A DNA stretch of 64,000 nt from Aureitalea sp. L0-47 (GTDB taxonomy: Bacteria; Bacteroidota; Bacteroidia; Flavobacteriales; Flavobacteriaceae): contig NZ_JAFMTQ010000008.1 in NCBI RefSeq assembly GCF_026126405.1, positions 1 to 64,000 on the forward strand. Direction: 5' to 3'. This document shows, in pieces, positions 1 to 64,000 of this stretch; the first letter of the stretch is position 1; the number at the start of each line of letters is the position of its first letter. The position numbers were made by a program, and so were the translations under genes. The notes under the pieces were generated by a model. That model did no database searches, had not been told where the DNA came from, and saw nothing but the letters and a program-made list of their open reading frames with translations.

Positions 1-167
1 AACTCTACAAATCAACGACTCAACAACTCAACGAATCAACTTTTGTCGGGTGTCGGGTGTACGATGTAAGAAGTTGAAAGTCGGAAGTCGGAAGTGAGCG
101 GTGAGCGGTGAGTAATTCTGCATATACAACTCTACAAATCAACGACTCAACAACTCAACGAATCAAC
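1..167. repeat. Intergenic repeat patch with a 40-bp direct repeat
   Basis: Positions 1-40 and 128-167 are identical (an ACTCAACAACTCAACGAATCAA-type string). Between them lie short tandem units: GTCGGGT at 47-60, GAAGTCG at 76-95 and GAGCGGT at 95-111. Related heptamer units recur at 7972-8150 and 22463-22521, always downstream of gene 3' ends. There is no coding potential. This is a dispersed non-coding repeat and not a CRISPR, because there are no equal-length spacers. Confidence 0.75.
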
Positions 168-169
168 AT

Positions 170-667
170 CTAGTCCAAATCCAGCACATCCTTCATAAAC
201 CCGTACAGCTGGTACATTTCTGGCCGTCCCTTGGCTTTTCCCATTCTACCTGCAAAGTATAGTGCGAACCACCCCAGGATCATAAAACACATCAACAATA
301 ATTGGACAGCATAAGGCTCGCCCAGGGAAGCCCTGGTATACGCCCAGATCCCAAAACCGATAAAAAGACTGGCAACGGCAAAATGCAGGAACATGAACAT
401 GGTCCAAACGGTAGGCTTAGGCCCGAAAACCCCTCTTAAAAACGTTTTACCTTCTTCAAAAGATACAATTTCGAGATCCAATTGTGGCGACCAGTAGTGT
501 TGTTTATTCTTCGGAATTTTCAGAAAAACATGATCGTCCACCCTGGTAATAACGATTTCCGCAGTGGAATTCTTTGCGGCTTCGAAAGCTTGTAATGCCT
601 CTTCACTACTATGTTCCAGTTCCATCCTGAACCGGGGCCGGAGTACTACTTCATTCGATAAAGCCAT
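170..667 (-). CDS. Small membrane protein of unknown function
   Basis: A 165-residue protein that I cannot assign to a named family. The first 75 residues are soluble and charged. Two hydrophobic segments follow, at about residues 88-110 (WTMFMFLHFAVASLFIGFGI) and 122-140 (LLLMCFMILGWFALYFAG). A short polar tail ends in DVLDLD. The expected topology is two inner-membrane helices with both ends in the cytoplasm. It is transcribed divergently from der with a 109-bp gap. Upstream on its own strand is an AT-rich TACTTTA string that could be a -7 element. The function is unknown and only the topology can be supported. Confidence 0.7.
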   Translation of the reverse strand: MALSNEVVLRPRFRMELEHSSEEALQAFEAAKNSTAEIVITRVDDHVFLKIPKNKQHYWSPQLDLEIVSFEEGKTFLRGVFGPKPTVWTMFMFLHFAVASLFIGFGIWAYTRASLGEPYAVQLLLMCFMILGWFALYFAGRMGKAKGRPEMYQLYGFMKDVLDLD

Positions 668-751
668 ATTGGTTGATTAGTAGAATTGATTAAAGTATTT
701 AATTTGAAGGAAACTAAAGCTGACATTTATCAGCCTTCGGCCAAAAAGCCC

Positions 752-775
752 TATTTTTGCCGCAAATTCAAGGAG
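752..775 (+). promoter_or_regulatory. der -7 element and Shine-Dalgarno
   Basis: A TATTTTTG match to the Bacteroidetes -7 consensus TAnnTTTG lies at 752-759. It is followed by AGGAG at 771-775, just before the ATG at 777. An obvious Shine-Dalgarno is uncommon in this window and fixes the start of der. Confidence 0.6.
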
Positions 776-776
776 C

Positions 777-2081
777 ATGAGTATTGTAGCCATCGTAGGA
801 AGGCCAAATGTAGGGAAATCCACTTTTTTTAACCGACTCATACAGCGTCGCGAAGCCATCGTAGACGCGGTGAGCGGGGTGACACGTGATCGTCATTATG
901 GAAAAAGCGACTGGAACGGTAAGGAGTTTTCCCTTATCGATACCGGAGGTTATGTGGTGGGTAGCGATGATATCTTCGAGTCCGAGATCGATAAGCAGGT
1001 AGAATTGGCAATCGACGAGGCGGATGCCATCATTTTTATGGTGGATGTTGAAACCGGGGTGACCGGTATGGATGAAGATGTAGCTCAATTGCTTCGGAAA
1101 AGTCAAAAACCGGTTTTCCTGGCAGTGAATAAAGTGGATAGCGCAAACCGAATGCACGATGCGGTGGAGTTCTATTCCCTTGGCTTCGAAAAATACTATC
1201 CTATTTCTGGGATCAATGGCAGCGGAAGTGGGGACCTTTTAGATGATCTTGTTGAAGTACTACCCGAAACCGAAGATCGAGAAGAGGACGAGCTGCCCAG
1301 GTTTGCAGTGGTAGGGCGGCCCAACGCTGGAAAGTCCTCCTTTATCAATGCGCTCATTGGAAAAGATCGATTTGTGGTGACCGACATCGCAGGGACTACG
1401 CGAGACAGTATCGATACCAAATACAATCGCTTTGGTTTCGAATTCAACCTTGTGGATACGGCCGGTATTCGAAGAAAGAGCAAAGTAAAAGAAGACCTGG
1501 AATTCTATTCGGTGATGCGTTCGGTGAGAGCCATAGAGCACTGCGATGTGGTCTTGCTGGTTTTCGACGCGACTCGGGGCTTCGACGGACAGGTTCAGAA
1601 TATATTCTGGTTGGCTGAACGAAACAATAAGGGAGTAGTGATCCTGGTGAATAAATGGGACCTGGTTGAAGGCAAGGATAACAAGACTACCAAGGATTTC
1701 GAGGCTTACATCCGAAAGCAATGTGAACCTTTTACTGATGTTCCTATTGTATTTATCTCTGCCCTCACAAAACAACGTATTTACAAGGCGATTGAGACCG
1801 CGGTGGATGTTTACAAGAACAGAAGCAAGCGCATTAAGACTTCAAAGTTGAACGATGTGATGCTGCCTATCATCCAAATTAAACCACCTCCTGCTACCAA
1901 GGGGAAATATGTAAAGATCAAGTTCATTACACAATTACCCACACCTTATCCATCTTTTGCCTTCTTTGCCAATCTTCCGCAGTATGTGAAAGATCCTTAT
2001 AAGCGATTTTTGGAGAACCAGTTGCGGGACAACTTCGATTTTACAGGTGTGCCTGTTACTATCTATATTCGTAAGAAATAG
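777..2081 (+). CDS. der: Ribosome biogenesis GTPase Der (EngA)
   Basis: A 434-residue tandem-GTPase protein that acts in 50S subunit maturation. The first G domain has its P-loop GRPNVGKST at residues 8-16, and NKVD lies near 117. A second complete G domain has GRPNAGKSS near residue 179, then DTAG and NKWD. The C-terminal 90 residues form the KH-like domain that contacts rRNA and end in a basic YIRKK. The length matches the family. The start is supported by an AGGAG ribosome site 2 nt upstream. It is monocistronic: a divergent gene lies upstream and an 840-bp non-coding stretch downstream. Confidence 0.97.
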
Positions 2082-2921
2082 GTCATTCCAGGACCGCTTC
2101 CGATAGCTTCATAGGAACTATCTCTTTTATCCTTTTTTGTTGTTCTTCGGCTAAGAATTTATTTTAAAGGATAGTACTGCGATGGCAAAAAGGAGCAGGA
2201 GAATCGACTTGGTTTTCAAAAGGAAGTGTTAAAGTTTCAAGGTTTTGTCTCCGTACAATATACTAAACAAATAAGGCGCCATAAAATATTTTCACGCTCC
2301 GAAACGATTCAACGGAAAATGGATTCTGATATCGCTCTTGTATGATGAATTTAAATCTTTTTGCCGGACAAATGGAAGCATGAGACGATGATAAATATTT
2401 AACAAAATGTTGGGTTCTAAGCCCGAAAATGAAGCTACTTTAGTAGTCATAAATCGATTTTCAATTTACTTTTTATTGAAGTTAAACTCCCCACGTTCGC
2501 TTCATGATTGGCATTACAAACCGGACCTAACTCTTCCTTACCGATAATTTTTAAGCTCCGGAATCATTTTGCCGAAAAAAAAAACAGAAAAGTACTGAAA
2601 GTCAAGCCGTTCTTAAAGTTGAATCAACACGCCACTAACAATCGCCTATTGTGGCTCTAATTTGTAGGATTCAACTGACTTTTTGTTAAAACGGCGACTT
2701 GAATGTTAAAATAAAATGCATTTAGACGAATAAATATGCGTTTTAACGATAAAATATTATATAATTGTAGTAAACAAACCGAAAAGCCCCTGTGATCGTG
2801 CCCCTTGTCGCCAACTAACTTTGCAACTATTTTTCGGAATACGTTCCTCGAGAACGAATTCAGATTGCTTAGAACCTCACTTCCGACAACACCACAGGCT
2901 TTACAATGACGAATCAACTTC
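2082..2921. other. 840-bp AT-rich intergenic region without a gene
   Basis: Neither strand has an ORF with family character, and I see no tRNA or recognised riboswitch. The stretch is AT-rich, with poly-A at 2575-2583. It contains TAACTTTG at 2816-2823, a good match to TAnnTTTG, which would give the adhesin operon a leader of about 90 nt. Its length is unusual for this otherwise compact window. It could hold upstream regulatory sites or a decayed gene. Confidence 0.6.
2816..2823 (+). promoter_or_regulatory. Candidate -7 element of the adhesin/PorP operon
   Basis: TAACTTTG matches the Bacteroidetes -7 consensus TAnnTTTG and lies about 98 nt before the adhesin ATG. No well-placed -33 TTG stands out, so the call is tentative. 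Confidence 0.4.
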
Positions 2922-5900
2922 ATGAAACAGTTGTGGTTCTATATCGTACTTATATCCCTGGGATTCGTGCCTTCCACCAATGCACAGATACAGGAACCGT
3001 TTTCCATACGCTTTAGTCAGTCGCTCAATGGCGACTTCACCACGATTGCTAATAATATGGTGGGAAGACATCCCACAAATCCCTATAACGGTAACGGTAA
3101 TAATCACGACTTCAACAATAACGTTTATGTCGACATAGACGGTGATCCGAATACGTTCAACTCCAGTTCGGCGAATTTTGTAGATCCAAGTATCAACGGT
3201 GCATGTATCAATATTTTCAGAGCCTACCTATACTGGGCGGCTGTAGACGTTGAGCAACCCGGTGGAGGGGATAATCAGCCCAATTGGAATTTCGATGATG
3301 TCATGATGATGATGCCGGGTGAAACTACCTACACCACCTATACGGCAGATGATGTGATCTTCCGGGGAAGAGATACCCACTTCAGTAATGATCCTTACAT
3401 CTGTGTGAAAGATATCACCACCGAAGTAACTGCGTTAACGAATAAGTTTGGAGATTACCAGGTAGCCAATGTAGAAGCGGCCATAGGTTCCGTGGCACAC
3501 GACCCGTTAGTGGGTACTACCGGAGGATGGCAGATCGTATTCATCTATGAGAGTCAGAGTTTACCGGCAAAGAACATCACCCTGTTCGATGGTTATGCTC
3601 ACGTAACCAACATCATTAACGATATTGATATTAATTTCAGCGGATTTCAAACCACCCCGGCCGGAAATGTGAATGCTAATATGCTCATTGGTGGACTGGA
3701 AGGTGATAGGGGTCTGAATGGTGACCGACTTCGCATTCAGGATGTGTCTAACAACTTTGTAGATATTACTGCTCCTCAGCGTGCGGCAAATAACTTTTTC
3801 AATAGTAGAATTACCGATGCCACCGGAGACTTTGTGAATCGTGTTCCAGCCAGTACAAATACCCTCGGCTTTGATGCAGCGGCCTTTCCGCTTGATAATC
3901 CGGGTAACTCAGTAATTACGAACAATCAAACCAGTGCAACGGTGCGAATCTCTTCCCAGAATGAAGTGTATGGCTTATACCTTCTGGGACTTGCCGTTGA
4001 AGTCTATAGCCCGAGTTTAGATCCCTTAGTGATCACGCAAACCTCAGGAACCAACCCTGCCAATCCAGGGGACATTCTGGGTTTCAATTTTACCTTTGAA
4101 AACACTGGGAACGACAATGCGATAAATACCAATTTATCTACCGTGATCCCTCCCCAGGCAACTTTACTTAACATTACCAACCTGCCTCCCGGTGTTACCT
4201 ATACCTATAACGCAGCTACAGGTGACTTGAATTTCGTCGTAGCCAATGGCTTTCTGGACGTAGGAGATCCACCTATTACTATCCCCATGGAACTACAGGT
4301 GAATGACGAATGTTACTTCCTGGAAGACGATTGTACCCTTTCCTTCGACCTGCAATTCACTGCAACCTACGAAGGCGCACAGTTTCCGGGTGTGATCAAT
4401 ACGGTAAGTACTGCAGATCCAACCTCTTGTACTGCTACCCCATATACAATAGACGTAAATCAGCCAGTCGTTAACTGGCTTACTGCACCAGGTGCACTTG
4501 ATGTAAACCTGGATTGCGACGATACCACCGGCCTGGCCCAGGCGCAGAACCTGGAACCGGTACCGGACAAATGTACTTTTACACTGAACAAGACATCGGG
4601 ACCTTTTGTGCCTGGTAGCTGCCCAAACACCGGAACCTATACAAATACATGGAACTTTACCGACGCCTGTGGTGTGACTATCGCAGATTATGTTCAGGTG
4701 ATTTCCATAACCGACACCCAGGATCCAATAGGCTCAAATCCATCGCCGATCAATGTTCAATGTGTAAGCGAGATACCCGCTCCGGACCCGACAGTGGTAA
4801 CAGATGAAGCCGATAATTGTTCAGTGCCAACCGTGGTGTTTGTGAGCGATGTTTCAGATAACCAAACCTGTCCTGAAACTATTACTCGAACCTACAGTGT
4901 GACCGACGCCTGTGGCAATTCGATCAATGTCACCCAGCAGATCATTATCCAGGATGATATTTCACCTACCGCCAGTAACCCGGCTCCATTAAATGTGAGT
5001 TGTATTTCTGAAGTACCAGCAGCCGATCCGGCCGTTGTAACGGATGAAGCCGATAATTGCGGAACCCCTACAGTAGCTTTCGTTTCTGAGGTGTCCGATA
5101 ACCAGACCTGCCCCGAAACTATCACAAGAACTTATAGCGTAACTGATACCTGCGGAAATTCGATCGATGTCACCCAGCAGATCATTATCCAGGATGATAT
5201 TTCACCTACCGCCAGTAACCCGGCCCCATTATATGTGAGTTGTATTTCTGAAGTACCTCCAGCCGATCCGGCCGTTGTAACAGACGCAGCCGACAATTGC
5301 GGAACTCCAACCGTAACTTTTGTTTCTGACGTGTCGGATAATCAGACCTGTCCTGAAACTATTACACGCACCTATAGCGTAACCGATGTCTGTGGAAATT
5401 CAATCGTTGTTACCCAGCAGATCATTATACAGGATGATATCGCACCAACCGCCAGCAACCCGGCTTCACTGAATGTCCAGTGTATTGACGATGTTCCTTC
5501 GCCCGATCCTTCGGTAGTTACTGATGCAGGTGATAACTGCGGAACTCCGGAGGTTGCCTTTGTTTCAGATGTTTCCGATAACCAGACCTGTCCTGAAACG
5601 ATTAGCAGAACTTACAGCGTAACTGATAGTTGTGGGAATTCCATCGAGGTGGTACAACAGATCATCATTCAGGATGATATCCCGCCAACTGCAAGTAACC
5701 CGCAACCCATGATGCTGGAATGCGACGGTTCTGTTCCGCCACCAGACACATCGGTTGTTATCGATGCAAGTGATAACTGTGGTTCAACTATAGTGGAATT
5801 TGTTTCTGATGTTTCAGACAATGGTTCCTGCCCCGAAACCATCACACGTACCTATAGTGTAACGGATGCTTGTGGAAATACAATTTTCGTAGAGCAGTCA

Positions 5901-6737
5901 TTAATTATTCAGGATACAACAGCACCTCAGTTGGTAACTAACCTTCAGCCGGAGATCAATTTGAGTTGCCAAGAACTACCTGAAGTACCTGAGCTGGTTT
6001 TCAGTGATAATTGTACAGCGAATCCAACAGTAGACTATTCCGAGGAAATGGTCGAACTGAACGATATCGATTATAACATTATAAGAAACTGGGTTGTTAC
6101 GGACGATTGTAACAATCAAAGTACCTATGAACAGATCCTGTTGATTCGTCCGGAAGTTGAATTCGATGAGGTTTCATTCGAGATCTGCCCGACAGACGAC
6201 CCGATAAACCTGGAAACCCTGATCGATAATACTTCCAACCTGGATGGCACCTGGGATAGCGAATATCTCGACCAGTTGGAAGGAACTATCTTCGATCCGT
6301 CAACCTTCGATCCCGGTGTTTTCAGTTTCAACTACACATTCATGGAAAACGAATGTGAGTGGTCAACAGTGATCGAAGTATCCATTAGTGAATCCTGTAC
6401 CAATTTCCCATGTATAGCATCCAAGGACGATGTGCGTATTTCCAAGTTGGTATCGGCAAACAACGACGGCTTCAACGATTTCTTCGAAGTGAATTTCGAC
6501 CTCGACCCAAACAGCAATGAACCTTGTGATATCGTGGTGGAAGTGGAGATCTTCAATCGTTGGGGGGCACGAGTGTATAAAGACGATAATTATCAGAACG
6601 ACTGGTACGGCGTTTCACCTTCAGGATCCTTTGGAGATGCGACACTGCTGCCAACCGGAACCTATTACTATGTAGTAACCCTTAGAAACAGTGGTTTCGA
6701 CCCAATCCAGGGCTTTATACTACTTGGAACAGAATAA
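2922..6737 (+). CDS. Large secreted repeat adhesin with type B T9SS C-terminal domain
   Basis: A 1271-residue surface protein. Residues 1-21 are a signal peptide ending in NAQ. Residues 25-350 are a calcium-protein-like Asn/Asp-rich region. Near residues 370-500 is a DUF11/conserved-repeat-like beta domain (NPANPGDILGFNFTFENTGN). From about residue 600 to 1000 there are five near-identical 80-residue HYR-like repeats, each with D-N-C-G, V-S-D-N-x-x-C-P-E-T and Y-S-V-T-D-x-C-G-N. The end, from about residue 1172 (SANNDGFNDFFEV to GFILLGTE), is the gliding-motility-associated C-terminal domain that directs type B cargo through the type IX secretion system. The next gene, with no spacer, encodes a PorP/SprF protein, the usual partner of type B cargo. 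A role in adhesion or gliding is inferred from the architecture. Confidence 0.9.
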   Translation: MKQLWFYIVLISLGFVPSTNAQIQEPFSIRFSQSLNGDFTTIANNMVGRHPTNPYNGNGNNHDFNNNVYVDIDGDPNTFNSSSANFVDPSINGACINIFRAYLYWAAVDVEQPGGGDNQPNWNFDDVMMMMPGETTYTTYTADDVIFRGRDTHFSNDPYICVKDITTEVTALTNKFGDYQVANVEAAIGSVAHDPLVGTTGGWQIVFIYESQSLPAKNITLFDGYAHVTNIINDIDINFSGFQTTPAGNVNANMLIGGLEGDRGLNGDRLRIQDVSNNFVDITAPQRAANNFFNSRITDATGDFVNRVPASTNTLGFDAAAFPLDNPGNSVITNNQTSATVRISSQNEVYGLYLLGLAVEVYSPSLDPLVITQTSGTNPANPGDILGFNFTFENTGNDNAINTNLSTVIPPQATLLNITNLPPGVTYTYNAATGDLNFVVANGFLDVGDPPITIPMELQVNDECYFLEDDCTLSFDLQFTATYEGAQFPGVINTVSTADPTSCTATPYTIDVNQPVVNWLTAPGALDVNLDCDDTTGLAQAQNLEPVPDKCTFTLNKTSGPFVPGSCPNTGTYTNTWNFTDACGVTIADYVQVISITDTQDPIGSNPSPINVQCVSEIPAPDPTVVTDEADNCSVPTVVFVSDVSDNQTCPETITRTYSVTDACGNSINVTQQIIIQDDISPTASNPAPLNVSCISEVPAADPAVVTDEADNCGTPTVAFVSEVSDNQTCPETITRTYSVTDTCGNSIDVTQQIIIQDDISPTASNPAPLYVSCISEVPPADPAVVTDAADNCGTPTVTFVSDVSDNQTCPETITRTYSVTDVCGNSIVVTQQIIIQDDIAPTASNPASLNVQCIDDVPSPDPSVVTDAGDNCGTPEVAFVSDVSDNQTCPETISRTYSVTDSCGNSIEVVQQIIIQDDIPPTASNPQPMMLECDGSVPPPDTSVVIDASDNCGSTIVEFVSDVSDNGSCPETITRTYSVTDACGNTIFVEQSLIIQDTTAPQLVTNLQPEINLSCQELPEVPELVFSDNCTANPTVDYSEEMVELNDIDYNIIRNWVVTDDCNNQSTYEQILLIRPEVEFDEVSFEICPTDDPINLETLIDNTSNLDGTWDSEYLDQLEGTIFDPSTFDPGVFSFNYTFMENECEWSTVIEVSISESCTNFPCIASKDDVRISKLVSANNDGFNDFFEVNFDLDPNSNEPCDIVVEVEIFNRWGARVYKDDNYQNDWYGVSPSGSFGDATLLPTGTYYYVVTLRNSGFDPIQGFILLGTE
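4720..5930 (+). repeat. Five tandem 240-bp coding repeats in the adhesin
   Basis: The DNA repeats with an exact 240-nt period. For example, the strings around 4921-4980 and 5161-5220 are nearly identical over 60 nt. Each unit encodes one 80-residue HYR-like domain with conserved Cys. The first copies are most alike at DNA level, while the fourth and fifth have diverged. This pattern fits recent duplication or gene conversion. Confidence 0.85.
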
Positions 6738-7661
6738 ATGAGAGTATTGAAAAACATAGTATTCGTGATGTTGGCGTTGATAACGCTACAGCAGGCCTAT
6801 GGGCAGCAGACGCCTCAATTCTCTCAGTATATGTACAATACCATCTCCATTAACCCGGCCTACGCCGGTTCTAAAGAGGTCCTGGTGGTTAACCTGCTGA
6901 ACAGGAACCAATGGATGGGTGTAGACGGAGCTCCTGTCACCCAAACACTTTCCGCGCACAGTGGAATTCCCGGGTCGAACCTGGGAGTGGGATTGTCTAT
7001 CGTCAACGACAAACTAGGTTTTGAACGCACCACCTATATCTACTCGGATGTTTCCTATAAACTGAATCTCGATCACTACGACGAGTACAAACTAACCTTC
7101 GGAATCAAGGCTGGTTTCAGAAAATACAGCCTGGATGAAGAACTATTGAACGATCCTGGTTCGATGAATGATCCTTTCCTGATGAATGCCGATTTCAACT
7201 GGGATCCGAATGTGGGTGTTGGTGTTTACTTCCGAGGAGAATCTTTCTATTTAGGTGTTTCGGCACCACGATTACTCACCTACCGGGGAAGTTCAGAATA
7301 CTTTTCACTGGAACGTATTGCCTATTACGTGAATGGAGGTTATGTGATGGATCTCAACCCAAACCTCGTCTTCAAACCAGCATTCATCGTCAAGTATACC
7401 AATGGAGCGCCTATCTCATTCGATATGTCTGCTATGTTCCTGATCAATGAAAATTTCTGGTTAGGCGGTTCGTATCGATTTAATGATTCCTTCGGTGCCC
7501 TGGTGAATTTCAAGGTTGCAAGAGGAGTAAATGTGGGTTATGCCTACGATTATGTGACTTCAGGATTGAATACCGCGACCTGGGGATCTCACGAATTGAT
7601 GCTGAATTTCGAATTCCTGTGGCCGAAGCCACGGTGTAAGTGTAAGGATCTTTATAACTAG
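6738..7661 (+). CDS. PorP/SprF family type IX secretion outer-membrane protein
   Basis: A 307-residue protein with a signal peptide (residues 1-22, ending in AYGQ). It opens with the family signature QTPQFSQYMYNTISINPAYAG at about residues 23-43 and continues as alternating amphipathic strands of a beta-barrel. PorP/SprF proteins are outer-membrane components; paralogues paired with a type B-domain cargo are thought to anchor or secrete that cargo. The ATG directly follows the adhesin stop codon, so the two genes form an operon and very probably work as a pair. Its C-terminus, PRCKCKDLYN, is Cys-rich, as is common in this family. Confidence 0.93.
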   Translation: MRVLKNIVFVMLALITLQQAYGQQTPQFSQYMYNTISINPAYAGSKEVLVVNLLNRNQWMGVDGAPVTQTLSAHSGIPGSNLGVGLSIVNDKLGFERTTYIYSDVSYKLNLDHYDEYKLTFGIKAGFRKYSLDEELLNDPGSMNDPFLMNADFNWDPNVGVGVYFRGESFYLGVSAPRLLTYRGSSEYFSLERIAYYVNGGYVMDLNPNLVFKPAFIVKYTNGAPISFDMSAMFLINENFWLGGSYRFNDSFGALVNFKVARGVNVGYAYDYVTSGLNTATWGSHELMLNFEFLWPKPRCKCKDLYN

Positions 7662-7689
7662 ATATAAGGGATCCCACAGTCGGGGTATT

Positions 7690-7815
7690 AAAAGATCAAA
7701 ATACAAACTACAAATATCAAAGAGTTCCAAAAATCAAACTCAAAATCATTGGTCCTTGTAAGTTGTGATTTATTTGAGTTTTGAGAATTGGAATTTGTGA
7801 TTTCCCAAAAGGGAT
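7690..7815. repeat. Imperfect long inverted repeat (TGATTTGAG family)
   Basis: The left arm (AAAATCAAACTCAAAATCA) is roughly complementary to the right arm (TGATTTATTTGAGTTTTGAG). A similar element lies at 59128-59245. Both start with GATCAAAA and end with TTTGTGATTT. It is non-coding and downstream of the PorP-like gene. It may act as a hairpin or be a dispersed palindromic repeat. Confidence 0.5.
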
Positions 7816-7879
7816 TATTCGCATAATTCCGAAATGATCAAATAAACGAACCAACGAATAAATTGATCGATGTTCATGT

Positions 7880-7960
7880 TGAAAGTGGGAAGTGTCACCT
7901 CGAGCGCCCGCCTGAACGGAACGGGCAGGCAGTCGAGAGGTCTCATCTCTTGCCAAGTGT
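7880..7960. repeat. REP-like palindromic element
   Basis: The string runs CACCTCGAGCGCCCGCCTG, then ACGGGCAGGC, then AGTCGAGAGGTCT. The outer CTCGA/TCGAG and inner GCCCG/CGGGC arms can pair. GC content is well above the flanking DNA. It lies between convergent genes. Confidence 0.45.
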
Positions 7961-7971
7961 TAGATTTTTCT

Positions 7972-8190
7972 GTCAGAAGTCAGAAGTCAGAAGTCAGAAG
8001 TCAGAAGACGGAAGTCGGTCGTCAGAGGTTTTTTCCAACATTCTAAGATTCCAAGAGCGTAGCGATACTAAGAACGAAGTGATACGAATATACTGATGTG
8101 GGTTGTCAGTTGTCGGTTGTCAGTTGTCGGTTGTCGGTTGTCGGAAGTGTATTACTACGAATAAACAACTCAACGCATCAACAAATCACC
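7972..8190. repeat. Heptamer tandem repeats between convergent genes
   Basis: TCAGAAG units are repeated at 7972-8008, GTTGTCG/GTTGTCA units at 8101-8145, and an ACAACTCAACGCATCAAC string lies at 8165-8185, similar to the repeat at window positions 1-167. It sits between the 3' ends of the PorP-like gene and merR. Short ORFs crossing this stretch are artefacts of the repeats. Together with the two preceding elements it fills the 530-bp gap at 7662-8192. Confidence 0.7.
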
Positions 8191-8192
8191 CT

Positions 8193-8522
8193 TCAGAGCT
8201 GCTCCTTGATCTTCAGTAGTTCCGCTTTAACCGTCTCCAGTTTACGAATGATCACAAAGTTGTCCATGGTTGGTTTCTTGTTTTCTTTGAGATGTATTTT
8301 GGCTCCTTCAAGTGTGAAACCTCGTTCTTTCACAAGATGGTAGATGAGTTCGAGATTTTTAATATCCTCCGGGGTAAACTTTCTATTCCCCTTGGCATTC
8401 TTTTTAGGCTGTAGAATATCAAATTCCTTTTCCCAGAAACGGAGTAGCGAAGTATTAACGTCGAATGCCCTGGCGACCTCGCCTATACCGTAGTATCGTT
8501 TTTCGGGCAATTCAACATGCAT
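8193..8522 (-). CDS. MerR family transcriptional regulator
   Basis: A 109-residue single-domain MerR protein. An N-terminal winged helix (YYGIGEVARAFDVNTSLLRFW, residues 10-30, then FTPEDIKNLELIYHLVKERGFTL) is followed by a C-terminal dimerisation helix (residues 78-109). There is no effector domain or metal-binding Cys, so it is not a metal sensor of the classical type. Its ATG overlaps the TAA of the upstream M23 peptidase gene (TAATG), which implies translational coupling. Flavobacteria commonly carry this MerR/M23 pair. The target genes are not known. Confidence 0.88.
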   Translation of the reverse strand: MHVELPEKRYYGIGEVARAFDVNTSLLRFWEKEFDILQPKKNAKGNRKFTPEDIKNLELIYHLVKERGFTLEGAKIHLKENKKPTMDNFVIIRKLETVKAELLKIKEQL

Positions 8523-9499
8523 TAGTCAAGTGATTGGTTTTCCTGTTTGGACAATTCAAGCATCTTGGCAAATTCCTCCGGAGTTAGGTTTCCGTAGTAG
8601 AAATTGATCGGATTGATTCGCTCTCCATCCTTAAATATCTCATAGTGCAGGTGAGGGGCTTCACTCCGTCCCGTACTTCCCACAAAACCAATAAGGTCTC
8701 CACGCTTCACGCGCTGTCCTTTCCTAATATTGTAGTTGTATAAGTGGGCATACAGACTTTCGTAACCGTATCCATGGTCGATGCGAATATGCTTTCCATA
8801 ACCTGCAGCCGTGTTGTCTGCCCTGCTCACCACTCCGTCACCCGATGCATAGATCGGTGTACCACGACGAGCGGTAAAATCCATTCCCCAGTGGAATTTC
8901 CTGGCCTTTGTAAACGGATCGGTTCTGTATCCAAAACCTGAAGCCATTCGGGTTAGGTCTTCGTTACGCACAGGCTGAATAGCCGGAATTGCTGATAAAA
9001 GCTCTTCTTTTTCTTCCGCCATTTTCGCGATCTCGTCCAGGGATCGAGATTGAACAACGATCTGTTTTGTAAGTATGTCCAGTCTGCGATTGGAAGCAAT
9101 AATGAGTTTCGAATTATCGAATCCTTCAAGCTCCTTGTAGCGGTTTATCCCTCCAAAACCAGCTTTGCGCTGCTCGTCCGGGATAGGGTTGGCTTCGAAA
9201 TAGACTCGGTAAAGATTATTATCGCGTTCAGCCATATCGGAAAGAACTATTTCGGCCTGGTCCATCTTTTTATTCAGTAGTTCGTACTGAAGTTCCAGGT
9301 TAGCCAATTCGCGTTTCAGCTCTTTCTCCTTGGGAGTTTGGATATAAGGTAAGTTGATGTATACAAGCAACAAGAGGAATCCACTTAAGAACATCCCCAA
9401 TAAGCTCAAAAGAAAAATACCGATCTTGCGCCCCTTTTTTCCCTCTATTTTCCGGTACGACAGGGTTTCGCTATCGTAGTAATATTTTACCTTAGACAT
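8522..9499 (-). CDS. M23 family metallopeptidase (peptidoglycan endopeptidase)
   Basis: A 325-residue membrane-anchored cell-wall hydrolase. It has one transmembrane helix at residues 28-48 (FLLSLLGMFLSGFLLLLVYI) and a coiled coil at residues 58-95. From about residue 190 there is a LytM/M23 domain with HWGMD near 202 (zinc ligands H and D) and HLHYE near 283. All catalytic residues are present, so it should be an active zinc endopeptidase in the periplasm. It is the first gene of a two-gene unit with merR. A TAAGTTTT -7 candidate lies just before the start on the minus strand. It is divergent from alaS. Confidence 0.93.
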   Translation of the reverse strand: MSKVKYYYDSETLSYRKIEGKKGRKIGIFLLSLLGMFLSGFLLLLVYINLPYIQTPKEKELKRELANLELQYELLNKKMDQAEIVLSDMAERDNNLYRVYFEANPIPDEQRKAGFGGINRYKELEGFDNSKLIIASNRRLDILTKQIVVQSRSLDEIAKMAEEKEELLSAIPAIQPVRNEDLTRMASGFGYRTDPFTKARKFHWGMDFTARRGTPIYASGDGVVSRADNTAAGYGKHIRIDHGYGYESLYAHLYNYNIRKGQRVKRGDLIGFVGSTGRSEAPHLHYEIFKDGERINPINFYYGNLTPEEFAKMLELSKQENQSLD

Positions 9500-9513
9500 A
9501 CGTTAAAAAAACT

Positions 9514-9521
9514 TATTTTTG
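9514..9521 (+). promoter_or_regulatory. -7 element for alaS
   Basis: TATTTTTG fits TAnnTTTG exactly and lies about 100 nt before the alaS ATG. It overlaps the divergent promoter region of the M23 peptidase gene, so the two units share a regulatory region of about 120 bp. Confidence 0.45.
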
Positions 9522-9620
9522 CTCGTTGAAGGGTAGTGCTAACTTTTACCTAACGCTCTGCAAATATAGAAATTGTTTTGCGGATATCATTTATATACAG
9601 TTCCGTACAAATTAAGGCAT

Positions 9621-12233
9621 ATGAAATCACGGGAAATCCGTTCCAAATTCTTGGAATTCTTCGAATCGAAATCACACGAGATCGTTCCTTCAGCACCTAT
9701 GGTTATCAAGGACGATCCCACACTTATGTTTACGAATGCGGGTATGAACCAGTTCAAGGAGTATTTCTTGGGTAACAGCATACCTAAAAGTGAACGAGTG
9801 GCCGATACTCAGAAATGTCTTCGTGTAAGCGGAAAGCACAACGACCTTGAAGAAGTTGGGATGGATACTTACCATCACACCATGTTCGAAATGCTGGGTA
9901 ACTGGAGTTTTGGTAACTATTTCAAGAAAGAAGCTATCGAATGGGCCTGGGAATTGCTTACAGATGTCTTCGGAATTGATAAGGACATTTTATACGTAAC
10001 CATTTTCGAAGGAGACGAAGGAGAGGGACTGGAACGCGACCAGGATGCCTACGATTTCTGGAAGCAGTACATTCCTGAAGATCGTATACTGAATGGCTCT
10101 AAACACGACAATTTTTGGGAGATGGGCGATCAGGGTCCTTGTGGTCCCTGTAGTGAGATCCACGTGGATATTCGTTCCGCAGAGGACAGGGCGAAACTTT
10201 CCGGTGCCGAACTGGTGAATCAGGACCACCCGCAGGTGGTTGAGATCTGGAACCTGGTTTTTATGCAGTACAACCGAAAGGCGGACAGCAGCCTGGAGAA
10301 ATTACCCGCACAACATGTGGATACAGGAATGGGCTTCGAGCGCCTTTGCATGGTACTCCAGGGGAAACAAAGTAACTACGACACTGATGTTTTTACTCCA
10401 CTCATCCGCGAGATCGAAACCATCACTTCCGTGAAATACGGAATTGATGAGAAGAAAGATATAGCCATCCGAGTGATCGCCGATCACGTGCGCGCCGTGG
10501 CATTTTCAATTGCCGATGGCCAACTGCCATCCAATACGGGAGCCGGTTATGTGATACGGAGGATTTTGAGAAGGGCCATACGATATGGTTTTACCTTTCT
10601 CGATAAAAAAGAACCATTCATTTTCCAGCTTACGGATACTCTTGTGAAGCAGATGGGGAATGCCTTCCCGGAACTTGTAAGCGAGAAGAACCTTATCATC
10701 AATGTGATCCGGGAAGAGGAACAATCTTTCCTACGCACCCTGGACCAGGGTCTGGTGCTGTTGGAAAACATCATCGGAAATGCCGGTTCCAATGAAATAT
10801 CCGGGCAAAAAGTATTCGAGCTTTACGACACCTATGGATTCCCGAAAGACCTTACCGGTCTAATCCTCAGGGAACGGGGCTTAAGTTTTAATGAAGAAGA
10901 ATTCGAAAGTGAACTTCAGAAACAAAAAGAACGATCCAGGGCAGCAGGGAAAGTGGAAACCGGAGATTGGGTAGTACTCTCAGACGATTCTGAAGAGGAA
11001 TTCATTGGCTATGATGCACTGGAAGCACAGGTTCGGATTACGAAGTACAGAAGAACCGAGAGTCAGAAGGAAGGAGAACTATACCAACTGGTTTTCAATT
11101 TAACTCCTTTCTATCCAGAAGGCGGAGGGCAGGTAGGTGATAAAGGATACCTCGAAGCTGCCAATGGCGAAGTAGTATATGTAGTGGATACCAAGAAGGA
11201 GAATAACCTTATCATCCACTTCGTAAAGAATTTACCACGTGATCCTAAGGGTAGCTTCAAAGCGGTTGTTGATGCCAAACAACGCTCCAGAACCGCTTCG
11301 AACCACTCTGCAACGCATCTCTTGCACCAGGCGCTGCGGAACATACTTGGCGAGCACGTAGCTCAGAAAGGATCCATGGTTCACAGCAGGTACCTGCGTT
11401 TCGACTTTTCTCATTTTAGTAAGATGACCGATGAAGAACTAAGACAGGTGGAGGATTTTGTAAATGCGCGCATTCGTGAGGGTATTGAGTTGGAAGAGCG
11501 CAGGAACATTCCTTATCAAAAAGCAATAGACGAAGGAGCTCTGGCATTATTCGGGGAGAAATACGGTGATACGGTACGTGCGATCAAATTTGGTGATTCC
11601 ATGGAATTGTGCGGAGGGACGCATGTGAAAAACACAGGTGATGTTTGGCATTTTATCATAACTTCGGAAAGTGCGGTAGCGGCAGGTGTTCGCAGGATCG
11701 AAGCCATTACTGGTGATGCAGCGAAGAACTATTTTGTGGATAGGAGCGAAGCTTTCAAGAAAGTTCAGAAGGTGTTGAACAATACCAAAGACCCCCTTGC
11801 AGCGATCGAGAAGATACAGGAAGAGAATTCCGCACTTCAGAAACAAATACAACTACTGCTTAAAGACAAAGCGAAGGACTTAAAAGGCGATCTGAAAAAT
11901 GACCTGCAAGAGGTAAACGGAGTTAATTTTGTCACTCGACAAGTGGAACTCGATGCCGGCGGAATGAAAGATCTAGCCTTCGAACTGGGTGGTGAAACGG
12001 ATAATTTGTTCCTGTTACTCGCATCCGAAACTAACGGAAAAGCCTTGCTGGCTTGTTATATTTCCAAGGACCTGGTTGAGTCCAAAGACCTGAACGCCGG
12101 GACTATTGTTCGGGAACTCGGGAAACACATCCAGGGAGGTGGAGGAGGACAGCCCTTCTTTGCTACAGCCGGTGGGAAGAACCCGGCCGGTATCGCGGAA
12201 GCCCTTTCGGCAGCGCGCTCGTATCTGGAATAG
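9621..12233 (+). CDS. alaS: Alanine--tRNA ligase
   Basis: An 870-residue class II synthetase that charges tRNA-Ala. The start is placed at the ATG giving [14 protein letters not shown], where family members begin; an upstream in-frame ATG would add 16 unrelated residues. The catalytic core occupies residues 1-400 ([18 protein letters not shown]). The editing domain carries HSATH near residue 561 and CGGTH near 663, both zinc/editing motifs. A coiled coil and a C-Ala domain with GGGGGQP complete the protein. It is followed after 2 nt by a GSCFA gene, which is probably cotranscribed. Confidence 0.97.
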
Positions 12234-12235
12234 AT

Positions 12236-13186
12236 ATGAAACTTCAAACCCAAATACCGTTTTCTTCGGAAGCGAACCAGATCGATTATCAATCGAAAAC
12301 CATACTGTTAGGTAGTTGTTTTACCGAACATATTGGTGCAAAGCTGGATTACTTCAAATTTCAGAACGTTCAGAATCCATTTGGGATCATCTTTCATCCG
12401 ATTGCTTTGGAACGATTGATCGCCAGGGCGATTCAGAATAAAACCTTTGTAGAAAAAGACATCTTCGAACGAGACGGTAACTGGCACTGCCTGGAGGTTC
12501 ATTCCTTGCTGAGTCATGTGGACAAGCAAGAATACATTCAGCTACTGAATGACACCCTGGACAAGTTGCGAAGCTACCTGGAAAGCGCCTCGCATCTATT
12601 GATCACCTTCGGAACGGTATGGGGATATCGATATGTAGAAACGGACGCCGTGGTTGCCAATTGCCATAAGATCCCGCAATCTGAATTCAGGAAAGAGCTG
12701 CTGTCCGTTTCCGAAGTAACCACCACCTGCCAAAACATAGTACAGATGGTAAGTGAGTTCAATGCTGAAGTTCAAATTGTGTTCACGGTATCTCCTGTGC
12801 GACATCTCAAAGACGGGTTTATAGAAAATATGCGATCCAAAGCTCATCTTATCTCGGGAATTCATCGGCTGATCGATACCATGGATAAGGGTACTGCTTA
12901 TTTCCCCTCCTATGAGCTTATGATGGACGAATTGCGTGATTATCGTTTTTATTCTGAAGATATGCTGCATCCCAACCAAACCGCGATCGAAGTGATATGG
13001 GATCGTTTTTCCAAGGTGTGGATCCATTCTTCCACCGAAGTTATACGTAAGGAGATCGCAAAAATACAATCCGGGTTGTCACATCGACCATTCCATCCTG
13101 AAAGCCCATCTCACAAGGCGTTCGAGGAACAACTTCAGCAAAAAATAGAGCAATTACAGGCTCGTTATCCGCACATTAGGTTCTGA
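12236..13186 (+). CDS. GSCFA domain-containing protein
   Basis: A 316-residue protein of the GSCFA family, related to SGNH/GDSL hydrolases. The name-giving motif is at residues 26-31 (LGSCFTEHIG), with the Ser as candidate nucleophile. A second block (LITFGTVWGYR) lies near residue 123 and a late D-x-x-H-P-N (EDMLHPNQ) supplies the Asp/His pair. No signal peptide is seen. The substrate is unknown; deacetylation or deacylation of a cell-surface molecule is possible by family analogy. It sits 2 nt after alaS. Confidence 0.88.
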   Translation: MKLQTQIPFSSEANQIDYQSKTILLGSCFTEHIGAKLDYFKFQNVQNPFGIIFHPIALERLIARAIQNKTFVEKDIFERDGNWHCLEVHSLLSHVDKQEYIQLLNDTLDKLRSYLESASHLLITFGTVWGYRYVETDAVVANCHKIPQSEFRKELLSVSEVTTTCQNIVQMVSEFNAEVQIVFTVSPVRHLKDGFIENMRSKAHLISGIHRLIDTMDKGTAYFPSYELMMDELRDYRFYSEDMLHPNQTAIEVIWDRFSKVWIHSSTEVIRKEIAKIQSGLSHRPFHPESPSHKAFEEQLQQKIEQLQARYPHIRF

Positions 13187-13188
13187 TT

Positions 13189-13236
13189 ATACGTCAATTG
13201 CCTTATTGAGTGGCGTTGGGTATTAGGGCATCTTTG
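13189..13236 (+). promoter_or_regulatory. Palindromic operator and promoter, site A
   Basis: ATACGTCAA-TTGCCTTAT lies at 13189-13206. The right half is perfect and the left half matches 7 of 9. The -7 element CATCTTTG is at 13229-13236, with centre-to-element spacing 31.5 nt. A TTG at 13206-13208 could serve as -33. It is shared with sites B-E and precedes the DUF6252 lipoprotein. Confidence 0.75.
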
Positions 13237-13265
13237 TCCTGTTCAATTACTAAAACCCAACAATT

Positions 13266-13805
13266 ATGAAAACTCTAAAAACATCAATCTACTATATGTT
13301 CCTGTGTCTGTCACTGGTGCTAACAGCATGTAGTTCGGACGATGACAATGCAAACAACAATCAGCAAAATAACGGAAGTGGTGAATTATTCACTGCCAAG
13401 ATCGATGGAACCGACTTCGCCGCTTCCATGGATCCAGCTACTTTGATCGGCGGTACAAAATCCACGGCCAACGGCATGACAGTGGTTAGCGGGCAAGGAA
13501 GTACAAATAGCGGAGATTTTATCAATTTCAATATTATCGGTTACAACGGACCTGGCACTTACAAGACAGGAGACAATCTAACCAATCCCAATGCGCTTCA
13601 GTACGGCGAACTAGCTGGTCAATCCGCCAATGTATGGGCGTCAAACCTTGCAACTTCTGCTGCCGGGATCGCACCAGGAACCATCGAGATCACTGTGGAC
13701 GCCGATGGAAAGATAGAAGGTACTTTCTCTTTTGAAGGTTACAACGCCCAGGATATGACATCCAAGATGATCACCCAGGGTCAGTTTAAATTCTCGATCG
13801 ACTAA
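13266..13805 (+). CDS. DUF6252-type lipoprotein
   Basis: A 179-residue protein with a lipoprotein signal peptide and lipobox LTAC at residues 19-22, so Cys22 is the lipidated residue. An Asp/Asn-rich linker (SSDDDNANNNQQNN) follows. The mature domain begins with FTAKIDGTDFAA and is rich in Gly, Thr and beta structure, resembling the DUF6252 family common in Flavobacteriaceae, which has no known function. It should sit in the outer membrane or periplasm. It is preceded by operator site A and followed by a terminator, so it is monocistronic and a likely target of the response regulator at 21814. Confidence 0.8.
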   Translation: MKTLKTSIYYMFLCLSLVLTACSSDDDNANNNQQNNGSGELFTAKIDGTDFAASMDPATLIGGTKSTANGMTVVSGQGSTNSGDFINFNIIGYNGPGTYKTGDNLTNPNALQYGELAGQSANVWASNLATSAAGIAPGTIEITVDADGKIEGTFSFEGYNAQDMTSKMITQGQFKFSID

Positions 13806-13852
13806 TCATTATATTATTTGAAGGAAATCTCAGTGTTGAGGTTTTTACGTGG

Positions 13853-13893
13853 AACCGGTAGCAATGCTTCGTGCAGTGCTTCCGGTTTTTTTT
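13853..13893 (+). terminator. Rho-independent terminator after the DUF6252 gene
   Basis: A long hairpin runs from AACCGG at 13853 to CCGGTT at 13882-13887, with inner arms AGCA/TGCT. It is followed by an eight-T run. Confidence 0.85.
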
Positions 13894-13920
13894 GTGTTTA
13901 AAAGGCGGTAGACAAACAGA

Positions 13921-13968
13921 ATAGGGCAATTGCCCTATTGAATGGCGTAGGCTATTAATTCATCTTTG
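13921..13968 (+). promoter_or_regulatory. Palindromic operator and promoter, site B
   Basis: ATAGGGCAATTGCCCTAT at 13921-13938 is a perfect 18-bp palindrome. The -7 element CATCTTTG is at 13961-13968 and TTG at 13938-13940. Sites A and B also share TGGCGTnGGnTATTA between palindrome and -7. An upstream TTG codon at 13966 falls inside the -7 element, so translation must start at ATG 13993. Confidence 0.85.
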
Positions 13969-13992
13969 AATAACAAATTAAAAACCACGATT

Positions 13993-15852
13993 ATGAAACT
14001 TTCAATCGAGATTAAGAAACTTGCCGGGCTACTGTTCTTTTTAAGTACTATTGCCATGGCACAAAGGGCGGAAGCCCCTGATTTTCGCTACGATGTTGGC
14101 GGGAAGATTAACGATATGACCCTCACGCAGGGTGGCACCATGGTTGTGGCTACCAATGACGGATTGGTAGGTATCAAGCCGGGAAACAACGATTTACTAT
14201 TTAATTTCCAGGATTACGGCCGGGTAAAACCCGAAGAACTCTTCTTCGTTCCAAATGCGCCCTACCTGGTTGTGGGTCAAACCGGTTTTGGTGCCATGAC
14301 CACCAAAAAAGCGGTGATCGATTATATGTCCGGGAAGAAACTCTTCAGTACGGAGGACAACGGATGGAAAATGGTCTGGACCTGTGATGTGATGATGCCG
14401 GAAAATAAATTGGTGGTAAGCGGTCAGCGCAGGGCTGCCGATAAATATGCCAATGCTGTAGCTATTTACAACCTCGATTCAGGTGAGCAGGAGCACTATT
14501 TTACAATGAAAGGTTCCGAAACGGTGAGTGGAAGGCCCTTGTTGCTGAAAGACGGCCTTATTCTTCCAACCACGAAAACCCTTAAAAAGATAAGCATGAG
14601 TGGTGGTGGTATCGATTGGTCGATCAAGGTAGATGATATCAAGTGGATGGTTGCAGACGAGACCGAAAAGGAGATCTATGGATTCGAGATATCTGCCAAT
14701 GGTTCGAACACCAAGGTACACAAAATAGGAAGCAATGGAAGCCTGCTTTGGGGTGACCCTCATAAGGTGAAAGGTCATGTAGTGAATTTCGAAATCCTGC
14801 CACAGGGTCTGGCGATTGTTAGTAATGTGGATAATTCCGGAAAATCGGGACTAGCGAAACTGGCCAGCGCCAAGGCGGAGTCGAAGATCGGTTTCTTAAG
14901 TGCGGCAAACGGAGAGGATCTATGGGAAAAGGCGCCTAAAACCAAGGGATATGTGCAGCATTTTTACATCATGGAGGATGGTATTCTATTCGGAATTTAT
15001 GAAGGAGGGATCAACAAGATCTCCTTCGACGGGAAGACCTTGTTCAAAAAGCCACTGAAAACCGGCGAGAATATACTTACCATGGCACAAACCGACCAGG
15101 GGTTGATCTATATCACTTCAGAAGATGCCAACATTGTAAATCTTGAAACAGGAGACCCGATATGGAAGAAACCATTGAAATATAAGCGAGCCGATGCTGT
15201 GGCTTCGGCTTATGACGAAAAGAATGGACGCTACCTCATTAGTGCTGATGAAGACTTGTTCAGTGTTGATGCCGCTAATGGAGATGTTTCCACTTTAGCA
15301 GAATCCAAATTCGACGGAAAAGAAAGCCCAACCGATGTAGAAGTACGAAACGGAGGAATACTGCTAACCAGTGATCAGAATATGATGCTGCTGGACTGGG
15401 GAGGAACCACAAACTGGCATGAGTATCACAGGGCGCCCGGTAAGAGTGCTGTTGGAGCGATCCTAATGGGGCTTACTGCAGTAGCAACCGCCGCAACCGC
15501 AACAGCTGCCTATGCCGAAGCAAATGCCAACAGGAACCGTCTGGGATATTATACCTCAAAAGGAGAAGCCTACGCCGATCTTGGTGACGGTATGGCTATG
15601 GCGACCGGAGCGTCGGTAGCCGAGATGTTACGCCGATTTAAAGCTACATCGGCCACTGAGAATGCACAATTCGTTTTAACCAAACTAGACGAAGGGGTAG
15701 GTCTGGTGAAACTCAATAAAGATACCGGGGCCGTCGAAAAAGAGATCGTCCTTAAGGACAAAAAACCAGAGTACAAAGTGGATGATTTCGGAGGGATCTT
15801 GTATTACAAAGCCGATAATAACTCCATCTTCGCTTACGATCTTAAGAAGTAA
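13993..15852 (+). CDS. PQQ-type beta-propeller protein, secreted
   Basis: A 619-residue protein with a signal peptide (about residues 1-24, cleaved before QRAEAPDFRYDVGG). A long run of about 40-residue beta repeats of PQQ/quinoprotein-propeller type follows, with blades ending in D/GE-x-L-W-E-K or I-W-K-K. There is no catalytic signature for alcohol dehydrogenase and no obvious PQQ-binding residues. Near residue 487 is an Ala-rich hydrophobic segment (GAILMGLTAVATAATATAAY) that could cross or lie on a membrane. It probably acts as a binding or scaffold propeller. It is preceded by operator site B and terminated by the hairpin at 15908, so it is a single-gene member of the regulon. Confidence 0.78.
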   Translation: MKLSIEIKKLAGLLFFLSTIAMAQRAEAPDFRYDVGGKINDMTLTQGGTMVVATNDGLVGIKPGNNDLLFNFQDYGRVKPEELFFVPNAPYLVVGQTGFGAMTTKKAVIDYMSGKKLFSTEDNGWKMVWTCDVMMPENKLVVSGQRRAADKYANAVAIYNLDSGEQEHYFTMKGSETVSGRPLLLKDGLILPTTKTLKKISMSGGGIDWSIKVDDIKWMVADETEKEIYGFEISANGSNTKVHKIGSNGSLLWGDPHKVKGHVVNFEILPQGLAIVSNVDNSGKSGLAKLASAKAESKIGFLSAANGEDLWEKAPKTKGYVQHFYIMEDGILFGIYEGGINKISFDGKTLFKKPLKTGENILTMAQTDQGLIYITSEDANIVNLETGDPIWKKPLKYKRADAVASAYDEKNGRYLISADEDLFSVDAANGDVSTLAESKFDGKESPTDVEVRNGGILLTSDQNMMLLDWGGTTNWHEYHRAPGKSAVGAILMGLTAVATAATATAAYAEANANRNRLGYYTSKGEAYADLGDGMAMATGASVAEMLRRFKATSATENAQFVLTKLDEGVGLVKLNKDTGAVEKEIVLKDKKPEYKVDDFGGILYYKADNNSIFAYDLKK

Positions 15853-15907
15853 CTAACTAACCAGGTTACACCGTTTGCAAATATTGAGGAGTGTTTGCAA
15901 CACACTG

Positions 15908-15932
15908 AACCCCATCTTGTATGGGGTTTTTT
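15908..15932 (+). terminator. Rho-independent terminator after the propeller gene
   Basis: An AACCCCAT stem (15908-15915) pairs with ATGGGGTT (15921-15928) across a five-base loop, followed by six T. Confidence 0.9.
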
Positions 15933-15944
15933 GTTCTTGGTGAA

Positions 15945-15992
15945 CTAAGGCAGTTGCCTTATTTTACATTATGAACAATTTTCGGTACTTTG
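15945..15992 (+). promoter_or_regulatory. Palindromic operator and promoter, site C
   Basis: CTAAGGCAG-TTGCCTTAT lies at 15945-15962. The -7 element GTACTTTG is at 15985-15992, at the same 31.5-nt spacing. The upstream TTG codon at 15990 overlaps the -7 element and is therefore not the start of the MORN gene. Confidence 0.82.
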
Positions 15993-16016
15993 GATATCAC
16001 TAAAGACCAATCAATT

Positions 16017-17414
16017 ATGAGATCTTGTTTTAGCAACTTGCTATTCGCAATAATGCTTTGTCCAATTTTGTATTTACAGGGGCAGGTTCAGCAACCTAAA
16101 TCGACAACCACAAAGGTTCTATCCTGGAAGAAGACAACCGATTCCACCTATACACTCTTTGATGCCAAGGGTAAACAGATTCGAAACGCGAAAGAACTCA
16201 ACAGACTGAGAACCGATACCTTGAGTTACCTTGATCAGGATTCACGAATCTTATATCTATTGCCCGATTGTGTGGATGCCGATGTGGGAAGCAGCGGAAA
16301 GCTGTCAGTTCTCAAGCGTAACATCGGTAAGGATTTTTATATCACGAATGAAAAATCATTCGCAACCTACATTGATGATGAAAGTTACAATGGGGAGTTT
16401 GTGAATATGGATGGGAACTATATCTACTATATTGAGGAGTTTGACAAAACATTCTTTCATAAGGACATTCGGAAATTTCCAAGCTGGGGTGCCAGAAACC
16501 TTGAAGAATTACCAAAATCTCCTGACAATGCCTACTGGTATAGAAATTCGGAAACAAAGAATTATTGGGTCATAGTAAAAGGAGATCATTTAGATTACGA
16601 TGTAACCAGAGCTCGAAGAAATGGTGATGATGTGATCATTCTTATAGATGATAAGCCCACCTATAATTTACCGGGCTATTACACCATGGCTTCCTACGTG
16701 GTGAAACCTGTGGAACTTTACGAAGGTAATACGGAAGAGCCGGCCAAAACAGGTTGTGTTTATGGTAACTGTGACTACGGATGGGGAAAGTGGCAATACG
16801 ATGATGGAAATTATTACGATGGATTTTGGTCCAACGGTCTTAAGAATGGTTACGGTCTTTACTCATGGAAGGGCATTGGCCAGTATATTGGGAACTGGGA
16901 GAACGACGGTATGAATGGATACGGAGCGTATCTGCCAGACAACGACAACGATATGGTTGGACAGTTTCGCAATGGCGAATTGGACGGTCTTGGATATGAG
17001 ATAACAGATGATGTCTGGCGAAGAGGAGTTTTTGTAAATGGTGTACTTTCTGAAGAGTTTACTTATGCCCGAAACGAAGGTGAACTTGGATGTACATCGG
17101 GTGATTGCCAGGACAAATACGGTTCGTACTGGCTCGAAAATGGGGACAACTTCATTGGATTTTTCAAAAACGGAAAGATGCACCAGGGATCGTATAAATT
17201 CGCGAACGGAGACCGATACGTGGGTATGTTCAATGAAAAAGAAGAGTTTCACGGAATGGGTCGTTACTTTTTTGAATCTGGTGCATATTACGGCGGTGAG
17301 TGGAAAAACGGCAAATATCACGGAAGAGGCTATTACGAAGATGTCGATGAGACGCCGCAGATAGGCGAATGGACCGAGGGTGTTCTCACCAAAGTCTATA
17401 AAACATCGAATTGA
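16017..17414 (+). CDS. MORN-repeat protein, exported
   Basis: A 465-residue protein with a signal peptide (residues 1-23; hydrophobic core LLFAIMLCPILYLQG). Residues 25-240 have no recognised domain. From about residue 245 there are two blocks of MORN repeats. Each is introduced by G-C-x-x-G-x-C (GCVYGNCDYGWG and GCTSGDCQDKYG), followed by units of the form NGxxYxGxWxNGxxxGxG. MORN repeats are beta-hairpin modules that often bind lipid or protein. Its expression should follow operator site C. A gap of only 35 nt with no terminator links it to the first kinase gene, so it may be an accessory or sensory partner of that kinase. Confidence 0.85.
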   Translation: MRSCFSNLLFAIMLCPILYLQGQVQQPKSTTTKVLSWKKTTDSTYTLFDAKGKQIRNAKELNRLRTDTLSYLDQDSRILYLLPDCVDADVGSSGKLSVLKRNIGKDFYITNEKSFATYIDDESYNGEFVNMDGNYIYYIEEFDKTFFHKDIRKFPSWGARNLEELPKSPDNAYWYRNSETKNYWVIVKGDHLDYDVTRARRNGDDVIILIDDKPTYNLPGYYTMASYVVKPVELYEGNTEEPAKTGCVYGNCDYGWGKWQYDDGNYYDGFWSNGLKNGYGLYSWKGIGQYIGNWENDGMNGYGAYLPDNDNDMVGQFRNGELDGLGYEITDDVWRRGVFVNGVLSEEFTYARNEGELGCTSGDCQDKYGSYWLENGDNFIGFFKNGKMHQGSYKFANGDRYVGMFNEKEEFHGMGRYFFESGAYYGGEWKNGKYHGRGYYEDVDETPQIGEWTEGVLTKVYKTSN

Positions 17415-17449
17415 TCATCATGTTCTATCATCCATCTTAGATAGCAAGA

Positions 17450-19474
17450 ATGAAACGGATTTTATTCCTCATTGTACTAAGTTTTCCTTCACTTCTTATT
17501 TCCCAGAAAGAAGTAAGTATTGACAGCGTTTTACTATTCGCCACAAGGAATTACACGGCACAACCGGATAGTGCTCAGTACTATTTACATAAAGGCATTC
17601 AATTAGCCGAGGCGATCGATGATGATTACCAGAAAGGACTATTTCTAACCAAATTAATTCAGCAAAAAACAAGAATTCGCGATTACGACAGTGCTCGCTT
17701 CTATTTTAGAAAAGCGCATAGGTTCCTTAGAGAAGCCGGTCAGGATATTTTGTTACCCGATAGCCATAGTGAGATCGCCGAAACTTATTACTACATGGAA
17801 AAGATGGATTCGGCCTTGTATCATTTCAAGCAGGCAGATTCCCTCTACGCAAAGGATGGTGATAGTATTGGAGTGCTAATTTCTAAGAATAATGTGGCTA
17901 ACGTCTACCAGATCCTGGGTAACTATGAAGGAGCTATTGAGAACATGCTCCAGGCGATCAAGAATGTGGATACTACCCAATATCTCTATATCAAGGTTCA
18001 GTTGTATTTGAATGTTTCTGAATTGTACCAGCAAATTGAAGAACCATCGCTCGCCAGGCATTATGCGAAAAAGTCGCTCGACCTTTCCCTTACAAATACC
18101 AACTACCCGGACGATATGGTAATGGCTTATATCAAATTGGCCGGTTATGCAACGGAAGACAAGGAGTATGAAAAAGCCAGTGAGTACAATCAATTGGCGC
18201 AGGGTGTGGTAGATGATTACAATCTGGATATGATCCAGTTCCAGGTTTCCAAGTCGAACGCGAATCTCTTAATTGCGGAAGAAAGTTACGAGGAGGCAAT
18301 TTTGGAGATCAACCAGGCACTAAAAATAGCCGAGCAGGCAAAGCGCAATGACTTTGAGGTGTTTTCTCTCCGTAAGAACCTGGGAATTTGCTATGCAAAG
18401 ACCAACAAACCGCAACAAGCAATCTCATTGCTGAACGAGGTGTTGGACAATACCATTGAAGACGGGCGTCTCGACGATATCAGTTCGGTCTATTTCAGTC
18501 TTTCCGAAGCACATGAAAGTTTGGGAGATTACCGAGCAGCCATAGACAATTACAAAATGTATCGTACGTACAACGACAGCATCCTGGGGAAAGATAAGCA
18601 GGTGGCTATTCGCGATGCCATGGTGAAATATGAAACCGAACGCAAGGAAAGAGACCTGGCTGAAACCAGGGCTGATCTGGCTGAGAAAGAGCTGGAAGTA
18701 CGTAACAAGAACATGCTTATTTTCGGTGGGTTCGGACTGGCCATCCTACTTGGCCTGCTAGGTTACCTGTTCTACAACCAGCAAAAGCTCAAGAACCGGC
18801 AGTTAAAGAAAGAAGCCGAATTACAAACTGCCTTGGCCAGGATAGAAACTCAGAATCAACTTCAGGAGCAACGTTTGAGGATCTCAAGGGATCTGCATGA
18901 TAACATCGGTTCTCAACTCACCTTTATTATTTCATCGGTGGATAATTTGAAGTTCGGACTAAAGGACGGTTCAACGGCTGTAACCGATAAACTTGGTGGC
19001 ATTAGCAGGTTTGCTTCGGAAACTATTTACGAGCTCAGGGATACTATTTGGGCGATGAATAAGAATAGTATCACTTTCGAGGACCTCCAGGTGAGGATTT
19101 CAAATTTTATTGAAAAAGCCAGGGAAAGTAGTTCTAATATTGAGTTCGATTTTAGTATTTCTGAAGAAATTCCGAAGGACCATAAGTTTACGTCCATTGT
19201 GGGAATGAACCTGTACCGTATCATACAGGAAGCCGTGAACAATGCCCTGAAGTATTCCGAAGGAACCTTGATTCGGGTTAAGATCTCGGGTGACCCATCG
19301 GCGATTAAAATCGAGATATCCGATGACGGAAAAGGATTTGATCCGGCTGCGATCTCAATGGGCAATGGTATCAGGAATATGCGGAAACGAGCCCAGGATA
19401 TCAAGGCGAAGATCAACATTACGAGTGATGACAACGAAGGCACTAAAGTGAAGCTAGTGTTGGCTTCAGAATAA
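17450..19474 (+). CDS. TPR sensor histidine kinase 1
   Basis: A 674-residue membrane kinase. After a signal peptide (residues 1-19) a periplasmic array of TPR units spans about residues 25-380. A coiled coil (RKERDLAETRADLAEKELEV) leads into one transmembrane helix near 422-444. The cytoplasmic part has a HisKA_3 domain with the phosphoacceptor His483 in RISRDLHDNIGSQL, and a HATPase_c domain with N-box NLYRIIQEAVNNALKYS and G-box GNGIRNMRKR. HisKA_3 kinases pair with LuxR-type response regulators, and one is encoded at 21814. It is cotranscribed with the MORN gene. Its paralogue is the next large gene. Confidence 0.93.
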   Translation: MKRILFLIVLSFPSLLISQKEVSIDSVLLFATRNYTAQPDSAQYYLHKGIQLAEAIDDDYQKGLFLTKLIQQKTRIRDYDSARFYFRKAHRFLREAGQDILLPDSHSEIAETYYYMEKMDSALYHFKQADSLYAKDGDSIGVLISKNNVANVYQILGNYEGAIENMLQAIKNVDTTQYLYIKVQLYLNVSELYQQIEEPSLARHYAKKSLDLSLTNTNYPDDMVMAYIKLAGYATEDKEYEKASEYNQLAQGVVDDYNLDMIQFQVSKSNANLLIAEESYEEAILEINQALKIAEQAKRNDFEVFSLRKNLGICYAKTNKPQQAISLLNEVLDNTIEDGRLDDISSVYFSLSEAHESLGDYRAAIDNYKMYRTYNDSILGKDKQVAIRDAMVKYETERKERDLAETRADLAEKELEVRNKNMLIFGGFGLAILLGLLGYLFYNQQKLKNRQLKKEAELQTALARIETQNQLQEQRLRISRDLHDNIGSQLTFIISSVDNLKFGLKDGSTAVTDKLGGISRFASETIYELRDTIWAMNKNSITFEDLQVRISNFIEKARESSSNIEFDFSISEEIPKDHKFTSIVGMNLYRIIQEAVNNALKYSEGTLIRVKISGDPSAIKIEISDDGKGFDPAAISMGNGIRNMRKRAQDIKAKINITSDDNEGTKVKLVLASE

Positions 19475-19477
19475 AAA

Positions 19478-19525
19478 ATAAGGCGATTGCCCTATGGAAT
19501 AGTCGGGGTAATAATCCTACTTTTA
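19478..19525 (+). promoter_or_regulatory. Palindromic operator and promoter, site D
   Basis: ATAAGGCGA-TTGCCCTAT lies at 19478-19495, starting just after the kinase 1 stop codon. The -7 element TACTTTTA is at 19518-19525, at the same 31.5-nt spacing. The GGGGTAATA between them echoes sites A and B. Confidence 0.8.
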
Positions 19526-19546
19526 TCTGAATAACTATTAATAACC

Positions 19547-19789
19547 ATGACGGATATTATTGTTTGTGTTTTTATATGTATTGTAGCCGCTGTATTGCTC
19601 CTGCATTATCGTAATGTTCGAAGGATCACCACAGAACACAATAACGAAATGACATATATGAACAATGAATATGAAAAGAATCGTAGTCAAATGGTGAAGA
19701 GAGAATCCGGGCTCAATGGTTATGACTTTCTCAAATATAATTTACAACAATCGCTTATTGTTCAACCGGGTATTTCAATCAATGTTTAA
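19547..19789 (+). CDS. Small single-pass membrane protein in the signalling island
   Basis: An 80-residue ORF. Residues 3-22 are a strong hydrophobic helix (IIVCVFICIVAAVLLLHYR). A polar, charged stretch (residues 26-60) and a short tail follow. I recognise no family. Support for it being real is positional: it has its own promoter (site D) ending 21 nt before its ATG, and its stop overlaps the start of kinase 2 by 8 nt, which suggests translational coupling. It could be a small kinase-interacting protein. The alternative is that it is only a translated leader for kinase 2. Confidence 0.6.
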   Translation: MTDIIVCVFICIVAAVLLLHYRNVRRITTEHNNEMTYMNNEYEKNRSQMVKRESGLNGYDFLKYNLQQSLIVQPGISINV

Positions 19790-21725
19790 ACATATCAAGC
19801 TCCTCGTTTTAATCTGCTGTACAAGTTCTGTATTTGCCCAGGATCCTATTGACAGTCTGCGGAACGTTGCTGGGGACCAAACAGGGATCGAATTGGTAAA
19901 AACCTTCAACGAGCTGTCCTGGCACTACAAGAACAGGGACCTGGACAGTGCCGATTATTTTGCCAATAACGCTATCATCGAAGCTGAAAAATTAAAGGAC
20001 GATAGATCGATTGCTTCCGCTTTCAACAGTAAGGCCAGTGTTTTTGAAGCCAGGGGAGTGCTGGACAGCGCAAAATTGTATCACGAGAGAGGCCTTGAGC
20101 TTAAAATTGCAATACAAGACAGCTTAGGAATGGCCGATTCCTTCAACAACCTCGGGATCATCTATGATGAAAAAGGCGATTATTCCGAAGCAATTTCGCA
20201 CTACTTCCAGGCACTGGAGATATACGAAGAAAAAGCAACTGAATTCGACAAAGTACCTATGGTGCTGGTCAATATTGGGATAGTCTACAAAAAACAGAAA
20301 GAGTTCGACAAGGTCCTTGAATATTACGAAAGAGCGCTTGAGATCTACAGGGAGAACGACTCGGACTTTGGTATTACCATTACCACGGGAAATATAGGTT
20401 CGGTGCTATTGAATCTGAAGGAATTTGAGGAATCCATTCGGTATTCTGAAGAAGCCATGCAAGGATATAAGAACTTGGGCTACGATCGATACGTCCCCTA
20501 TATGCTGATCAATATGGCCGTTGCCAGGGACAGTCTGAGTGACTACACCAAGGCGAAACAATTGTACGATCAATCTGTTTCATTGTTTGAGCAGGACAAT
20601 AATCTGTACGAGTTATCGAATGCCAGGATCGGCTTGGGATCCTTAATGACAAAACAGGGAGATGTTTCGGGAGGAATTACGGTTCTAAACGAGGCTCTGC
20701 AAATGGCCGAAGCCAATGGTTTCATGGAATTTCGTGTCAAAGCCCTGAAAGAACTATCAAAAGCTGAAGCTCAACGTGGCAACTACCGGGCAGCCCACGA
20801 TTTTTCCAGTCGCTACGCCAGGGGTATAGATAGTCTGTTTTCCAAAGAGAAAACCGAGGCCATTGTTGAAATGGAAGCCAAATACGAGACCGAAAAGAAG
20901 GAAAAAGAGATCATGACCCAACGTGCTGAACTGGCCGAGAAGGAACTGGAAGTGAAGAGAAAGAACAATATGATCTTTGGGGGATTTGGATTGGCTTTTG
21001 TACTGGCATTGATAGGTTATTTACTCTACCAACAGCAAAAATTGAAAAACCGACAGCTCAGGAAAGAAGGTGAATTGAAGGCGGCACTTGCAAAGATCGA
21101 AACTCAAAACCAACTCCAGGAACAGCGACTCCGTATATCGAGGGATCTGCATGACAATATCGGCGCCCAGCTCACTTTTATCATTTCAAGCCTGGATAAC
21201 CTGAAATATGGATTCAAGAACATGAGCGAAGGACTGGAATCCAGGCTACAAGGAATAAGCGGCTTCACGAGTCAGACCATTTATGAACTACGGGATACCA
21301 TTTGGGCAATGAACAAGAACGGTATTAGCCTGGAAGACCTGCAGGCGAGAATAACGAATTTCATCGATAAGGCACAGTGGGCAAATAAGGATACCAGCTT
21401 TCAATTTTTTATTTCAGAAGGACTCCAAAAAGACGAAACTTTTACATCCACAAAGGGGATGAATATCTACCGCATCATACAGGAAGGGGTGAACAATGCG
21501 ATGAAGTATTCAGAAGCTAACGAAATCAATGTTCGGATCGATGCGGAGGATTCCAATTGTACCGTCCTCATCGAGGATAACGGTATCGGTTTTAATATGA
21601 ATGACATAGAAACGGGCAATGGGCTTAATAATATGAAGAAAAGAGCTTCCGATATTGGCGGAGTCCTTGAAATAAAGTCCAAAGACAAAGAGGGAACACG
21701 TTTACAACTGCGTTTTCCTTGCTAA
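19782..21725 (+). CDS. TPR sensor histidine kinase 2
   Basis: A 647-residue paralogue of the kinase at 17450. The start is the ATG giving MFKHIKLLVLICCTSSVFAQ, a clear signal peptide; an upstream in-frame ATG would bury it. Periplasmic TPR units fill residues 35-350. A coiled coil with TQRAELAEKELEVKRKN and a transmembrane helix (IFGGFGLAFVLALIGYLLY) follow. The HisKA_3 His457 lies in RISRDLHDNIGAQL, and HATPase_c has NIYRIIQEGVNNAMKYS and GNGLNNMKKR. The cytoplasmic and membrane parts closely resemble kinase 1 while the TPR sensor part has diverged, so the pair probably senses different partners but feeds one regulator. It lies downstream of site D. Confidence 0.93.
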   Translation: MFKHIKLLVLICCTSSVFAQDPIDSLRNVAGDQTGIELVKTFNELSWHYKNRDLDSADYFANNAIIEAEKLKDDRSIASAFNSKASVFEARGVLDSAKLYHERGLELKIAIQDSLGMADSFNNLGIIYDEKGDYSEAISHYFQALEIYEEKATEFDKVPMVLVNIGIVYKKQKEFDKVLEYYERALEIYRENDSDFGITITTGNIGSVLLNLKEFEESIRYSEEAMQGYKNLGYDRYVPYMLINMAVARDSLSDYTKAKQLYDQSVSLFEQDNNLYELSNARIGLGSLMTKQGDVSGGITVLNEALQMAEANGFMEFRVKALKELSKAEAQRGNYRAAHDFSSRYARGIDSLFSKEKTEAIVEMEAKYETEKKEKEIMTQRAELAEKELEVKRKNNMIFGGFGLAFVLALIGYLLYQQQKLKNRQLRKEGELKAALAKIETQNQLQEQRLRISRDLHDNIGAQLTFIISSLDNLKYGFKNMSEGLESRLQGISGFTSQTIYELRDTIWAMNKNGISLEDLQARITNFIDKAQWANKDTSFQFFISEGLQKDETFTSTKGMNIYRIIQEGVNNAMKYSEANEINVRIDAEDSNCTVLIEDNGIGFNMNDIETGNGLNNMKKRASDIGGVLEIKSKDKEGTRLQLRFPC

Positions 21726-21743
21726 TTCAAATTGTGATGTAGA

Positions 21744-21791
21744 ATAAGGCAGCTGCCTTATGTTCGGTTAAAAATAAACGCTGTAGATTTA
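21744..21791 (+). promoter_or_regulatory. Palindromic operator and promoter, site E (autoregulatory)
   Basis: ATAAGGCAGCTGCCTTAT at 21744-21761 is a perfect 18-bp palindrome. The -7 element TAGATTTA is at 21784-21791, at the same 31.5-nt spacing. The response regulator ATG follows 22 nt later. This placement implies autoregulation if the regulator is the binding protein. Confidence 0.82.
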
Positions 21792-21813
21792 TACTGATGC
21801 AAAACTTGAGAAA

Positions 21814-22464
21814 ATGAATCTAAAGGTAGCCATAGTAGACGATAACAGTTTCCTTATCCACGCGATAAAGGAAAAGCTGTCTTTCTTTGAAGACATTACA
21901 GTTAAGGCTACTGCATTGAACGGAAGTGAGTTGTTGGAAAGGCTTGAAGAAAGTCGCAACGTGGACGTTATCCTAATGGATATTGAAATGCCGGTTCTGA
22001 ATGGAATTGAAGCTACCCAGGTAGTGAAACAAAAGTATCCGCAGATCAAGATCATCATGCTCACAGCCTTCGACAATGATGAAAATATCTTTAGCGCGAT
22101 CAAAGCCGGGGCCGATGGTTACCTGCTGAAGGAGATCAATCCGGACGACCTCTACAACGGGATCAAGGAGACTATGAATGGCGGAGCAGCCATGAATCCT
22201 TCCATTGCACTTAAGACATTGAAGTTACTTCGGAATCCAATAGATATCGATAACCCGAGAGACCAGGAAGAGATCTCACTTTCGAAACGAGAAGTAGAGG
22301 TTTTAGAGCAATTGAGTAAAGGTCTTAGCTATACCTTGATAGCAGACAATCTTTTCTTATCGCCCAGTACGGTTAGGAAACATATCGAGAATATCTACAA
22401 GAAATTACAGGTGCACAGCAAGATCGAGGCAGTCCAGAAGGCGAAAAGGCATAATATTATTTAG
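21814..22464 (+). CDS. LuxR/NarL-type response regulator
   Basis: A 216-residue two-domain regulator. The receiver domain has acidic residues D9/D10, phosphoacceptor D56 in VILMDIEMP and the conserved switch Lys in LLKEI. The C-terminal LuxR HTH (LSKREVEVLEQLSKGLSYTL, then LSPSTVRKHIENIYKKLQV) binds DNA as a dimer, which fits a symmetric operator. It lies immediately after two HisKA_3 kinases and carries the perfect palindrome (site E) in its own promoter. I infer that it is the cognate regulator and binds sites A-E. The direction of control is not decidable from sequence, but the site position near -42 favours activation. Confidence 0.93.
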   Translation: MNLKVAIVDDNSFLIHAIKEKLSFFEDITVKATALNGSELLERLEESRNVDVILMDIEMPVLNGIEATQVVKQKYPQIKIIMLTAFDNDENIFSAIKAGADGYLLKEINPDDLYNGIKETMNGGAAMNPSIALKTLKLLRNPIDIDNPRDQEEISLSKREVEVLEQLSKGLSYTLIADNLFLSPSTVRKHIENIYKKLQVHSKIEAVQKAKRHNII

Positions 22465-22580
22465 AAGTCGGAAGTCGGAAGTCGGAAGTCAGAAGTTAAA
22501 AGTCGGAAGTCGGAAGTCGGATGTAAGTTTTGTTGTGTTCAACAACAAACAACAAACAACAAACAACAAACAATGAACAT
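22463..22580. repeat. GAAGTCG heptamer array and AACAAAC repeats
   Basis: Seven or so GAAGTCG-like units occupy 22463-22521, followed by AACAAAC units at 22540-22573. They lie between the 3' ends of the response regulator gene and metK. They belong to the same repeat family as at 76-111 and 7972-8150. Confidence 0.75.
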
Positions 22581-22593
22581 CGAACACTAAACC

Positions 22594-23850
22594 CTAAACC
22601 CCAAAAGCTTCTTTTACCTTATCTACGTAGTCCAGTTTCTCCCAGGTAAATAGTTCAACAGCCAGAGTAGTTTCGGTGTTGTCCGGAGTTTTGAAGGTTT
22701 TGTGAACGATCTCGTTCTTTCTTCCCATGTGTCCGTACGCCGCAGTTTCTGAATACATCGGTTGTCGGAGTTTCAGTCGCTCTTCAATGGCAGAAGGCCT
22801 CATATCAAAAATATCATTGATCTTGGCAGCGATCTCACCGTCTGTCATATCCACTTTTGAAGTTCCGTAGGTATCTACAAAGATTCCCATGGGTTCTACC
22901 ACTCCAATTGCGTAAGAGACCTGAACCAGTATCTCATCACAAACGCCTGCAGCTACCATGTTCTTGGCGATATGCCTGGTGGCGTAAGCCGCCGAACGGT
23001 CTACCTTACTTGGGTCCTTTCCACTGAAGGCACCACCACCGTGGGCTCCCTTACCACCATAGGTATCAACGATGATCTTTCTTCCCGTAAGTCCGGTATC
23101 TCCGTGGGGGCCACCGATAACGAATTTCCCCGTTGGGTTTATGTGATACTTTATGTTGCCATTGAACAATGCCTGTATTTCAGGCTTGAGTTGTGATTTT
23201 ACTCTTGGGATCAATATGCTGATGATGTCGTTCTTGATCTTGGCAAGCATACGATCTTCATCCGCGTCGAAGTCGTCATGCTGAGTGGAAACAACAATAG
23301 CATCAATTCGTGTCGGTTTGTTGTCGTCATTGTACTCAATGGTCACCTGGGCTTTTGAGTCGGGACGCAGATAGGAAATCTCATCGTTTTCCCGTCGCAG
23401 GTTGGCTAGTTCCTTCAATATTTTGTGCGAAAGGTCCAAAGCCAACGGCATATAGTCATCTGTCTCCCGAGTTGCATAACCGAACATCATACCCTGGTCA
23501 CCGGCACCTTGTTCCTCTTTGGTTGCGCGGTCTACTCCGCGGTTGATGTCTTCAGATTGCTCGTGTATGGCCGATAGCACTCCACAGGAGTTTCCGTCGA
23601 ACTGGTACTCACCTTTGGTGTAACCAATTCGGTTGATCACATCCCTGGCAATTTTCTGAACATCGAGGTAGATATTGGACTTCACTTCACCAGCCAAAAC
23701 AACCTGTCCCGTGGTCACTAAGGTTTCACAGGCTACTTTCGACTGAGGGTCGAAGGCTAAGAAGTTGTCGATCAAAGCGTCGCTGATCTGGTCTGCGACT
23801 TTATCCGGGTGTCCTTCAGAAACACTTTCCGAAGTAAATAAATACGGCAT
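22594..23850 (-). CDS. metK: S-adenosylmethionine synthetase
   Basis: A 418-residue enzyme making SAM from methionine and ATP. It starts [25 protein letters not shown] with the metal and ATP site [16 protein letters not shown] is the methionine-binding signature and [16 protein letters not shown] the P-loop-like signature. It is full-length for the family. It is transcribed alone on the minus strand from a TACATTTG -7 element at 23976-23983, leaving a leader of about 115 nt. No SAM-I aptamer is recognisable in that leader, unlike the methionine operon at 29484. Confidence 0.98.
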
Positions 23851-23975
23851 ATGCTAAGCTATAATTAAAAATTTTGTTCGGGGAAGATTTGACGTAACCT
23901 GTGAAGGAAGTTTGCACTGCCTTTAGCATTTTTTATCGAGGTTGCAATCAGTCAAATCTCTCCTCTTCGAGCGCA

Positions 23976-23983
23976 CAAATGTA
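23976..23983 (-). promoter_or_regulatory. -7 element for metK
   Basis: On the minus strand the sequence reads TACATTTG, an exact TAnnTTTG. It lies 126 nt before the metK ATG. Confidence 0.5.
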
Positions 23984-24008
23984 CATAAATCCGCAATATT
24001 TAAAAAGT

Positions 24009-24542
24009 TTATTGCTTTTTTAAAACAGCCCGCTGAACTGTGGAAATTGGATAGGAAATCACCTTTGTTTTCTCCTCGTTATCCGCTTGGGAAACCCTCC
24101 TTTTCTCCATGTTGGCGGCTGTGATCTCGAAAACCATGTGATCTTCCTGAAAGGTCATAAATGTAGTGAGTAGCGTTCCCTGTACTTCGAAAAGTGAATA
24201 CAGCCTGTTGCCCTGTACTTTGTCGTCTAGAATAATACCATTGTTTTCGTCTACAACGTAGTTACCTTTTTCGGCATCCTCGGCCAATAAAGTATACTTG
24301 CGTTCCTGCCGCATATCTCCTTCGCCGTAGACAAGTGTGTAGTGATATTTTCCGATGGTGTCTGTGGGTTTCAGGTGAAATTCCATTGGGACCTCCTGCG
24401 AACCTCTTTCTGCTTCGATTTCAAGTGTGCCCTTATAAACCCCGAAATAGTCTTCCGGGAAGCTTAGTTCGGATTCTGTTTGGGCATTGATTCCGAAGGA
24501 ACATAAAAAGGGAAAAAACAGCAGAAAAGAAAGGATTTTCAT
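24009..24542 (-). CDS. Secreted protein of unknown function
   Basis: A 177-residue protein with a signal peptide (residues 1-20, MKILSFLLFFPFLCSFGINA). The mature part is a mix of beta strands with F-G-V-Y-K-G-T-L-E-I near residue 32, a pattern seen in lipocalin-like or calycin-type small exported proteins of Bacteroidetes. No catalytic motif is visible and there is no lipobox. It is likely periplasmic. It lies upstream of metK on the same strand with 158 nt between, and divergent from thrA. The function cannot be assigned. Confidence 0.75.
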   Translation of the reverse strand: MKILSFLLFFPFLCSFGINAQTESELSFPEDYFGVYKGTLEIEAERGSQEVPMEFHLKPTDTIGKYHYTLVYGEGDMRQERKYTLLAEDAEKGNYVVDENNGIILDDKVQGNRLYSLFEVQGTLLTTFMTFQEDHMVFEITAANMEKRRVSQADNEEKTKVISYPISTVQRAVLKKQ

Positions 24543-24701
24543 AGTGAGTGATTAAATTTTTACAAAAACTACTGAAAATTAACAATTGTCGGTGATATAG
24601 TAGGCTTAGCGGCTTATTATTTGCAATATCATGACCGGTATCAGTCTTATTTCCTTGAGAAATTAGTATACTTACAGCTTCAATTTTCTAAATCGAATCC
24701 T

Positions 24702-27140
24702 GTGCAAGTACTTAAGTTCGGTGGAACATCTGTGGCGAGTTCCGAAAATATTCGGAAAGTAGTGGAAATCCTGAAGTCGAAAGCCGGCGAAAAAAGAATG
24801 ATCGTAGTGGTTTCGGCCCTGGGGGGTATGACCGATACCCTGCAGCGAGCGGGTGAATTGGCCAATGTGAAGGATGAGCATTATCTTCAGCTTTGGGAGT
24901 CGATCGCGGAACGACATCGGAAAACAGCTTCAGAACTAGGTCTTTCCGGGGCATCGATGGACTATCTAAACGAAGGCCTCTCGGAACTGAAGAAGATATT
25001 ACAGGGTATCTATCTCATCAACGAATTTTCAGCAAAGACAAAAGACAAGGTATTGAGCTTTGGTGAGCTACTCTCTTCATTTATTATTGCTGAATGTACA
25101 CGGCTGCAGTTAGACTCGGTAAAGCGACTGGATAGCAGGGACGTAATTACCACGGATTCCAGTTATACTTGTGCCCAGGTGAATCCTGAAACTACCGGAG
25201 ACAATATTAGAAGGTATTTTGCCGAACACGATGCCCTGATCACCATCGCACCTGGCTTTATTTCAAGGAGTACTGAAGGAGAAACAACTACACTGGGACG
25301 TGGGGGTTCCGATTATTCCGCCGCCATCTTTGCAGCCTCGCTCAATGCATCAGTACTGGAAATCTGGACGGATGTAAGTGGAATGTTCACCGCAAATCCA
25401 AAGCTTGTAAAACAAGCCTTTCCCGTAGAAGAGATCTCGTATCATGAAGCCATGGAGCTTTCTCATTTTGGCGCAAAAGTGCTGTATCCGCCAACTATCC
25501 GACCGGTTCTCGATAAGAACATCCCCATACGTATAAGGAATACTTTTGAACCGGAAGCGGAAGGCACCTTGATCAATAACCAGGGAAACCCGGATTTTGG
25601 AGCCGTAAAGGGAATTAGTCACCTTCCCAATGTATCCCTAATCACACTGGAGGGAACCTGGATGGTGGGAATACCTGGATCCAGTAAACGACTCTTCGAG
25701 GCGCTATCGAACGAAAAGATCAACGTTATATTAATCACACAAGCTTCCTCCGAGCATTCCATTTGTATTGCGGTACAAACACAGGATGCCGATCGAGCGG
25801 CAACAGCTATTGATTCAGAATTTGCTTACGAGAACTCACTGGGCAAAATAGACAAAGCTTCTGTAGAGCACGACCACGCAATTATTGCCGTGATAGGTGA
25901 TAATATGAAAAGCCAACAGGGAACCAGCGGAAAAATGTTCAGTTCTTTAGGAAAGAACAACGTAAATATCAGGGCCATTGCACAGGGAGCTTCAGAACGT
26001 AATATTTCTGCAGTGATCGATGCACGGGATGTAAAAAAGGCATTAAACACACTACACTACAGGTTCTTTGAACGCCAGGTGCAATCCCTTAACCTGTTCG
26101 TAGTAGGCGTTGGAAACGTGGGGAAACGTTTGCTGGACCAGATCAGGCAGCAGCAACAACATTTGTATGATCATCTATACCTGAAGGTACGAGTGGTTGG
26201 GTTAAGTAACTCAAGGAAAATGGTCTTCAACGAAGAAGGCCTGAACCTCGATAATTGGGAATCCCTTCTGCATGACGGAGTAACTAAGGATACTACTAAA
26301 TGGTTCAATACCATTCGGGACCTGAACCTGAGGAACAGCATATTTATCGATATCACGGCCAATGAAGACGTTGCGAATTCCTATGCAGATTACCTGAGAG
26401 AGAATATCGCTATCATTGCCTGTAACAAGATCGCCTGTTCTTCTGAATACGGCAAATACCAGGAGCTTAAGTCTCTTGCCCGAGGCTACAATGCGCCCTT
26501 CCTCTTTGAAACTAACGTAGGAGCAGGCCTGCCAGTGATCAATACGCTGAATAACCTCATCAATTCGGGAGACAGTATCACTTCCATACAAGCGGTGCTA
26601 TCCGGAAGCCTGAATTTCGTGTTCAATAATTTCAATGAGAGTACTACCTTTTTCGACGTGGTGAAGCAGGCGCAGGAAGAGGGATATACCGAACCCGACC
26701 CAAGAATTGACCTGAGTGGGGTAGACGTTGCAAGGAAGATACTCATTTTGGCAAGAGAGAGTGGCCATGCCATCGATATGGAGGACATAGAAAATGATTC
26801 CTTTCTCCCGAGAGCTTCGCTGGATGCGGATTCGGTGGACGATTTCTATGAGACCCTCAAAGATGAGGCGGATCATTTCGATGCGCTTTTCAGAAAGGCG
26901 AATGAGAATGGTAACCGACTCAAATACGTAGCTGAATTTAACGAGGGAAAAGCAAAAGTAGGCCTGCAGGAAGTAAGTGCGGATCATCCGTTCTACAACC
27001 TGGACGGCAAGGACAATATAGTGTTGTTTTACACAGATCGATATGTGGAACAACCACTTATCATTAAAGGAGCGGGAGCCGGTGCGGAAGTGACGGCCTC
27101 CGGACTATTCGGGGATATTATCAGTCTCGGAAAAAGATAA
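24702..27140 (+). CDS. thrA: Bifunctional aspartokinase / homoserine dehydrogenase I
   Basis: It catalyses the first and third steps from aspartate to homoserine. I place the start at GTG 24702, giving (M)QVLKFGGTSVASSENIRKV, which aligns with the family N-terminus; the open frame back to a TTG at 24621 adds 27 unrelated residues. That gives 812 residues, close to the 820 of E. coli ThrA. It has a kinase domain (KFGGTS; GRGGSDYSAA), two ACT domains for feedback control around residues 310-450, and a dehydrogenase with NAD motif GVGNVG near 463. It is the first gene of thrABC, 4 nt before thrB. Confidence 0.95.
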   Translation: MQVLKFGGTSVASSENIRKVVEILKSKAGEKRMIVVVSALGGMTDTLQRAGELANVKDEHYLQLWESIAERHRKTASELGLSGASMDYLNEGLSELKKILQGIYLINEFSAKTKDKVLSFGELLSSFIIAECTRLQLDSVKRLDSRDVITTDSSYTCAQVNPETTGDNIRRYFAEHDALITIAPGFISRSTEGETTTLGRGGSDYSAAIFAASLNASVLEIWTDVSGMFTANPKLVKQAFPVEEISYHEAMELSHFGAKVLYPPTIRPVLDKNIPIRIRNTFEPEAEGTLINNQGNPDFGAVKGISHLPNVSLITLEGTWMVGIPGSSKRLFEALSNEKINVILITQASSEHSICIAVQTQDADRAATAIDSEFAYENSLGKIDKASVEHDHAIIAVIGDNMKSQQGTSGKMFSSLGKNNVNIRAIAQGASERNISAVIDARDVKKALNTLHYRFFERQVQSLNLFVVGVGNVGKRLLDQIRQQQQHLYDHLYLKVRVVGLSNSRKMVFNEEGLNLDNWESLLHDGVTKDTTKWFNTIRDLNLRNSIFIDITANEDVANSYADYLRENIAIIACNKIACSSEYGKYQELKSLARGYNAPFLFETNVGAGLPVINTLNNLINSGDSITSIQAVLSGSLNFVFNNFNESTTFFDVVKQAQEEGYTEPDPRIDLSGVDVARKILILARESGHAIDMEDIENDSFLPRASLDADSVDDFYETLKDEADHFDALFRKANENGNRLKYVAEFNEGKAKVGLQEVSADHPFYNLDGKDNIVLFYTDRYVEQPLIIKGAGAGAEVTASGLFGDIISLGKR

Positions 27141-27144
27141 AAAA

Positions 27145-28071
27145 ATGGATCAGATACGAATTTTTTCACCGGCAACGGTTGCCAATGTATCCTGTGGTTA
27201 CGATACCATGGCTTTCGCATTGGATACCCTGGGTGATGAAATGGTATTCCGAAAGATCAACGAGCCCGAAGTGAGAATCTCAAAGATCACCGGAGCAGAT
27301 CTGCCTTTCGAGGTAGACGAGAATGTTGCTGGCGTTGTTGCCAAGGCGATGCTCGCGGACAGTGGAGCTTCTTTCGGAATAGAAATGGAGATCCATAAAA
27401 AATACAAACCCGGTAGTGGACTGGGTAGCAGTGCAGCCAGCAGTGCGGGCGCTGCCTATGCAGTAAATCATTTTCTCGAGGGAAAGTTTTCACAACTCGA
27501 AATGCTTCGTTATTCAATGATGGGCGAGGAAGTGGCCTGTGGCTCACCTATAGCGGACAACGTGGCGGGAGCACTCTACGGGGGATTTATTTTAATTAGA
27601 AGTTTTGAACCACTGGAGGTTGTTTCGATTCCGGTTCCTTCGGAATTGTTTGCAACGGTGATTCACCCCCAGATCGCAGTGAAGACCGAAGACGCCAGGA
27701 ATGTACTTCCGAAGGAAATTCCCATGAAGACCGCCATAGCGCAGTGGGCCAACGTGGGTGGACTGATCTCGGGATTGTTTGCTTCAGACTACAAACTCAT
27801 TGGTCGCTCACTTGTGGATGGTGTAGCCGAACCCTACAGAAAACAGTTTATCCCGCATTTTGACCAACTAGTTAAATCTGCAAAGGATTCCGGTGCACTG
27901 GGTGGGGGAATTTCAGGCTCAGGTCCGTCGGTTTTTGCATTATCGAAAGGTGAGACAACAGCCAGGCAAGTGGAAGCCGCTTTTGATGCGGTGTACAAGC
28001 CTTCGGGCATAGACTATCATATTTACACCTCGGCTATTGGGCCCAGAGGTGTTAGGATAATTAAGGATTGA
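27145..28071 (+). CDS. thrB: Homoserine kinase
   Basis: A 308-residue GHMP-family kinase that phosphorylates homoserine for threonine synthesis. It starts MDQIRIFSPATVANVSCGYD. The ATP-binding motif KPGSGLGSSAASSAGAAYA is at about residues 92-110 and the GHMP C-terminal motif GGGISGSGPSVFAL near 253. The length is typical. It lies 4 nt after thrA and its TGA overlaps the ATG of thrC (TTGATG), so the three genes are translationally linked. Confidence 0.96.
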   Translation: MDQIRIFSPATVANVSCGYDTMAFALDTLGDEMVFRKINEPEVRISKITGADLPFEVDENVAGVVAKAMLADSGASFGIEMEIHKKYKPGSGLGSSAASSAGAAYAVNHFLEGKFSQLEMLRYSMMGEEVACGSPIADNVAGALYGGFILIRSFEPLEVVSIPVPSELFATVIHPQIAVKTEDARNVLPKEIPMKTAIAQWANVGGLISGLFASDYKLIGRSLVDGVAEPYRKQFIPHFDQLVKSAKDSGALGGGISGSGPSVFALSKGETTARQVEAAFDAVYKPSGIDYHIYTSAIGPRGVRIIKD

Positions 28072-29372
28072 TGAAGTATTTCAGTTTGCATAAGAATGCA
28101 CCAAAGGTTTCTTTTCGGGAAGCCGTAGTTCGTGGTTTGGCTCCGGATCGGGGATTGTATTATCCTGAAACCATCCAACCCTTACCAGAAGAATTCTTTC
28201 AGCAACTTAGTGAACTATCAAATGCGGAAATTGCCTTTCAGGTAATAGAGCAGTTTGTCGCTGGTGAAATTCCGAAGGATGAACTAAGACAAATTGTAGA
28301 TGAGGTACTTTCTTTCGATTTCCCATTGGTTGAGATCGAACCGGACACCTACTCGATGGAGCTATTTCATGGGCCTACATTAGCATTTAAAGATGTGGGA
28401 GCTCGTTTTATGGCACGATGCCTGGGCTACTTCAATAGTCAGAAAGCTACTTCAGAAAAGGTGACTGTTCTGGTTGCTACTTCCGGTGACACTGGTGGAG
28501 CCGTGGCTAATGGGTTTTACGAGGTGGATGGTGTTGAGGTGGTCATTCTGTACCCTTCCGGTAAGGTGAGCGAGATACAGGAAAAGCAGCTCACAACTTT
28601 AGGTAAGAACATCAGGGCTCTCGAGGTGGAAGGTAATTTCGACGATTGCCAGGCCATGGTGAAGAAAGCATTTCTGGACTCGGATTTTGAAGGCAAGGTG
28701 AACCTTACATCGGCGAATAGCATTAACGTAGCGCGCTGGCTTCCGCAAATGTTCTATTATTTCAGTGCGTACAAAAAGTTGCAATCCAAGGGGAAACCCA
28801 TTGTTTACTCTGTTCCCAGTGGGAACTTCGGAAATATCTGTGCGGGGATGATGGCGCAGAAGATCGGTCTGCCGGTCCATCATTTTATTACGGCTACCAA
28901 CGCCAATGACGTTGTCCCGAATTACCTTCGAACCGGTACCTTTGATACCCGGGAAACGGTTCCTACTATTTCGAATGCCATGGATGTGGCAGCGCCTAGT
29001 AATTTTATAAGAATAGAAGAATTGCACGATCACAGCCTCGATAAACTACGCTCCAATTTGAGTGGATATAGTTATTCCGACGAGGAGACCCGGGCTACAA
29101 TGAAATATCTCTACTACAAGTTCGGATACATCGCAGATCCTCACGGTGCGATCGGGTATTCGGCTTTGAAGGCTTACACCAGGGATAGTGGTTTCGACGG
29201 TTTGGGAATATTCCTGGAAACCGCTCACCCCGTGAAGTTCCTGGATGTCATTCCGAAGGAAATTTCAGAAAAGATCGACCTGCCCAAATCCATAAAGGAA
29301 ATACTTCCGAAGAAAAAAGTGGCACAAAAGATAACTTCCTACGCCGAGCTGAAACAAAACTTGTTGCGGTAG
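28071..29372 (+). CDS. thrC: Threonine synthase
   Basis: A 433-residue PLP enzyme converting O-phosphohomoserine to threonine. The start is taken at ATG 28071, overlapping the thrB stop; the preceding TTG would add one residue. The N-terminal threonine synthase domain begins MKYFSLHKNAPKVSF. The PLP lysine lies in HGPTLAFKDVGARF near residue 107, and SGDTGGAVANGF is the phosphate-binding loop. It is last in thrABC. No strong terminator follows before the SAM riboswitch promoter at 29446. Confidence 0.96.
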   Translation: MKYFSLHKNAPKVSFREAVVRGLAPDRGLYYPETIQPLPEEFFQQLSELSNAEIAFQVIEQFVAGEIPKDELRQIVDEVLSFDFPLVEIEPDTYSMELFHGPTLAFKDVGARFMARCLGYFNSQKATSEKVTVLVATSGDTGGAVANGFYEVDGVEVVILYPSGKVSEIQEKQLTTLGKNIRALEVEGNFDDCQAMVKKAFLDSDFEGKVNLTSANSINVARWLPQMFYYFSAYKKLQSKGKPIVYSVPSGNFGNICAGMMAQKIGLPVHHFITATNANDVVPNYLRTGTFDTRETVPTISNAMDVAAPSNFIRIEELHDHSLDKLRSNLSGYSYSDEETRATMKYLYYKFGYIADPHGAIGYSALKAYTRDSGFDGLGIFLETAHPVKFLDVIPKEISEKIDLPKSIKEILPKKKVAQKITSYAELKQNLLR

Positions 29373-29420
29373 AGATTTAGGCTGTTTTCTTACTTCTGAA
29401 TTCAAGTTTAGCAAAATTTA

Positions 29421-29453
29421 TTTGGAGAAGTCCATTCTGTTTTCCAATCTTTG
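29421..29453 (+). promoter_or_regulatory. Promoter of the methionine operon
   Basis: TTTG at 29421-29424 and AATCTTTG at 29446-29453 are 21 nt apart, fitting the Bacteroidetes -33/-7 pattern. Transcription would start about 25 nt before the SAM aptamer. Confidence 0.55.
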
Positions 29454-29483
29454 TAGGATTAAAGTTCAAACTTTTACTGAAAC

Positions 29484-29586
29484 GTTATCAAGAAAGGTGG
29501 AGGGATTAGACCCTGTGAAACCTTAGCAACCCTTTCTCTTGAAAGAAGGTGCTACTTTCTACACGGCACAGCCGATGATAGATAAC
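29484..29586 (+). ncRNA. SAM-I (S-box) riboswitch aptamer
   Basis: The core matches the S-box: GTTATCAAGAAAGGTGGAGG, then the GAAACCTTAGCAACC block at 29517-29531, then AAGGTGCTAC at 29546-29555, and closing GATAAC at 29581-29586 pairing with GTTATC at 29484-29489 (P1). It should bind SAM and switch off downstream expression. A weak hairpin, AGACT-acac-AGTCT at 29591-29604, with a T-rich tail to 29620 could be the expression-platform terminator. It controls the five-gene run from 29765 to 35649. Confidence 0.93.
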
Positions 29587-29590
29587 CACG

Positions 29591-29620
29591 AGACTACACA
29601 GTCTGTTTGTTTCCTTTTTT
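29591..29620 (+). terminator. Candidate riboswitch terminator
   Basis: A five-bp stem AGACT/AGTCT with a tetraloop is followed by a T-rich stretch ending in six T at 29615-29620. The stem is short, so regulation at the level of translation or a longer alternative fold is also possible. Confidence 0.4.
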
Positions 29621-29764
29621 GATAATATTTTCTGGTAAAGACATCTATGATGGGTTTTTGTAATTACCCGTTTCAGAAGATGAGAAGTAGTGAATAGTAT
29701 GATTTGGATCATGTGGTAATGCGTGATTCATACTACCTTTATGGTTTAATTAAACTATACTGAA

Positions 29765-30559
29765 ATGGAAAGAAAAGTAGCGATCATCGGATGTGGCAAT
29801 TTAGGTATAGCAATTCTGGAAGGATTGCTGGACGTAGGATATACATCTCCCGAAAACATCACTGCAACTCGCAGGAATGTTGAAACCCTGTCAACTTTCA
29901 AGGATCGTGGTGTGAATGTTACATCAGACAACAGTAAGGCGATTAAAAACGCCAACCTGGTCCTGGTGGCTCTGAAACCACACAATATTCTTTCCATCCT
30001 GGAGGAGGTTCGTGATGCCTTCAACCCCGAGAAACATATACTGGTTTCCCTGGCAACGGGGATTACCATTGATCAACTCGGGATAGCTACTTCCCGGGAG
30101 CTGGCCATCTTTAGAGCGATGCCAAATACGGCCGCTTTTGTAAGTGAGTCGCTCACTTGTATCTGCGGAAATACTGCGGATGAAAAGACTAATGAAACTG
30201 TCCGACTAATGTTCGAGGGCATAGGCTCGATTCAATTCATTGAAGAAGAGCTTATGGAAGCCGCGACGGTTCTTGGAGCCTGTGGGGTAGCTTATGTGCT
30301 TCGATTCATGCGAGCCATGGTACAGGGGGGAATCCAGATCGGATTCAGTTCTAAGGTTGCCAGTTTTATTGTAAATCAGACCGTAAATGGCGCCTCGAAA
30401 TTATTGATCGAGAATGACACCCATCCCGAGCAGGAGATCGATAAAGTAACCACTCCTAAAGGATGTACCATTGAAGGATTGAATGAAATGGAACACCACG
30501 GTTTCAGCTCAGCATTAATAAAGGGTATTGTAACCTCCTATGAAAAAATTGAAAAATAG
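29765..30559 (+). CDS. Pyrroline-5-carboxylate reductase family protein
   Basis: A 264-residue NAD(P)-dependent oxidoreductase. The Rossmann motif IIGCGNLGIAILEGLL is at residues 7-22, ALKPHN near 75, and PNTAAFVSES near 120. The C-terminal P5CR dimerisation domain carries DKVTTPKGCTIEGLNEME near 220, matching the family SPGGTT-x-x-GL block with changes (TPKGCT). True ProC makes proline, but this copy is the first gene behind a SAM riboswitch. Its job may therefore be linked to methionine or sulfur metabolism, or it may be ProC that has been placed there. I leave the symbol open. Confidence 0.85.
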   Translation: MERKVAIIGCGNLGIAILEGLLDVGYTSPENITATRRNVETLSTFKDRGVNVTSDNSKAIKNANLVLVALKPHNILSILEEVRDAFNPEKHILVSLATGITIDQLGIATSRELAIFRAMPNTAAFVSESLTCICGNTADEKTNETVRLMFEGIGSIQFIEEELMEAATVLGACGVAYVLRFMRAMVQGGIQIGFSSKVASFIVNQTVNGASKLLIENDTHPEQEIDKVTTPKGCTIEGLNEMEHHGFSSALIKGIVTSYEKIEK

Positions 30560-30571
30560 AAAATAGTAACA

Positions 30572-30991
30572 ATGAAAGTAACACTAGACCGGGTAAACGA
30601 CGATTTTCACTTTGAAGCCAAGGGGAATTCGAATGTGACTGTAAATATTGATAGCAAAGTTAACGAGGAAGTTCATGGTGCCAGCCCAATGGAACTTCTC
30701 CTTATGGCAGTGGGAGGATGTAATGCAATAGATATAGTTTCCATTCTGAAAAAACAGCGCCAGCAAATAACCGGCTATCATATTGAAGTGGAAGGAAAGC
30801 GAAAGGAGGTCCGACAGGCAAAGCCCTTCGAATCTATCCATGTTTCAATTTACCTGGAAGGAGAGATCGATAAAGCAAAGGCCGATAGAGCGGCTCAATT
30901 GAGCTTCGATAAATACTGTTCGGTATCCATCACCCTTGAAGGAGCGGTGGATGTTACCTATGATGTCTTTGTAAATAACGAAAAAGTATGA
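30572..30991 (+). CDS. OsmC/Ohr family protein
   Basis: A 139-residue OsmC-fold protein. Both redox Cys are present: one in [14 protein letters not shown] near residue 50 and one in [13 protein letters not shown] near 115. This arrangement fits a thiol peroxidase acting on organic hydroperoxides or a related sulfur-handling function. It lies 12 nt after the ProC-like gene and overlaps metH1 by 4 nt (ATGA), so it belongs to the SAM-regulated operon. Protection of MetH cobalamin or of thiols against oxidation is a plausible but unproven reason. Confidence 0.9.
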
Positions 30992-31998
30992 GCACCTTTC
31001 TAGAGGCCCTGGCGAACAGGATATTAGTACTTGACGGCGCTATGGGTACCATGCTTCAGCGTTATCAATTCACCGAGGAGGATTTCCGTGGTGAAAGATT
31101 TAAGGATTTTCATAAACCGGTACAAGGCAACAATGACCTCTTGTCCATTACCCAACCCAAGGCTATTGCCGAGATACATGGTAAGTACTTTGAAGCGGGT
31201 GCGGACATAGTGGAGACCAATACTTTTTCCGGTACCACCATCGCTATGGCAGATTATGACATGGAGGACCTGGTATACGAGATGAATTATGAATCGGCGA
31301 AGATAGCACGAGAGGTAGCGGATGAATTCACTAAAATAGAACCCCATAAACCGAGGTTCGTCGCAGGTGCTATGGGGCCTACCAATAAAACGGCCAGCCT
31401 TTCTCCAGATGTAAATGATCCGGGATATCGCGCAGTGTCATTCGACGAATTGAGGATCGCATACAAGCAACAGGCAGAAGCCCTTCTGGACGGAGGTGCA
31501 GATCTATTATTAGTTGAAACTATCTTCGATACACTGAATGCAAAAGCCGCCCTTTTCGCGATCGAAGAGATCCGTGAAGAGAGAGGAGTTAATATTCCTG
31601 TTATGGTAAGCGGTACGATCACAGATGCCTCGGGGCGTACTTTGTCCGGACAGACCGCGGAAGCGTTTTTAATTTCCATATCACATATCCCATTGGTGAG
31701 TGTGGGATTCAATTGTGCCCTGGGCGCCAAGCAGCTCACACCTCACCTGGAGGTAATTTCCAATAGAACCGATTATGCCATTTCTGCCTATCCTAACGCG
31801 GGGCTGCCGAATGCGTTTGGTGAATACGATGAAACTCCCGAACAGATGGCTCTTCAGGTTAAGGAATACCTGGACAAAGGAATTGTAAATATCATTGGAG
31901 GTTGCTGCGGAACCACACCTCCACATATCAAGGCAATTGCAGATCTTGCCGCCAAATACAAACCCAGAGAAGTTAAAGCCCTGCAACAGATCCATTAA
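30988..31998 (+). CDS. metH: Methionine synthase, homocysteine-binding subunit (split MetH N-terminal part)
   Basis: A 336-residue protein equal to the first module of cobalamin-dependent methionine synthase. It begins [19 protein letters not shown] and carries the zinc-binding Cys in [11 protein letters not shown] near residue 240 and in [15 protein letters not shown] near 309-323. It binds and activates homocysteine. The rest of MetH is encoded by the next gene, 7 nt downstream. Split MetH is the usual form in Bacteroidetes, so this is not a frameshift: the stop codon is clean and the next start is well placed. Confidence 0.94.
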
Positions 31999-32005
31999 AC
32001 GCCTC

Positions 32006-34693
32006 ATGACGTCAGCTACCTCAGAAAAGAAATACCTTAAACTTTCCGGACTCGAACCTCTTGTGGTCACTCCGGAGAGTAACTTCATTAATGTAGGGGA
32101 ACGGACCAACGTGGCAGGCTCCCGAAAGTTCTTGCGATTGATTAAAGAGGGCAATTACGAGGAAGCCCTTGATATTGCCAGGCACCAGGTGGAAGGAGGC
32201 GCCCAGATCATCGATGTGAACATGGACGACGGCCTTATCGATGGGAAGGCGGCTATGGTGAGGTTTCTCAATCTTATTGTTGCCGAACCGGACATTGCCA
32301 GGGTTCCGATTATGATCGACAGTTCCAAGTGGGAGATCATTGAAGCCGGGCTACAAGTCGTGCAGGGAAAATGTGTGGTGAATTCCATTAGCTTGAAGGA
32401 AGGGGAAGAAGAATTCATTCACCAGGCAAAACTTATCAGGCGCTACGGGGCCGCTGTTATAGTGATGGCTTTCGACGAGGTCGGCCAGGCAGACACCCTG
32501 GAACGAAGAATAGAAATTGCCAAACGCTCCTACGATATTTTAGTGAATAAGGTTAAGTTTCCACCGGAGGACATCATTTTCGATCTGAATATCTTTCCTG
32601 TAGCAACGGGAATGGATGAGCACAGGCGAAATGCCCTTGATTTTATTGAAGGTACTCGCTGGGTCAAGGAGAATTTACCACATTGTAGTGTAAGTGGAGG
32701 GGTAAGTAATGTCTCATTCAGCTTCCGGGGGAATGATGTGGTGCGTGAGGCCATGCATTCTGTTTTTCTCTATCACGCTATCCAGGCAGGGATGAACATA
32801 GGTATCGTAAACCCGGCTATGCTGGAGGTTTACGACGATATTCCCAAGGATCTGCTAGAGCATGTGGAAGATGTAATTCTCGATAGGAGAGAAGATGCTA
32901 CCGAACGCCTTCTTGAATTAGCGGAGACGGTAAAAGGGGAGCGCAAAGAAAAAACTGCCGACCTGTCCTGGCGTGAAGAGCCTTTGCAGGACAGGATTAC
33001 CAGGGCGTTGGTAAAAGGGATTGATTCCTTCATAGTGGAAGATGTGGAAGAAGCACGTCAATCGGTGGAAAAGCCGATCCATGTGATCGAAGGTCACCTG
33101 ATGACCGGGATGAACGTTGTAGGTGATCTCTTCGGAAGTGGAAAAATGTTCTTACCGCAGGTGGTTAAGTCGGCAAGAGTGATGAAAAAAGCCGTAGCCT
33201 ACCTGCTGCCATACATTGAAGCAACTAAAGATGACAATTCCGGCTCCAATGGTAAGATCCTTATGGCCACGGTTAAAGGAGATGTCCATGACATTGGAAA
33301 GAATATCGTTTCTGTGGTGTTAGGTTGCAACAACTATGAGATCGTGGATCTTGGGGTAATGGTACCGCCGGAGAAGATCATCGCTACGGCTAAGGAAGAG
33401 AATGTCGATATCATAGGCCTAAGTGGTTTGATTACTCCATCTCTTGATGAAATGGTTTTCCTTGCCAGGGAGATGCAACGACAGGAATTTGAAGTTCCGC
33501 TTCTTATTGGTGGTGCGACAACGAGCAAGGCCCATACCGCGGTGAAGATAGACCCTGAATACAAGAATGCCGTGGTGCATGTGAACGATGCATCCCGTGC
33601 TGTGACTGTGGTGGGCGACCTTTTACAACCAGACAGGAAAACGGCCTATAAATCGGAACTGAAGAAGGATTATGCGGATTTTAGAGAACGCTTCCTGGAC
33701 CGTCAGCAGAAAAAGGAATATGTTAGCCTTGCGGATGCGCGAAAAAATAAATTGAAACTGGATTGGACGGGTGAAGTAAAAGCTCCTTCGAAACCGGGAA
33801 TTCACATAATTAAAAAACTTCCTCTTGAGAAATTGGAGGAGTACATAGATTGGACCCCGTTTTTCAGGAGTTGGGACCTGCACGGTAGATTTCCCGTCAT
33901 TCTCGACGATGCGGTGATAGGAAAACAGGCTACGGAATTGTTTAAGGATGCCCGCGCGATGCTTTCAGAAATTATTTCTGAAGGCTTGCTTGAAGCAAGA
34001 GCGGTTTTCGGATTGTTCGAAGCCAATACGGTAAACGATGACGATATCCTTGTTTCGTCTCTCACTGAAGAAAACAAGAAAACTACCTATTTCAGAACGT
34101 TACGTCAGCAATCGCGTAAAGCCGAAGGTCGGCCCAACCTGGCCCTGGCCGATTTTATTGCCCCGGAATCTTCCGGTGTTAAAGACTATATCGGTTGTTT
34201 CTGTGTCTCGGCGGGATTTGGAACCCAGGAACTCGCGAAGAAGTACGAAGCGGAACACGATGACTACAGTAGTATCATGATAAAGGCACTGGCGGACAGG
34301 TTGGCGGAAGCATTTGCGGAATACCTGCACGAGCATGTAAGAAAGGAGTATTGGGGTTACGCTTCAGAAGAAAAACTCAGCAATGAGGAACTCATCAAAG
34401 AATCGTATTTGGGAATTCGCCCGGCTCCGGGATATCCCGCCTGCCCAGACCATCTGGAAAAAGAAACGATCTGGGAGTTATTAAAGGTAGAAGAAACGAT
34501 AGGAGTGTCCCTAACGGAAAGCCTGGCCATGTGGCCGGCAGCATCGGTATCCGGTTACTATTTCGGAAACCCGGACGCACGTTATTTCGGATTGGGAAAA
34601 ATTAAAGAAGACCAGGTAAAAGACTTCGCCCGAAGGAAAGGTATTTCCGAGGAGAAAGCTTTTAAGTGGTTGCAACCAAATTTAGCAGACTAA
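32006..34693 (+). CDS. metH: Methionine synthase, folate/B12/activation subunit (split MetH C-terminal part)
   Basis: An 895-residue protein. The ATG at 32006 follows the first MetH gene by 7 nt; the longer frame overlaps that gene and is not used. The pterin (methyl-THF) domain starts [18 protein letters not shown]. The cobalamin-binding module has [15 protein letters not shown] near residue 425, where the His is the cobalt ligand, followed by GLSGLITPS. The C-terminal activation domain has [12 protein letters not shown] near 804. The last codon overlaps metF (TAATG). With the previous gene it transfers the methyl group from methyl-THF to homocysteine. Confidence 0.96.
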
Positions 34694-35649
34694 TGAAAGT
34701 AACCGAACATATAGCAAACGGAAACGGTAAGACACAGTTCTCCTTTGAGATCCTGCCACCATTGAAAGGTCAGAATATCCAATCTATCTTCGATAGTATC
34801 GATCCGTTAATGGAATTCAATCCCCCGTTTATCGACGTGACCTACCATAGGGAAGAGTACGTATACAAGGAGATGGAGAACGGACTGCTTCAGAAACAAG
34901 TAGTGCGAAAAAGGCCGGGAACTGTGGGCATCTGTGCGGCCATTCAGAATAAATATAATGTAGATGCCATTCCCCATATACTCTGTGGTGGTTTTACCAA
35001 GGAGGATACTGAGAATTTCCTCATCGATCTCGATTTCCTCGGAATCGACAATGTAATGGCGCTGAGGGGAGATGCGGTAAAGACTGAAACCTATTTTACT
35101 CCTGATAAAGAGGGGCATAGTTACGCCAATGGACTGGTAAAGCAGATCGATGCACTGAATAAGGGTGAATACCTGGATGAGGAGATTCAGAACCAGGCGA
35201 AAACTGACTTTTGTATTGGAGTAGCGGGATACCCTGAGAAGCATATTGAAGCTCCTAATATGGATAGTGATATTCATTTTCTAAAGAAGAAGCTGAAGAA
35301 TGGAGCTGCCTACATAGTTACCCAGATGTTCTTCGATAACAAAAAGTATTTCGATTTCGTAGAAAAATGTCGTTCGCAAGGGATCACGACACCTATAATT
35401 CCGGGTTTAAAGCCGATCTCTACGAAAAAGCAATTAAATATGATCCCACATCGCTTTAACACCGAACTACCGGAAGAGCTGATCAAGGAAGTGTTGAAAT
35501 GCGATGACAATGGACAAATTCGCGAAGTAGGTATCGAATGGTGTGTACAGCAAAGTAAGGAACTCATCGAAGCAAAAGTGCCTTTTCTTCATTATTATTC
35601 AATGGGTAAGAGTGATAATATCAGGGCCATTGCGAAACAATTATTTTAA
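34693..35649 (+). CDS. metF: Methylenetetrahydrofolate reductase
   Basis: A 318-residue flavoprotein that makes 5-methyl-THF, the methyl donor for the MetH pair just upstream. The ATG overlaps the metH stop by one base. FSFEILPPLKG near residue 15, DVTYHREE near 48, a RGD motif in NVMALRGD near 127, and GIEWCVQQSKELIEA near the C-terminus fit the MTHFR TIM barrel. It is slightly longer than E. coli MetF (296). It is the last gene of the SAM-riboswitch operon. Confidence 0.96.
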   Translation: MKVTEHIANGNGKTQFSFEILPPLKGQNIQSIFDSIDPLMEFNPPFIDVTYHREEYVYKEMENGLLQKQVVRKRPGTVGICAAIQNKYNVDAIPHILCGGFTKEDTENFLIDLDFLGIDNVMALRGDAVKTETYFTPDKEGHSYANGLVKQIDALNKGEYLDEEIQNQAKTDFCIGVAGYPEKHIEAPNMDSDIHFLKKKLKNGAAYIVTQMFFDNKKYFDFVEKCRSQGITTPIIPGLKPISTKKQLNMIPHRFNTELPEELIKEVLKCDDNGQIREVGIEWCVQQSKELIEAKVPFLHYYSMGKSDNIRAIAKQLF

Positions 35650-35677
35650 TCGCAACGAAAAATTTTCGGCTAAAACG

Positions 35678-35685
35678 TATATTTA
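35678..35685 (+). promoter_or_regulatory. -7 element for the Rrf2 gene
   Basis: TATATTTA (one mismatch to TAnnTTTG) lies 14 nt before the ATG at 35700, giving a very short leader. Confidence 0.45.
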
Positions 35686-35699
35686 CACTAATTGAAGAA

Positions 35700-36110
35700 A
35701 TGCTTTCTCGTAAAACAAAATACGGTCTAAAAGCACTCACCTATCTCGCCAGACAGGAGTCGAATACCCCTGTGCAGATATCTGTAATTGCAAAATCCGA
35801 GAACATTTCTCATAAATTCCTTGAAACCATTTTACTCATTTTGAGAAAGGCCGGGTACCTTGGATCGAAGAAAGGTAAGGGAGGAGGTTATTACCTCATG
35901 AAGGATCCTTCGGAAATACCGATCGCTGCTATATACCGGATATTGGAAGGCCCTATTGCGATGGTCCCCTGTGTAAGTTTGAATTTTTACGAGAAGTGTG
36001 ACGATTGTCCGGATGAGGATGCCTGTAGTGTTCACAACCTTATGATCCAGGTGCGTGACAATACCCTTCAGATATTTGAAAATACCAGCCTGGCAGATTT
36101 AATTCATTAG
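35700..36110 (+). CDS. Rrf2 family transcriptional regulator
   Basis: A 136-residue winged-helix regulator. It begins MLSRKTKYGLKALTYLA, with recognition helix region ISHKFLETILLILRKAGYL and wing GSKKGKGGGYYLMKDP. The Cys-rich segment near residues 97-112 (C-V-S, then C-D-D-C-P-D-E-D-A-C) resembles the cluster-binding loop of IscR/NsrR/RsrR-type proteins, so an Fe-S cofactor is possible. Flavobacterial and Firmicute relatives (CymR-like) control cysteine and sulfur genes. The neighbour is cysH, so regulation of sulfate assimilation is likely. Confidence 0.92.
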   Translation: MLSRKTKYGLKALTYLARQESNTPVQISVIAKSENISHKFLETILLILRKAGYLGSKKGKGGGYYLMKDPSEIPIAAIYRILEGPIAMVPCVSLNFYEKCDDCPDEDACSVHNLMIQVRDNTLQIFENTSLADLIH

Positions 36111-36137
36111 TTGTGAAGTTGAACTCAAATAAAATTG

Positions 36138-36145
36138 TAAGTTTG
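36138..36145 (+). promoter_or_regulatory. -7 element for cysH
   Basis: TAAGTTTG matches TAnnTTTG exactly. Between it and the ATG at 36182 lies AGTCTATAGGGATAAAG (36156-36172), which could be an operator for the neighbouring Rrf2 regulator. That role is only suggested by position. Confidence 0.5.
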
Positions 36146-36181
36146 CATAACCTAGTAAGTCTATAGGGATAAAGTGTTACC

Positions 36182-36811
36182 ATGAAGATTTCACCTCGAA
36201 ACATTCATTTATTCAACCATAATTTACGTTACGAAGATCCCCCGGAGATCATAAGTTTTGTGTTAGAGTTTGCTCAGCGACCTTTGGTCACAACCAGTTT
36301 TGGACCGTATTCGGCTTCATTGCTTCACGCGGTGACCGCTGTTCAGAAAGATGTAGAAATTGTTTGGTGTGATACGGGCTATAACACCGATGACACTTAT
36401 TCACATGCAAATAAATTAATTGAACGACTTGAGCTAAATATAGAAATTTACAGTCCGAGGTATACCACGGCGTACCTGGATAATACGCTAGGTAGGCCTG
36501 ATGTTCATGATCCCAGGCACGCTCTGTTTTCAGAAAGGGTTAAACTGGAACCCTTTCGAAGGGCGCTGGAACAGCATCGCCCCGATGTATGGTTTACAAA
36601 TGTCCGCAAGGGACAAACGGACTATAGAAATGGCCTGGATATTTTGAGTTTTAGTAACGATGGGGTTCTAAAAGTGAGTCCGTTCTATCATTTTGATGAC
36701 GAGCGAATCAAGAAGTATTTGGAACAGTATGATCTACCGGCAGAATACAACTACTTTGATCCCGTAAAGGCCCTTGAAAAACGAGAGTGCGGTATCCATC
36801 TACAGAATTAA
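36182..36811 (+). CDS. cysH: Phosphoadenylyl-sulfate (PAPS) reductase, CysH family
   Basis: A 209-residue enzyme reducing PAPS to sulfite in assimilation. The nucleotide-binding loop is TTSFGPYSAS near residue 38, and WCDTGY follows near 62. The catalytic Cys is in KRECGIH at the C-terminus. The paired Cys-Cys motifs that bind [4Fe-4S] in APS reductases are absent: the corresponding region reads ERVKLEPFRRAL, as in the cluster-free PAPS reductase of E. coli. The start gives MKISPRNIHLFN. It follows the Rrf2 gene and precedes a dehydratase. Confidence 0.9.
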   Translation: MKISPRNIHLFNHNLRYEDPPEIISFVLEFAQRPLVTTSFGPYSASLLHAVTAVQKDVEIVWCDTGYNTDDTYSHANKLIERLELNIEIYSPRYTTAYLDNTLGRPDVHDPRHALFSERVKLEPFRRALEQHRPDVWFTNVRKGQTDYRNGLDILSFSNDGVLKVSPFYHFDDERIKKYLEQYDLPAEYNYFDPVKALEKRECGIHLQN

Positions 36812-36830
36812 TTTTAGCTATTTTTACTGC

Positions 36831-37787
36831 ATGAACCCAGAATTCCCTACGAGAGATGAACTGCTCGAAGTGCATCGCAGTATAAGACCGTATATCCACC
36901 GTACTCCTGTATTGAGTTCTACTTTACTTAACCAGTTAACCGGTGCCCGGGTTTATTTCAAATGTGAGAATTTTCAGAAGATGGGTGCCTTTAAAATGAG
37001 GGGAGCCCAGAACGCGATTTTACAACTTTCCGAAGCGCAAAGGAAGGCTGGGGTTGTAACTCATTCGTCCGGGAATTTTGGGCAGGCGGTCGCTTTAGCC
37101 GCCAGGAACCTTGGTGTGAATGCTTACATTGTCATGCCCTCGAATGCTCCTAATGTAAAGAAGAGTGCAGTTCGGCAATACGGAGGTAAGATCACTGAAT
37201 GTGAACCTACCCTGGCTGCCAGGGAAGCAACTTCCGCAGAGATACAGCGAGCTACGGGAGCAACCTTTCTCCACCCTTCCAATCAGAATGAAGTTATACT
37301 TGGGAATGCCACAGCGGCAATGGAGCTTCTTGAAGACCATCCGAACCTGGACTACATCTTTACCCCGGTTGGAGGTGGCGGACTAATTGCTGGTACTGCT
37401 TTGGCCGCGCATTATTTTGGAAAGGGGTGTAAGGCCATTGGAGGGGAACCGCTTGAAGCGGACGACGCCTGGAGATCGCTTCAGTCTGGAAAGATCGAAT
37501 CGAACGAAACCGCCAATACCATTGCCGATGGACTTCGGACGGAGCTGGGAGATGTCAATTTTCCGATAATTAAATCACTGGTGCCTGAGATTATTCGAGT
37601 AAGTGAAACAGAGATCATCGAAGCCCTTAAACTCATTTGGGAACGCATGAAAATTATTATTGAACCTTCCTGTGCTGTTCCTTTTGCCGCGCTGCTTTCA
37701 GAAAAAACACGTTTTAAAAACAAAAAAGTAGGGATACTAATTTCCGGAGGCAATGTTGATCTGGGGAATTTACCCTTTGCGGGATAA
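36831..37787 (+). CDS. PLP-dependent threonine/serine dehydratase-like enzyme
   Basis: A 318-residue fold-type II PLP enzyme. The PLP Lys lies in GAFKMRGAQNAIL near residue 55, SSGNFGQAVALAA near 80 binds the phosphate/substrate, and GGGGLIAGTALA near 183 is the cofactor phosphate loop. It lacks the C-terminal ACT domains of biosynthetic IlvA, so it resembles catabolic threonine dehydratase or serine racemase. The start is the ATG giving MNPEFPTRDELLEV; a TATTTTTA -7 element at 36819-36826 sits only 4 nt before it. This excludes the longer upstream frame and implies a leaderless message. Confidence 0.9.
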   Translation: MNPEFPTRDELLEVHRSIRPYIHRTPVLSSTLLNQLTGARVYFKCENFQKMGAFKMRGAQNAILQLSEAQRKAGVVTHSSGNFGQAVALAARNLGVNAYIVMPSNAPNVKKSAVRQYGGKITECEPTLAAREATSAEIQRATGATFLHPSNQNEVILGNATAAMELLEDHPNLDYIFTPVGGGGLIAGTALAAHYFGKGCKAIGGEPLEADDAWRSLQSGKIESNETANTIADGLRTELGDVNFPIIKSLVPEIIRVSETEIIEALKLIWERMKIIIEPSCAVPFAALLSEKTRFKNKKVGILISGGNVDLGNLPFAG

Positions 37788-37809
37788 CAAATTCGTTTAA
37801 ATTAGCGCC

Positions 37810-38901
37810 ATGTCCCGGATATTGATCTTTTTGGTATTTCTGTCCCTTCCACTGAAAGCTCAGGAATCCGTGAATGGCCGAAATTTGTTCGAGGTTTCTT
37901 ACGGATATGGAACCATGCTTAGGCACAATAAGAATGTGGCTCATCTGGTGAACGCTCATCCGGGAATAATTAGCTTATCATACAGCCAGAGGACTTATGG
38001 TAAAAAACGATGGCATAGAGAATACAATTATCCGGATTGGGGGTTTATGCTTCAGTATACCGACTTCGGAAATGAAGTGCTGGGTGAGAATTACGCCCTG
38101 ATGGGTCATTACAATTTTTATTTTCTGAATAGAAAGCTTCGTTTACGAGCGGCCGAGGGAATAGGCTTGAACACTAATCCCTTTGATCTCAGGACCAATC
38201 CGAAGAATATTTCCTACGGAAGTAGTTTTATTTTTTCTACCACCTTAGCGGTTTCCTATGTGGAGCAGGATCTATTTAAGGATTTCGGTTTGGAACTGGG
38301 AGTTTCGCTGGTCCATAGTTCGAACGGGAGCATAAAGGCACCGAATTCAGGGACGAATATTGTAACCTTCACGGCAGGTCTTTCGTATAATCCACAGGAT
38401 GTTGAACCGAAGGAGTATGTAAAAGTAGACGATGAACCAATTAGTGAGCCCATTCACTTTAATATTTTTGTGCGTGGAGGTGTGAACAGCAGTGATTACA
38501 TCGACCTGGGACAGCATCCGTTTTGGGTGTTAGGGGGTTACGCCGACAAACGCCTGAACTATAAAAGCACACTCCAATTAGGGGCTGAAATATTTTTCAC
38601 AGAATTTCTACAAGAAGAGATTAAGTATTTGTCGGTTTCGTTTCCACTTAGGAATATAGATCCCGATAACGATTACAGGAGAGTAGGATTGTTTGCCGGG
38701 CACGAATTCAGAATTGGTGATCTGGGAATTGAGACCCAGCTGGGTTATTATGTGTATTACCCTTATAAATATGAAAGTCGCGTATATTCGCGGGTTGGGA
38801 TGAAATATTTTCTGAATAAGAATTGGTTCGGGGCTGTGTCGATTAAATCGCATTCCTTTAATGCCGAGGCTATAGAATTCGCTCTCGGAATTCGAATATG
38901 A
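37810..38901 (+). CDS. Acyloxyacyl hydrolase / PagL-like lipid A deacylase, copy 1
   Basis: A 363-residue outer-membrane protein with a signal peptide (residues 1-18, ending in LKAQ). The barrel-like body contains the PagL signature region H-S-S-N-G-S-I-K-A-P-N-S-G near residue 175, with the His-x-Ser pair that is catalytic in PagL. PagL enzymes remove the 3-O acyl chain from lipid A. It is longer than classical PagL (about 150-190 residues). Its downstream partner encodes a GIN-domain lipoprotein, and the two-gene unit is repeated immediately after. A TAAATTAG -7 candidate lies 4 nt before the ATG. Confidence 0.8.
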   Translation: MSRILIFLVFLSLPLKAQESVNGRNLFEVSYGYGTMLRHNKNVAHLVNAHPGIISLSYSQRTYGKKRWHREYNYPDWGFMLQYTDFGNEVLGENYALMGHYNFYFLNRKLRLRAAEGIGLNTNPFDLRTNPKNISYGSSFIFSTTLAVSYVEQDLFKDFGLELGVSLVHSSNGSIKAPNSGTNIVTFTAGLSYNPQDVEPKEYVKVDDEPISEPIHFNIFVRGGVNSSDYIDLGQHPFWVLGGYADKRLNYKSTLQLGAEIFFTEFLQEEIKYLSVSFPLRNIDPDNDYRRVGLFAGHEFRIGDLGIETQLGYYVYYPYKYESRVYSRVGMKYFLNKNWFGAVSIKSHSFNAEAIEFALGIRI

Positions 38902-38902
38902 T

Positions 38903-39652
38903 ATGAAAAGAATTTTGATCATACTGAGTATTCTCTTCTTCTCCTGTAATAGTGAAGACGCACCGGATTGCCTTCAGGTTAATGGTGACAGGGAGACGAG
39001 GACGTATTCGGTAGGTTCATTCACAAAAATCCGAATTGAGGACAACGTAGATCTCAGAATAAGACAAGGCAATGAGATTGACGTTCGCGTGGAGGCAGGG
39101 GGCAATTTGTTTACTGATATTTCCGTTGAAGTATACGGAAATACTCTGGTGGTGAGCAGTGATAACAATTGCGAGCTCCTTCGAGATTACGAACCAATAG
39201 TGGCCTATGTAACAGCGCCCGATATAGATCTATTGAGAAATGCGTCTACCGGTGATGTTATTAGTGAAGGTGTGCTGCGATATTCAAATCTCGAACTGAG
39301 GAGTGATACATCGGGCGGATTGGAAGATCCAAAGAAAAGTGGAGATTTCCGATTGCAGTTGGATACCGATGATTTGTTTGTAGAAGGAAATGGGTTTAGC
39401 ACGTTTTATTTAAGTGGATCGGCCAAAGAGGCCTATATACTTTTTACGGATGAGATCCCGCTTTTTGAGGGAGCTGAACTTGAAATTGAAGATTTAACGA
39501 TTTTTCAGCGAAGTGCTAACATCATGAGAGTGAATCCAATAAACAGCATCCGTGGATCAATACGCGGAACGGGAGATGTCGTAGCTGTAAACAGGCCTGA
39601 AATTGTTGAGGTAGATGCGTACTATACCGGTCGTTTAATATTTGAAGATTAG
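38903..39652 (+). CDS. GIN-domain (DUF2807) lipoprotein, copy 1
   Basis: A 249-residue lipoprotein with lipobox FFSC at residues 12-15, then C-N-S-E-D-A-P-D-C. The mature part is a right-handed beta-helix-like GIN domain, seen in SFTKIRIEDNVDLRIRQGN and in APDIDLLRNASTGDVISEG. GIN proteins are exported adhesin-like or scaffold proteins of unknown detailed role. It starts one nt after the PagL-like gene, so the two are cotranscribed. The copy at 40797 shares the same opening Cys pattern. Confidence 0.85.
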   Translation: MKRILIILSILFFSCNSEDAPDCLQVNGDRETRTYSVGSFTKIRIEDNVDLRIRQGNEIDVRVEAGGNLFTDISVEVYGNTLVVSSDNNCELLRDYEPIVAYVTAPDIDLLRNASTGDVISEGVLRYSNLELRSDTSGGLEDPKKSGDFRLQLDTDDLFVEGNGFSTFYLSGSAKEAYILFTDEIPLFEGAELEIEDLTIFQRSANIMRVNPINSIRGSIRGTGDVVAVNRPEIVEVDAYYTGRLIFED

Positions 39653-39679
39653 TGTATCTTTACACGATTCTATGAAGAA

Positions 39680-40789
39680 ATGAGGAAATTTCGTTGCCTA
39701 ATCATCATCCTTCTTTTTTACCAGTTTTCGAGCGCTCAGCAGCGGGAAACATTTCCTTTTGCCATAGAAGTAAATACCTTCACCGGAAGTATCCTTGAAC
39801 ACAACCCGGATATTGCACACCTTATAACTGATCATCCTACAGGCCTGGTAATCCAGTACAATAGAAAAACCTATGGTTGGAATGAACCCGAAGGGAGATG
39901 GAATTATCCCGACTGGGGTTTTACGTTTACCTACCAGGATATGAAGAATCCTTATTTGGGTGAGAATTATGGACTCTACGGCCATTTTAACTGGTATTTC
40001 TTAAACAGGAACATCCGAATTACCATGGGGCAGGGTATTGCCTACAATACTAACCCATACGATCCGGAAACTAATTTTCAGAATAACGCTTACGGAAGCC
40101 ATCTCCTTAGTTCAACCTATATGATGGTTAACTATGCCAAGGAACGCCTTATCGACGGTTTAGGGATACAGGCAGGTTTTGGCGTGATGCACTATTCGAA
40201 TGCCAATTTCAGAGCGCCTAATAACAGTACGAATACCCTCTTTTTTAATGTTGGTCTCAGCTACCAGCCTGATGCCATAACTTTTCCTTCCTATATTCCT
40301 GTTGGCTCATGGCGCAGTACAAATTATGCGGAGCGGATAAAGTACAATGCCGTGATTCGTACCGGGAAAAATGAAGCGGATGTGAATGGTTTGGGACAGT
40401 TTCCTTTCTACACCTTCTCCTTCTTTGCAGACAAACGAATTAATTACAAAAGTACATTCCAGGTTGGTGTGGACTTCTTCTTTTCAGATTTCCTGATCGA
40501 ATTGATTCGATACAGGGAAGTAGCTTTTCCGGGTGATGGATTAACTGGTGACGAGGATTACAGACGGGTTGGTGTATTTATAGGGCACGAATTAAGATTT
40601 AACAAAGCGGCCTTTGTTTCTCAACTAGGTTATTATGTATATTGGCCATACGCATTCGAGAACAGGATCTACAACAGGTTAGGGGTCAAGAGATATTTCT
40701 TTAATGATCGTTTTTTCGGGGTGATCACGGTAAAAGCACATTGGGCCAAAGCAGAGGCCGTTGAATTTGGAGTGGGAGTAAGAATTTGA
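39680..40789 (+). CDS. Acyloxyacyl hydrolase / PagL-like lipid A deacylase, copy 2
   Basis: A 369-residue paralogue of the gene at 37810. Signal peptide residues 1-19 end in SSAQ. Shared blocks include NPDIAHLITDHPTGLVIQYN, WNYPDWGFTFTYQDM and GQGIAYNTNPYDPETN. The putative catalytic region reads H-Y-S-N-A-N-F-R-A-P-N-N-S near residue 177, keeping His-x-Ser-Asn. A TATCTTTA -7 candidate at 39659-39666 suggests it also has its own promoter. It is the first gene of the second module copy. Confidence 0.8.
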   Translation: MRKFRCLIIILLFYQFSSAQQRETFPFAIEVNTFTGSILEHNPDIAHLITDHPTGLVIQYNRKTYGWNEPEGRWNYPDWGFTFTYQDMKNPYLGENYGLYGHFNWYFLNRNIRITMGQGIAYNTNPYDPETNFQNNAYGSHLLSSTYMMVNYAKERLIDGLGIQAGFGVMHYSNANFRAPNNSTNTLFFNVGLSYQPDAITFPSYIPVGSWRSTNYAERIKYNAVIRTGKNEADVNGLGQFPFYTFSFFADKRINYKSTFQVGVDFFFSDFLIELIRYREVAFPGDGLTGDEDYRRVGVFIGHELRFNKAAFVSQLGYYVYWPYAFENRIYNRLGVKRYFFNDRFFGVITVKAHWAKAEAVEFGVGVRI

Positions 40790-40796
40790 TACAATT

Positions 40797-41549
40797 ATGC
40801 GGAAATTATTATTTATACTGATAGTACCATTGTTGTTCTGGGCATGTGATTCGGAGAATGCCTGGGATTGTTTTCAGGATAGCGGGGAATTGATTCAGCA
40901 GGAATACGATGTGCCTTTATTCAAAAAGATACAGGTATGGGAGCGTGTGCAGCTTATCGTTCAGCAGGGGAACACCCAAAGTGTTAGGGTGCAGACAGGT
41001 TCTAACCTGATCAACGAGATACAGGTGGTAGTGGAGGATAGCACCCTGAAACTGAGTGACAGAAACAGTTGTAACTATGTGCGTGATTTCGATATCACCA
41101 AGGTTTTTGTGTCGAGTCCTGACATAAGAGAAATTCGAACAAGCTCCGGTCTCCCGGTGACAAGTATTGGTACCCTGGGCTGGAACGAACTCAGTCTTAT
41201 TTCCAATGATCCCGAAAATCTTGAAGTTTATCACCACGATGGTGATTTCGATCTCGATCTGGATGTAGTGTTGCTTCGGGTTCAGTCCAATGGTTTATCA
41301 AATTTCTTCCTTAGAGGAAAAGCCCAATATATGGGTATACGTTTTGATGATGGCGATCCAAGGATGGAAGCAGCCGACCTGATCGTGAATAATATCAACG
41401 TGTTCCATCGGAGTACTAATAAGATAATTTGTAATCCCCAGGTTTCTATCCGGGGTCAAATAAGAGGTCTTGGAGACATCATCGCGAAGAATCGTCCTCC
41501 TATTGTCGAGGTTGAAGAATTGTTTAGGGGCCGACTTATTTTCCAGTAG
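40797..41549 (+). CDS. GIN-domain (DUF2807) lipoprotein, copy 2
   Basis: A 250-residue paralogue of the gene at 38903. The lipobox FWAC at residues 13-16 is followed by C-D-S-E-N-A-W-D-C, paralleling copy 1. LFKKIQVWERVQLIVQQGN and SPDIREIRTSSGLPVTSIG are the GIN-domain strands, and the protein ends VEELFRGRLIFQ, as copy 1 ends DAYYTGRLIFED. Its end overlaps the convergent gldA gene by 14 nt. Confidence 0.85.
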   Translation: MRKLLFILIVPLLFWACDSENAWDCFQDSGELIQQEYDVPLFKKIQVWERVQLIVQQGNTQSVRVQTGSNLINEIQVVVEDSTLKLSDRNSCNYVRDFDITKVFVSSPDIREIRTSSGLPVTSIGTLGWNELSLISNDPENLEVYHHDGDFDLDLDVVLLRVQSNGLSNFFLRGKAQYMGIRFDDGDPRMEAADLIVNNINVFHRSTNKIICNPQVSIRGQIRGLGDIIAKNRPPIVEVEELFRGRLIFQ

Positions 41550-42435
41550 TCAATTCAGTAAAGAGTTTTTCCAAAGTTGTATTCTTCTGGTGCAACTGAA
41601 GGATCTTTAGCTCGTTGTCATGGGCGAAGTCGAATACCTTGGCACGCATATCCTCTTCGGTGTCGAAATAAATATGATAGATGAATCCATTGGGGTTTTC
41701 AACCTTTGCCACCTTGTCCATTTTTTGGAGCGCTACTGTTTCAACCCTATAATCGAATTCCACTTCAACGATCTGTTGTTTCCCTGTCTCGAGTTCATCG
41801 AGCTTTTTATCCAAGACTATCACTCCTTTGTTGATAATGATGACCCTGTCGCAAATAGCTTCCACTTCCTGCATAATGTGTGTGGATAATAATACGGTCT
41901 TTTCCTTTCCTACCGTTTTTATAAGTTCCCGTATCTCGATAAGCTGGTTAGGATCGAGACCAGTGGTAGGTTCATCGAGAATGAGCACTTCCGGATCGTG
42001 AAGCAATGCAGCAGCAAGCCCTACACGTTGCCGGTACCCTTTGGATAATGCTCCGATCTTTTTATGAGACTCTGGTTCCAAACCGGTTTTCTTAATCACT
42101 TCGTTTACTTCGGAATCTGACCGTTGATAGATATTCGCGTTGAATTTCAGGTACTCCCTCACATACATATCCAGGTATAGCGGATTGTGTTCCGGAAGAT
42201 AACCCACACTTTGCTGCACCCCTTTTTTATTGGTGAAAATGGAATGTCCATTCACCTCTGCCTCTCCTTCCGAAGGAGCCAAGTAGGTAGTTAGAATCTT
42301 CATTAAGGTAGATTTTCCGGCTCCATTGGGTCCTAGAAATCCTACTATTTCACCCTTCGATAAGGAAAAGGATACCTTGTCCAGGGCCTTTTGCTCACCA
42401 TACTCCTTACTGATATTTGAAACGCTAATCGACAT
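41536..42435 (-). CDS. gldA: Gliding-motility ABC transporter ATP-binding subunit GldA
   Basis: A 299-residue ABC ATPase starting MSISVSNISKEYGEQKALDK; the longer upstream frame (36 residues) is not homologous and is excluded. Walker A GPNGAGKST is near residue 37, signature LSKGYRQRVGLA near 133, Walker B VLILDEPTTGLDP near 155, and a switch His in LLSTHIMQEV near 190. The C-terminal domain fits GldA, required for gliding motility in flavobacteria with GldF and GldG, which are not in this window. It is divergent from the pheA leader. Confidence 0.88.
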   Translation of the reverse strand: MSISVSNISKEYGEQKALDKVSFSLSKGEIVGFLGPNGAGKSTLMKILTTYLAPSEGEAEVNGHSIFTNKKGVQQSVGYLPEHNPLYLDMYVREYLKFNANIYQRSDSEVNEVIKKTGLEPESHKKIGALSKGYRQRVGLAAALLHDPEVLILDEPTTGLDPNQLIEIRELIKTVGKEKTVLLSTHIMQEVEAICDRVIIINKGVIVLDKKLDELETGKQQIVEVEFDYRVETVALQKMDKVAKVENPNGFIYHIYFDTEEDMRAKVFDFAHDNELKILQLHQKNTTLEKLFTELTTGK

Positions 42436-42504
42436 TTTTTCTCGTTGATAAAAGTACGCAAATAAAAAAACGTCTAAAACATTTTGTTGTTGTTTCGAAA
42501 TGTT

Positions 42505-42512
42505 TACTTTAG
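42505..42512 (+). promoter_or_regulatory. -7 element for the pheA leader transcript
   Basis: TACTTTAG matches TAnnTTTG at 7 of 8 positions. Transcription would begin about 10 nt before the leader-peptide ATG at 42530. Confidence 0.45.
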
Positions 42513-42529
42513 CAATGATAATAACAGAA

Positions 42530-42601
42530 ATGAACACGTTCACTACATTTTTTAACTTTTGGTTTTTCTATTTTCTTAATAGGAACCGGGTCTCTATGTA
42601 G
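42530..42601 (+). CDS. pheL: Phe leader peptide (attenuator)
   Basis: A 23-codon ORF reading MNTFTTFFNFWFFYFLNRNR followed by VSM. Seven of the 23 residues are Phe, clustered with one Trp and one Tyr at codons 4-15, as in PheL of enterobacteria. The last codons overlap AACCGGGT (42584-42591), which can pair with ACCCGG (42623-42628) as an antiterminator. Ribosomes stalled at Phe codons would leave that strand free and favour readthrough into pheA. The ORF is too short for standard gene finders. Confidence 0.85.
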   Translation: MNTFTTFFNFWFFYFLNRNRVSM

Positions 42602-42620
42602 TGCTGCTATAACAACATGT

Positions 42621-42649
42621 AAACCCGGAATTGATTTCCGGGTTTTTTT
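42621..42649 (+). terminator. Attenuator terminator before pheA
   Basis: AAACCCGGAA (42621-42630) pairs with TTCCGGGTTT (42636-42645) across a five-base loop, running into seven T at 42643-42649. The 5' arm also pairs with CCGGGT at 42586-42591 in the leader-peptide ORF, giving the alternative antiterminator. Confidence 0.88.
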
Positions 42650-42669
42650 ATGGATCAAAATTGAAAATT

Positions 42670-43539
42670 ATGAAAGTTGCAATTCAGGGTATAGAAGGAT
42701 CATTCCACGACGAGGCAGTTCAGAAATTGTTTCCCAACCACGAAGTTGAACTAGTGAAATGTGAAGCATTCGACCATGTAACACAAAGAGTAAAGGAGGG
42801 CAAAGCAGACTATGGCGTACTCGCAATAGAGAATACCATAGCCGGATCCATTTTACCTAACTACAACCTAATTGATGCCGATGAATTCGAAATATTCGAT
42901 GAGGTATTTCTGAATATCCAGATGTATTTAATGGCTCTGGAATCGGAATCGATAATAGATATATTCGAAGTTCACTCGCATCCTGTGGCCTTGTTACAGT
43001 GTAGAGAATACCTCCGGAAATTCCCACCTCAGTTCAAGATAATTGAAGGAAAGGATACGGCTTTCGAAGCAAAACGAATTCGGGAGAATAATATCAAGGG
43101 AGTTGCGGCCATTGCAGGAAAGCAGGTTGCTGAACGCTTTGGACTAAAGATACTGGACAGTAATATTCAGGATATCAAGGAAAATGAAACACGGTTTGTA
43201 TTGATCGGTAAACGTGGAACCAGTTTAAGTAAGAAAGTACCGAATAAGGCGACTATTAAGTTCCAATTGGGTAGCGAGGTGGGCACTTTGAGTAAGGCGC
43301 TTCAATTGTTGGCCGGATTTAATATTAACCTTACAAAGATTCAATCGCTGCCTGTGCTTGGCGCGCCTTGGAGATATGCATTCTTTGTAGACCTTACCTT
43401 CGAGGACAGCCAGCAGTTCTATGATGCTATTGAAGCTTTGGACCAACAGGTGAAAGAGTTGAAGATCGTAGGGGCATATGCTCAGAATAAAGAAAACAGG
43501 CCGAGTGAACTTACAAACGTAATGCTGGATGGAAAATAA
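42670..43539 (+). CDS. pheA: Prephenate dehydratase
   Basis: A 289-residue enzyme making phenylpyruvate from prephenate. It starts MKVAIQGIEGSFHDEAVQKLF; the longer frame runs through the terminator T-run and is excluded. The PDT domain has the family Thr-Arg-Phe triad in NETRFVLIGK near residue 175. The C-terminal ACT domain carries the Phe-binding GALSKAL-like motif as GTLSKALQLLAG and the ESRP-like block as IQSLPVLGAPWRY. So it has two layers of Phe control: allostery and the upstream attenuator. It overlaps the next gene by 11 nt. Confidence 0.94.
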   Translation: MKVAIQGIEGSFHDEAVQKLFPNHEVELVKCEAFDHVTQRVKEGKADYGVLAIENTIAGSILPNYNLIDADEFEIFDEVFLNIQMYLMALESESIIDIFEVHSHPVALLQCREYLRKFPPQFKIIEGKDTAFEAKRIRENNIKGVAAIAGKQVAERFGLKILDSNIQDIKENETRFVLIGKRGTSLSKKVPNKATIKFQLGSEVGTLSKALQLLAGFNINLTKIQSLPVLGAPWRYAFFVDLTFEDSQQFYDAIEALDQQVKELKIVGAYAQNKENRPSELTNVMLDGK

Positions 43540-44629
43540 AAAAGAGCTAAGAACCTGGTTAAACAACATGGAATTGTCGCATCCGCTTGTGATCGCAGGG
43601 CCATGCAGTGCGGAAACAGAGGACCAGGTATTGGATATTGCACACAAGTTAAAGAATACCGATGCAACAGTGCTTCGGGCAGGAATCTGGAAACCGCGTA
43701 CGCGTCCAGGGAATTTTGAAGGTGTAGGAGCATTGGGTTTGAAATGGTTGCAGCGGGCAAAGGAAGAAACAGGTATGATGATCACCACTGAAGTAGCCAG
43801 CCCTACACATGTGGATCTCGCTCAAAAACACGATGTAGATATTTTCTGGATTGGTGCCAGGACAACAGTATCGCCTTTTATTGTACAGGAGATTGCCGAG
43901 GCCCTGCGAGGAACTAACAAGCCAGTTTTGATAAAAAACCCTGTAAACCCGGACCTTTCCCTCTGGTTGGGAGCGGTGGAACGCTTTTATAAGGCGGACA
44001 TACCAAACCTGGGAGTGATCCACAGGGGGTTTTCAACCTATGAAAAGACAAGGTACAGGAACAACCCGGAATGGCAGATCCCAATAGATCTACAAAACAG
44101 GTTCCCCGACCTTCCTTTGATATTGGATCCGTCTCACATCGCTGGGAGAAGGGACATCATTTTCGATCTTTGTCAGACGGCCCTAGACCTAAATTACGAC
44201 GGTCTCATGATCGAAACCCATAACGACCCCGATAATGCCTGGAGTGATGCAGCACAGCAGATCACCCCGGAAACGTTAGACCAGATCACCATCGATCTAA
44301 GAATACGCGAAGAGGAAAGTGACGAGGTGGAATTCAGAAACAAGCTTGCTACATTACGAACCAAGATCGACGTGGTAGATCACAAGTTGCTGGAGATCCT
44401 TGGAAAGCGTATGAAGATCTCGGATGAGATCGGGACACTGAAGAGGGATAACAATGTTGCTATCCTTCAAACCAAGCGATGGAATGAGATCCTTGGAAAG
44501 ATGATACTGGAAGGAGAAGAACAGAGCCTAAGCGAAGAATTCGTCTTACGGATATACAAAGCAATCCACCAGGAATCGATCAATCACCAGAAAAGAATTA
44601 TAAATCAGAAACAAGAAAAGCCCGTTTAA
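43529..44629 (+). CDS. DAHP synthase / chorismate mutase fusion
   Basis: A 366-residue bifunctional enzyme. Residues 1-260 are a KDPG-aldolase-like (type I beta) DAHP synthase: AGPCSAE near residue 23, RAGIWKPRTRPGNFEG near 50, KNPVNPD near 136 and DPSHIAGRRD near 194. Residues about 268-355 are a type II chorismate mutase (LRTKIDVVDHKLLEILGKRM). It commits carbon to the shikimate pathway and makes prephenate, which the upstream PheA uses. It is cotranscribed with pheA under the Phe attenuator. The aminotransferase and prephenate dehydrogenase genes often seen between these two in flavobacteria are absent here. Confidence 0.93.
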   Translation: MENKKELRTWLNNMELSHPLVIAGPCSAETEDQVLDIAHKLKNTDATVLRAGIWKPRTRPGNFEGVGALGLKWLQRAKEETGMMITTEVASPTHVDLAQKHDVDIFWIGARTTVSPFIVQEIAEALRGTNKPVLIKNPVNPDLSLWLGAVERFYKADIPNLGVIHRGFSTYEKTRYRNNPEWQIPIDLQNRFPDLPLILDPSHIAGRRDIIFDLCQTALDLNYDGLMIETHNDPDNAWSDAAQQITPETLDQITIDLRIREEESDEVEFRNKLATLRTKIDVVDHKLLEILGKRMKISDEIGTLKRDNNVAILQTKRWNEILGKMILEGEEQSLSEEFVLRIYKAIHQESINHQKRIINQKQEKPV

Positions 44630-44649
44630 ACGGGCTTCCTTAATTTTTT
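44618..44649. terminator. Terminator between convergent genes
   Basis: AAGCCCGTTT-AAACGGGCTT (44618-44637) is a perfect inverted repeat overlapping the stop codon of the DAHP synthase gene, followed by a T-run at 44644-44649. It serves the plus-strand gene and possibly the minus-strand one. Confidence 0.85.
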
Positions 44650-44657
44650 GAATCTTA

Positions 44658-45119
44658 TTATTCGGCGGCCTTCGCTTTTCTGAATGTGTAGCGGGTAATA
44701 TAGATCCCGTTACCATCTCCTTTTCCACCTTCACTTTCCACGGCGCTATTGATCCAGAACAATTCCCAGCCCTCAGCCGACATGGTGTTTAGTTTAGACA
44801 TCACAATGGCGTCGTTTGCTGCAATATTCTGAAAGCGAATTCCTCCAAGGTTATAGAAGTTTAATAATTTGGTTTCATCGAAGCCTTTAACGCGGATATC
44901 TTTACGTTTTGATTTGTTTCGAGTGTTGTCTTCTTCAGTTCGTGTTGAAGTGAATTCAGTGTAGTCCCTGGTTTCGTTGGCGCTTACCATTCGTGATCTA
45001 CCAAGTCCGTTAGGAACGATAGATTCTACTACTGTTACAATTTGATACTCATATGCCTGGGCGTTGTTTACTTGGATAAAGCTAAAAATTGCAAATAATG
45101 TAATGAGGATTTTTTTCAT
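44658..45119 (-). CDS. Secreted protein of unknown function
   Basis: A 153-residue protein with a signal peptide (residues 1-21, ending in NNAQA). The mature part opens YEYQIVTVVESIV and later has KLNTMSAEGWELFWINSA, a pattern like DUF4177-type small beta proteins. No lipobox or catalytic motif is seen. It has its own promoter: TATATTTG on the minus strand at 45144-45151. It is convergent to the DAHP synthase gene and divergent from rsgA. The function is not known. Confidence 0.78.
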   Translation of the reverse strand: MKKILITLFAIFSFIQVNNAQAYEYQIVTVVESIVPNGLGRSRMVSANETRDYTEFTSTRTEEDNTRNKSKRKDIRVKGFDETKLLNFYNLGGIRFQNIAANDAIVMSKLNTMSAEGWELFWINSAVESEGGKGDGNGIYITRYTFRKAKAAE

Positions 45120-45143
45120 AAGATGTTTTGTTTACGTGATGGG

Positions 45144-45151
45144 CAAATATA
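45144..45151 (-). promoter_or_regulatory. -7 element for the secreted protein gene
   Basis: The minus strand reads TATATTTG, an exact TAnnTTTG, about 25 nt before the ATG at 45119. Confidence 0.5.
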
Positions 45152-45198
45152 CAGGAATTATAATGTGGTTTATTTTAATTTTCTGACTTTTGTACTGA

Positions 45199-46128
45199 AT
45201 GAAAGGAGTTGTATACAAATCGACAGGGAGCTGGTTCACGGTGAAAACTGACAATGGAAAATTCTATGAGTGTAGGATCAAGGGTAAATTCCGGATTGAA
45301 GGAATTAAAAGTACAAACCCTGTAGCCGTAGGAGATCGTGTGTCTTTCGAAGTTGAAACCAAAGGGGATGAAACCATCGGGATCATACACGGTATCGATG
45401 AACGCGATAATTATATCATCCGCAGATCGGTAAAGCTTTCAAAACAAACACATATTATAGCGGCGAATATAGATATCGCTTTTCTACTGGTAACTGTCAA
45501 CAACCCTGTGACTTTTCCAACCTTTATAGATCGATTCCTGGTTACTGCTGAAGCCTACGATATCGAAGCGATCTTGCTCTTCAATAAGGTAGATAGTTGT
45601 TCCGAAGAAGAATTGTTGGAGATGAAATATCTGGCATCGGTATATCGAAAGATAGGCTATACCTGCTTGGGAATCTCAGCTAAATCCGGTAAGAATGTAG
45701 AAAAAGTAAAGGCCTTGATGGAAGATAAAGTTTGCATGTTTTCCGGGCATAGTGGTGTGGGGAAATCTACCCTGATCAATGCCCTTGAACCGGGATTGGA
45801 CCTAAAGACTTCGGAGATAAGTGAGCAGCACCAGCAGGGACAGCATACAACCACCTTTGCCGAAATGTATGATCTTTCATTCGGAGCAAAGATCATAGAT
45901 ACCCCTGGGATTCGAGGTTTTGGGGTAGTTGAAATGGACAATGAAGAACTGGGAGATTACTTCCCGGAATTCTTCAGATTAAAACAAGAATGTAAGTTCA
46001 ATAATTGTCTTCATTTGGAAGAACCACAATGCGCAGTGAAAGAAGCGCTTGAGAATGAAGAGATCGCCTGGTCCAGGTATAAAAGTTACCAGCAGATCAT
46101 GTCGGGTGAAGAAGATACCTATCGATAA
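45199..46128 (+). CDS. rsgA: Ribosome small subunit-dependent GTPase A
   Basis: A 309-residue circularly permuted GTPase for 30S maturation. It has an N-terminal OB domain (residues 1-70), then NKVD near 115, the P-loop [15 protein letters not shown] near 180 and DTPGIRGFG near 232. The permuted motif order G4-G1-G3 is typical. The C-terminal zinc knuckle has C-x5-C-x-H and a later C ([14 protein letters not shown] near 265). A GACTTTTG -7-like string ends 7 nt before the ATG, so the message is probably leaderless. It is the first gene of a housekeeping run through dtd. Confidence 0.95.
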
Positions 46129-46136
46129 AATCAACC

Positions 46137-46589
46137 ATGAGAGCGGTAATACAAAGAGTAAGTGAAGCATCAGTAAATGTAGAAGGGAAAACAATTTCCA
46201 CTATTGGGAACGGTTTTCTCATCTTGCTTGGGATTGAGACCGAAGATCATTCCGAAGATATTCAATGGCTGGCAGGAAAGATCGCCAGGCTTAGAGTCTT
46301 TTCCGACGAAAACGGTGCGATGAACCGAAGCATACTAGAAACCGGAGGAGATATCATCGTGGTGAGTCAGTTTACACTCCACGCCAGCACGAAGAAAGGC
46401 AATAGACCCTCGTTTATTAAGGCAGCACGACCCGAGACTGCCGTACCACTATACGAGGAATTTGTGGATGAAATGGAGAAGCTAATAGGCAAAGAAGTTT
46501 ACACCGGAGAATTCGGGGCGATGATGGATGTGGCCCTTGTCAATGACGGTCCGGTTACCATTGTGATTGATTCCAAACTGAAAGAGTGA
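46137..46589 (+). CDS. dtd: D-aminoacyl-tRNA deacylase
   Basis: A 150-residue proofreading enzyme that removes D-amino acids from tRNA. It begins [15 protein letters not shown], as the family does. The SQFTL motif (VVSQFTLHA near residue 80) and the NDGPVT motif ([11 protein letters not shown] near 137, family NxGPVT) form the active site across the dimer. It lies 8 nt after rsgA. Confidence 0.95.
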
Positions 46590-46606
46590 ATATTACGGTT
46601 TAAGAA

Positions 46607-48520
46607 ATGATAAAAAAAAGATTGCATATAGTTAAAGCTTTCTTTGCTTTGAATGTAATTTTCTTTTCGACTTTATGCGCTCAGCAGAGGTATGCTGTAG
46701 CAGATATTCCGTCAGAATTGTTGAAAAATTCCAGTGCTGTGATTCGGGATAATTCGAAATCCGTGGAGTTGATATCGGAAGATCAGATGAGAGTATCCGA
46801 GAAAACGGTGATTACGGTTTTAAACAAAAAGGGACTTGCCACCATACAGCCATGGGTAAGCTACGATGAAGATACTTCCGTGGAACTAGTTGAGGCAAAA
46901 GTCTATGATAAAAATGGTACAATAATCAAGGAATTTCAAGAAAAGGATTTTCAGGACGTGAGCGCTACAGGTTCTAACCTTTATTCCGACAGCCGCATGA
47001 AGGTGCTGGATTTCACACCGGCCTTTTACCCCTTTACTTTTGAATTTAAACGTGACTGGCGTTCATCCTCTACTTCGTTTCTTCCACTTTGGGTGCCAAA
47101 CCCATTTACTGGTGTAGGTCTGGAACGCTCAAAATATGTACTTAAAAATCCATCAAGAATACCTTTGAACCCTCGTGTTTACAACCTGGTTGGCAGAGAG
47201 GTAGAAACAATTGTATCAGATGAATTGATCTCTTATGAAGTAAGAGATCTTCCTGCTATCGAACAAGAGAAAATGGGTCCGCATTATACAGAATTTCTAC
47301 CGATGGTTAGGATTGCTCCATCCCGTTTTGTGCTAAAAGGTAAGAGGGCCAGTATTTCGAATTGGAAAGACTTTGGATTATGGCAGTATCGGCAATTGTT
47401 AAATGGGAGGCGTGAATTGCCTCAGTCCACTATTGCTCGCGTAAAATCGCTGGTGCTTGGCATAGATGATCCACGGGAAAAGGCTCGGATAATTTATGAG
47501 TACATGCAATCCAGGACGCGCTATGTTAGCGTTCAGATTGGGATAGGGGGCTGGCAGCCAACTCTCGCCTCAGAAGTTGATAAATTAGGCTACGGTGATT
47601 GTAAAGGCCTAACAAATTATACGATGGCTCTGTTTGAGAGCCAGGGGATAGAATCCTATTATACAATAGTAAATTCGGGTCCAAATGGCCAGGATATTGA
47701 TGAGCAATTTGTAGCACTTCAAGGTAACCATGTGATCCTCACCCTTCCATTTGAAGATGAACGAGTGTTTCTGGAGTGCACAAACCAGGATGCGCCGTTC
47801 AACTATTTAGGGGTGCATACAGACAACAGGAAAGTCTTGATGGTCACCCCGGAAGGAGGCGTAATAATAAATACGCATGAGTACAGTGAAGAGGATAACC
47901 TGGAGAGGATCACGGGGCAGGCGTCCCTTGAAGAGTCGCTTTTAGTGACAGGTGAGATTCTTCAGGCGTCATCGGGTGTTTCTTATCATTTCAGGTACGG
48001 TCTGAAAGACGCCAAGGCAGACGAACAGGATTCTTCATACAAGAATACCTGGTCTCATTTAAATGATCTTCGACTGGATAATATTGAATTCAGAAATGAC
48101 AAGGAAAATATTGTTTTCGAGGAGTCCTTGAAATTCGAAACAGCAGGTTATTGTTCAAAAGCGGGAGACCGAATCTTGTTGAATCCCAACTTGTTCAGGC
48201 GACTAAAGAACATTCCTTCAAAGAGTAAAAAACGGACCCAACCTGTTGTGATAAAGCGGGGCTATACCGAACGCGATGAGATTAGATGGGCAATCCCGGA
48301 AAATTACAATGTGGAGTCTGTTTTCGAACAAATAGAGATCAACTCACAATTTGGTACCTACAAAGCAGAGCTGGTTAAAGATGGAGATGATTTTTTGTAT
48401 AAACGAGAGTTCATACTGAATTCAGGAAGGCACCCTAAGGAAACATTTAACGAATATGTAGATTTTATTAAGGAAGTCGCAAAGCGAGACCGATCTAAAA
48501 TTGTATTAATAAAGAAATGA
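46607..48520 (+). CDS. DUF3857 and transglutaminase-like protein
   Basis: A 637-residue exported protein. Its signal peptide (about residues 1-25) ends at a CAQ-type site. The DUF3857 region covers residues 50-230 (ISEDQMRVSEKTVITVLNKKG). A transglutaminase-like core follows, with the catalytic Cys in GYGDCKGLTNYTMAL near residue 331 and a His in GNHVILTLP near 376. A beta-rich C-terminal domain completes it. Flavobacteria often carry such proteins with outer-membrane or polysaccharide systems; the substrate is unknown. It starts 17 nt after dtd. Confidence 0.85.
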   Translation: MIKKRLHIVKAFFALNVIFFSTLCAQQRYAVADIPSELLKNSSAVIRDNSKSVELISEDQMRVSEKTVITVLNKKGLATIQPWVSYDEDTSVELVEAKVYDKNGTIIKEFQEKDFQDVSATGSNLYSDSRMKVLDFTPAFYPFTFEFKRDWRSSSTSFLPLWVPNPFTGVGLERSKYVLKNPSRIPLNPRVYNLVGREVETIVSDELISYEVRDLPAIEQEKMGPHYTEFLPMVRIAPSRFVLKGKRASISNWKDFGLWQYRQLLNGRRELPQSTIARVKSLVLGIDDPREKARIIYEYMQSRTRYVSVQIGIGGWQPTLASEVDKLGYGDCKGLTNYTMALFESQGIESYYTIVNSGPNGQDIDEQFVALQGNHVILTLPFEDERVFLECTNQDAPFNYLGVHTDNRKVLMVTPEGGVIINTHEYSEEDNLERITGQASLEESLLVTGEILQASSGVSYHFRYGLKDAKADEQDSSYKNTWSHLNDLRLDNIEFRNDKENIVFEESLKFETAGYCSKAGDRILLNPNLFRRLKNIPSKSKKRTQPVVIKRGYTERDEIRWAIPENYNVESVFEQIEINSQFGTYKAELVKDGDDFLYKREFILNSGRHPKETFNEYVDFIKEVAKRDRSKIVLIKK

Positions 48521-48634
48521 TTAGGGAATTGGTGATTTTAATCGATAAATTACCTTTGTAAAATAGTACTTTGGATGAGGGAATTGCTCATATTCAAATA
48601 TTGGTAGGTAAAAGTGATCAGATAAATTGAACGT

Positions 48635-48961
48635 ATGGAACTAAAGAATTCGCAGCAGGCGGTGGACGAGTGGATCAAGGAACATGGAGTGCGTTATTTT
48701 AATGAACTCACGAACATGGCGCAGTTAACTGAAGAAGTAGGAGAAGTGGCCAGGATCATCGCACGCAGGTACGGTGAACAGAGCGAAAAGGAAAGCGACA
48801 AAGGGAAAGACCTGGGGGAAGAGCTGGCAGATGTTGTTTTTGTGGTTCTTTGCCTGGCGAATCAAACAGGTGTGGACCTCGAGGCTGCCTTTTACAAAAA
48901 ATTGAATAAAAAGACCGCACGTGACCACGACCGTCATCACGGAAATAAAAAACTTAACTAA
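48635..48961 (+). CDS. MazG-like nucleotide pyrophosphohydrolase
   Basis: A 108-residue all-alpha NTP-PPase. The metal-binding acidic motifs are EEVGEVARIIARR (E-x-x-E) near residue 34 and EELADVVFVVLCLAN (E-x-x-D) near 68. It hydrolyses nucleoside triphosphates to the monophosphate; the preferred substrate is not readable. Its stop overlaps the next ATG by one base (TAATG), and that gene overlaps aroA, giving a coupled three-gene unit. Confidence 0.92.
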   Translation: MELKNSQQAVDEWIKEHGVRYFNELTNMAQLTEEVGEVARIIARRYGEQSEKESDKGKDLGEELADVVFVVLCLANQTGVDLEAAFYKKLNKKTARDHDRHHGNKKLN

Positions 48962-49203
48962 TGTTCAAACGTGTAATTTCAACTCCCGGTTTCTGGAGGT
49001 CGGTAATATCCCTGGCAGTCGCATTCGCTGTACTTTTCATAGTGATCAAATGGGCTATTGATCGCTTCTCTTTTGCATTCCTTACGGAACAAAATCCGAT
49101 TCTATTCATCGGAGGTGTGCTTGGTGCAGGACTGGTATATGGCTTTTTTGTTACCTACGGAAAATTCAATGCACGGCTTAAGAAGGAAGATCAGAAAAAA
49201 TGA
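48961..49203 (+). CDS. Small two-helix membrane protein
   Basis: An 80-residue protein with two hydrophobic helices at about residues 13-31 (SVISLAVAFAVLFIVIKWA) and 44-65 (PILFIGGVLGAGLVYGFFVTY), and a basic tail (KFNARLKKEDQKK). It is a conserved-looking neighbour of mazG and aroA in flavobacterial genomes, coupled by overlaps to both (1 nt and 4 nt). The function is unknown. Confidence 0.8.
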   Translation: MFKRVISTPGFWRSVISLAVAFAVLFIVIKWAIDRFSFAFLTEQNPILFIGGVLGAGLVYGFFVTYGKFNARLKKEDQKK

Positions 49204-50441
49204 CCGTTAAACTATGCAGGGATCATAACTGGGTGCCGAATACGCCCGTCGTAGAGATCACGGGCTCCAAGAGTGAATCAAATCGCCTTCTGATCCTTCA
49301 GTCGATCTATCCGGAAATCAGGATCAATAATCTATCCAATAGTGACGACACTCGTATTCTCCAATCTGCACTTTCAGAAGAGAATAAAGAGGAGATCGAT
49401 ATTAATCACGCTGGAACTGCAATGCGCTTTCTCACTGCCCTGCTCGCCTCACAACCGGGTAAAAAAGTGGTTCTTACTGGTAGTGAACGAATGAAGGAAC
49501 GTCCCATTGCCATTCTCGTGGATGCACTTCGAGAGTTAGGAGCTAATATTTTTTATATTGAAAAGGAAGGTTATCCACCTCTATCTATTAAAGGGGCCGG
49601 ACTTCGCTCCGGGATTATTAAAATTGCTGCAGGTACCAGCAGCCAATACATTTCGGCGCTGATGCTTATCGCACCGTCGCTTCCCCAGGGCCTTGAACTG
49701 CAACTCCAGGGTGAAGTTACCTCGCTCCCGTATATCCAAATGACGGCGGCATTGCTAAGACAAATTGGTTGCCGGGTTGTTTTTTCTGAAAATAGGATCA
49801 TCATACCACATCTTAGTTCTTCCGAAAGTATTGAACTCACTGTCGAGTCTGATTGGAGCTCTGCATCGTATTACTACAGTCTTGTGGCACTTTCTGAAGA
49901 TCTTTCGGTTAAGTTGAAGAGTTACCGGGAGGAAAGTCTTCAGGGTGATTCTGCGCTGATAACCATTTATGAGAAACTAGGAGTTAGGACGAGTTTCCAT
50001 CCTTCAGATCAATCAATGATACTGTCGAAAACAGGCGTTATTCCTTCGGATAAGATCGAGCTTGATCTCAACAAAACTCCTGATATTGCACAAACGATCG
50101 CAGTAACATGTTTTGGCCTCGGTCTCGAATGTGAGCTAAGGGGTTTGCATACGCTAAAGATCAAGGAGACCGATCGGCTCCAGGCCCTTAAAACAGAATT
50201 GGAAAAATTGGGAGCATCGATTCGAATAACTGATGATTCCCTCCATCTACTGGCTTCAGAAAAGATAAATTCCGAAGTAAATGTAAAGACCTACCACGAT
50301 CATCGTATGGCGATGGCATTTGCTCCGTTGGCACTTAAGACTACCCTATTTGTAGAAGATTCAGGGGTCGTTTCGAAATCCTATCCGGGGTTCTGGGATG
50401 ACCTGTCTCTAGTAGGGATTCGGAGTGATTTCGAAATATAA
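49200..50441 (+). CDS. aroA: 3-phosphoshikimate 1-carboxyvinyltransferase (EPSP synthase)
   Basis: A 413-residue shikimate-pathway enzyme joining shikimate-3-phosphate and PEP. It has GSKSESNRLLIL near residue 22, HAGTAMRFLTALLA near 76, and ERMKERPIAILVDALRELGA near 99, with the inhibitor/PEP-site Lys and Arg. A late KIKETDRLQALKTEL near 320 and YHDHRMAMAFAP near 363 complete the site. It overlaps the small membrane protein gene by 4 nt (ATGA). Confidence 0.95.
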   Translation: MTVKLCRDHNWVPNTPVVEITGSKSESNRLLILQSIYPEIRINNLSNSDDTRILQSALSEENKEEIDINHAGTAMRFLTALLASQPGKKVVLTGSERMKERPIAILVDALRELGANIFYIEKEGYPPLSIKGAGLRSGIIKIAAGTSSQYISALMLIAPSLPQGLELQLQGEVTSLPYIQMTAALLRQIGCRVVFSENRIIIPHLSSSESIELTVESDWSSASYYYSLVALSEDLSVKLKSYREESLQGDSALITIYEKLGVRTSFHPSDQSMILSKTGVIPSDKIELDLNKTPDIAQTIAVTCFGLGLECELRGLHTLKIKETDRLQALKTELEKLGASIRITDDSLHLLASEKINSEVNVKTYHDHRMAMAFAPLALKTTLFVEDSGVVSKSYPGFWDDLSLVGIRSDFEI

Positions 50442-50453
50442 ATTCCGATTTAC

Positions 50454-50485
50454 TTGACAACCCCTGTTCTGAGATTGTATATTTG
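50454..50485 (+). promoter_or_regulatory. Promoter of queA
   Basis: TTGACA begins at 50454 and TATATTTG is at 50478-50485, an exact TAnnTTTG with 21 nt between TTG and TA. It is one of the clearest Bacteroidetes-type promoters in the window. Confidence 0.75.
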
Positions 50486-50519
50486 CAGCTTTTGACTATA
50501 AATCCGCTTACTTATGGGA

Positions 50520-51569
50520 ATGAAACTCTCAAATTTTAATTTCGATCTACCCACTGAAATGCTGGCAGAATATCCCGCAGCCAACCGGGATGAAGCTAGG
50601 CTTATGGTATTAGATCGAAATGCCAAGACGATTGAACATAAAATGTTTAAGGACCTGATCGATTATTTCAAAGAAGATGATGTATTGGTCTTGAACAATA
50701 CAAAAGTCTTCCCGGCACGATTGTTCGGAAATAAGGAAAAGACCGGTGCTCGCATCGAAGTGTTCCTTTTGAGAGAATTGAATCCTGAAACCCGTCTATG
50801 GGATGTGCTCGTAGATCCTGCGCGTAAGATCAGGATTGGAAATAAGCTGTACTTCGGAGAGGATGAGTCCCTGGTTGCTGAGGTGATCGACAATACAACT
50901 TCCAGAGGAAGAACGCTGCGTTTTCTGTTCGATGGTTCCTATGAAGAATTCAGAAACAAGCTGAACGAACTGGGTGAGACTCCATTGCCAAAATATATCA
51001 AGCGTGATGTAGAGCCGGAAGATGCGGAGCGATACCAGACGATCTTTGCAAAAAATGAAGGAGCAGTTGCAGCTCCAACGGCAGGATTGCACTTTTCAAA
51101 GCATTTGTTGAAGCGTCTCGAAATTAAAGGGGTGAATTTTGCTGAATTAACACTGCATGTGGGATTAGGAACATTCAGTCCTGTTGAAGTGGAAGACCTT
51201 TCCAAACACAAAATGGATTCTGAAGAGATAATAATTCCGGCCGATGCTGTAGATATCATCAATAGGGGAATAGCTGAAAAACGCAGAGTTTGTGCTGTTG
51301 GGACAACAGTGATGAGAGCTTTGGAAAGCTCTGTTTCATCAAACAACACCCTGAATGCTTACAGTGGCTGGACCAATAAATTTATCTTTCCTCCCTATGA
51401 TTTCAGTATCGCAAATAGCATGGTAACCAACTTCCATACGCCTAAATCTACTTTGCTTATGATGGTTGCCGCATTTGCCGGACACGAATTCGTGAAGGAG
51501 GCCTATGCAGAAGCTATTAAGGAGAAATACAGGTTTTATTCCTACGGCGACGCAATGTTGATCATTTAA
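50520..51569 (+). CDS. queA: S-adenosylmethionine:tRNA ribosyltransferase-isomerase
   Basis: A 349-residue enzyme (351 if the ATG two codons upstream at 50514 is used) adding the epoxycyclopentane precursor of queuosine to tRNA. It starts [20 protein letters not shown]. Family motifs include [36 protein letters not shown] near residue 183 and [13 protein letters not shown] near 208. It is monocistronic between a strong promoter and a terminator. Confidence 0.95.
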
Positions 51570-51575
51570 AAACAT

Positions 51576-51600
51576 AAACCCGGTACTGCCGGGTTTTTTT
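51576..51600 (+). terminator. Rho-independent terminator after queA
   Basis: AAACCCGG (51576-51583) pairs with CCGGGTTT (51589-51596) across a five-base loop, ending in seven T. Confidence 0.92.
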
Positions 51601-51678
51601 ATATTCTTTATTTTGATTTTCAAAAATCAAAATAAAAGGGTACTTTAGTATGCTTAGAGAGCAACTAATCAATCCTTT

Positions 51679-53334
51679 ATGAGAAAAGTTTTACTTTACT
51701 TTTTTCTTTTTTCGATAATCATTACTTCCTTCGCTCAGGAAGGGCAGGACTATTATCCGGTTAGTTGGGAGCACAATCTACGTTCGGTAACACCTATCGA
51801 ACTGTCTCCTTTGGACCTTACGCAGATTCATCAGCAGGATTTAATCAATGACAGAGATAAGAGTTTACCCTGGCGTTATGGAGTAAACAGGTCTTTGCAA
51901 ATCGACATTCAGCAACAAGGGGAATTAACCGTCTTACCAAATGGTGATAAAGTTTGGCAAATGGCCATTCATTCACCCGAGGCGATCAATTTAAGCGTAA
52001 ACTTCAGGGAACTCTACATGCCACAAGGCGGTAGGTTGCATTTTTTCAATGACGACGGTACAGACCTTTCCCGGACTTATACACAAAACAGCAATAGGCC
52101 CGACCTACGATTAGGGTCCTGGTTTGTGGAGGGGGATATTATTAGGATAGAATACTTCGAGCCAGCAGTGGTTCAAGAGGATGCAAGTTTGCTATTGGAA
52201 GGCCTAATCCATGGATATAGGATGGGACAGGTAACTACCTTTGTCGATGGCATGAGGGGCCTCAATGACTCCGGAGATTGTAATTACGACGTAAACTGCC
52301 CTATTGGAGAGGATTTCGACGATAAGAAGGACCTTGTAAAAAAGGCAGTTGCCCTTCTTAATCTTGGCAACGGGTACCTTTGTTCGGCCGTACTGATGAA
52401 CAATACGGCGAGAGATAAAACACCTTTCTTACTAACAGGAAACCATTGTTTAGAAAATAGTGATCCGGCGCTTTGGTCGGTACGCTTTAATTGGGTAAGT
52501 CCGAACCCCGTCTGCGGAACAGAAGGCGACAGTGGAGATATTCAGACAAATTTTACCATGAGTGGTGCCGAATTGAAGGCAAATAATTCTCTCAGCGATT
52601 TTGCGCTGGTTGAACTCTTCGATGAAATACCAGGTACATGGGACGTTGCATTCGCCGGTTGGGATAATACGGACGAAATACCCTTATTTGAAGTAGGTAT
52701 TCACCACCCGAACGGTGATATCATGAAGGTGTGTCGTGATGATAGCGGTGCTATTAAAGAGAACGCCAACGGTACCGAGGTTTGGTTGATAAAAGGTGTT
52801 TCGGTGGGTAATGGAGACGGATGGGAAATAGGAACTACCGAGAGCGGGTCATCAGGATCGCCCTTGTTCAACGAATCCGGACACGTAATCGGCCAATTAT
52901 ACGCCGGGCAAGCTTTCTGTGAAGGAACCCAGAATAACGGTGATTACGATATTTATGGCAGGTTTGGTATTTCGTGGAACGCAGGCCCTGATGCCAACAG
53001 CAGACTAATGGAATGGCTTGATCCGGATGGAACAGGTCAATCTACTGTAGACACTATGCAGAACATACTTTCTGTACAGGACAATGTGTTAACAGGTCAA
53101 TTGAGCATATATCCAAACCCAGCCTCTACACAAATTACTGTAGAAAACTCAAGATACCCGAACCTGGTGTATCGCTTCTACACAGTAACGGGGCAAATGC
53201 TTTCCAGCGGATCTTTGTCCAGTACAATGAATATGATAAGCGTGGAATCTTACACCAGGGGTGTCTATTTCCTTCACCTTATCGACGAAGATAGTGGTGC
53301 CGATATCACTAAGAAGATCATCATTAACCGCTAA
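51679..53334 (+). CDS. Trypsin-like serine endopeptidase with type A T9SS sorting domain
   Basis: A 551-residue secreted protease. After the signal peptide (residues 1-19, ending in SFAQ) comes a pro-region of about 180 residues. The catalytic domain carries His in LLTGNHCLEN near 254, Asp in LSDFALVELF near 306 and Ser in ESGSSGSPLFN near 392. The arrangement and the Cys-rich start (GDCNYDVNCP) resemble lysyl endopeptidase (protease I) of the S1 family. The last 80 residues (LSIYPNPAS to KKIIINR) are the Por-type secretion C-terminal domain, so it leaves the cell by T9SS and is probably attached to the surface or released. Confidence 0.9.
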   Translation: MRKVLLYFFLFSIIITSFAQEGQDYYPVSWEHNLRSVTPIELSPLDLTQIHQQDLINDRDKSLPWRYGVNRSLQIDIQQQGELTVLPNGDKVWQMAIHSPEAINLSVNFRELYMPQGGRLHFFNDDGTDLSRTYTQNSNRPDLRLGSWFVEGDIIRIEYFEPAVVQEDASLLLEGLIHGYRMGQVTTFVDGMRGLNDSGDCNYDVNCPIGEDFDDKKDLVKKAVALLNLGNGYLCSAVLMNNTARDKTPFLLTGNHCLENSDPALWSVRFNWVSPNPVCGTEGDSGDIQTNFTMSGAELKANNSLSDFALVELFDEIPGTWDVAFAGWDNTDEIPLFEVGIHHPNGDIMKVCRDDSGAIKENANGTEVWLIKGVSVGNGDGWEIGTTESGSSGSPLFNESGHVIGQLYAGQAFCEGTQNNGDYDIYGRFGISWNAGPDANSRLMEWLDPDGTGQSTVDTMQNILSVQDNVLTGQLSIYPNPASTQITVENSRYPNLVYRFYTVTGQMLSSGSLSSTMNMISVESYTRGVYFLHLIDEDSGADITKKIIINR

Positions 53335-53394
53335 GTTTCATCATTACTTTCTCTTACTTCTCCCTCTGCAATACTGAAGTAACTAATTATGTGG

Positions 53395-53402
53395 TATTTT
53401 TG
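53395..53402 (+). promoter_or_regulatory. -7 element of rlmN, nearly leaderless
   Basis: TATTTTTG, an exact TAnnTTTG, ends 7 nt before the ATG at 53410. An upstream in-frame ATG at 53389 lies before the promoter and cannot be the start. Confidence 0.6.
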
Positions 53403-53409
53403 CAGCCAC

Positions 53410-54450
53410 ATGAGTTCGGCAAAGAAAGACATACGGGCATTGTCCAAAAAGGAATTACAGGATTTTTTCATCGGTATTGGTGATAAGAAGTTCCGAGGTG
53501 ACCAGGTATATGAGTGGCTTTGGAACAAAGGGGTACACAGTTTCGAGGATATGACGAATATCTCTAAGGACACCCGGGCACAGCTTGAAGAACGTTTTGT
53601 GATCAACCATATTAAGGTGGATAGCCTGCAGAAAAGCACTGATGGCACCATTAAGAACGCGGTTCGATTACACGATGGATATGTGGTGGAGTCGGTTTTG
53701 ATCCCTACGGAATCCAGGACCACGGCCTGCGTTTCTTCACAGGTAGGATGCAGTTTGGATTGTAAATTCTGTGCTACGGCAAAGCTCAAACGAATGCGCA
53801 ACTTAAACCCGGATGAGATCTATGACCAGGTGGTGGCTATCCATAGGGAAAGTATACTATACCATGACCGGCCACTGTCCAATATAGTTTTCATGGGAAT
53901 GGGGGAGCCGTTGATGAATTATAAGAATGTCCTCAAGTCTGTTGAGATGATAACTTCGGACGAAGGCCTGGGGATGTCACCCAAACGTATTACCGTATCA
54001 ACTTCAGGAGTACCAAAGATGATCCGGAAATTGGCGGACGATGAGGTGAAGTTCAACCTGGCGGTCTCTCTCCACTCGGCGATTCAGGAAACCAGGGAGC
54101 AGATCATGCCGTTCGCAAAACAGTTTACTCTTACTGATCTTAGGGATGCTTTGGAATATTGGTATTCTAAAACAAAACGGCGTATTACCTATGAATATGT
54201 AGTTTGGAAAGATGTAAACGACACAGATGCCGATATCAAGGCACTCATTCAGTTCTGTAAGTATGTCCCTTGTAAAGTAAATCTGATTGAATATAACCCT
54301 ATCGACGATGGGGAATTCCAGCAAGCCAGCGACGAGGCCATCAATCGTTACATAAGTGGGCTAGAGTCTCAGAGAATTCCGGTAACGGTGAGACGCAGCA
54401 GGGGAAAGGACATAGATGCTGCCTGCGGACAACTGGCGAATAAATCCTAA
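53410..54450 (+). CDS. rlmN: Dual-specificity 23S rRNA/tRNA adenine-C2 methyltransferase
   Basis: A 346-residue radical SAM enzyme methylating A2503 of 23S rRNA and A37 of some tRNAs. The radical SAM triad is C-S-L-D-C-K-F-C, just after CVSSQVG near residue 110. MGMGEPLMNYKN follows near 162. The second catalytic Cys is in DAACGQL near the C-terminus. The start is ATG 53410 (MSSAKKDIRALSKKEL), chosen because the -7 element excludes the upstream ATG. Confidence 0.96.
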   Translation: MSSAKKDIRALSKKELQDFFIGIGDKKFRGDQVYEWLWNKGVHSFEDMTNISKDTRAQLEERFVINHIKVDSLQKSTDGTIKNAVRLHDGYVVESVLIPTESRTTACVSSQVGCSLDCKFCATAKLKRMRNLNPDEIYDQVVAIHRESILYHDRPLSNIVFMGMGEPLMNYKNVLKSVEMITSDEGLGMSPKRITVSTSGVPKMIRKLADDEVKFNLAVSLHSAIQETREQIMPFAKQFTLTDLRDALEYWYSKTKRRITYEYVVWKDVNDTDADIKALIQFCKYVPCKVNLIEYNPIDDGEFQQASDEAINRYISGLESQRIPVTVRRSRGKDIDAACGQLANKS

Positions 54451-54463
54451 TATGATATTAAAT

Positions 54464-54491
54464 AAAAAAGCGGCCCTAAAGCCGCTTTTTT
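54464..54491. terminator. Bidirectional terminator
   Basis: AAAAAAGCGGC-CCTAAA-GCCGCTTTTTT is symmetric, with A-run and T-run on either side. It serves convergent rlmN and the minus-strand gene at 54508. Confidence 0.93.
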
Positions 54492-54507
54492 AAAATTTGA
54501 ATTGTGA

Positions 54508-55302
54508 TTATCTCACAAATTTGATTGTCTTACGTGTTCCTTCTATGGAAACTGTTGCAAGATAAATTCCAGACTTCAAGGCTGAAACATCGATTACCTC
54601 AGAAGTTGAAGATAATTGTCGATTGATCACTTGCTGTCCCAGAACGTTGTGAATGGTTATTTCCTCCATTACATTAGCTGCAGAAAGGTTTAGACTGTTC
54701 TCTGTAACGAAATAATTGAAGTTGTTGAAAGCCTGATCTCCCAAACCTAAGCTTCCCATATCACCTGCATTGATCGCAGTGTCTGGAGTAGCTTCGAAAG
54801 CGTAGTCAAGTACAGTAAAGTTTGAACTGTCGGCGATGTCAACACGTACCCAAGCATAGTGAGTTGTTCCTCCACCAGCATCGAATTTTACGCCAAGATA
54901 TCCTTCACCAGTCCCGCAAAACGCACTACCAGCATATCCAACTCCTGCACAGAAAGACGCACCTCCACTATAGAAAGTAAGGGCACCATCGATTGGGGTT
55001 CCATATGAAAGATTAGAAGCATAAAGATATCCATTACTATTTGCTACTACACCGTTTGGTCCTACGGTATTTGCTTGAACAAGCTCATAATTACCGTTGT
55101 TAGATTGCAGGATAGTCACATCATCAACGGAATCTCCGTCAAAGTCGATAGCAAAACTATCTCCAAGTCCACCTACAAAATCTGGATCCACATCCGTGTA
55201 AACTACTTGCCCTGTAGCATCCGCTACACCAGCAATGGCAAGCGATAAGGCACCATATTTGGCAATTCTTTTACCTAGGTTGTTTTTCGTAATTTTAGTC
55301 AT
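54508..55302 (-). CDS. T9SS type A cargo protein of unknown function
   Basis: A 264-residue secreted protein with a long basic signal region (residues 1-31, GALSLAIAGVADATGQ). The middle contains a calcium-type D-F-D-G-D-S-V-D-D-V motif near residue 52, a Gly-rich beta section with C-A-G-V-G-Y and C-G-T-G-E-G-Y, and HYAWVRVDI near 147. Residues about 190-264 are a Por secretion C-terminal domain (VMEEITIHNVLGQQVINRQ, then SGIYLATV and KTIKFVR). It resembles small PEP/T9SS surface proteins. The function is unknown. A TACATTTA -7 lies at 55379-55386 on the minus strand. Confidence 0.85.
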   Translation of the reverse strand: MTKITKNNLGKRIAKYGALSLAIAGVADATGQVVYTDVDPDFVGGLGDSFAIDFDGDSVDDVTILQSNNGNYELVQANTVGPNGVVANSNGYLYASNLSYGTPIDGALTFYSGGASFCAGVGYAGSAFCGTGEGYLGVKFDAGGGTTHYAWVRVDIADSSNFTVLDYAFEATPDTAINAGDMGSLGLGDQAFNNFNYFVTENSLNLSAANVMEEITIHNVLGQQVINRQLSSTSEVIDVSALKSGIYLATVSIEGTRKTIKFVR

Positions 55303-55378
55303 ATTAATTTTAGGTTTTGCGAGTTATCTTTTGTTTTTTTACGAAAAAAATAACTCAGGTTTAAAAATTGGTTTGGAG

Positions 55379-55406
55379 TAAATGTATTAAATCCAACCTA
55401 CTATTG
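55379..55406. promoter_or_regulatory. Divergent -7 elements
   Basis: On the minus strand TACATTTA (55379-55386) serves the T9SS cargo gene. On the plus strand TACTATTG (55399-55406) lies 17 nt before the 48-residue ORF. The two promoters overlap in this short stretch. Confidence 0.4.
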
Positions 55407-55422
55407 CAAAAATTTAGAGGAA

Positions 55423-55569
55423 ATGAAGAAAAAAAAGCGAGAAATAGATTTTTCAAATATGCCGCTTAGTAGTTCTCTTGGTCACCTGGCTTACGGAGAT
55501 CTTGCCTTTACTGCCTGGCGAAAATTAAAGAAAGAACAAAACCTGAATGAAGAATATGAAAAGGAATAA
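55423..55569 (+). CDS. 48-residue small protein upstream of the phosphatase fusion
   Basis: An ORF encoding MKKKKREIDFSNMPLSSSLG, then HLAYGDLAFTAWRKLK and KEQNLNEEYEKE. It is preceded by GAGGAA and a -7 candidate, so it looks like the true first gene of this unit. It has no signal peptide or membrane helix; it is basic at the start and acidic at the end. Its stop lies 20 nt inside the next gene (23-nt overlap), suggesting translational coupling. It is too short for common gene finders. The function is unknown, perhaps as a partner or leader of the large enzyme. Confidence 0.65.
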   Translation: MKKKKREIDFSNMPLSSSLGHLAYGDLAFTAWRKLKKEQNLNEEYEKE

Positions 55570-58108
55570 GTTACTATTAATTGGATGGGATGCAGCCGAT
55601 TGGAAAATCATTGGCCCAATGTTGGCAAAGGGGCTGATGCCATCACTAAAAAAGTTAATTGACAATGGGGTATATGGTAATATGAGTACCATGAATCCAC
55701 CATACAGTCCGATGTTATGGAGTACAGTAGCAACCGGTAAAACGCCAGATAAGCATGGGATTTTGGGTTTTATTGAAGTTGTTCCAAATAAAAAAGCTTT
55801 ACGCCCTGTAACGGCAAATTCAAGAAAAGTTAGAGCTTTATGGAACATTCTACATCATGAAGGGTATAAAAGTAATGTAGTAGGGTGGTGGCCTAGTTTT
55901 CCTGCAGAGCCTATTAATGGTGTTATTGTAACAGATAAATTTCAGAGAGTTAGTGCCGACCCAAAACAACAGCGAGGGATGCAAGATGGCACCATTCATC
56001 CTGAAAATCTTAGGGAAGTTCTTAAAGAACTTCGAATGTTTCCCTGGGAAATCACTCACGAGCACTTTCTACCCTTTATACCTGATGCTGCGAAGATCGA
56101 TCAAGAGGATAAGAATAATGGACTTATTCCTTTTTCGAAAATTCTTACTCAAAACGTTTCATTGCACAATGCTTCCACTTATTTATTGAGAGAAACCGAA
56201 TGGGATTTTATGGCAGTCTATTTCGATATGATCGATCATTTCTGCCATTCCTTTATGAAGTATCATCCGCCTAAACTGGATGGGGTTCGTCAGGAATTGT
56301 ATGACCTTTATAATGGAGTAGTCACAGGAGCTTATAGATTTCAGGATATGATGCTGGGGCGTGTTCTGAGTCTTATTGACGACGACACTACGGTAATCGT
56401 TATGTCCGATCACGGTTTCGAATCTGGCAATAAAAGAATACTGGCCATGCCTAAGGTTGCTGCTGCCCCTGCCTTAGATCACAGGCAGTTCGGAATTTTT
56501 GTGGCAAGTGGTCCTAATATAAAAAAGAATGAGAAGATTTTTGGAGCGAGTTTAATTGATGTGGCACCCACGATATTGCATCATTTCGGACTTCCAATCG
56601 GGAAGGATATGGACGGTAAAGTTATTATGGACATGTATAAAAGCCCGACTTCTCCATCGTATATAGATAGTTGGGAAGATGTTGAGGGAGATTTTGCCGA
56701 ATTAGAAAAGGAGGAACGAAATGATATTCTGTCCGATGAAGAAACCATGGAGCAACTTATTGAACTTGGATATATTGAGCGACCCGACGACAAGATCGAA
56801 ACAAGTATTCATAGAACCAAATGTGAGCTTAAACATAATTTGGCTCGAGTATATTTAGGCAAGAAGGATTACGAAAAAGCCAAAAGCATTTTGCTTGAAC
56901 TTTTAGAAGAGGAGCCTCCAATTGATCTTGCTCCCTATTATATCGATATGATGACCGTATGCATTGGTCAAAAGGATTATGAAAGTGCAGAAACGTATCT
57001 TGAGGCCTTTAAAAAAGTAAAAACACCTGTTAATTACAATATTTACTTTGTTGAAGCGGATATTCTTCTGGGAAATGGATATACAAAGAAAGCTCTGAAA
57101 GTTTTAGAAGAGGCCAGAGATATAAAACCAAACGCTGAACTTCATTACAGAATTGGTAATATTCAGTTTATTCTTCAGAATTTTCAGAAGGCAAGGGAAT
57201 GCTTTGAACAGGCCATCGAACTTGATCCGGATAGGTCAAAATACCATAAGGCGATGTCTGATACAATGTTCGAATTAGGCGAATATGAGGAAGCGACAGA
57301 ATATGCGTTAACCAGCATTGAATTAGTTAAATACTATCCCGCCGCTCATTATGCACTGGGAAGGGCATTAGAGAAACTGGGAGATCTAGATAATGCTAAA
57401 CTTGCCTTCGAGACATCGGCTCGTTTAACAGCCAAAACATACAGTTACAGAGAAGAGAAAGCATTAGAAAATATTGAGGAGAAGATCAAAACCCCTCTTG
57501 AACTTCGCGATAAGAATAATTTTAAGTACAGAGATAATCAAATCGTAATAGTATCGGGTCTTCCAAGGTCGGGAACTTCTCTTATGATGCAAATGATGGA
57601 TAAAGGAGGCGTGGAATGTTTGATAGATGATAAACGAGAAGCCGATGAATCCAATCCGAAAGGGTATTATGAATATGAACCTGTAATGTCCCTTAATAAG
57701 GACAATTCATGGATGGGTCAAGCCCAGAATAAGGCAGTTAAGATTGTTGCACCATTATTGAATCACATTGACGGAAAATACCGATATAAAGTAGTGTTTA
57801 TGACAAGAGATCTTGATGAAGTCTTAAAATCGCAACAAAAAATGATTGGGAAAAACCCAGATGTTTTGCCGGTAAAGCTGTATAACAAATACCGTGAACT
57901 ATTGAACTTTGTGGACAAGTGGAAAGAAAGAGAACCTGGTGTAGAACTTATTTATATAGACTATGGTAATGTTCTAAAAAACCCTTCAAAGGCATTAGAT
58001 ACTATAGAATCATTTATTGGGATTCCTCTGAAGAAAGATGAAATGACCAAGTGTATTGACAAGTCGCTTCACCGGAACAAAGTTGAGAAGAAAAGCAGCA
58101 CAGTTTGA
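55547..58108 (+). CDS. Alkaline-phosphatase-superfamily enzyme fused to TPR and sulfotransferase-like domains
   Basis: An 853-residue three-part protein. Residues 1-390 are a type I phosphodiesterase/nucleotide pyrophosphatase-like domain: metal Asp15 in LLIGWDAADW, likely nucleophile Ser54 in PPYSPMLWSTVATG, then DKHG, FDMIDHFCHSF near 226, MSDHGFES near 285, and DHRQFGIF near 309. Residues about 425-645 are TPR-like helical repeats. From about residue 665 there is a P-loop domain with SGLPRSGTSLMMQMM, the PAPS-binding loop of sulfotransferases, and FMTRDLDEVLKSQ. No signal peptide is seen, so it is cytoplasmic. Handling of phosphate or sulfate esters on a common substrate is inference. Confidence 0.85.
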   Translation: MKNMKRNKLLLIGWDAADWKIIGPMLAKGLMPSLKKLIDNGVYGNMSTMNPPYSPMLWSTVATGKTPDKHGILGFIEVVPNKKALRPVTANSRKVRALWNILHHEGYKSNVVGWWPSFPAEPINGVIVTDKFQRVSADPKQQRGMQDGTIHPENLREVLKELRMFPWEITHEHFLPFIPDAAKIDQEDKNNGLIPFSKILTQNVSLHNASTYLLRETEWDFMAVYFDMIDHFCHSFMKYHPPKLDGVRQELYDLYNGVVTGAYRFQDMMLGRVLSLIDDDTTVIVMSDHGFESGNKRILAMPKVAAAPALDHRQFGIFVASGPNIKKNEKIFGASLIDVAPTILHHFGLPIGKDMDGKVIMDMYKSPTSPSYIDSWEDVEGDFAELEKEERNDILSDEETMEQLIELGYIERPDDKIETSIHRTKCELKHNLARVYLGKKDYEKAKSILLELLEEEPPIDLAPYYIDMMTVCIGQKDYESAETYLEAFKKVKTPVNYNIYFVEADILLGNGYTKKALKVLEEARDIKPNAELHYRIGNIQFILQNFQKARECFEQAIELDPDRSKYHKAMSDTMFELGEYEEATEYALTSIELVKYYPAAHYALGRALEKLGDLDNAKLAFETSARLTAKTYSYREEKALENIEEKIKTPLELRDKNNFKYRDNQIVIVSGLPRSGTSLMMQMMDKGGVECLIDDKREADESNPKGYYEYEPVMSLNKDNSWMGQAQNKAVKIVAPLLNHIDGKYRYKVVFMTRDLDEVLKSQQKMIGKNPDVLPVKLYNKYRELLNFVDKWKEREPGVELIYIDYGNVLKNPSKALDTIESFIGIPLKKDEMTKCIDKSLHRNKVEKKSSTV

Positions 58109-58123
58109 TAAATAAATGCTGCT

Positions 58124-58131
58124 TATCTTTA
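58124..58131 (+). promoter_or_regulatory. -7 element of the polyprenyl synthetase gene
   Basis: TATCTTTA ends 6 nt before the ATG at 58138, implying an almost leaderless message. Confidence 0.5.
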
Positions 58132-58137
58132 TAGTTT

Positions 58138-59115
58138 ATGAAGATTACCGCTCAAATAAAGCTTCCCATTGAGAATGAGATGGAGCTCTTCGAGAAGAAA
58201 TTCTCCGGTTCCATGTCGTCTCAGGTTTCTCTTCTGAACAGGATCACCCACTACGTAGTAAACCGAAAAGGGAAGCAAATGCGACCCATGTTCGTTTTCC
58301 TCATTGCTAAGATGACGAATAACGGTGAGGTGAATGAGCGAACCTACAGGGGAGCCTCGGTAATCGAATTGATCCACACAGCCACTCTCGTGCACGATGA
58401 TGTAGTGGACGACAGTAACCGCAGGAGGGGCTTCTTCTCGATCAATGCCCTGTGGAAGAACAAGATCGCGGTACTGGTAGGGGACTACCTGCTGTCTAAA
58501 GGACTCCTCCTCTCGATTGATAATGACGATTTCGACCTGCTGAAGATCATATCGGTGGCCGTAAGGGAAATGAGTGAAGGAGAGTTGCTTCAAATAGAGA
58601 AAGCGAGAACGCTTGATATAACAGAAGATGTTTATTTTGAAATTATCAGGCAGAAAACAGCAACCCTCATCGCCGCCTGCTGCGCCATGGGAGCTCAATC
58701 TGTTAATGCACCCGCCGAAGAGGTGGAACGAATGCGGAAATTCGGAGAACTTATTGGCATGGCTTTTCAGATCAAGGATGATCTGTTCGACTATGGTGAG
58801 GAGAAGATAGGAAAGCCAACGGGAATCGATATCAAAGAAAAAAAGATGACCCTCCCGCTTATTTATGCGCTCAATAATTCCGATTCCAAAGAAAGACGCT
58901 GGCTTATCAACTCTATCAAGAACCACAATATGGATCGCAAAAGGGTAAAAGAGGTAATTGCATACGTAAAGAAAATTGGCGGACTGGATTACGCTACTGA
59001 AAAAATGAAGGAGTATCGCAGCCATGCCCTGGAGATCCTTTCCAATTACCCCAAATCCGACTATAAAGACTCCCTGGAATTGATGGTGAACTACGTGATC
59101 GACAGGAAGAAATAA
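58138..59115 (+). CDS. Polyprenyl (octaprenyl-type) diphosphate synthase
   Basis: A 325-residue trans-isoprenyl synthase. The first Asp-rich motif is HDDVVDDSNRRRG near residue 84, with FARM-type long-chain features, and the second is FQIKDDLFDYG near 211. GKQMRPMFVFL near 45 binds the diphosphate. It probably makes the side chain of menaquinone (IspB-like). The product length is not determinable by eye. Confidence 0.92.
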   Translation: MKITAQIKLPIENEMELFEKKFSGSMSSQVSLLNRITHYVVNRKGKQMRPMFVFLIAKMTNNGEVNERTYRGASVIELIHTATLVHDDVVDDSNRRRGFFSINALWKNKIAVLVGDYLLSKGLLLSIDNDDFDLLKIISVAVREMSEGELLQIEKARTLDITEDVYFEIIRQKTATLIAACCAMGAQSVNAPAEEVERMRKFGELIGMAFQIKDDLFDYGEEKIGKPTGIDIKEKKMTLPLIYALNNSDSKERRWLINSIKNHNMDRKRVKEVIAYVKKIGGLDYATEKMKEYRSHALEILSNYPKSDYKDSLELMVNYVIDRKK

Positions 59116-59127
59116 CCTACGGAAATG

Positions 59128-59245
59128 ATCAAAACTCAAATCCCAAATCTCAAATAAGTGCCAAGCTCCAATCTCTAATGACTTAATTATTGGTGATTCA
59201 TGAATTGATTATTATTTGAGATTTGATTATTGTTTTTTGTGATTT
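59128..59245. repeat. Imperfect inverted repeat, second copy
   Basis: AATCTCAAATAA (about 59147) is complementary to TTATTTGAGATT (about 59211). The flanks GATCAAAA and TTTTTGTGATTT match the element at 7690-7815. It is non-coding. It lies downstream of the polyprenyl synthetase gene and could act as a long terminator-like hairpin. Confidence 0.55.
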
Positions 59246-59348
59246 ATATCACTGTGGCTGTATCGAGGAATAATAATTTCCAACCTCCAGGCAACCCTTT
59301 TTTAAAATGACTCGTCTATAAAAATAGAAGCAACTAGCGAAGCCCGAT

Positions 59349-59915
59349 TTGAAACTGGTCTCTTTACATAAAAATTATTCGGCACTTATAAAAAAAGTGT
59401 CCAAAGGAAACAGGAAAGCTCAGCACGAGTTATTTGAGCTGTTCTCTCCGAGGATGCTGAGTGTGTGCAGACAGTACCTCAAAAGGCAGGACCTGGCAGA
59501 AGAAGTGATGCTGAACGGATTCTTTAAAGTTTTCACGAAGATCGACAGTTACTCGGGCCAGGGAAGTTTCGAAGGGTGGATACGAAGGATAATGGTAAAC
59601 GAATCCCTTACGGAATTGCGCAGGCAGAAAAAGTTGTTTTTCAAAGATGAGTCGGTAATAGAGAACTCATTGGAACATTCAGCGGAAATTGAATCAGGAT
59701 TGGAAGTTGAAGAGATCCAGAAACTAATCGACGCCTTACCCGACGGCTACAAAACGGTTTTCGTTCTGTACGTTGTTGACGGATACAAACACAGCGAGAT
59801 CAGCGAATTGCTTCAGATTTCAGAAGGAACGTCGAAATCGCAATTATCAAAAGCCCGGGGCATGCTTCAGGCGATGATCACCAAACAAAATAATATGAAC
59901 TATGGCACCCAATAA
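59349..59915 (+). CDS. ECF-type RNA polymerase sigma factor
   Basis: A 188-residue sigma-70 family protein. Region 2 (QHELFELFSPRMLSVCRQYL, then VMLNGFFKVFTKIDSYSGQG) and region 4 (LPDGYKTVFVLYVVDGYKHS, then EISELLQISEGTSKSQLSKA) are both present and there is no region 1 or 3, as in ECF factors. The start is a TTG at 59349; no ATG is available before the conserved core. It overlaps by 14 nt the next gene, a membrane protein with anti-sigma layout. Confidence 0.9.
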   Translation: MKLVSLHKNYSALIKKVSKGNRKAQHELFELFSPRMLSVCRQYLKRQDLAEEVMLNGFFKVFTKIDSYSGQGSFEGWIRRIMVNESLTELRRQKKLFFKDESVIENSLEHSAEIESGLEVEEIQKLIDALPDGYKTVFVLYVVDGYKHSEISELLQISEGTSKSQLSKARGMLQAMITKQNNMNYGTQ

Positions 59916-60717
59916 GATTGAAGACCATATAAGGGAAAAGATGCAGGAGCGGGAAATCAAGCCGTCTGCAGACGCCTGGGCCAAGCTGGAAGCGAGACTG
60001 GGGAAGGAAGAGAAGAAGAAGGGAATGGGCCGTAATAGCTGGTTTGCAATTGCCGCCAGTTTTATCGGGATACTTATCCTGGCTTCTGTCTTCATGAATT
60101 CAGGCAACGATGCATCAAGTATCGATGTGGTTACTGAAGATGTGAATTCTGAAGAAGTAAATTCAGAAATAGAAAATGAAATTCCAGAGTTGATCCCGGA
60201 TCCAAAGCAACAGCAAGAAGCAGTAGCTGTTGAACCAACTAATTCAGAAAAAGATAATACCGAAGCCAGGACTGTGGAAAATTCTAGATCCATTGCAAAA
60301 ACGGATGAGCCACAGAAGAGTGCTATCATAAAGGAGAAAAAGCTTATTACTGAAGTAAAAGTGGAGGAGAAACTCATCGCGAAAGTAGAAGAGGACAAAG
60401 TTAAAATTGAAGAGCAACCCATGAATAACAAGGATTTTGTGGAAAGCAAGGTGGATGAAGTGGTTGCCGAAGTAGAAAATAGAATGAAAACGAACAGTAA
60501 GGTCAGCCCAGAGGAGATTGACGACCTGCTTATCCAGGCGCAGCGAGAGATAAGCAACAGGCGTATACTGAATTCGGGAACCAATAAAGTGGATGCCACC
60601 GCGTTACTCGAGGACGTGGAATTCGAATTGGAGCGTGGCTTCAGGGACAAGGTATTCGATGCATTGGGTGAAGGATTCCAAAAGATCCGAACTGCCGTGG
60701 CCGAACGAAATAATTAA
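59902..60717 (+). CDS. Single-pass membrane protein, probable anti-sigma factor
   Basis: A 271-residue protein. The N-terminal 47 cytoplasmic residues (MAPNKIEDHIREKMQEREIK, then PSADAWAKLEARL) are the type that docks an ECF sigma in Bacteroidetes. One transmembrane helix lies at residues 48-68 (WFAIAASFIGILILASVFM). The remainder is a Glu/Lys/Val-rich periplasmic region. Its position directly after, and overlapping, the sigma gene supports the anti-sigma role, though no named anti-sigma domain is recognised with certainty. Confidence 0.75.
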   Translation: MAPNKIEDHIREKMQEREIKPSADAWAKLEARLGKEEKKKGMGRNSWFAIAASFIGILILASVFMNSGNDASSIDVVTEDVNSEEVNSEIENEIPELIPDPKQQQEAVAVEPTNSEKDNTEARTVENSRSIAKTDEPQKSAIIKEKKLITEVKVEEKLIAKVEEDKVKIEEQPMNNKDFVESKVDEVVAEVENRMKTNSKVSPEEIDDLLIQAQREISNRRILNSGTNKVDATALLEDVEFELERGFRDKVFDALGEGFQKIRTAVAERNN

Positions 60718-60767
60718 TAACTATTCATCAATCGCTCCGCCTTTGGCGGAAATAAATCTGAACACTT

Positions 60768-61829
60768 ATGAGACTAATTACATTATGCACCGTAATCACG
60801 GTGTGGGTACTAAGTATGGCCGTTACCCAGGCCCAGGACACAAATGTACAGGACAGAATCCAAGTCCTGGAAGCAACTAAGGAACGTATCGTTTCCGAAG
60901 AAAAAGAAGCGCTGAAAGTTACCGTGGAAGGTATTAACCAACGATTGGACAACGGTGATCTTACTACCGAAGAGGCTGAAATACTAAAGCAGAAAGAAGC
61001 AGAAAAGCATGCTTTGAATATCGAGAATCGAGTGGCCATCATCGACAACAAGATCGAACTGCTGGAACGAAACCAGGACATGACGGTTTTGAAGGATGAT
61101 GGGGACAGAGTTGTCATTGAGATTGGAAACGAAAACGGCGATGATATTCCGTTTATCTATATAGGTAAGCAGAACAGATCGAGGAAATATGACCGAAGAA
61201 CCACAAGCGATTTTGTATTTGCTTTTGGTTTGAACAATGTGATCGTAGATGGAAAACTTGGTGATGATCTCTATAAAGTAGGAGGTAGCCGCTTTGCGGA
61301 ACTAGGATGGGCCTGGAAGACACGTGTTTTTAAGGAAAGCAACTGGTTGCGACTTAAATATGGGTTCTCATTTCAGTTCAACGGACTGAAACCAGAGGAT
61401 AACCGCTACTTTGTTGATACAGGTTCTCAAACCGAACTCATGACCTATCCGATTGATTTGGACAAGTCGAAATTCAGGGTAGATAATCTTGTTTTCCCGG
61501 TTCATTTTGAGGTGGGTCCATCAAAGAAAATTGAAAAAGACACTTATTTCCGATATTCTACCTATAAGAAGGTTAAGCTTGGTTTCGGTGGATATGCAGG
61601 TTTCCGACTAGGAACAAGACAGAAACTGATCTATGATGATATGGGTCAGGAGATCAAAGAGAAGCAAAAAGGTAATTTCAATACCAATAACTTAATTTAC
61701 GGACTTAGTGCCTACCTGGGATGGAGGGACACCGCTTTGTACGTTAAGTACGACCTGAATACAATTTTTAAGGATAACCCGGTGGAGCAACGCAATATAT
61801 CACTTGGTTTAAGGTTCGATATGGACTAG
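60768..61829 (+). CDS. Outer-membrane beta-barrel-like protein with coiled coil
   Basis: A 353-residue exported protein with a signal peptide (residues 1-22, ending in TQAQ). Residues 28-105 form a charged coiled coil. From about 140 on there are alternating strands (FVFAFGLNNVIVDGKLGDDL, later FGGYAGFRLGTRQK, ending LGLRFDMD) typical of a PorT/OmpW-like barrel. It starts 50 nt after the anti-sigma-like gene, so it may be part of the sigma unit, acting as sensor or target. The function is unknown. Confidence 0.75.
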   Translation: MRLITLCTVITVWVLSMAVTQAQDTNVQDRIQVLEATKERIVSEEKEALKVTVEGINQRLDNGDLTTEEAEILKQKEAEKHALNIENRVAIIDNKIELLERNQDMTVLKDDGDRVVIEIGNENGDDIPFIYIGKQNRSRKYDRRTTSDFVFAFGLNNVIVDGKLGDDLYKVGGSRFAELGWAWKTRVFKESNWLRLKYGFSFQFNGLKPEDNRYFVDTGSQTELMTYPIDLDKSKFRVDNLVFPVHFEVGPSKKIEKDTYFRYSTYKKVKLGFGGYAGFRLGTRQKLIYDDMGQEIKEKQKGNFNTNNLIYGLSAYLGWRDTALYVKYDLNTIFKDNPVEQRNISLGLRFDMD

Positions 61830-61855
61830 TGTTAGTATGTTTATGTATTCTGAAA

Positions 61856-61880
61856 AGGCCTCCGATGGGGGTCTTTTTTT
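61856..61880 (+). terminator. Terminator after the beta-barrel gene
   Basis: AGGCCTCC pairs with GGGGGTCT (two G-U pairs) across GAT, followed by seven T. It separates the sigma unit from dnaG. Confidence 0.8.
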
Positions 61881-61935
61881 ATGAGGTGAGAAACTAAAAA
61901 TAATAGTATTTTTATAGGATTCTGAATTACTTCAA

Positions 61936-63900
61936 TTGATTTCAAAAACCACCATCGATAATGTCTTTGAAACCGCCCGCGTAGAGGAGGTGATCGGTGA
62001 TTTTGTACAATTGAAGAAATCGGGAAGTAACTTCAAGGGATTGAGTCCGTTCACCGATGAGCGTACTCCCAGTTTTATGGTATCGCCCGTGAAACAGATC
62101 TGGAAGGATTTCAGTAGCGGAAAAGGAGGAAATGTAGTGGCCTTTCTAATGGAGCATGAACATTTCACATATCCTGAAGCCATTCGTTACCTGGCGAAGA
62201 AATACGGGATCGAAATTGAAGAGACCGAACAAAGCGACGAGCAAAAGCAACTGGCCAACGAACGAGAAAGCCTTTACCTGGTGAGTGAATATGCGAAAGA
62301 CTTCTTTGTTTCGGCCCTTCACAAATCGGAAGAAGGGAAAGCCATCGGTCTTACCTATTTCAAGGAGAGGGGATTTACTCCTGAAACCATGGAGAAGTTC
62401 GAACTGGGCTATTCTCCAAACGAATGGAGCGCCTTTACCGACAAGGCAATCAAGGATGGTTACAAACTGGAATTCCTGGAGAAGACCGGTTTAACCATTG
62501 TGAAAGAGGAAAAACAATTCGATCGCTTTAAGGGAAGGGTAATCTTCCCGATAAAGAGTATGAGTGGTCGAGTACTCGGATTTGGTGGTAGAATACTTAC
62601 CAGCGATAAGAAAGCGGCCAAATACCTAAACTCACCCGAAAGTGATATCTATCACAAGAGCAAGGTGCTCTACGGAATTTTCAAGGCGAAACAGGCTATA
62701 GCTAAGGAAGACAATTGTTACCTGGTAGAGGGTTATACAGATGTGATACAGTTCCATCAGACTGGGATTGAGAATGTAGTGTCCTCCTCGGGGACTGCAC
62801 TCACGCCTGAACAGATCCGATTGGTCAACAGGTTGACAAAGAATATAACTGTGCTCTTTGACAGTGACCCGGCGGGACTGCGGGCTTCGTTACGAGGTGT
62901 GGACCTGATCCTTGAACAGGGAATGAATGTAAAGATATGCACATTTCCAGAGGGTGAAGACCCCGATAGTTTTGCAAAAGCAAACACGCTGGATGTACTT
63001 AAGAGCTACCTGAACGAGAACTCTGCTGATTTTATAAACTTCAAGGCTTCGCTCCTTGCTTCGGAAGCCAAAGACGACCCGTTAAAGAAGGCCGAGACCA
63101 TTCGGGATATGGTAGTGAGCATTTCAAAGATCCCGGACCAGATCAAGCAGGAGGTGTATATCAAGGAATGTTCACGCATCATGGATATTTCCGAAGCGGT
63201 GCTGTTTAATACCCTGGCCCAAATACTTCAGAAGGAAAGAAGAGACGCATCCCGAAAATCGTCTCAGCAGAAAGTTGAGCCAATGGGAGTGGTGAGTTCC
63301 GAGAGGCAAGCCGCACCCAAGGTGGATGTGCAGTTTGAGCTTGAACGGAAGATCATCGAGTTGTTACTGCTCTATGGAACGGTTGAAGAAGAATTTGAAG
63401 ATCTCATACTGGAAACCAATGAAGAGGGTGAGATCGCTTTTGTTCCGGAGAAGATACAGACAAAAGTGTATGAAAAGATCTTCCTGGATCTTCAGGATGA
63501 TGAAATCGAATTTATGAATGAGGATTTCCGGGAACTATATTATGAAATTATCGATAAGCTTAACCAACAGCAGAATCTTCAAATTGATTCCCTGGTGAAT
63601 CAATTGCAGCCTGAAAAGGCCGAAGCAGTTACCCATATCCTAATGGAGGAGGAAAAGTACAATCTTCACGATTGGAAGCGCAAAGAAATATACGTAAAGG
63701 AAAAGAAGCATACGATCTCTCAGCTTGTTAGTGAGACTATATTGAATTTACGTCGACATCTAGTTAGCTCGAAAATCGAGGAATTGGCGAAGAGTCCCGT
63801 TAAGAATGGGGAATACGAAGATAAAACGGTACTTGAGAATATATCCGACTACACCATCCTGAGGGATGTACTTTCCGAAAAACTACGAAGGGTGCTTTAG
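61936..63900 (+). CDS. dnaG: DNA primase, zinc ligands replaced
   Basis: A 654-residue replicative primase. The start is TTG 61936 (MISKTTIDNVFETARVEEVIGDFV), where homologues begin. The N-terminal CHC2-like fold is present (LSPFTDERTPSFMVSPVK, then DFSSGKGGNVVAFLM at about residues 36-72), but each of the four metal ligands is replaced (C-x2-H reads S-x2-T; C-x2-C reads D-x2-S). The TOPRIM domain has YLVEGYTDVI near residue 261 and FDSDPAGLRA near 308. The C-terminal helicase-binding domain fills 440-654. Confidence 0.95.
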   Translation: MISKTTIDNVFETARVEEVIGDFVQLKKSGSNFKGLSPFTDERTPSFMVSPVKQIWKDFSSGKGGNVVAFLMEHEHFTYPEAIRYLAKKYGIEIEETEQSDEQKQLANERESLYLVSEYAKDFFVSALHKSEEGKAIGLTYFKERGFTPETMEKFELGYSPNEWSAFTDKAIKDGYKLEFLEKTGLTIVKEEKQFDRFKGRVIFPIKSMSGRVLGFGGRILTSDKKAAKYLNSPESDIYHKSKVLYGIFKAKQAIAKEDNCYLVEGYTDVIQFHQTGIENVVSSSGTALTPEQIRLVNRLTKNITVLFDSDPAGLRASLRGVDLILEQGMNVKICTFPEGEDPDSFAKANTLDVLKSYLNENSADFINFKASLLASEAKDDPLKKAETIRDMVVSISKIPDQIKQEVYIKECSRIMDISEAVLFNTLAQILQKERRDASRKSSQQKVEPMGVVSSERQAAPKVDVQFELERKIIELLLLYGTVEEEFEDLILETNEEGEIAFVPEKIQTKVYEKIFLDLQDDEIEFMNEDFRELYYEIIDKLNQQQNLQIDSLVNQLQPEKAEAVTHILMEEEKYNLHDWKRKEIYVKEKKHTISQLVSETILNLRRHLVSSKIEELAKSPVKNGEYEDKTVLENISDYTILRDVLSEKLRRVL

Positions 63901-63901
63901 A

Positions 63902-64000
63902 CTACCCGAACTGGAACATGCGCGACTGGTGAATAAGGTCGGCAAGGTTATCCACTTTAAGTTTCTTCAGCAATCTTGTCTTGTACGTGCTAACCGTTTT
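63902..64000 (-). CDS. LuxR-type response regulator, C-terminal fragment (runs off window)
   Basis: The last 32 codons of a minus-strand gene read KTVSTYKTRLLKKLKVDNLA followed by DLIHQSRMFQFG. This is the second half of a LuxR/NarL HTH recognition helix and the C-terminus of such regulators. The N-terminal receiver lies beyond position 64000. It is convergent with dnaG, with stop codons 1 nt apart. Confidence 0.75.
   Translation of the reverse strand, partial: KTVSTYKTRLLKKLKVDNLADLIHQSRMFQFG

Follow-up and report, generated by a model that had tools for sequence, protein, structure and literature searches.

Five similar palindromes recur upstream of the transcription units of an island that encodes exported proteins, two histidine kinases and a response regulator (RR), and their arrangement raises the question of which protein binds them and with what effect on transcription. 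The question is considered here for the window, that is, the whole 64-kb stretch of DNA analysed, for the 3.38-Mb genome to which it belongs, and for related Flavobacteriaceae. The two-component regulon that emerges is previously undescribed, although of a kind already known, and no earlier description of the operator or of the island was found in the open-access literature.

Operators and genes of the island

All five 18-bp palindromes are found where the preliminary description had located them, two of them perfect (Table 1). The consensus that they were said to share holds as the 18-mer ATAAGGCARYTGCCYTAT, but as originally typed, and taken as a 19-mer, it has zero matches. Allowing up to three mismatches, the 18-mer gives 11 strand-matches in the 64-kb window versus 0.34 expected, a number reached by none of 100 shuffled sequences. 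Also borne out is the geometry: palindrome, exactly 22 spacer bases and -7 element follow one another in each of the five sites, such that 31.5 nt separate the centre of the palindrome from the first -7 base, and the start codon lies 21-29 nt past the -7 in every unit. The -7 elements, described as TAnnTTTG-like, conform in part; specifically, the strict form TAnnTTTR occurs in only two of the five, and CATCTTTG (twice) and GTACTTTG (once) deviate from it.

Table 1. Operators, -7 elements and genes of the island, with the two distal operators
Feature	Position	Strand	Remarks
Operator 1, ATACGTCAATTGCCTTAT	13189..13206	+	before DUF6252 lipoprotein gene
-7 element CATCTTTG	13229..13236	+	DUF6252 promoter
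DUF6252 lipoprotein, 179 aa	13266..13805	+	PF19765
Operator 2, ATAGGGCAATTGCCCTAT	13921..13938	+	perfect palindrome; before propeller gene
-7 element CATCTTTG	13961..13968	+	propeller promoter
Exported beta-propeller protein, 619 aa	13993..15852	+	PQQ_2, BamB-like repeat
Operator 3, CTAAGGCAGTTGCCTTAT	15945..15962	+	before MORN-kinase 1 unit
-7 element GTACTTTG	15985..15992	+	MORN-kinase 1 unit
Exported MORN-repeat protein, 465 aa	16017..17414	+	
Histidine kinase 1, 674 aa	17450..19474	+	TPR region, HisKA_3, HATPase_c
Operator 4, ATAAGGCGATTGCCCTAT	19478..19495	+	before small protein-kinase 2 unit
-7 element TACTTTTA	19518..19525	+	small protein-kinase 2 unit
Small membrane protein, 80 aa	19547..19789	+	overlaps kinase 2 start
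Histidine kinase 2	19782..21725	+	TPR region, HisKA_3, HATPase_c
Operator 5, ATAAGGCAGCTGCCTTAT	21744..21761	+	perfect palindrome; before regulator gene
-7 element TAGATTTA	21784..21791	+	regulator promoter
NarL/FixJ-type RR, 216 aa	21814..22464	+	REC (Asp56) and LuxR-type HTH; proposed operator binder
Distal operator	C2:109913		47 nt before start of 444-aa exported TPR protein (L001)
Distal operator	C6:22570		57 nt before start of 169-aa exported barrel-type protein (L081)

By domain search, the RR is the sole DNA-binding protein encoded in the island. It carries PF00072 at residues 5-116 followed by PF00196 (GerE) at residues 155-210, an architecture of the NarL/FixJ type, and its phosphoacceptor set, as read from the translation, is intact (D9/D10, D56, T84, K106). 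Kinases of the HisKA_3 class, to which both island kinases belong, typically partner NarL-type regulators. The 80-aa membrane protein displays a transmembrane helix, a coiled coil and a conserved YDFLKYNLxEAL-like tail; it matches no Pfam or NCBIfam family and no LiaF/VraT family.

When the genome was searched with the composite pattern ATANNGCANNTGCCNTAT-N22-TANNTTTR at up to three mismatches, seven matches were obtained, each of them facing a gene start, while the reversed pattern, used as control, gave none. Because of this difference, chance is excluded as the source of the identical spacings, as had been asserted from the island sites. Random occurrence of the palindrome outside promoters, an outcome that the preliminary description had named as contrary to its proposal, is not seen, since all seven composite sites face a gene start and the control has none. 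Five of the sites are those of the island and two lie elsewhere in the genome, outside the window (Table 1); the five sites first described are thus confirmed, and the putative regulon is larger than proposed. A further palindrome match in the window, at 52340 (three mismatches), lacks a correctly placed -7 and was read as chance, as were palindrome matches on contigs C11, C18 and C67. The barrel-type gene and its operator are kept in the window's genome and in one other (G001), and a C1A-peptidase gene is preceded by an operator in both genomes that carry it; this gene was not found in the window's genome or in ten other genomes searched. The loose composite pattern (three mismatches) is usable in the window's genome but is drowned by background in AT-rich relatives, for which reason a strict palindrome replaced it in comparisons with them.

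Conservation and co-occurrence among the Flavobacteriaceae

The gene order alaS-GSCFA-DUF6252-propeller-(MORN)-kinases-RR is found in other genera, with single genes lost or diverged, and in the closest relatives metK is the next gene after the island. Operators again precede the DUF6252, propeller, MORN, small protein-kinase 2 and RR genes of relatives. Specifically, 26 of 38 orthologue loci have a palindrome (at most three mismatches) upstream of the RR gene, and 17 of these 26 palindromes have a -7 (at most one mismatch) at offset 22; the comparison with related genomes thus finds the operator kept before the RR gene in many genera. A distant RR orthologue (about 48% identity; genome G049) has no operator before its own gene. 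The spacing is conserved too: in 80 related loci drawn from Altibacter, Ulvibacter, Aequorivita, Mesonia, Dokdonia, Gilvibacter, Gelidibacter, Bizionia, Algibacter, Flavobacterium and others, an exact TAnnTTTR stands at offset 22 in 66, at offset 31 in 12, at offset 32 in 8 and at offset 21 in 7, with 0-3 occurrences at each remaining offset from 8 to 59.

In a survey of 199 Flavobacteriaceae genomes from 198 genera, an RR orthologue (E <= 1e-50) was detected in 52 genomes and the perfect palindrome ATAVGDCANNTGHCBTAT in 36. The palindrome is present in 30 of the 52 RR-positive genomes as opposed to 6 of the 147 RR-negative ones (Fisher one-sided P = 7e-16), an association in which kinship among genomes makes the P values overstate independence, although the sampling was close to one genome per genus. 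Counted as sites, the difference is 93 versus 9, and the reversed control pattern is not associated with the RR (P = 0.27). In an earlier survey of 60 genomes, which overlaps this one in part, the figures were 13/15 versus 2/45 (P = 2e-9). One site was inspected in each of the six RR-less genomes, and none of these is flanked, to left or right, by a -7 (at most one mismatch) at offset 22, while all 25 loci checked in RR-positive genomes contain at least one site that is. One site in an RR-positive genome (G033:C2:176903) has no -7 at offset 22, and another in the same genome (G033:C2:86755) was judged a chance match despite a weak -7, as it falls inside a fabG-like gene. The perfect palindrome is absent from 22 of the 52 RR-bearing genomes, although in some of them degenerate sites precede the RR gene.

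In addition to their shared geometry, the promoters are of two conserved types that recur across genera and appear, from the alignments, to part output genes from signalling genes. In front of the DUF6252 and propeller genes, the palindrome's final T is also the first base of a TTG at the -33 position (23/25 and 24/25 loci, respectively), and the -7 starts with C in the same proportions and ends in G (CAnnTTTG). Such a TTG is rare before the small protein-kinase 2 unit (3/27) and the RR gene (4/40), where the -7 ends in A (24/27 and 31/40) and is mostly TAnnTTTA. One may guess that at the output genes a weak -7 is supplemented by a -33 contact and that an activator takes the place of the -33 element at the signalling genes; the split constitutes a natural experiment on activator replacement of that element.

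Operator layout and mode of regulation

In the operator, two heptamers stand in inverted orientation on either side of a 2-bp gap, a 7-2-7 layout known from NarL operators (PMC7419079). Among 159 distinct sites, whose fixed positions are partly imposed by selection through a pattern, the consensus is A-TA[CAG]G[GTA]CA-NN-TG[CTA]C[CGT]TA-T, i.e. TAVGDCA-N2-TGHCBTA. The spacer is mostly near random, and the -7 has A at position 2 and TTT at positions 5-7; palindrome and -7 are conserved, flanks and spacer are not. In Flavobacterium johnsoniae the -7 spans T-12 to G-5 (PMC6847099), and extrapolation of this numbering places the palindrome at -52 to -35 with its centre at about -43.5, which retains the promoter-proximal position first proposed and shifts the centre from the suggested -42. 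For comparison, activators that sit beside a -35 or -33 element have sites centred near -41.5 to -44.5 relative to a mapped transcription start. The NarL site at ogt has its centre at -44.5, with 32 bp between it and the -10, and at yeaR NarL alone activates from a single 7-2-7 site immediately upstream of the -35 element (PMC7419079, PMC9314961).

Because operator and RR co-occur, an operator precedes the RR gene itself and the 7-2-7 geometry is NarL-like, the palindromes are very probably operators of the island RR, which would be phosphorylated via the two TPR kinases and would activate exported effectors along with its own signalling genes. The comparison thereby strongly supports the view of the preliminary description that the sites form one regulon with the LuxR-type RR of the island as its natural binder. 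In mechanistic terms, signals detected by the TPR-containing kinases would cause the RR to be phosphorylated at Asp56, and the phosphorylated dimer, one heptamer to each subunit, would settle at about -43.5, adjoining the -33 region, and there recruit sigma-ABfr RNA polymerase. The exported effectors activated in this way would comprise the DUF6252, propeller, MORN, barrel-type and TPR proteins, and levels of RR and kinases would rise as well; both activation and such positive autoregulation are inferred from operator position only. The arrangement suggests that the unusual sigma-ABfr polymerase, too, is open to activation in the manner of NarL from a site beside the -33 region. The most speculative proposal is that the regulon may contribute to cell-envelope homeostasis, a role guessed because most targets are exported or membrane proteins and because VraR (119 bits) is, by sequence, the nearest regulator of solved structure.

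Repression, too, would be consistent with a fixed position adjoining the -33 region. An RR that binds the operators but represses would block RNA polymerase beside the -33, loss of phosphorylation or binding would free the genes, and autoregulation would be negative; this would suit both the abutment of operator and -33 region and the fusion of the -33 TTG to the operator at the DUF6252 and propeller promoters, by which polymerase contact could be masked. Repression is nevertheless unlikely: in its centre near -43.5 and its strictly constant helical position the operator resembles NarL activation sites, the signalling promoters are without TTG, as expected where an activator replaces it, and the position is invariant, whereas repressor sites usually vary in theirs. 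Less probable still is that another transcription factor, encoded outside the island and having the same phylogenetic distribution, binds the palindromes and counts the RR as only one of its targets. Though the link between RR and operator is one of co-occurrence only, no second DNA-binding protein is encoded in the island, the 7-2-7 layout suits a NarL-type dimer, and other NarL-type RR genes are accompanied by sister palindromes with this layout (see below). That these self-complementary 18-mers recurring within 9 kb are a dispersed repeat or an RNA hairpin element is scarcely credible, as they lie upstream of the -7 and hence outside the transcript from that promoter, are conserved together with the -7 while flanks and spacer are not, and in the window's genome occur as the composite pattern exclusively before genes; mobile repeat, RNA hairpin and chance were all weighed and rejected.

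With activation by the island RR as the preferred reading, a regulator, its operator, the geometry of its promoters and seven or more target promoters can be specified for a pattern present in dozens of flavobacterial genera, and what a widespread orphan sensory system responds to becomes directly testable.

Sister systems and known regulators

A search for 7-2-7 palindromes beside paralogues of the RR in the window's genome, allowing at most one half-site mismatch, yielded nothing convincing; sister operators were later found by pattern search. These sister systems appear to be built on a common plan. In two genomes (G011 and G035), another NarL-type RR is followed immediately by ATACGTAAYRTTACGTAT palindromes and, after a further 22 nt, by a -7-like element. 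Similarly, in the window's genome TACGTGTTAACACGTA comes immediately after the RR at C22:130519, with the same distance to a -7-like element and, beyond that, an ORF that would encode a small hydrophobic peptide; at C22:42930 TACGTGATTTCACGTA occurs with TATCTTTG before a short stretch ending in a terminator-like hairpin. The half-sites differ in their inner bases, reading TAVGDCA in the island and TACGTAA or TACGTGA/TACGTGT in the sister systems. On this small sample, the evidence leaves evenly balanced the proposal that paralogous NarL-type RRs of the Flavobacteriaceae share TAC....-N2-....GTA 7-2-7 palindromes located 22 nt (18-mer end to -7) from a sigma-ABfr -7, that the inner half-site bases set regulon identity, and that two promoter types part output from signalling genes. 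If true, there would be a shared positional code with specificity residing in the inner half-site bases. NarL-type regulons of the Bacteroidota, whose promoters are unlike those of E. coli, appear to be poorly charted.

Among known systems, FimS-FimR of Porphyromonas gingivalis likewise employs a Bacteroidota TPR histidine kinase; the island, however, is without fimbrial genes, and its kinases score 113.6 (kinase 2) and 52.9 bits against the FimS model, whose cutoff is 600. VraSR and LiaRS, which respond to envelope stress in Firmicutes, resemble the island in their HisKA_3 kinases and in the accessory small membrane protein of the operon, but they belong to another phylum and have a different kinase sensor; the island kinases reach 61-62 bits against a LiaS cutoff of 450, and the 80-aa protein, unlike the LiaF/VraT-like partner of these three-component systems, falls in no such family. 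In layout the island parallels NarX/NarL of E. coli, as exemplified by yeaR and ogt: each system has a NarL/FixJ-type RR and inverted heptamers with a 2-bp gap, and in each a single site adjoins the -35 or -33 region, with the -10 or -7 some 32 bp further on. Because the island half-site differs from the NarL heptamer TACYYMT, its outer TA being invariant and its inner bases GDCA, the island system is NarL-like in geometry and family but is not NarL, and the RR scores 132 bits against the NarL equivalog model, under the cutoff of 250. The two also differ in that the island has kinases with TPR regions rather than NarX-type sensors, and sigma-ABfr promoters serving a local, putatively autoregulated regulon of exported proteins.

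Tandem cassettes and sister sites

Tandem cassettes beside a second NarL-type response regulator, in the loci L119 and L120, are each composed of ATACGTAAYRTTACGTAT, a gap of 22 nt, a -7-like element and a conserved tgctattaat...cttaggg stretch, followed by a terminator-like hairpin (AGCTCTGG..CCAGAGCTTTTTT) and then by a hydrophobic ORF of roughly 33 aa. By their appearance, the second regulator may control them as small RNAs or as small membrane peptides subject to attenuation.

In the window's own genome (G000), TACGTGTTAACACGTA lies just downstream of a regulator paralogue adjoining sucB (L101:2133; G000:C22:131151); its distance to a -7-like element is again 22 nt, and a small hydrophobic peptide ORF comes after both. 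TACGTGATTTCACGTA occurs at L265:1532 (G000:C22:42930) with exact spacing to TATCTTTG, and likewise in L121-L123, TATATTTG replacing TATCTTTG in L121. Downstream of TACGTGATTTCACGTA is a short conserved non-coding stretch (ccagtttttggcaatttggggagattgct), ending in G000 in a terminator-like hairpin; this stretch may encode a small RNA belonging to the sister regulon. Additionally, at L124:2509-3151 a relative, G035, encodes a third NarL-type regulator adjacent to a TPR protein gene, with ATACGTAAGCCTACGTAT directly downstream and the spacing to TAATTTTG unchanged.

Coordinates of features
Feature	Position	Location
Tandem cassettes	L119:3350-3900; L120:2826-3180	between second NarL-type regulator gene and sucB
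80-aa membrane protein	19547-19789	gene overlaps start of kinase 2

A peptidase-like gene carrying the operator

A gene for an exported protein resembling C1A peptidases was found in two genomes (G001, L083:4133; G018, L084:3967), with the operator in each, and is absent from the other 11 genomes searched; gene and operator may therefore have moved together.

Surroundings of kinase 2 and the regulator gene

Between the regulator gene and metK (22463-22580) lie short degenerate repeats (ggaagtcggaagtcgga..., caacaaacaacaaacaac). A family match was sought for the 80-aa membrane protein and none was found; a single TM helix, a coiled coil and a tail reading YDFLxYNLxEALxVQ are common to its relatives at about 30 loci. 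The protein is a possible accessory sensor of kinase 2.
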